19,767 nucleotides of DNA from Ophryocystis elektroscirrha. Its lineage: Eukaryota > Apicomplexa > Conoidasida > Neogregarinorida > Ophryocystidae. Below the pieces are notes generated by a model. The model did no database searches and was not told the DNA's origin. It worked only from the letters and a program-made list of their open reading frames with translations. The position numbers were made by a program, and so were the translations under genes. Location of the stretch: the NCBI GenBank assembly GCA_030141585.1, contig JAQIFP010000027.1, forward strand, positions 1 to 19,767. The letters run 5' to 3'. Below, piece by piece: positions 1 to 19,767 of the stretch (its first letter is position 1; the number at the start of each line of letters is the position of its first letter).

Positions 1-388
1 ATAATATATAATATATAATATATAATATATAATATATAATATATAATATATAATATATAATATATAATATATAATATATAATATATAATATATAATATAT
101 AATATAGTATATATAATATGTAATGTATAATATATAATATATAACATAGAGTACACAACATAAAATATATTTCATATAATATATATTATATGATACATAA
201 TATTTAATATATACTATATAAAATCTAATATATAATATATAGTATATATTAATTAATATATAATCTATAATTTATAAAGTATAATATATAATATTTAGTT
301 AATAATATATATATATATATATTGTAATATGATTAACTAGATTTGAGTGCTGTATTTTAAGCTATAATAAAAAAAAAAGAAAAAACAG
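1..388. repeat. AT simple-repeat tract, likely inside a HIRA intron
   Basis: Positions 1 to about 104 are a nearly perfect tandem array of the 7-mer ATAATAT. It decays to about 330 into irregular TATA/ATATAAT sequence, with a short (TA)n around 307-321. No coding exon is visible here. The first recognisable HIRA exon begins at 389, just after an A-rich stretch ending in CAG (386-388), which reads as a splice acceptor. The tract is therefore most simply the 3' part of a long HIRA intron whose donor lies left of the window. A 5' flank with a missing start exon cannot be excluded. Confidence 0.7.
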
Positions 389-1382
389 GTTTAATAAAAA
401 CGATTCAATGTACTGAAGGTTTTGTGAAAGGCTTAAACAGTTATCACACCCAATTTATATCGCTACAAAGTAATGATCGAAGAGCGCTTGTTTATAAACT
501 TTCTGATGACAAGAATTATAAAAATTTGACATTTGAATTAATTTTGGAAGAAATTGAGCTTTTAACCCACTCTCCAATGGAAACAGCTTACAGCCGAAAA
601 CCAAGGTATTCACATAAAATTTCCTCTTTTTACTAATTTGAATTTGTGGTTTTTATACATAAACAATTATTGGTTTCAGTTTCGACCCATTGGGCGTTCT
701 TGCTGCGTTTCCCTATGGAGAAAGAGGACAGCAATGTTTTGGGTTTACTTATAATATTACAAATATCAAAACAGCTTCCAGATTTCGTGGGCATTTACTC
801 CGAGTCAACTGCATAGTAAAGCATATAAAAAAAAAAAGAAAAATACTTAGGCATTTTCAACTATGGTATGGGAAGAATCAAATAGTTCAAAACGTTATAC
901 ATTATATGCTCAAGGTACAAAAAAAAAAAAAAAACGTTATGTTACAGCTTCACTTGATGGAACTCTTTCAATATGGAAAATACACTATCCTCAAAATTTA
1001 CAGGAAGGAAATTATACATCTAGCTGCATTTTAGTATTAAAACCACGATTTTTAGACGAACAAGCTTCAGTTACAGATCTTACTTGGTATTATTAATAAA
1101 TAAATCTTTACTCTCATTAGGTCAGCAAGTGGCTTGATTTTAACAATAAGCTCAGACGATGGAGCTCTTACATTTGTTTATTTTTCTAGTAATGGTAAAA
1201 AAAAAAAAAAGTTTTAATAAAGATATTTAGATATTCAAGATAAACCGTGCCAAAGTTATCTAGATAATCGAATTCAATACACATTCAAAAAACAGGTGGA
1301 AACCGTTCACAAACTCGAGGAGTTAAGAGAAGAAAAAACAACAGTTGAAAAAAGACGTGTAGCTCCTATTATAATCACATAG
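389..1382 (+). CDS. HIRA: HIRA/Hir1-like histone chaperone, 3' part (5' truncated by window)
   Basis: HIRA is the WD40 subunit of the replication-independent H3-H4 deposition complex and works with ASF1 in the nucleus. Exons are 389-605, 680-815, 851-914, 948-1086, 1121-1194 and 1231-1382, giving 259 residues plus TAG. Introns are 74, 35, 33, 34 and 36 nt. Joined across introns, the exons read in HIRA order: EGFVKG, SFDPLGVLAAF, FRGHLLRVNCI, ASLDGTLSIWK, then FLDEQASVTDLTW followed by SASGLILTISSDDGAL. This is the second half of the N-terminal propeller. The tail EKRRVAPIII resembles the short B-domain that binds ASF1. The frame then stops, so the C-terminal HIRA domain of animal and fungal proteins is absent. 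The first WD repeats and the start codon lie outside the window. Family assignment is from motif order, not a database search. Confidence 0.85.
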
Positions 1383-1484
1383 ATTTTTTTTTTTTTTTTT
1401 TTTTAAATGTTCAAACTTTTTTTCCTTCTAACTATCACAATTAGAATAAAAAAAAGGTTTGTTTTTATATATCAAGCTGTCTGG

Positions 1485-1513
1485 CTTGCAAAAATATATA
1501 TGATTTTTGCAAG
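1485..1513. repeat. Perfect 10-bp inverted repeat (hairpin) between convergent genes
   Basis: CTTGCAAAAA (1485-1494) and TTTTTGCAAG (1504-1513) are exact reverse complements separated by a 9-nt AT loop. The element lies in the 249-bp gap between the stop of HIRA (+) and the stop of RBMX2 (-). It is symmetric, so it could act on either strand. No function is known; transcript-end processing is a guess. Confidence 0.45.
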
Positions 1514-1631
1514 AATTGAAACTTGAAATTATATTAACATATATATAAAACATATCAGGTTTGAATTTCTGGAAAAACCCTTACAGTCATTATCCTATAA
1601 AAATACTTCTACAAACGCCAATTTATTTACT

Positions 1632-2113
1632 TTATTTCAAAGTGCGCTCCAAGCTGGGTGACTTTTCTTTTTTTATTTTTTCTTTCTTTACTTTTTCTAA
1701 TTTAATTTTTTCACTTTTTATTTTTTCTTTTTTTGTTGTGTCTAACTTTTTCTTCTTTTTCTTTTCTTTGCGTAATGTTTCATTGAATTGTTCAGCCCAC
1801 TGAAAAAAACATTAATGAGTAACAAACAAACCTTTTCGTCTTCATCAAGTATTCTAGTTCGAGGTGGAGGTTCCGGTCTAGTAGCTACTTCTCGCTGAGG
1901 AGATGTATTGAGGGGTTCTCTTAAAGCTTGCACTGATTTTAAAACACCATGAATATTTCTTCCTTTCCCCTCAGGCCCAGATGGTTCATAAGGATTATTT
2001 TGATCGACTTTCGCTCGGTAATTTTTGCAGTGATCAACTCTCAATCGTCTAATTAAATTAATTATACTTGTGAGCTGCAGTCATATATACACATATATCA
2101 AACAAAGATACAG

Positions 2114-2144
<31 letters not shown>

Positions 2145-2750
2145 CTATTATACAAATGCCACACTTTCATATATATATACATTTATAATAATATTATACA
2201 TGTGCTAGATTTATATATATATTGTATAAATATTATATTATCGACATTTGATGTAACTCTTAAACAAAATATAACAAATTATACTATGAACAACATTACT
2301 ACTTTCCCAGCAACTCATATCCATTAAAATTATCTACGGCCAAAATAGTGCTTTTCTGATTTTCGTATCCTATAAAACCGTAGCCTTTAGATGCTCCTGT
2401 TTGCTTATCTCGAACTAAATGCACATCAACTATCTTAAGATGGTAAGAAAATTAATTAATACACTTACTTCGCCGTACTGAGAAAATAATATAACTACAT
2501 CTCCTTCTGTTATTTTATACGGCAAGCCTCCAACAAATATGTAATGACTGTCTTTGTACTACCGAAATATGATAAATAAAAAAAAAAATATAAAAACCAC
2601 CACAGTACTATTTATTTATTAAATTTTAGAAATTTAATAAATAATTACCTCATCATGCCAAGAACCTTTTCCTATAATCCCTTTTTCAAGATCTTGCTTG
2701 CTTAATAAAGCTACAGCATTGATATTATAGCTAGGGCCAGTTACAGTCAT
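1632..2750 (-). CDS. RBMX2: RBMX2/IST3 (Snu17) RES-complex splicing factor
   Basis: This RRM protein belongs to the RES complex (retention and splicing, with Bud13 and Pml1) of the activated spliceosome. Exons on the minus strand are 2750-2649, 2558-2469, 2433-2303, 2048-1832 and 1799-1632; introns are 90, 35, 254 and 32 nt; the product is 235 aa. It begins [16 protein letters not shown]. The family signature GKGSWHDE followed by [20 protein letters not shown] spans the first junction. RNP2 is YIFVGG (about 40-45) and RNP1 is KGYGFIGY (about 80-87). [19 protein letters not shown] closes the domain exactly as in RBMX2/IST3. The C-terminal 50 residues are a Lys/Glu-rich tail. The 254-nt third intron carries (TA)n. 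The gene is divergent from the membrane-protein gene, with 40 bp between start codons. Identification is firm. Confidence 0.93.
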
Positions 2751-2790
2751 AATTCCGGATAATAAGGCAAGAAATGTAAAAAAAAAAAAA
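2751..2790. promoter_or_regulatory. 40-bp divergent intergenic gap (RBMX2 / membrane protein)
   Basis: Only 40 bp separate the start codons of RBMX2 (-) and the polytopic protein (+). The gap ends in an A run directly before the plus-strand ATG. If both starts are right, any core promoter must overlap the 5' coding exons or be shared. No specific motif was recognised. Confidence 0.35.
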
Positions 2791-4835
2791 ATGTCTACTG
2801 AAATTATTGCTGGTAATTATTCATGAAACTTTAATTTTTGTATAAGAGCACCGACGTTCAACGTTATCTAGTGTTTCATCTTTTCAAAATCCTCAAAGGT
2901 AGCATTCATAAAGCGAAATATCTTTAGAACATTGCCAAAATATCAAAATCCCAATTCTTTAAGTAAGTTTTTTATTTTTTTATTAAAATAAAGGTTGCGA
3001 AAAATCTATTCCCGGAAATCCTGTGAAATATTATTATTATTAAACATATGGTTCAGGATAATTCATGTTCATTTAAGGTTTCCAGTGGGGATACTTTTTT
3101 TTATTACAATAGCCCCAAACAAATAAAAAAAAATATTATTTCAGCTGCTCTTTATGAAATTTTTATACATTTCGCTTGGTTTTACGGTTAGCAAAATAAA
3201 ATTATATCTTTTTGTTAGATTTAGGGTTCTTAATATATATATATGTGAAATATAGAAATCCATGTACACCTTACGAAGACGCAGCTCAGCTGTTAAGTAA
3301 AAAAAAAAAAAAAAAAAAAGTTACAGCGATAATTTTTCTAACATGTTTATACATCCTTAATTTAACAGCCTATTTGACTAGAAGGATGTTCATCACTCAT
3401 AAAATACCAAAAAGTGGTAAAATTAGTAGATTTTACTGTAGTAATTTGTATTTGCACATTTAGTTCTTGTTTAGTGAACTAATATAGTTACAAATATAAT
3501 AAATGCATGTATTACTATATATGCAAGTTACATGCTCAACATAATATAAAGTTAGATTATTTAATTATAATAGTATTAATAATAGCTATAGTAATAATAA
3601 TAATAATTTATATGTTTAGATGTGAGTATCTTTCTTCCATTCCGCGTTTTTAAGCAAGTTTTAACAACTAACGCTGATGTAAAAAAAAAAAAAAAAAAAG
3701 AAATAGGTTATAAATGATTTTTTACAACTTTCGTGGTCTTACGTTATTATTATGAGATGCATTTTGGATATACCTCAAATAACTATAACTGTATTTTATA
3801 TATACAACTTTGGATCTTGCATTTATGTAATAAGTATCATCAATTAAAATTTCTTTTTTTTTAGAATATATCGTATTTCGTATATGTATTTGTTTCTGTG
3901 ATGTTCACAATCCATCAAGCTTATAAAATGTACCAGCAAATTCCCGGCTCTTTCAATTTCAGAGACATTGTAGTAAACAATATTCTACTGTTACTTTTAT
4001 ATGGTAATATAAACTAATTTATTGTTTTAACCATTGCTGAATATTTATATAACTATTATTTATTTTAATGTTATTATAAACTACATATATATATACATAT
4101 ATATATATATATATTTATATCTTAATTACATATATTGCTTATATTGTATTGAGCTATTTAATCGAGTTAGTAATAATGCACAAAATTATTATATTAATAA
4201 TTTATATGTATACATGACATAACAGTTATGTACTTATTTATATTAATAGTATAGTGAATATTTATACAGTATTTAAAGTTTTTTTTTTAGTAATTATATA
4301 TCAATTAATAAAATTTATATACGCACTGATGGTACTCGTATAAACAGCAGTGCAATATAAAGTCATATTTCGCAATAACTGGATAGTGTAATACTTTTTA
4401 TAATAATAGTATAATATATGGATATATTTTATACTTTTTTTTTCATTATCATTACTATATAATTTTCTTGATAGATGCAAGTTGTATTATTTTGAAAATA
4501 GGTGTCATTTAATCTATTATATATATACTATAGTTGCTTAGTAAAATAATAATAGTGAAGTGTTTTGTTTACACTCTAAATAATAATATGTTTAGATGCA
4601 CAAACTTTTCTTTTTTTTTAGAGTTTACACTTTTTTTCGTCGGAACCTTAATATACTTAAGAATTTCAAATAATTGTTTCAAAACAAGTAAAAAAAAAAA
4701 AAAAAAAACCTTACTGCAGTAATGTCTTCATTAGCGTTATTTCAGTTTTGGGTAATAGTATTGCTTTTTTGGTTGCTATTATTGGTAAATAAAAGCAAAA
4801 GTCACGATGATTATTATTTGGAAAGTACCGTATAA
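2791..4835 (+). CDS. Unrecognised polytopic membrane protein, 12 exons
   Basis: I do not recognise this family. Exons are 2791-2812, 2847-2898, 2928-2962, 2994-3022, 3057-3186, 3225-3296 (or from 3219), 3327-3416, 3620-3678, 3707-3826, 3865-4003, 4622-4687 and 4720-4835. All phases agree and give 309 aa (311 with the alternative acceptor). Nine introns are 28-38 nt; the others are 203 and 618 nt. The product starts MSTEIIAEHRRSTLSS, with about 75 polar residues that read as cytosolic. About six hydrophobic segments follow, including IISAALYEIFIHFAW, TIIFLTCLYILNLTAYL, NISYFVYVFVSVMFTI and FQFWVIVLLFWLLLL, and it ends in a short polar tail. Segment three contains RCILDIPQITITVFYIY; an acidic-x-P-Q motif inside a membrane helix recalls several poorly described multi-pass families, but this is only a hint. 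Membrane location is well supported and function is unknown. The 618-nt intron could hide a small exon. Confidence 0.7.
4004..4621 (+). other. 618-nt intron of the polytopic membrane-protein gene
   Basis: The donor GTAATA at 4004 and the acceptor TTTTTTAG ending at 4621 join exons in matching phase (a G plus AG gives Glu). The interval is AT-rich, with (TA)n at about 4084-4113 and T runs. Short open stretches exist, but none stands out as an exon. It is one of the long introns that contrast with the 30-nt class. Confidence 0.55.
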
Positions 4836-4993
4836 ATAGCTTAAACTTTATAGCGCAAAATTGATTTTTTATAAACCATGAAAATATTTTTTATTTTAAC
4901 TTTAATAATTAATAACAAACTTATAAGTAAGAAAAAAAAAAAAAATTATATTTCCTATTAATATTAATAATACTAACACACCTTTCTAAAAAT

Positions 4994-5020
4994 CTGGTTA
5001 CAGGATTTTGTAAATACCAG
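4994..5020 (+). repeat. Small inverted repeat upstream of RNR1
   Basis: CTGGT (4994-4998) pairs with ACCAG (5016-5020), and an inner TACA/TGTA pair extends the possible stem. It lies 45 nt before the RNR1 start, within the 230-bp intergenic region and plausibly in the 5' UTR. It is short, so it could be chance. Confidence 0.25.
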
Positions 5021-5065
5021 AGTTAATAAATATAATCAAAACTATTTACTATATAAATTATATCT

Positions 5066-7760
5066 ATGCATGTAATTAACCGTAGGGGTGAGTTGGAGAA
5101 TGTCGAGTTTGACCGTATTTTGAAGCGGATTCAATCTCTATGCTATAATTTGAATCCATTAGTAGATGCCGCAAGTATAGCGCAAGCAGTTATCAACGGG
5201 ATGTTTGCTGGAATTACTACTACAGAATTAGATGAACTTGCTGCGCAAACATGTGCCTACATGGCCGCTATACATCCCGATTTTTCAAAGTTAGCCGCTC
5301 GAATTGCGATCTCCAATCTTCATAAAAATACGTCTTCAAAATTCGACGAAGTTATAGAAGCTCTCTATTTTTATAAAGATCATTTAGGCCGAGATGCTTC
5401 TCTTATTTCTGATGAAGTTTATGAGTTTGTGATGCAAAATAAAGACCGATTAAATGCGGCTATTGATTATAATAGAGATTTTGAGTATGATTATTTTGCT
5501 TTTAAGACATTGGAGAGGTAATCATTTATTATCTATTAATATACATATTATATATATATATATATGTATAGTATATATTTTAAAAAAAAAAAAAAAAAAA
5601 AAGTTCTAGTATAGAGTAGATTGAAAGATATTATTATAATAAAATATTTATTATAGATCATATTTGCATCGAGTGAATCGGAAAATTGTGGAAAGACCTC
5701 AGCATATGCTTATGCGTGTTGCTTGTGGAATAAATCTTGAGTGTATAGAACGCGTTGTGGAAACATATGAACTGATGTCCCAAAAATTTTTTATCCATGC
5801 AACACCAACATTATTTAACTCTGGCACAAGAAAACCTCAAATGTCTTCTTGTTTTTTACTAACAATGAAAGAAGACTCAATAATGGGAATTTATGACACT
5901 TTAAAGGATTGCGCACTTATTAGTAAAACTGCTGGCGGAATAGGTTTAGCGGTTCATGATATTCGGTGTAGTGGCTCCTATATTAAGGGGACAAACGGGT
6001 TTTCAAACGGGATTGTCCCAATGCTTCGAGTGTTTAATATGACCGCTCGATATGTTGATCAAGGAGGAGGTAAAAGAAAAGGATCTATTGCAGTATATTT
6101 GGAACCATGGCATGCAGATATTTATGAATTTCTTGACTTAAGGAAGAACCATGGTGCAGAAGAATTAAGAGCCAGAGACTTATTTTGTGCACTATGGATT
6201 CCAGATTTATTTATGCAGAGAGTTGAAGCCAATTCAACGTGGTCTCTATTTGATCCCAATTATGCTCTTGGGTTGTCTGATGTGCATTCCGAAAAATTTA
6301 ATGAATTATATGAGAAATACGAAAAAGAAGGTATTGCAAAAAAAGTAGTAAAGGCACAGCATCTATGGTTTGCAATATTACAAAGTCAAATTGAGACTGG
6401 AACCCCTTACATGCTGTACAAAGATAGCTGTAATAGAAAATCGAATCAATCGAATTTAGGAACAATTAAATGTAGTAATTTATGCACAGAAATTGTTCAA
6501 TATACTTCACCAAATGAAATTGCTGTATGTAATCTGGCATCCATTTCTTTACCAAAATATGTAAAAAATAAAATTACCAAAGAGCGTATTTCGAGCGACG
6601 CTATAAAAAAAACAAATACAATAAATAATGAAAAAAATAAAAAATTAGATTTAAATAATATTGAAAAAGCTGTTGAAGAATTATATGCATACGTAGATGA
6701 TCTAGAATTTGATTTTGAAGAATTACATAAAGTAACTAAAGTTATATGTTATAATTTAAATAAAATAATCGATCGAAATTATTATCCCGTCGAAGAAGCT
6801 CGAAGATCTAATATGACCCACAGACCTATAGGAATAGGAATACAAGGGTTAGCCGATGTATTCATGAAATTCCGTATACCGTTTGATTCTGAAGAAGCTC
6901 GAATATTGAACCAGGAAATATTTGAGACTATATACCATGCGGCAGTCGAGCAATCTGTCGAGTTAGCCGAGATCCATGGTCCTTATTCTAGCTATAAAAA
7001 TAGCCCTATCTCTTTTGGAAAATTACAATTTGATTTATGGAATGATGAAAGATTAACTAAACAGAATCCATTACCTCCTATTAAATTATCAGGAAGATAT
7101 GATTGGGACATTTTACGAGCGAAGATTCAAAAGTACGGAATCAGAAATAGTTTATTAATTGCACCTATGCCAACAGCTTCAACATCACAGATTTTGGGTA
7201 ACATAGAATCATTCGAGCCATGTACTTCAAATATATATTCACGTCGAGTGTTATCGGGAGAATTTTTTGTTGTAAATCAATACCTATTATCAGATTTAAT
7301 AGCATTAAATTTATGGAATGAACAAATAAAAAATAAATTTATAGGAAATAATGGCTCGATACAAACAATATCCGAAATTCCAGGAAGATTAAAAAATATT
7401 TATAAAACTGTATGGGAAATAAAACAAAAACATATTTTGGACATGGCTGCAGATAGAGCTCCATTTATAGACCAATCACAGTCTCTGAATATATATATAT
7501 CAAATCCCAATTACTCGAAATTAACTTCCATGCATTTTTACGGGTGGAAATTGGGACTAAAAACGGGACAATATTATTTGAGGACAACAGCAGCTACTGA
7601 TCCAATAAAGTTCACTGTAGATCAAACATTATTAAAAAATGAAGAAAAAAAAGAGCCAGCAGATAATATGCTTCTTTTAACGAGCGTTAAAAGCACCCCT
7701 AATCCAGTATGTAAATTAAGAAGAAATTCAAATGAACCATGTTTGTCATGCAGTGGTTAA
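5066..7760 (+). CDS. RRM1: Ribonucleoside-diphosphate reductase large subunit (class Ia R1)
   Basis: R1 reduces NDPs to dNDPs in the cytosol with the radical-bearing R2 subunit, which is not in this window. Exons 5066-5517 and 5657-7760 give 851 aa, normal for eukaryotic R1; the single 139-nt intron carries (TA)n and an A run. The N-terminal ATP-cone begins [19 protein letters not shown]. Active-site residues are all present: Cys216 (SSCF), Asn425/Cys427/Glu429 in SNLCTEI, Cys442 in VCNLAS, the PMPTASTSQ loop, the Tyr790-Tyr791 radical-transfer pair and the C-terminal CLSC thiol pair (846/849). The human numbers are higher by two through the catalytic region, so conservation is very tight. 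The exception is an insertion of about 43 residues, rich in Lys/Asn/Ile, after [12 protein letters not shown] (about 454-504). Dependence on one intron is unusual beside the intron-dense neighbours. Identification is certain. Confidence 0.98.
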
Positions 7761-7918
7761 ACTTTTTTTTTTATTTAGCCGGGAATTTTATTTGATCGTT
7801 TCTTTTTTTTTTTTGTTTTACGTAGAGGAAAAAAAAAGTGACTTATATATGCCTTATAGTCAATAATTTTTTTTTTGTTGATGTTCTACTTTTTTTTGTA
7901 AGCTTTTTTAGTTATTTT
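7761..7918. other. T-rich 3' gap between convergent RNR1 and PSMG4
   Basis: This 158-bp gap between the two stop codons holds several T runs of 8 or more (for example 7764-7772, 7802-7814 and 7867-7876) and one A run. No ORF or RNA gene was recognised. It presumably holds both 3' UTRs and poly(A) signals. The T runs on the plus strand could serve termination, but no defined signal can be named. Confidence 0.5.
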
Positions 7919-8301
7919 TTATAATAATTTTTTATCGAGAAGATCTCTCATTAACTTGTTTAATTCAATTTGTACATAATACAAATAAGAGTTATTAAGA
8001 TCTAGTAAATTGTAACTTACGAAAACAGGTCTTTTTAATAATAAGCCTGTTATAAAAATGCAATATTTTATTATTTACTTAGACCTTTGGCTATTTGAAA
8101 TGATTGGGAATCCAAGTTTCCCATTAAGCATGTAGCTGTTGTCTCATTTTTAGGGTTAGGGATTGCATATTGTAATTGCTCGAAAACGGGAGTACAACTA
8201 ATATAAACTAATACTTGACTTCTTTTTCCCAATGTATATACATGTATATTAATAGTTTCATTAAGTATCTTTGCTATATGTTTATGAAATTCTATTACCA
8301 T
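7919..8301 (-). CDS. PSMG4: PSMG4/PAC4-like proteasome assembly chaperone
   Basis: PAC4 pairs with PAC3 to guide assembly of the 20S proteasome alpha ring. Exons 8301-8079 and 8046-7919, with a 32-nt intron, give 116 aa; family members are about 120-125 aa. The product begins MVIEFHKHIAKILNETINI. The central segment TTATCLMGNLDSQSFQIAKGLS matches the PAC4 pattern of a small beta strand, LMG/LLG, a Ser/Thr loop and an amphipathic helix. The second exon continues KRPVFVSYNLLDLNNSYLYY, matching the conserved VFVSYNL strand. That match spans the intron, which supports the splice. Sequence similarity in this family is low, so a structure-based check would be welcome. Start codon: first ATG of the open frame, agreeing with the family N-terminus. 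It lies 57 bp from the end of the next minus-strand gene. Confidence 0.8.
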
Positions 8302-8358
8302 CTTCTACCAGGTAATTTACTGTGCACATAAAAAAACAAAGTAGAAAAAAAATTATTA

Positions 8359-9049
8359 TTATAGCTTTTTGCCTTTCGGCATAAGGAAACCTTTCTCAGC
8401 CTAAAAAAATTTTAGCATAATTTGAAATTTTCATTAAAATTGTGATTATTTTATAAATTAAAATACACTCGAAGTCGGTAGTTACAATAAATTTAAAACT
8501 TACAATAATTGATGAAATATTTTGCGGAGCTAATTTTGTAGGGTATTTAATTTTATATTCATCGACAAAAGGCTGCTTAACTGGTAATCTTTTTTGGCGT
8601 CTAATTTCTAAAGGCTTATCACTGAAAGGGCTTCCATGATCAGGAAAAGAGTTGTACTGCTTTTTTCCAGATGTTGGAATAAAAGGCTCCATGTCTTCTT
8701 TAAACACAATATTCATTATATTTTTGCTAATTTGTTGATTTTCTTTTAAAGCGGGTTTTCGTACTTTAGGTGAACTACCAGCGGCATTTTCTCCATATAA
8801 AATATCGGACATAACTCCGGGAGTTTGAGGAAATAATTTACGGGAAGGTTTTGGTGTATATTCAAGTTTCTCTGGAGACGGTTTTCGGATAACTCTAGGA
8901 GAATTTTCATATCGAGCTATATATGGTTTCGGAAACTCCTCTGTTTTTCTACCAAATACTACATTAGGAGCGTTTACAGGAATATAACGCAAATCTACTG
9001 GCGGTTTTGATAAGATGCCAGCTTCTCGACATATTGCAATTTTTCCCAT
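8359..9049 (-). CDS. Hypothetical proline/lysine-rich basic protein
   Basis: No family is recognised. Exons 9049-8504 and 8400-8359 are joined over a 103-nt intron in phase 0 (GTAAGT donor, TTTTTTTAG acceptor), giving 195 aa. Without splicing, the frame runs into the hydrophobic, AT-rich intron translation. With splicing it ends cleanly as AEKGFLMPKGKKL. The protein starts MGKIAICREAGILSKPPV and is strongly polar, with many Pro, Lys, Arg and Ser-Pro pairs such as ENSPRVIRKPSPEKLEY. There is no membrane helix or signal peptide. The pattern suggests a disordered scaffold or cytoskeletal/chromatin-binding protein with possible proline-directed kinase sites, which is inference. Its base and codon composition is less AT-biased than the flanks, supporting a real gene. 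Confidence 0.72.
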
Positions 9050-9291
9050 TGAAAAAAAAAATTAAAACTGACTGATTAGTGGTCCCACCCCTGTGATGTT
9101 TCTTAGTATATAACCCCTTATTGTGGTAAAAAAATATAACACTTGTTTAAAAAAGTCAAATTATACTTTTATGTTAACGATACTCATTATTCATATAGCC
9201 TTTTTATGATGCATCATATAAAAAGTTAATTAAGCTAATCAAAATATTTAATCATCAATAAAAAAAAAAAAAAAAAAAAAAAAGAAATATT
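9050..9291. promoter_or_regulatory. Intergenic region upstream of the Pro/Lys-rich gene
   Basis: The 242-bp gap between the ATG of the minus-strand hypothetical gene and the stop of TRM5 must hold the promoter of the former and the 3' end of the latter. The only GC-richer patch is around 9079-9094 (GTGGTCCCACCCCTG), next to TATATAACCCC near 9108. A 24-nt A run lies at 9260-9283. No known motif can be assigned. Confidence 0.3.
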
Positions 9292-10917
9292 TCATTCTTT
9301 CATGCGTAATTGAAAACAGCAGTAATACATTGTCTTTTTATTTGGCGCTACTTGACGTACTACACGCTGGAACTTAAACACAGGTTTGTAACCCCATAAA
9401 TCGTTAAACACCTAATATTTTGTATATTTTGATAATCATATTACGGAATCAACTTTTGAATCAAAAAAATCTACAGACTCGAAAAAATAAATATGCAAGA
9501 ACGTTGGAAGACTTATGGTACCATCAAAACACCGTAATCCGTCTAAAATAATAATAATTTTAAGACTATAGTTACCTAATAAAGATAAACCCACTTCTGG
9601 TAAACTTAAGATAATGTGTACTGTATTGTATATGACTGAAGGACTTTCTTTGTTATTTGTTAATTTTGGTAAATAAGATTGATCTGTTTTTAACTTTTTA
9701 TTAGTAATATAATCTAATTTTTTTTTTTTTTTTTTTTTTTCACCTCTATCATGATAGATTACATTAATTGAACCCGAATCTATGTCAAAAGATTCATAAC
9801 ATTTTTTGATGAATTCTCTTCCATCTTCGGTAAAAGAAATAATTTCACGTGTAACCTTAAAAGTGGATTCATATTTTGTGAAATGCTACTTTATTCAATA
9901 CTGCGTTATGCTCAATCCATTCTTTGCAGTCTGGGTTCAAGTCATTAGCTAAAACAAAACACTTTTTATAATATGCCAGAGGTATTGCATAAGCGCCTAT
10001 TCCGCAAGTTGCATCCAGCACTAATGAACCACTTGAAACATCGTCTGTCAGTAAAATTCTTTCTTGTGATAAGCTGTTTTTTTTTTTTTTTTTTTTTTTT
10101 TACCGAGAATTCCAATAAACTTTACGATAGTCAAACTCGTAAATTATTCGATTTTCAGTTATTTTAGTAATAAACTTTGGCTCTCCTCCAATAAGTTCCA
10201 TGTCAAAAGTCCTATAAACGTTTTCTACTTTTTCTATTTTGTTCACAACGGTTTTAATTCCTGGATGTTTCTATTGGATATTTTTTTTTTTTTTTATACA
10301 TCTAGCAAGACTTGTCCAATTATTTGCTTGTATGGTAATTGTTCATTTGTAAGTGTAAATCTAGCAATATGACCAACACTTTCATAAGCCCGTGGAACTT
10401 GTACGGATTCAGGTAATATGGCTCTTAAAACCTCGTCTAAAATGCCATAAATATTGTTCAAAAATGTACAGTAAGAAAAATATTCATAAACTTTGCTATA
10501 AGTTGATTTTTGCAGTTGACCGTTCAAGGATTGTATAAACTGTAAAATATCCTGACTTATATCTGAATTACAATAGATTAATTATAGCTTCACTTTCATG
10601 GGTATCTTTATAAGGCAAATTAGTGTCATCTAAAAAAATTATGGCATTGTCGGAATCCTGAAGTGGTTTTATAGGTTTGTAACTATATAAATACCTAAAG
10701 TTAATCAATAAAAAAAAAAAAAAAAAAAGCAAACACTTTCGTACATATATGTAGGTTATAGAAAAAAAAAAAAAAAAACAGATAAATTATCATATCATCT
10801 TATTATACTATATTACTTTTTATAAATAGATTTGTTAAATGCTGTAATGTTTTTCTTTGGTAAAACGACTCCATAGCAGGTGTATGTTTTATTGAAGTTT
10901 CTAATATAATATACCAT
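9292..10917 (-). CDS. TRMT5: TRM5 tRNA (guanine37-N1)-methyltransferase
   Basis: Trm5 makes m1G37 in tRNA from S-adenosylmethionine, preventing +1 frameshifting. Nine exons (10917-10817, 10694-10594, 10562-10300, 10270-10104, 10073-9890, 9855-9744, 9713-9576, 9542-9445, 9411-9292) give 427 aa; introns are 122, 31, 29, 30, 34, 30, 33 and 33 nt. Family landmarks cross almost every junction: RAILPES, GHIARF (about 131), LPYKQIIGQVLLD-KHPGIKTVVNKI, EFDYRKVYWNSR-LSQERI, the Rossmann SAM loop LDATCGIGAYAIPLA (about 230), ANDLNPD, TVHIILSLPEVG and the C-terminal RQVAPNKK. Two sites deviate: the catalytic-region N-x-P motif is Ser-Leu-Pro (Ser346), and the usual LSTEH motif is shortened to LSQER. No mitochondrial presequence is obvious. 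The start follows family alignment of the N-terminal D1 region. Confidence 0.93.
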
Positions 10918-11010
10918 TAATTTAATTATACTTTTTTATATTATTTATATCGAATAAAGTTGATTCAAACATAGCCCTGATTCACAGGAGCGGAAAAAAA
11001 AAAGAAACTG
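10918..11010. other. Short gap between PIG-Q end and TRM5 start
   Basis: These 93 bp separate the PIG-Q stop codon from the TRM5 ATG, both on the minus strand. They must contain the PIG-Q 3' end and the TRM5 promoter. The sequence is AT-rich with one A run at 10994-11003. No motif was recognised. Confidence 0.35.
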
Positions 11011-13973
11011 TTATCGCCTAAAATCCTCAACGGGCATTAAATAAATAAGGTTTATAGAATTAAGTACATAGTTTAAGCTGAGATAAAAATAGTGTTGATG
11101 CCTAAAATTCATGTACTGAACAAAAAGGATTTTTACCATAAAAAGTAAAACCATGATTTAAAGCTATTTGTAAGCAAATGCGAAACTGCGCTATACATCA
11201 TCACAAAGGGGAAAAAGTTCACTTTTTCAAACTTTAAAAAGAAGTGATTTGAAGAGTGAGAATTTAATGGTAAATGAGAGAATGTTGTTTTTGTTGACGG
11301 GATCTTCATGAAAAAGTATATAAAAGGGAAATTTGTGGCAATAACAACAATAGTACATAACAATAAATGGGTTACTGAAGGGAAAAAAAAAACACCTTTT
11401 TTTTTTTTTTTAATATAGTTTAGTTCAAATAGTAAAAACACTATTTAATAAGCATAAACTATAATAATATCAGTAAAATATTTTTATAACTACTAACTTA
11501 ATGTTTGGAATCAAAATGAAGCGTAAAAATTCATCTATTAAAAGAAAAAACCTCAGAATTTTTTTTTTCTTAAGCATATATGCATAATATTTATAAAATA
11601 CTGTATTATTAAGCATATGCATTTATACTTATATATTATTGAGAATAATAATAAATCAATATAATAAATTATAATTTACTTTAATTAATTATTTACTTAC
11701 ATATAATGACCGTATGTAAAGCTTGAACAATTATATATACACCAACTATGGTGGTATATAAACAGTGTATCATGGTAAATATAATAGCAGCAATAATAAT
11801 TTGATCCAAACTGGACGTATGTTTTTCGTATCTTTTAGAAAGTATACTCCACTTGTAGCCTCTAATATTATTTGAGATATAGCTTCATAATTACCTCATG
11901 TAATAAAAACTTTTTATCCATGTAGATGTACCCCAGTGAAATACTAACTGTGTAGTATAGATTGCCCACATATTCTGAAATATATTTTTTTTTTTTTTTT
12001 TTTTTACATTATTTGTAAAAAGCATCAAAATATCTGAAAGGAGACCAACAATTAATGAGAATCCAAAACAAACTAATATGTAAGTCCACCTAATTCTGAA
12101 TGCATTAATAATTTTCAAGAAGCATTCTTTTGTCGAGTTCGAAAATATTATTTGATTCCTTAATCAATAATAAAAAAAAAAAAGTCTTACGAATCACGGT
12201 GCATAGAGACAATAACCAAATGGTACAACGTTAAGAGTCTCCTGTTGTATTTAACAGATACCGATTTTTTCATGTACAATAAAATTAGCCTAAAAAAAAA
12301 AAAAAAACCTCTATAACAGCTGAATCTTTACCTCAAACATTTGTTTATCTTAAAAGGAATAATAAACATTACACTGACCCCCTTTATTACTTTAGCTTTG
12401 GATATAAAAAAAGTGACTACCACGTATAAGAAAGAATCCCAAAATAACGCTGACAGACTTCCAAGACATTGGAATTTGGTATTTTGGTATAAAATGTAGT
12501 CTTTATAACTCTGTTTATGACAAAGAAACTGAGCATATTGAAATATTCTTCCTGTAACAATTATTTTATGATGAATAAGACGGAAAAAAAAAAAATATTT
12601 TGATAAATGCGCGAGTACAAACATAATTTTCCTATGCAATATTTGCATACAACTTAACGAAAATATTTTAAATACCCAACATAAAATTATATTTAAAAAA
12701 CTTTGCAATTTATTGATTCTAAAATCAGCTGGTACAATAAATAATTCATCCAATATGACTTCATTAAAATCACACTTTTTAGGCTGCTGTGGGAAAGGGG
12801 AAACTATAAATTTTTTTTTTGTAAGTTTCACTTTTTTTTCACATCCATTAATTTTATAATATGACGCATTAGATGAATAACAACCCGACCTCTTGTGGTA
12901 TTCTGGTTCAAATATTTTATTTTTTTTTTTTTTGGATTTCATATGCTTTTTTTTTTTTTTTTTTACACCATTATAACTATTTAAGCTTATATATATTTTT
13001 TTCCTTGATGAGCAGTTCTTCAATTTATTCGAAAACAAATCATCATTCTGTTTATGTAAGTTTCTCTCATTTCTTTTTGCCCGAATTTTCTGTGCAATAA
13101 TTTTACTTGTATTTTCTCGATGATAAGCTGAATATTTATAAACTAAACTTGGATCTTTTAAGAGATTTCTTGAATTCGAGCATTTCAAGTTATTTTGAAA
13201 GAAGAAAAAGTGAAAAATGTGTTTTGAAAAAAAAAAGTAATTATTAAGTAGTATATCATCAATAGAACCATTTCTTACATAGTGCAAATAATCTTGTTGA
13301 TTGAACAACAGAATCTCTGCTTCATAATTATTGATTATAATACGATTAAGCTTAAAGTTTGGAATAAAATTAATTAAATTGTCATATTTTTTTATTGAGC
13401 TCCCCCCCTGCCATACTCCGAATACAGTAAATATAAATTTATTTGGAGATAAAGGTATGTCCGCTATGTATTTCTAATAAAAAAAAAAGTCAACCGTTTG
13501 CAATCATTGTTTTGATTTCAACAAATAAACTTTATGATAAGATAAAAAAGTAATACATTACTTATTAGCTTCAAATTATAAAAAAAAAAACAAAAAAAAA
13601 AACTATAATACAAATTTACAGCGGTTGTTTTATTTAAAAGAACTAAATACTGCTCAACTACGAACAAACTATCATGCGAGAAACGCCACAATAGTGTAGA
13701 TATTATTAATAAAGCATATATAGTGTGTAAGCAATGTAAACATTATTACGCATAATAAGCAAAAAACCCGCTTGCTAAGTTAATTTTTTTTTTTTTTTTT
13801 TTTAGTAATAATTATTGACGAAATTATACCACACTTACGCAGCTTGCACCTATAGACTTGTCTAGTATAAATACTGCTATATAATAATTTTTTTTTTTCC
13901 ATCCAGCTATATACCCAAAATATTTTTTCTTGAAAAAATGATTAGGCACATACACAATAATTGAAGAGTCCAT
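11011..13973 (-). CDS. PIGQ: PIG-Q/GPI1 subunit of GPI-GlcNAc transferase
   Basis: PIG-Q stabilises the ER-membrane complex that adds GlcNAc to phosphatidylinositol, the first step of GPI-anchor synthesis. The model has eleven exons (13973-13858, 13529-13495, 13463-12332, 12289-12191, 12158-12008, 11974-11895, 11861-11701, 11534-11498, 11458-11442, 11374-11137, 11101-11011), giving 718 aa. The N-terminus SIIVYVPNHFFKKKYFGYIAGW and IKTMIANADIPLSPN fit the GPI1 N-terminal region. Diagnostic motifs follow: GFSLIVGLLSDILMLFT, GYKWSILSKRYEKHTSSLDQ (the FRGKKWNxLR...DQ block, about 538-560), ITHLLLCTIVVIATNFP, and a tail with YLMPVEDFRR. A low-complexity Lys/Asn stretch (SLNSYN...KKKKNK) precedes the first membrane helices. 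Weak points are the first intron (328 nt, non-consensus GTCTAT donor), the 17-nt exon 9, and possible unspliced introns in the Lys-rich part. Family call firm, exact ends less so. Confidence 0.85.
13530..13857 (-). other. 328-nt first intron of PIG-Q (model)
   Basis: In the preferred model, phase 2 joins ...VFILDN to LFVEIKTM, matching GPI1 alignment without a gap. The interval is less AT-pure than other introns. It contains a strong alternative donor GTAAGT (13839-13834) with a typical A-run intron ending TTAACTTAG (13781). An additional small exon between 13780 and about 13600 is therefore possible, but none restored the frame convincingly. A 7-bp palindrome, AAGTAAT-AC-ATTACTT, lies at 13548-13563. 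Confidence 0.4.
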
Positions 13974-13984
13974 CGTGTACCTAA
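13974..13984. promoter_or_regulatory. 11-bp gap between divergent PIG-Q and PPCS start codons
   Basis: The PIG-Q ATG (minus, 13973-13971) and PPCS ATG (plus, 13985-13987) are head to head with 11 bp between them. Core promoters must lie inside the opposite gene's first exon or intron, or the true 5' ends differ. The call depends on the PIG-Q first exon, which rests on family similarity. Confidence 0.4.
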
Positions 13985-14212
13985 ATGCAGAATTTACAAG
14001 ATTTTATTGAGAAGATCCCTGATTCCGCAATTATTTTTGTTGTTACTTCGGGAGGGACAGCTGTGCCTTTAGAAAAAAACAACGTTCGTTTCATTGAAAA
14101 TATTTCTACAGGGCAAAGAGGGGCCGTCGCTACAGAGTGTGTTGAATAGATATATACTTAAATAATTTGACAAAAAATTATTTCAATAGCTATATTGTTA
14201 ATAAAATTTTAA

Positions 14213-14263
<51 letters not shown>

Positions 14264-15383
14264 AATAACTTTTCTAGAATTTTTCTTGAAAATTACAATA
14301 ATTACGTAATCTTTTATTGTCGGGATTCAAGCTTAAAACCATATCATCGATATATTCCAAATACACTTGAAAAGTACTATACAAAAAACATTTACATTTT
14401 AGATTATCTGATATACTTGATTTATATAAAAAAAGTAGAATAAAATAAAGTATTTGTTTATTAATATTTTTTGAAGGCTCTAAATCAGAAAATCCGTTAA
14501 TCGATATAATTGAAAAATACAGCGAAGTAATTTCAACAATCTTTCTGTATCTTTAGGTAAAACATCGCTTGTGTATTATAAATTATCATTATCTAGACGA
14601 ATATCTGAAGGGTTTAATGTAAGCTTTTTTTTTTTTTTTTTACATTCTACCAAGGGAACTATGCAATTTACTGAAAAATGTCAAAAATAGATGTGTATTC
14701 TTTTTAGCAGCAGCTGTTTCCGATTTTTATGTGAATGATTTGGTAATATATTAAAAAAAAGAAAAAAAAAAAAAAGCCTGAACATAAAATTCAAAGTAAC
14801 CAAAACGGTATATCCCTTGTCTTACAACCCACTACTAAATTAATGTAAAAAGCCTTATAATAAAAAAAAAAAACTTAGGCATCAAATCAAAATAGTAAAC
14901 CCGTCTTTTTATCTTGTTTCCTTCAAAGTAATAAAATACATAAATAAAATTGAGATAATTTGCTACGCACTATTGATGGTTAATTTAATTACAAACTTTC
15001 ATATTATGATATAAATAAAAGATTTATACAAGATTTACATTTTTAATAATATTCTTAGTTAACTCGAATTAAATTATATATTTGATTATTTTATTTATAT
15101 TTAGCTGGAAACGGATCCAACTTTGCTAGACATTAATGCAATACTATCTTTAAACAAGAATAACTGTGATTTGGTAAAAAAAGTTGATCTATAAGTTGTT
15201 ATTAAGGTAGTAGGTAATTTAGTAGGCTCGTTAAGGAATCAAGCATTTATATACATGAAAGATGGTACCAAAGTACTGCTGCAGGTAGAATGTGCAAATT
15301 TATTTTCATTTTTTCGTAAGGGAGATGTTGATAACGAAATCCCAAAATTTGTGACCAAGCAATTAGAATTATTGAATAATTGA
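13985..15383 (+). CDS. PPCS: Phosphopantothenate-cysteine ligase (PPCS)
   Basis: PPCS joins 4'-phosphopantothenate to cysteine, the second step of CoA synthesis from pantothenate; it is cytosolic and eukaryotic-type monofunctional. Ten exons (13985-14136, 14278-14373, 14403-14434, 14477-14526, 14557-14618, 14655-14742, 14777-14844, 14879-14927, 15105-15173, 15207-15383) give 280 aa; seven introns are 29-42 nt, others 141 and 177. Motifs in order: [20 protein letters not shown] (about 20-39), [38 protein letters not shown] (146-156), PEHKIQS, the SFK-LETD junction (197-203), ADP/CTP-domain VVGNLVGS, and a C-terminal [11 protein letters not shown]. The AAAVSDFY and SFKLETD blocks identify the family. 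Fusion to the decarboxylase is absent, as expected in eukaryotes. The 141-nt intron contains about 40 bp of (AT)n at 14218-14258. Confident. Confidence 0.94.
14218..14258. repeat. (AT)n microsatellite in PPCS intron 1
   Basis: An uninterrupted alternating AT run of about 40 bp sits in the middle of the 141-nt first intron of PPCS. It is the longest pure (AT)n run in the window outside the intronic satellite. Confidence 0.9.
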
Positions 15384-15525
15384 GACTTTTTTTTTGTATT
15401 TATATATTTAAGAATTATAAAAGTATATTAATTCATATGTGTATATGGAAAAAAAAAAAAAAAAAAAAAAGAGTATATATTAGTATGCTAGGCAGAAATA
15501 TTACGGAGCATTAAGTTTGTACCTT

Positions 15526-16744
15526 ATGGAATCTTATAAGATAGAGAAAAGTAAATTATGTAATGATTATTCCAAGGAAAATAAACTTTTAGTGAAAAAG
15601 TTGAAAAAACTAAAAGGTCTTAATATACTTTTTTATTTTTATAAATATAATTTAATTAATACATTAATTGTAAAATACGTACATGTAATTCATCTGACAT
15701 TATTGTATAATTAGTTAAGGCATAAATATCTTAGGTTATTATAAATCAATTTTATATTCATGAATATTGCTAATAATTAATATGAATAATTTAGGCAGTG
15801 CAAAAGATGATGTTATGAATCAAATTGAAAAACTCAAAAACGAACATGAAGCCAATTTGCAGATGCTCGAAACTAAATATAATATATCCACTAAGTCTAA
15901 GTCGACAAAAACCACTCCCGTCAATGAATCGATACCAACAAACTCCTGTGTAACTTTTCCAAACAAGCAATGGAGCAGCTTAAGCAAAAAAGAACTAGAA
16001 TATGAAGCTAGTATAAGACAACTATCTTGCGGTAAAAATAGAGAGTCCTTAATTACTGAGCTTGTAAACTTTCATGCTCTCCAAGAAAAAAAAATGGCGG
16101 ATCCATTGATAAAAAAAGTAGGGAAAAAAAAAACTTTTCTTTTTTAACCATACCATTTTTGTTAAATGTTTTGATAGGTTTCTTTTTCAAATTATAGTGA
16201 TAAAAAAGTTGACCTAGATGCACCACCTACAGATAATTACAAAAAAAACCCGTTTTGCAAGAAAGTCTCATATGATGAAATTGCCTTGAAAACCAATGTT
16301 ATGAAAACTTCACAATCAAATTCGGACTCAGAATCTGTTTCGGCTTCAGAATCAGATTCCGAGTCAAATTCGAGTTTGGACTCAAAATCCGAATTAGAAT
16401 CAGGTATATAGTACCAATATGTAAAAATATTAACCAGAATCTGTTCCAAAAAAATCAATTCTTAAAAAGAAAAATGAGGAACAATCTAGTCAAAGTATTA
16501 ATAAGCAAAATAATATAATAATCAGAAAAATCGGTTCAGAAGAAATCAGAATCAGATTCAGATACCAATAGCTCGAAATCTGACGATGAAAGCTCTTTGG
16601 ATTCTGATAATCAAGAAATCATACCTGATAGTATGGCAACCACAAATACAGGGAAGGAGTCTTTTCGATCTTTTAAAAAACGTGATGCCATTAATAAAAA
16701 AAAAACTGTTCGAGTGAGTCATAATATCAGCTATTATTTATATA

Positions 16745-16780
<36 letters not shown>

Positions 16781-18152
16781 AATAAAATAATAAATATCAT
16801 AACTCGAAAAACGTAATTTTTTTATTCAATTATATTATAGAGTCGTAATATGGCTCAAAAAGAAAGAATCAGTGAAGAAAAAACTCAAGCCAAACGAGAA
16901 GCTGTTATACAAACTTATTTAAAAAAAGTTTTGGACAAAAACCCTCACGGTGTTCCTTTAAACAAAATTACAGAAGAGTTTGAGGTAGTAATTAATTTAT
17001 TTATATCAATGTTCTTATAAATTTATTTGTTTGGTACTTCAATCGAATAATCAAATTATTTCTCGTAATAATATACATTTTATATCTTTAAAAAAAAATA
17101 TATTTTATATAATTGTATAATATAATATAATATCATAATGTATAATATATAATATATATATACATCTATATATATATATATATCACAATGTAGAATATTA
17201 TAATATATATATAAATAGAAATATATATATAATATAATATAATATCATAATGTATAATATATAATATATATATACATCTATATATATATATATATTATAT
17301 AATATAATATCATAGTGTATAATATATAATATATATACATACATCTATATATCAATATATACATATATATATATTTTATATAATATAATATAATATCATA
17401 GTGTATAATATATAATATATATACATACATCTATATATCAATATATACATATATATATATTTTATATAATATAATATAATATCATAGTATATAATATATA
17501 ATGTATATATACATCTATATTTGAATATATATATATATCACAATGTAGAATATTATAATATATATATAAATAGAAATATATATATATAATATAATATAAT
17601 ATCATAATGTATAATATATAATATATATATACATCTATATATATATATATGTATATATATCACAATGTAGAATATTATAATATATATATAAATAGAAATA
17701 TATATATAATATAATATAATATCATAATGTATAATATATAATATATATATACATCTATATATATATATATATATATATCACAATGTAGAATATTATAATA
17801 TATATATAAATAGAAATATATATATATATATATAATATAATATAATATCATAATGTATAATATATAATATATATATACATCTATATATATATATATCACA
17901 ATGTAGAATATTATAATATATATATAAATAGAAATATATATATATAATATAATATAATATCATAATGTATAATATATAATATATATATACATCTATATAT
18001 ATTTTATATAATATGATATAATATCATAGTGTATAATATATAATATATATACATACATCTATATATCAATATATACATATATATATATATATTTTATATA
18101 ATATAATATAATATCATAGTATATAATATATAATGTATATATACATCTATAT

Positions 18153-18187
<35 letters not shown>

Positions 18188-19208
18188 AATGTAGAATATT
18201 ATAATATATATATAAATAGAAATATATATATAATATAATATAATATCATAATGTATAATATATAATATATATATACATCTATATATATATATATATATAT
18301 CACAATGTAGAATATTATAATATATATATAAATAGAAATATATATATATAATATAATATAATATCATAATGTATAATATATAATATATATATACATCTAT
18401 ATATATTTTATATAATATGATATAATATCATAGTGTATAATATATAATGTATATATACATCTATATTTGAATATATATATATATATATCACAATGTAGAA
18501 TATTATAATATATATATAAATAGAAATATATATATAATATAATATAATATCATAATGTATAATATATAATATATATATAATAAATAAATATTATATATAA
18601 TTATAAATATTATAAATATGTATAATATATCATATTTATATACATATATAATATAATATTGTATAATATTATAATGAATGATATATATATAAATTACAAT
18701 TAATTATAATATATTATATTATACTTGATATAATATATATTTATTATATGTTATATAAGTAATTTCTTTGTTACTATACATGAATAATATACTTTATATA
18801 GCAGTAATATAATTATGTATTATTTATTTATAATATTAATAAATTTATACATGCATGCTTATATTGAATTTTTTATCAATAAATCAGACATGATAAACTA
18901 GATAACGAGAATATGTAAATTATTTATTTTTTTTTTCAATATTAAATTGTTTGTACATAAAATTTATTGTTTGCTGCAAAAATTTAAAATTATTTGCAAG
19001 TTCATAAAATCTTAATAAATTTTTTTTTTTTCAGAAATTGAACGTAAGAAATTTTCGACCCGAATTGCTTGGCTATAAATCATTAAGTGAGTGGATTTCT
19101 TTACAGCCTGTACATATCGTTACTTATGACTCTCGGAAAAATCTTATAAAACCCGGCCGAGAAACTGTTATATCAAGTTCTTCAAACGATGTAATTTGTA
19201 TGTCATAA
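15526..19208 (+). CDS. Coiled-coil, acidic-Ser and C-terminal LOTUS/OST-HTH-like protein
   Basis: No exact family is recognised. Exons 15526-15616, 15795-16117, 16178-16403, 16438-16488, 16526-16713, 16841-16984 and 19035-19208 join in phase to 398 aa. Layout: a charged coiled coil (about 1-60, MESYKIEKSKLCNDYSKE...); a helical segment KELEYEASIRQLSCGKNRE to MADPLIKK (about 85-138); a low-complexity Ser/Asp/Glu tract with many SES/SDS pairs, likely casein-kinase-II sites (about 175-270); a basic helix; then about 316-372, LKKVLDKNPHGVPLNKI and LLGYKSLSEWISLQPVHIV. The last part matches the LOTUS/OST-HTH pattern (G-hydrophobic-L near the start, LG-aromatic near the end), an RNA- or Vasa-binding winged helix. 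The LOTUS domain is split by a 2050-nt satellite intron between EEFE and KLNVRNF. A post-transcriptional or nucleolar role is inference. The start is the first ATG with coding character. Confidence 0.72.
16748..16776. repeat. (TA)n microsatellite in LOTUS-gene intron 5
   Basis: An alternating TA run of nearly 30 bp lies within the 127-nt intron 16714-16840. It is non-coding, because unspliced reading adds only IYIYIYIYN before a stop. Confidence 0.85.
16985..19034 (+). other. 2050-nt intron inside the LOTUS domain
   Basis: Donor GTAGTAATT follows ...TEEFE (phase 0) and acceptor TTTTTTTTTTTCAG precedes KLNVRNFRPELLG. The LOTUS fold reads through only if this whole interval is removed. It contains the satellite array (about 17110-18580) flanked by about 120 bp of AT-rich sequence on the left and 450 bp on the right. 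No exon was recognised in it. It is more than 50 times longer than the typical intron here. Confidence 0.8.
17110..18580. repeat. Higher-order AT satellite array in intron
   Basis: About 15 tandem units share a core ATAATATCATAATGTATAAT or its CATAGTG/CATAGTAT variants. Core starts (C of CATA) are at 17134, 17246, 17311, 17397, 17483, 17603, 17723, 17849, 17961, 18025, 18115, 18247, 18365, 18429 and 18551. Long units add ATACATCTATATATAT, CACAATGTAGAATATT and ATAAATAGAAATAT; short units are 64-65 or 86-90 bp. CATAATG units are followed three times by a 64-65 bp step to CATAGTG, so the array has an ordered super-repeat. Reading frames inside it are repeat artefacts (Ile/Tyr only). Confidence 0.93.
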
Positions 19209-19245
19209 AAATATATTTTAGCCATCGAGTGAAGAATAAAATTTA

Positions 19246-19506
19246 TTATATTTCTTTATATAAATGATTATTCGATAATATTGACGACGAGATATTATTT
19301 TTGAAAGTTAATAAATCAGTATCAAGCTTATTGAAAAATTTAACTTTTTCATTGTACTGAGATTTTCTTAGATAAATTAACTTTAATAGAGCTCTATGAA
19401 TTTTGCTAAATTTTCCTTCTGCATCTTCTGTAAATTTTAGTTCATTTTGTTTCAAAAAGGATTCTACAATACTTGGCAGTATTTCAAACATTCTTGTTAC
19501 GGAGTT
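19246..19506 (-). CDS. 3' exon of an unknown minus-strand gene (5' part likely outside)
   Basis: The open frame reads NSVTRMFEILPSIVESF... to ...SNNHLYKEI and stop at 19246, about 86 residues. It is amphipathic and helical, rich in Lys, Leu and Phe, with no recognised motif. A good acceptor (TTTTTTATAG) on the minus strand ends at 19507, in phase with the frame, so this is probably the last exon of a gene continuing to the right. The internal ATG at 19491 would give an 81-aa protein if it is complete. Its stop lies 37 bp from the stop of the LOTUS gene (convergent). Composition is clearly less AT-biased than the flanks, supporting coding. Confidence 0.55.
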   Translation of the reverse strand, partial: NSVTRMFEILPSIVESFLKQNELKFTEDAEGKFSKIHRALLKLIYLRKSQYNEKVKFFNKLDTDLLTFKNNISSSILSNNHLYKEI

Positions 19507-19510
19507 CTAT

Positions 19511-19767
19511 AAAAAATCAATATTGTATTGAATTATTTTACAAAAATCTAGTACTGAAAAGAATCATATAAAAATATATAAAATATATATAATTTGGATA
19601 TTATCAAACATATATGCATAATTAGTTTAATTAAGTAATATATATATATATATAATACATATCGTACATATAATGCATATATATATACATATATAGATAC
19701 ATATATGTATACATATATAAATAAATATATATATACACCTAAGTAAGTGTATGTACATGTATATATA
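19511..19767. repeat. AT-rich tract with TATA/GTATAC palindromic repeats
   Basis: The sequence is dominated by TATATA, ACATATATG and TATGTATACATATA-type words. No exon was seen. It is most simply the 3' part of an intron of the minus-strand gene ending at 19246, or intergenic sequence. Confidence 0.55.

Follow-up and report, generated by a model that had tools for sequence, protein, structure and literature searches.

Short, Apparently Length-Constrained GT-AG Introns, Some with Homopolymer Cores, in an A/T-Rich Apicomplexan-Related Genome

Results

The window, by which we mean the whole 19,767-nt stretch of DNA analyzed here, is rich in introns of 28–42 nt, and this intron class is real and extends beyond the window. 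Poly(A) cores, around which the initial annotation had taken the introns to be built, are real in some of them but are not a general trait of the class, and the constant feature seems to be length rather than the A run. We consider it probable (about 80%) that these are ordinary spliceosomal GT-AG introns belonging to a class that is short and constrained in length, in which A or T homopolymers have expanded on some contigs, the run being tolerated filler and not a signal.

A Tight Class of Short Introns

A gene finder without a length preference was applied to 200 kb of a different contig (C1:1–200000), using either GT-AG or one of nine decoy dinucleotide pairs as intron ends. With GT-AG, 71 of 296 introns fell at 30–39 nt, compared with 4–15 for the decoy pairs, and the peak at 30–39 nt was seen only with GT-AG and was absent with all nine decoys. 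A finder trained on ~261 kb of sequence yielded 403 introns flanked by good exons; 199 of these are 28–42 nt long, with a length peak at 29–37 nt and commonest lengths of 31–35 nt, which is a distinct and tight class. The class proposed from the window is thus present in a wider intron set, and short introns occur on all nine contigs sampled for introns. In the window itself, where about 39 of about 56 introns had been placed in this range, the finder with a length model learned from C1 only gives a similar proportion (37 of 53), and 13 of 30 introns are in this range when the finder has no length model. Short introns with a length divisible by three number 64, and 60 of them contain an in-frame stop, a pattern that the finder itself favors. 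The assembly is 8 Mb and A/T-rich, the GC content being 25% for the window and 29% for C1.

Protein Homology Supports Removal of Five Homopolymer Introns

Comparison of predicted proteins with known structures supports the removal of five homopolymer introns. Two of them lie on the minus strand in a TRM5/TYW2-type tRNA methyltransferase gene. The 29-nt intron at 10271–10299 (GTAT-A15-TATCCAATAG) leaves the junction LLD|KHPG, and the 30-nt intron at 10074–10103 (GT-A25-CAG) leaves YWNSR|LSQER, both ungapped against Trm5b (5yac); read-through meets a stop in the former and an immediate TAA in the latter, and both introns are also predicted without a length model. The other three are on the plus strand in a phosphopantothenoylcysteine synthetase (PPCS) gene. 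Removal of the 34-nt A-rich intron at 14743–14776 (A8, G, A14), which contains a stop on read-through, gives the junction NDL|PEHKIQS, matching 7edz and 1p9o with a two-residue alignment gap just before NDL. Splicing of the 34-nt intron at 14845–14878 (A12) opens a frame that matches 7edz and 6ai8, with the junction adjoining alignment gaps. The 36-nt intron at 14619–14654 has a run of T17 rather than A, and its junction YLKGLM|ELCNLL lies within an ungapped alignment to 6ai8 and 7edz. These introns do not fit read-through, which would bring a stop, a frame shift or a broken alignment. GT-AG ends, singled out by the decoy control, and a protein restored on removal, as seen at the homologous junctions, are what is expected of U2-type introns.

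All seven segments cited as examples in the initial annotation are present as written, with GT...AG ends and lengths of 28–34 nt, and their standing as introns differs. Two of them, 14743–14776 and 10103–10074, are among the homology-supported introns described above. Three are ambiguous, being multiples of three that can be read through as lysine runs: the 30-nt A21 segment at 3297–3326 (+, within ORF 3212–3463), the 30-nt segment with an A run of 23 at 9714–9743 (−), and the 33-nt A21 segment at 11975–12007 (−, within ORF 12118–11891). The C1-trained finder removes all three, taking out 3292–3326 in the first case, where its donor lies 5 nt before the annotated one at 3297, and the finder without a length model does not splice 9714–9743. 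The remaining two, the 28-nt A19 segment at 3679–3706 (+) and the 32-nt A19 segment at 4688–4719 (+), are candidate introns that are not multiples of three and lie outside the gene models of both finder runs. A further 33-nt A16 segment at 915–947 (+) is either an intron or a poly-lysine exon; it is an open multiple of three, is kept as exon in both finder runs, and gives a Pfam WD40 score of 27.8 bits when retained versus 23.4 when spliced.

Elsewhere in the window, both finder runs predict two introns on the plus strand of a HIRA/HIR1-like WD40 gene, one of 35 nt with A11 at 816–850 (not a multiple of three; spliced product LRVNCIAFSTMVW) and one of 36 nt with A14 and an internal TAA at 1195–1230. 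The 35-nt intron at 2434–2468 (−), in an RBMX2/Snu17-like RRM gene, has no homopolymer, and the spliced protein matches RRM_1 with 70.5 bits over residues 41–108, spanning the junction. The 139-nt intron at 5518–5656 (+) of the ribonucleotide reductase R1 gene has an A21 run in its middle, is found in both finder runs, and has flanks that join. A probable intron of 2,050 nt at 16985–19034 (+), 91% A+T, carries an A/T repeat array; its joined flanks match OST-HTH/LOTUS with 22.1 bits, just below the Pfam cut-off of 23.8, and the unspliced end gives no match.

Homopolymers Occur in a Minority of Short Introns

Among the 37 short window introns of the C1-trained finder, 9 contain an A run of at least 10, 3 a T run, and 25 neither. 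Three of the nine A-run introns belong to the ambiguous segments that can be read through as poly-lysine. For introns of 25–45 nt, A runs are found in 4 of 164 and T runs in 1 of 164 on C1, and T runs in three of five on C97 and two of five on C37. Most short introns are thus plain A/T-rich sequence, with A and T runs both within the same length class, and the mean composition of the C1 intron set is A 0.385 and T 0.435. The description of a genome built around poly(A) introns is therefore accurate for some introns and overstated for the class, and the proposal that splicing measures an A-rich spacer is not borne out, since A runs are missing from most short introns and T runs take their place in some. 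The accompanying points, that there is little space for separate signals and that length appears to be constrained, agree with 13 homopolymer introns of the window, in which the SD is 2.6 for total length and 4.1 for run length and run correlates with remainder at r = −0.94; these 13 were hand-listed within the short range, so that the correlation is partly built in, and four of them are ambiguous.

Runs of at least 12 occur at 14.7 per 10 kb in the window, 12.0 in C37 and 23.7 at the C97 locus, and C1 has 21 in 200 kb. In the homopolymer-rich set (window, C37 and C97), which was grouped after the runs were seen and gives small numbers, runs of at least 10 number 10 in 644 bases of short introns, 39 in 7,217 bases of other introns and 21 in 11,678 bases of intergenic DNA. 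Short introns thus hold runs at a higher density than intergenic sequence does, which plain neutral slippage across non-coding sequence would not fully explain.

Splicing Signals and Machinery

Within the power of our search, no interior motif was detected: scores stayed at the level of a Markov background (23.1 versus 18.7–37.7 and 28.3 versus 23.9–39.2, eight resamples), the power being low, as TTAAT planted in 50% of introns (33.9) and CTAAT planted in 30% (28.8) both scored within the null. In the 199 short introns, the branch motif YTRAY is not enriched (78 introns versus 78.3 after shuffling), and there is no conserved A at −6 from the acceptor (A 0.36, T 0.47). The genome encodes Prp8 (PROCN, 766 bits, contig C42), U6 (103.4 bits), SF1 (SF1-HH, 88.6 bits; BBP-type KH, 83.5 bits) and U2AF65 (matches to PDB U2AF65 chains of up to 60.2 bits), all parts of the major spliceosome. 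Of the homologues that the initial annotation had suggested inspecting, SF1 and U2AF65 are hence encoded, and U2 snRNA was not found: RF00004 had no match in the 46 of 713 first-look candidates that were scored, in a search without a positive control, and four sequence patterns gave no match. An Rfam search of the window and ten loci returned no match above cut-off, and the window contains no tRNA.

Discussion

We propose that the major spliceosome recognizes these introns by intron definition, the cues being a weak donor (GTA), an acceptor of the form YAG, and the narrow spacing between the two. The branch adenosine would sit in an unconstrained A/T-rich interior, in which nearly any A could be used. 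Because the interior would be free and the length fixed, A or T tracts could grow by replication slippage while other bases drop out, with GT-A25-CAG as the extreme, and such expansion may be most advanced on some contigs, including that of the window. It is very unlikely that branch-site recognition is instead so relaxed that sequence is irrelevant, with a U2 snRNA that has been rewritten or has diverged strongly and introns set by the GTA-YAG distance alone; our searches found no U2 snRNA with the widely conserved core, and under such relaxation GT-A25-CAG would be as good a substrate as any.

A dedicated mode, in which the A run itself is a signal that positions the splice sites and is read either by the spliceosome or by a poly(A)-binding protein, could account for runs that start at most 5 bases from the donor in most listed cases, for a run density in short introns 8–9-fold above that of the intergenic DNA on these contigs, and for a homology-supported intron (GT-A25-CAG) that is nearly all A. 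However, the lack of any homopolymer in most short introns of the window, the scarcity of A runs in those of C1, and the T-run introns that serve equally in C97, C37 and at 14619–14654 make this mode highly improbable. That some A-run segments are exons encoding lysine runs tolerated by the protein fits 915–947, 3297–3326, 9743–9714 and 12007–11975, which are open multiples of three, and 915–947 in particular given its retention by both finder runs and higher WD40 score. We nonetheless regard it as unlikely, as the homology-supported cases are incompatible with read-through and every segment has GT/AG ends and a length favored in other parts of the genome. The wide spread in density of runs of at least 12 might also suggest a second, related organism in the same bin, so that homopolymer-rich contigs, including the window, and short introns come from different species. 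Yet Prp8 (C42) and ribonucleotide reductase R1 (C38), the two genes examined, each gave a single match, the C52, C62 and C71 loci have in-between run densities, and all nine sampled contigs have short introns. Four window genes show codon usage inside the range seen for C1 (chi-square 56.5; null 45.1, SD 13.8), so the differences between contigs require no second organism, and we find this explanation quite unlikely. Two further ideas were rejected: a ciliate stop code, as ribonucleotide reductase ends at TAA and the checked genes need no reassigned stop, and poly(A) slippage as frame repair, as the introns backed by homology contain stops and extend past the run to their GT...AG letters.

Short introns of this kind have already been described in the gregarine Porospora and in ciliates. 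Porospora cf. gigantea is reported to have a genome near 9 Mb, with a GC of 54%, in which introns of 25–30 bp make up 71–72% of all introns, the short ones having a median of 28 nt (27–30) and an A conserved at −6 from the acceptor (PMC9250747). The genome described here resembles it in being small and apicomplexan-related and in having very short introns that form a distinct, tight length class, but differs in commonest length (31–35 versus 28 nt), in its far lower GC, in having no conserved A at −6, and in the homopolymer cores of some introns. The introns reported for the ciliate Nyctotherus ovalis measure 21–29 nt and have GTA...TAG ends, and neither a branch point nor another overrepresented motif was found in them; they are likewise very short, with no interior motif detected, but belong to a ciliate, are shorter, and are described in the relevant passages without mention of a homopolymer core (PMC2633312). 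Babesia microti, also an apicomplexan with short introns, is cited as having 20 bp introns, shorter than those here, with a putative fixed branch A (cited in PMC9250747). A narrow search of titles and abstract openings of open-licence PMC papers found no report of homopolymer-A introns.

GT-A25-CAG offers a natural minimal substrate; if RNA confirms it, a pyrimidine tract and a branch motif would be dispensable given correct spacing. Gene predictors that bar such short introns would probably break many genes in genomes of this kind.

The genome is apicomplexan-related. In a Prp8 tree of 28 rows, the query falls in a seven-member apicomplexan/chromerid clade (support 100/99) with the metagenome protein P0122, Vitrella, Blabericola, the transcriptome row GHVP and two Babesia; it is sister to P0122, and the tree leaves the branching order inside the clade unsettled. 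The top-listed Prp8 match, P0121, was rejected as a close relative, as this protein, which has repeated segments, belongs to the named alga itself. Prp8 was used in place of ribonucleotide reductase, a poor taxonomic marker with at least 120 matches, the named ones mostly bacterial. In size and GC the assembly resembles the published genome of the neogregarine Ophryocystis elektroscirrha, reported as 8.6 Mb with 27% GC (PMC10210345).

Short GT-AG introns

The short intron class is real. A self-training gene finder, which scores coding against non-coding sequence and admits introns of 15-500 nt at any GT...AG without length preference, was applied to ~261 kb comprising the window, positions 1-200000 of C1 (another contig of the assembly) and shorter stretches of eight further sequences. 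It predicted 574 introns, with 230 at 30-39 nt compared to 16 at 20-29 nt and 20 at 40-49 nt. Well-scoring exons flank 403 of them on both sides, including 205 at 25-45 nt and 199 at 28-42 nt, and the commonest lengths in this sample are 31-35 nt. When the finder was run without a splice-site model on C1:1-200000, GT-AG gave 71 introns of 30-39 nt out of 296, against 4 to 15 (of 176-263) for nine decoy dinucleotide pairs. The lengths of the 205 short introns are evenly spread modulo 3 (64, 68 and 73), and 60 of the 64 in the multiple-of-three group contain an in-frame stop, a feature that the finder itself favours.

Rerun on the window with a length model trained on C1 only, the finder predicted 53 introns, 37 of them at 28-42 nt and thus close to the 39 of 56 in the initial annotation, and without a length model it resolved 30, 13 of them at 28-42 nt; these counts are approximate because the length model is biased to short introns, introns >500 nt are beyond the finder's reach, and gene models are visibly merged (minus-strand 9292-14094 is several genes and plus-strand 13985-17020 at least two). 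The 13985-17020 model fuses phosphopantothenoylcysteine synthetase (PPCS) with a downstream serine/aspartate-rich gene, and the two are probably separate. A candidate intron of 2,050 nt at 16985-19034, an A/T repeat array of 91% A+T, splits an OST-HTH (LOTUS) domain. Its removal joins the domain, which then scores 22.1 bits, just below the Pfam cut-off of 23.8; with this probable long intron, window introns would span 29 nt to about 2 kb.

Splice signals and machinery

The 199 short introns have a GTA donor (A 0.86 at +3 and 0.67 at +4), a YAG acceptor (T 0.62 and C 0.26 at −3) and modest T enrichment in the last few bases; introns of at least 60 nt have similar ends. No conserved interior A was found at any position of the 199, and YTRAY is no commoner than chance (78 introns compared to 78.3 in shuffles). 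An expectation-maximisation motif search of the 179 introns lacking long runs did not outperform eight Markov resamples (null 18.7-37.7), where CTAAT planted in 50% (54.5) or CTAAC in 30% (47.4) exceeds this null and CTAAT in 30% (28.8) or TTAAT in 50% (33.9) falls inside it.

By behaviour, the present class belongs with the introns of Porospora cf. gigantea, where a 25-30 nt class with a conserved A at −6 makes up 71-72% of introns (PMC9250747), and of Nyctotherus ovalis, where introns are 21-29 nt with no motif found besides the ends (PMC2633312). It differs from both, as described there, in length and in its homopolymer extremes, and from Porospora in having no fixed A (A at −6 is 0.36 of the 199 short introns). 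A search of titles and abstract openings in the open-licence PMC literature, partly aimed elsewhere, found no report of homopolymer-A introns.

The assembly encodes Prp8 and a canonical U6 (103.4 bits at locus L043), as well as two of the factors named in the initial annotation, SF1, carrying a helix-hairpin and a BBP-type KH domain, and U2AF, as U2AF65. The Rfam U2 family gave no match across the whole assembly (46 of 713 first-look candidates scored, no positive control), and neither did patterns for the U2 5′ stem and branch-binding region, where a U6 pattern matched with 0 mismatches. The missing U2 snRNA may reflect an assembly gap or real divergence.

Homopolymer cores as probable filler

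The view that these introns are built around poly(A) holds for some of them. Under the C1-derived length model, 9 of the window's 37 introns of 28-42 nt carry an A run of at least 10 and 3 a T run, three of the 9 being ambiguous segments (intron or lysine-coding exon). In the set of well-flanked 25-45 nt introns, C1 has A runs in 4 and a T run in 1 of 164, the window has A runs in 3 of 9, contigs C37 and C97 have T runs in 2 of 5 and 3 of 5, and none of the 9 on C39 or the 13 on other contigs has a run. A homopolymer core is thus not a general feature of the class, nor does it always consist of A. A runs are also found beyond the short introns: A21 lies in the middle of the 139-nt intron at 5518-5656 in the gene for ribonucleotide reductase R1.

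Homopolymer runs of at least 12 have a density, per 10 kb, of 14.7 in the window, 12.0 on C37, 23.7 at the C97 locus and 3-6 at loci of C52, C62 and C71; C1 has 21 in its 200 kb, and the loci of C27, C31 and C42 have 0. Relative to C1, such runs are about 11-23 times denser on the window's contig, on C37 and at the C97 locus, with similar codon usage. The homopolymer-rich contigs might represent a second organism in the assembly, but codon usage in four genes of the window stays inside C1's spread, which argues against this. Across the window, C37 and C97, runs of at least 10 number 10 in 644 bases of short introns, 39 in 7,217 of other introns and 21 in 11,678 of intergenic DNA. The contrast is weak on C1 (9.3 per 10 kb in short introns compared to 5.0 in other introns and 6.8 in intergenic DNA), and the remaining contigs have 0 runs in short introns.

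In 13 listed window homopolymer introns, four of them ambiguous, the SD is 4.1 for run length, 6.0 for the remainder and 2.6 for the sum (r = −0.94), a correlation partly built in by picking the list within a short range. These introns seem to be held to a narrow length, with an interior that can vary freely. On this reading base identity in the interior would be immaterial, and slippage could fill it with homopolymers. The excess of homopolymers in short introns of the window, C37 and C97 over other introns and intergenic DNA, though based on small numbers, nonetheless suggests that neutral slippage is not a full explanation. Long homopolymers, such as that at 10074-10103, may be misread in sequencing, and the exact lengths of A25-type introns are therefore uncertain.

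Individual segments

Two of the seven examples in the initial annotation are supported by homology. One, GT-A25-CAG at 10103-10074 (minus strand) in a tRNA methyltransferase, falls in a gapless alignment with Trm5b (structure 5yac) between ...YWNSR and LSQER..., as does a further intron of this gene at 10299-10271 (minus), between ...LLD and KHPG...; read-through of either runs into stops. The other, at 14743-14776 (plus) in PPCS, joins ...NDL to PEHKIQS..., with a two-residue alignment gap just upstream. In the same gene, a T17 intron at 14619-14654 (plus) is inside a gapless alignment stretch, and one at 14845-14878 (plus), near alignment gaps, draws its support from the reading frame that splicing opens (...SFKLETDP). 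In its spliced form, PPCS reaches 123.5 bits with the comparison structure 6ai8 and 109.9 with 7edz, versus a best of 77.1 for a hand-joined version; as this version lacked several exons, the gain cannot be credited to a single intron. Three examples are ambiguous, with open read-through as lysine runs (3297-3326, plus; 9743-9714 and 12007-11975, minus), and two, at 3679-3706 and 4688-4719 (plus), where read-through would shift the frame, are outside any gene model in both finder runs. Position 915-947, earlier taken for an intron, is retained as exon by both finder runs, with WD40 at 27.8 bits retained versus 23.4 spliced and the CAF1B/HIR1 propeller at 26.1 versus 25.4; Prp19 WD40 favours splicing (20.5 retained versus 21.9 spliced).

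Gene content and source organism

The assembly holds 8,008,172 bases in 118 contigs. Genes in the window encode, among others, a HIRA/HIR1-like WD40 protein, an RRM protein that we take to be RBMX2/Snu17-like, ribonucleotide reductase R1, a TRM5/TYW2-type tRNA methyltransferase and PPCS. The HIRA/HIR1-like gene (1-1382) apparently misses its first WD repeats and, given the AT repeats at the contig start just upstream, may be truncated at the contig boundary. In a 28-row tree, the assembly's Prp8 fragment groups with Vitrella, the gregarine Blabericola, two Babesia and a transcriptome row, GHVP, in a seven-member clade (support 100/99), its sister being a metagenome protein of 88% identity; judged by this placement, the source organism is an apicomplexan or close relative. 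One Prp8 locus and one R1 locus were found in the assembly.
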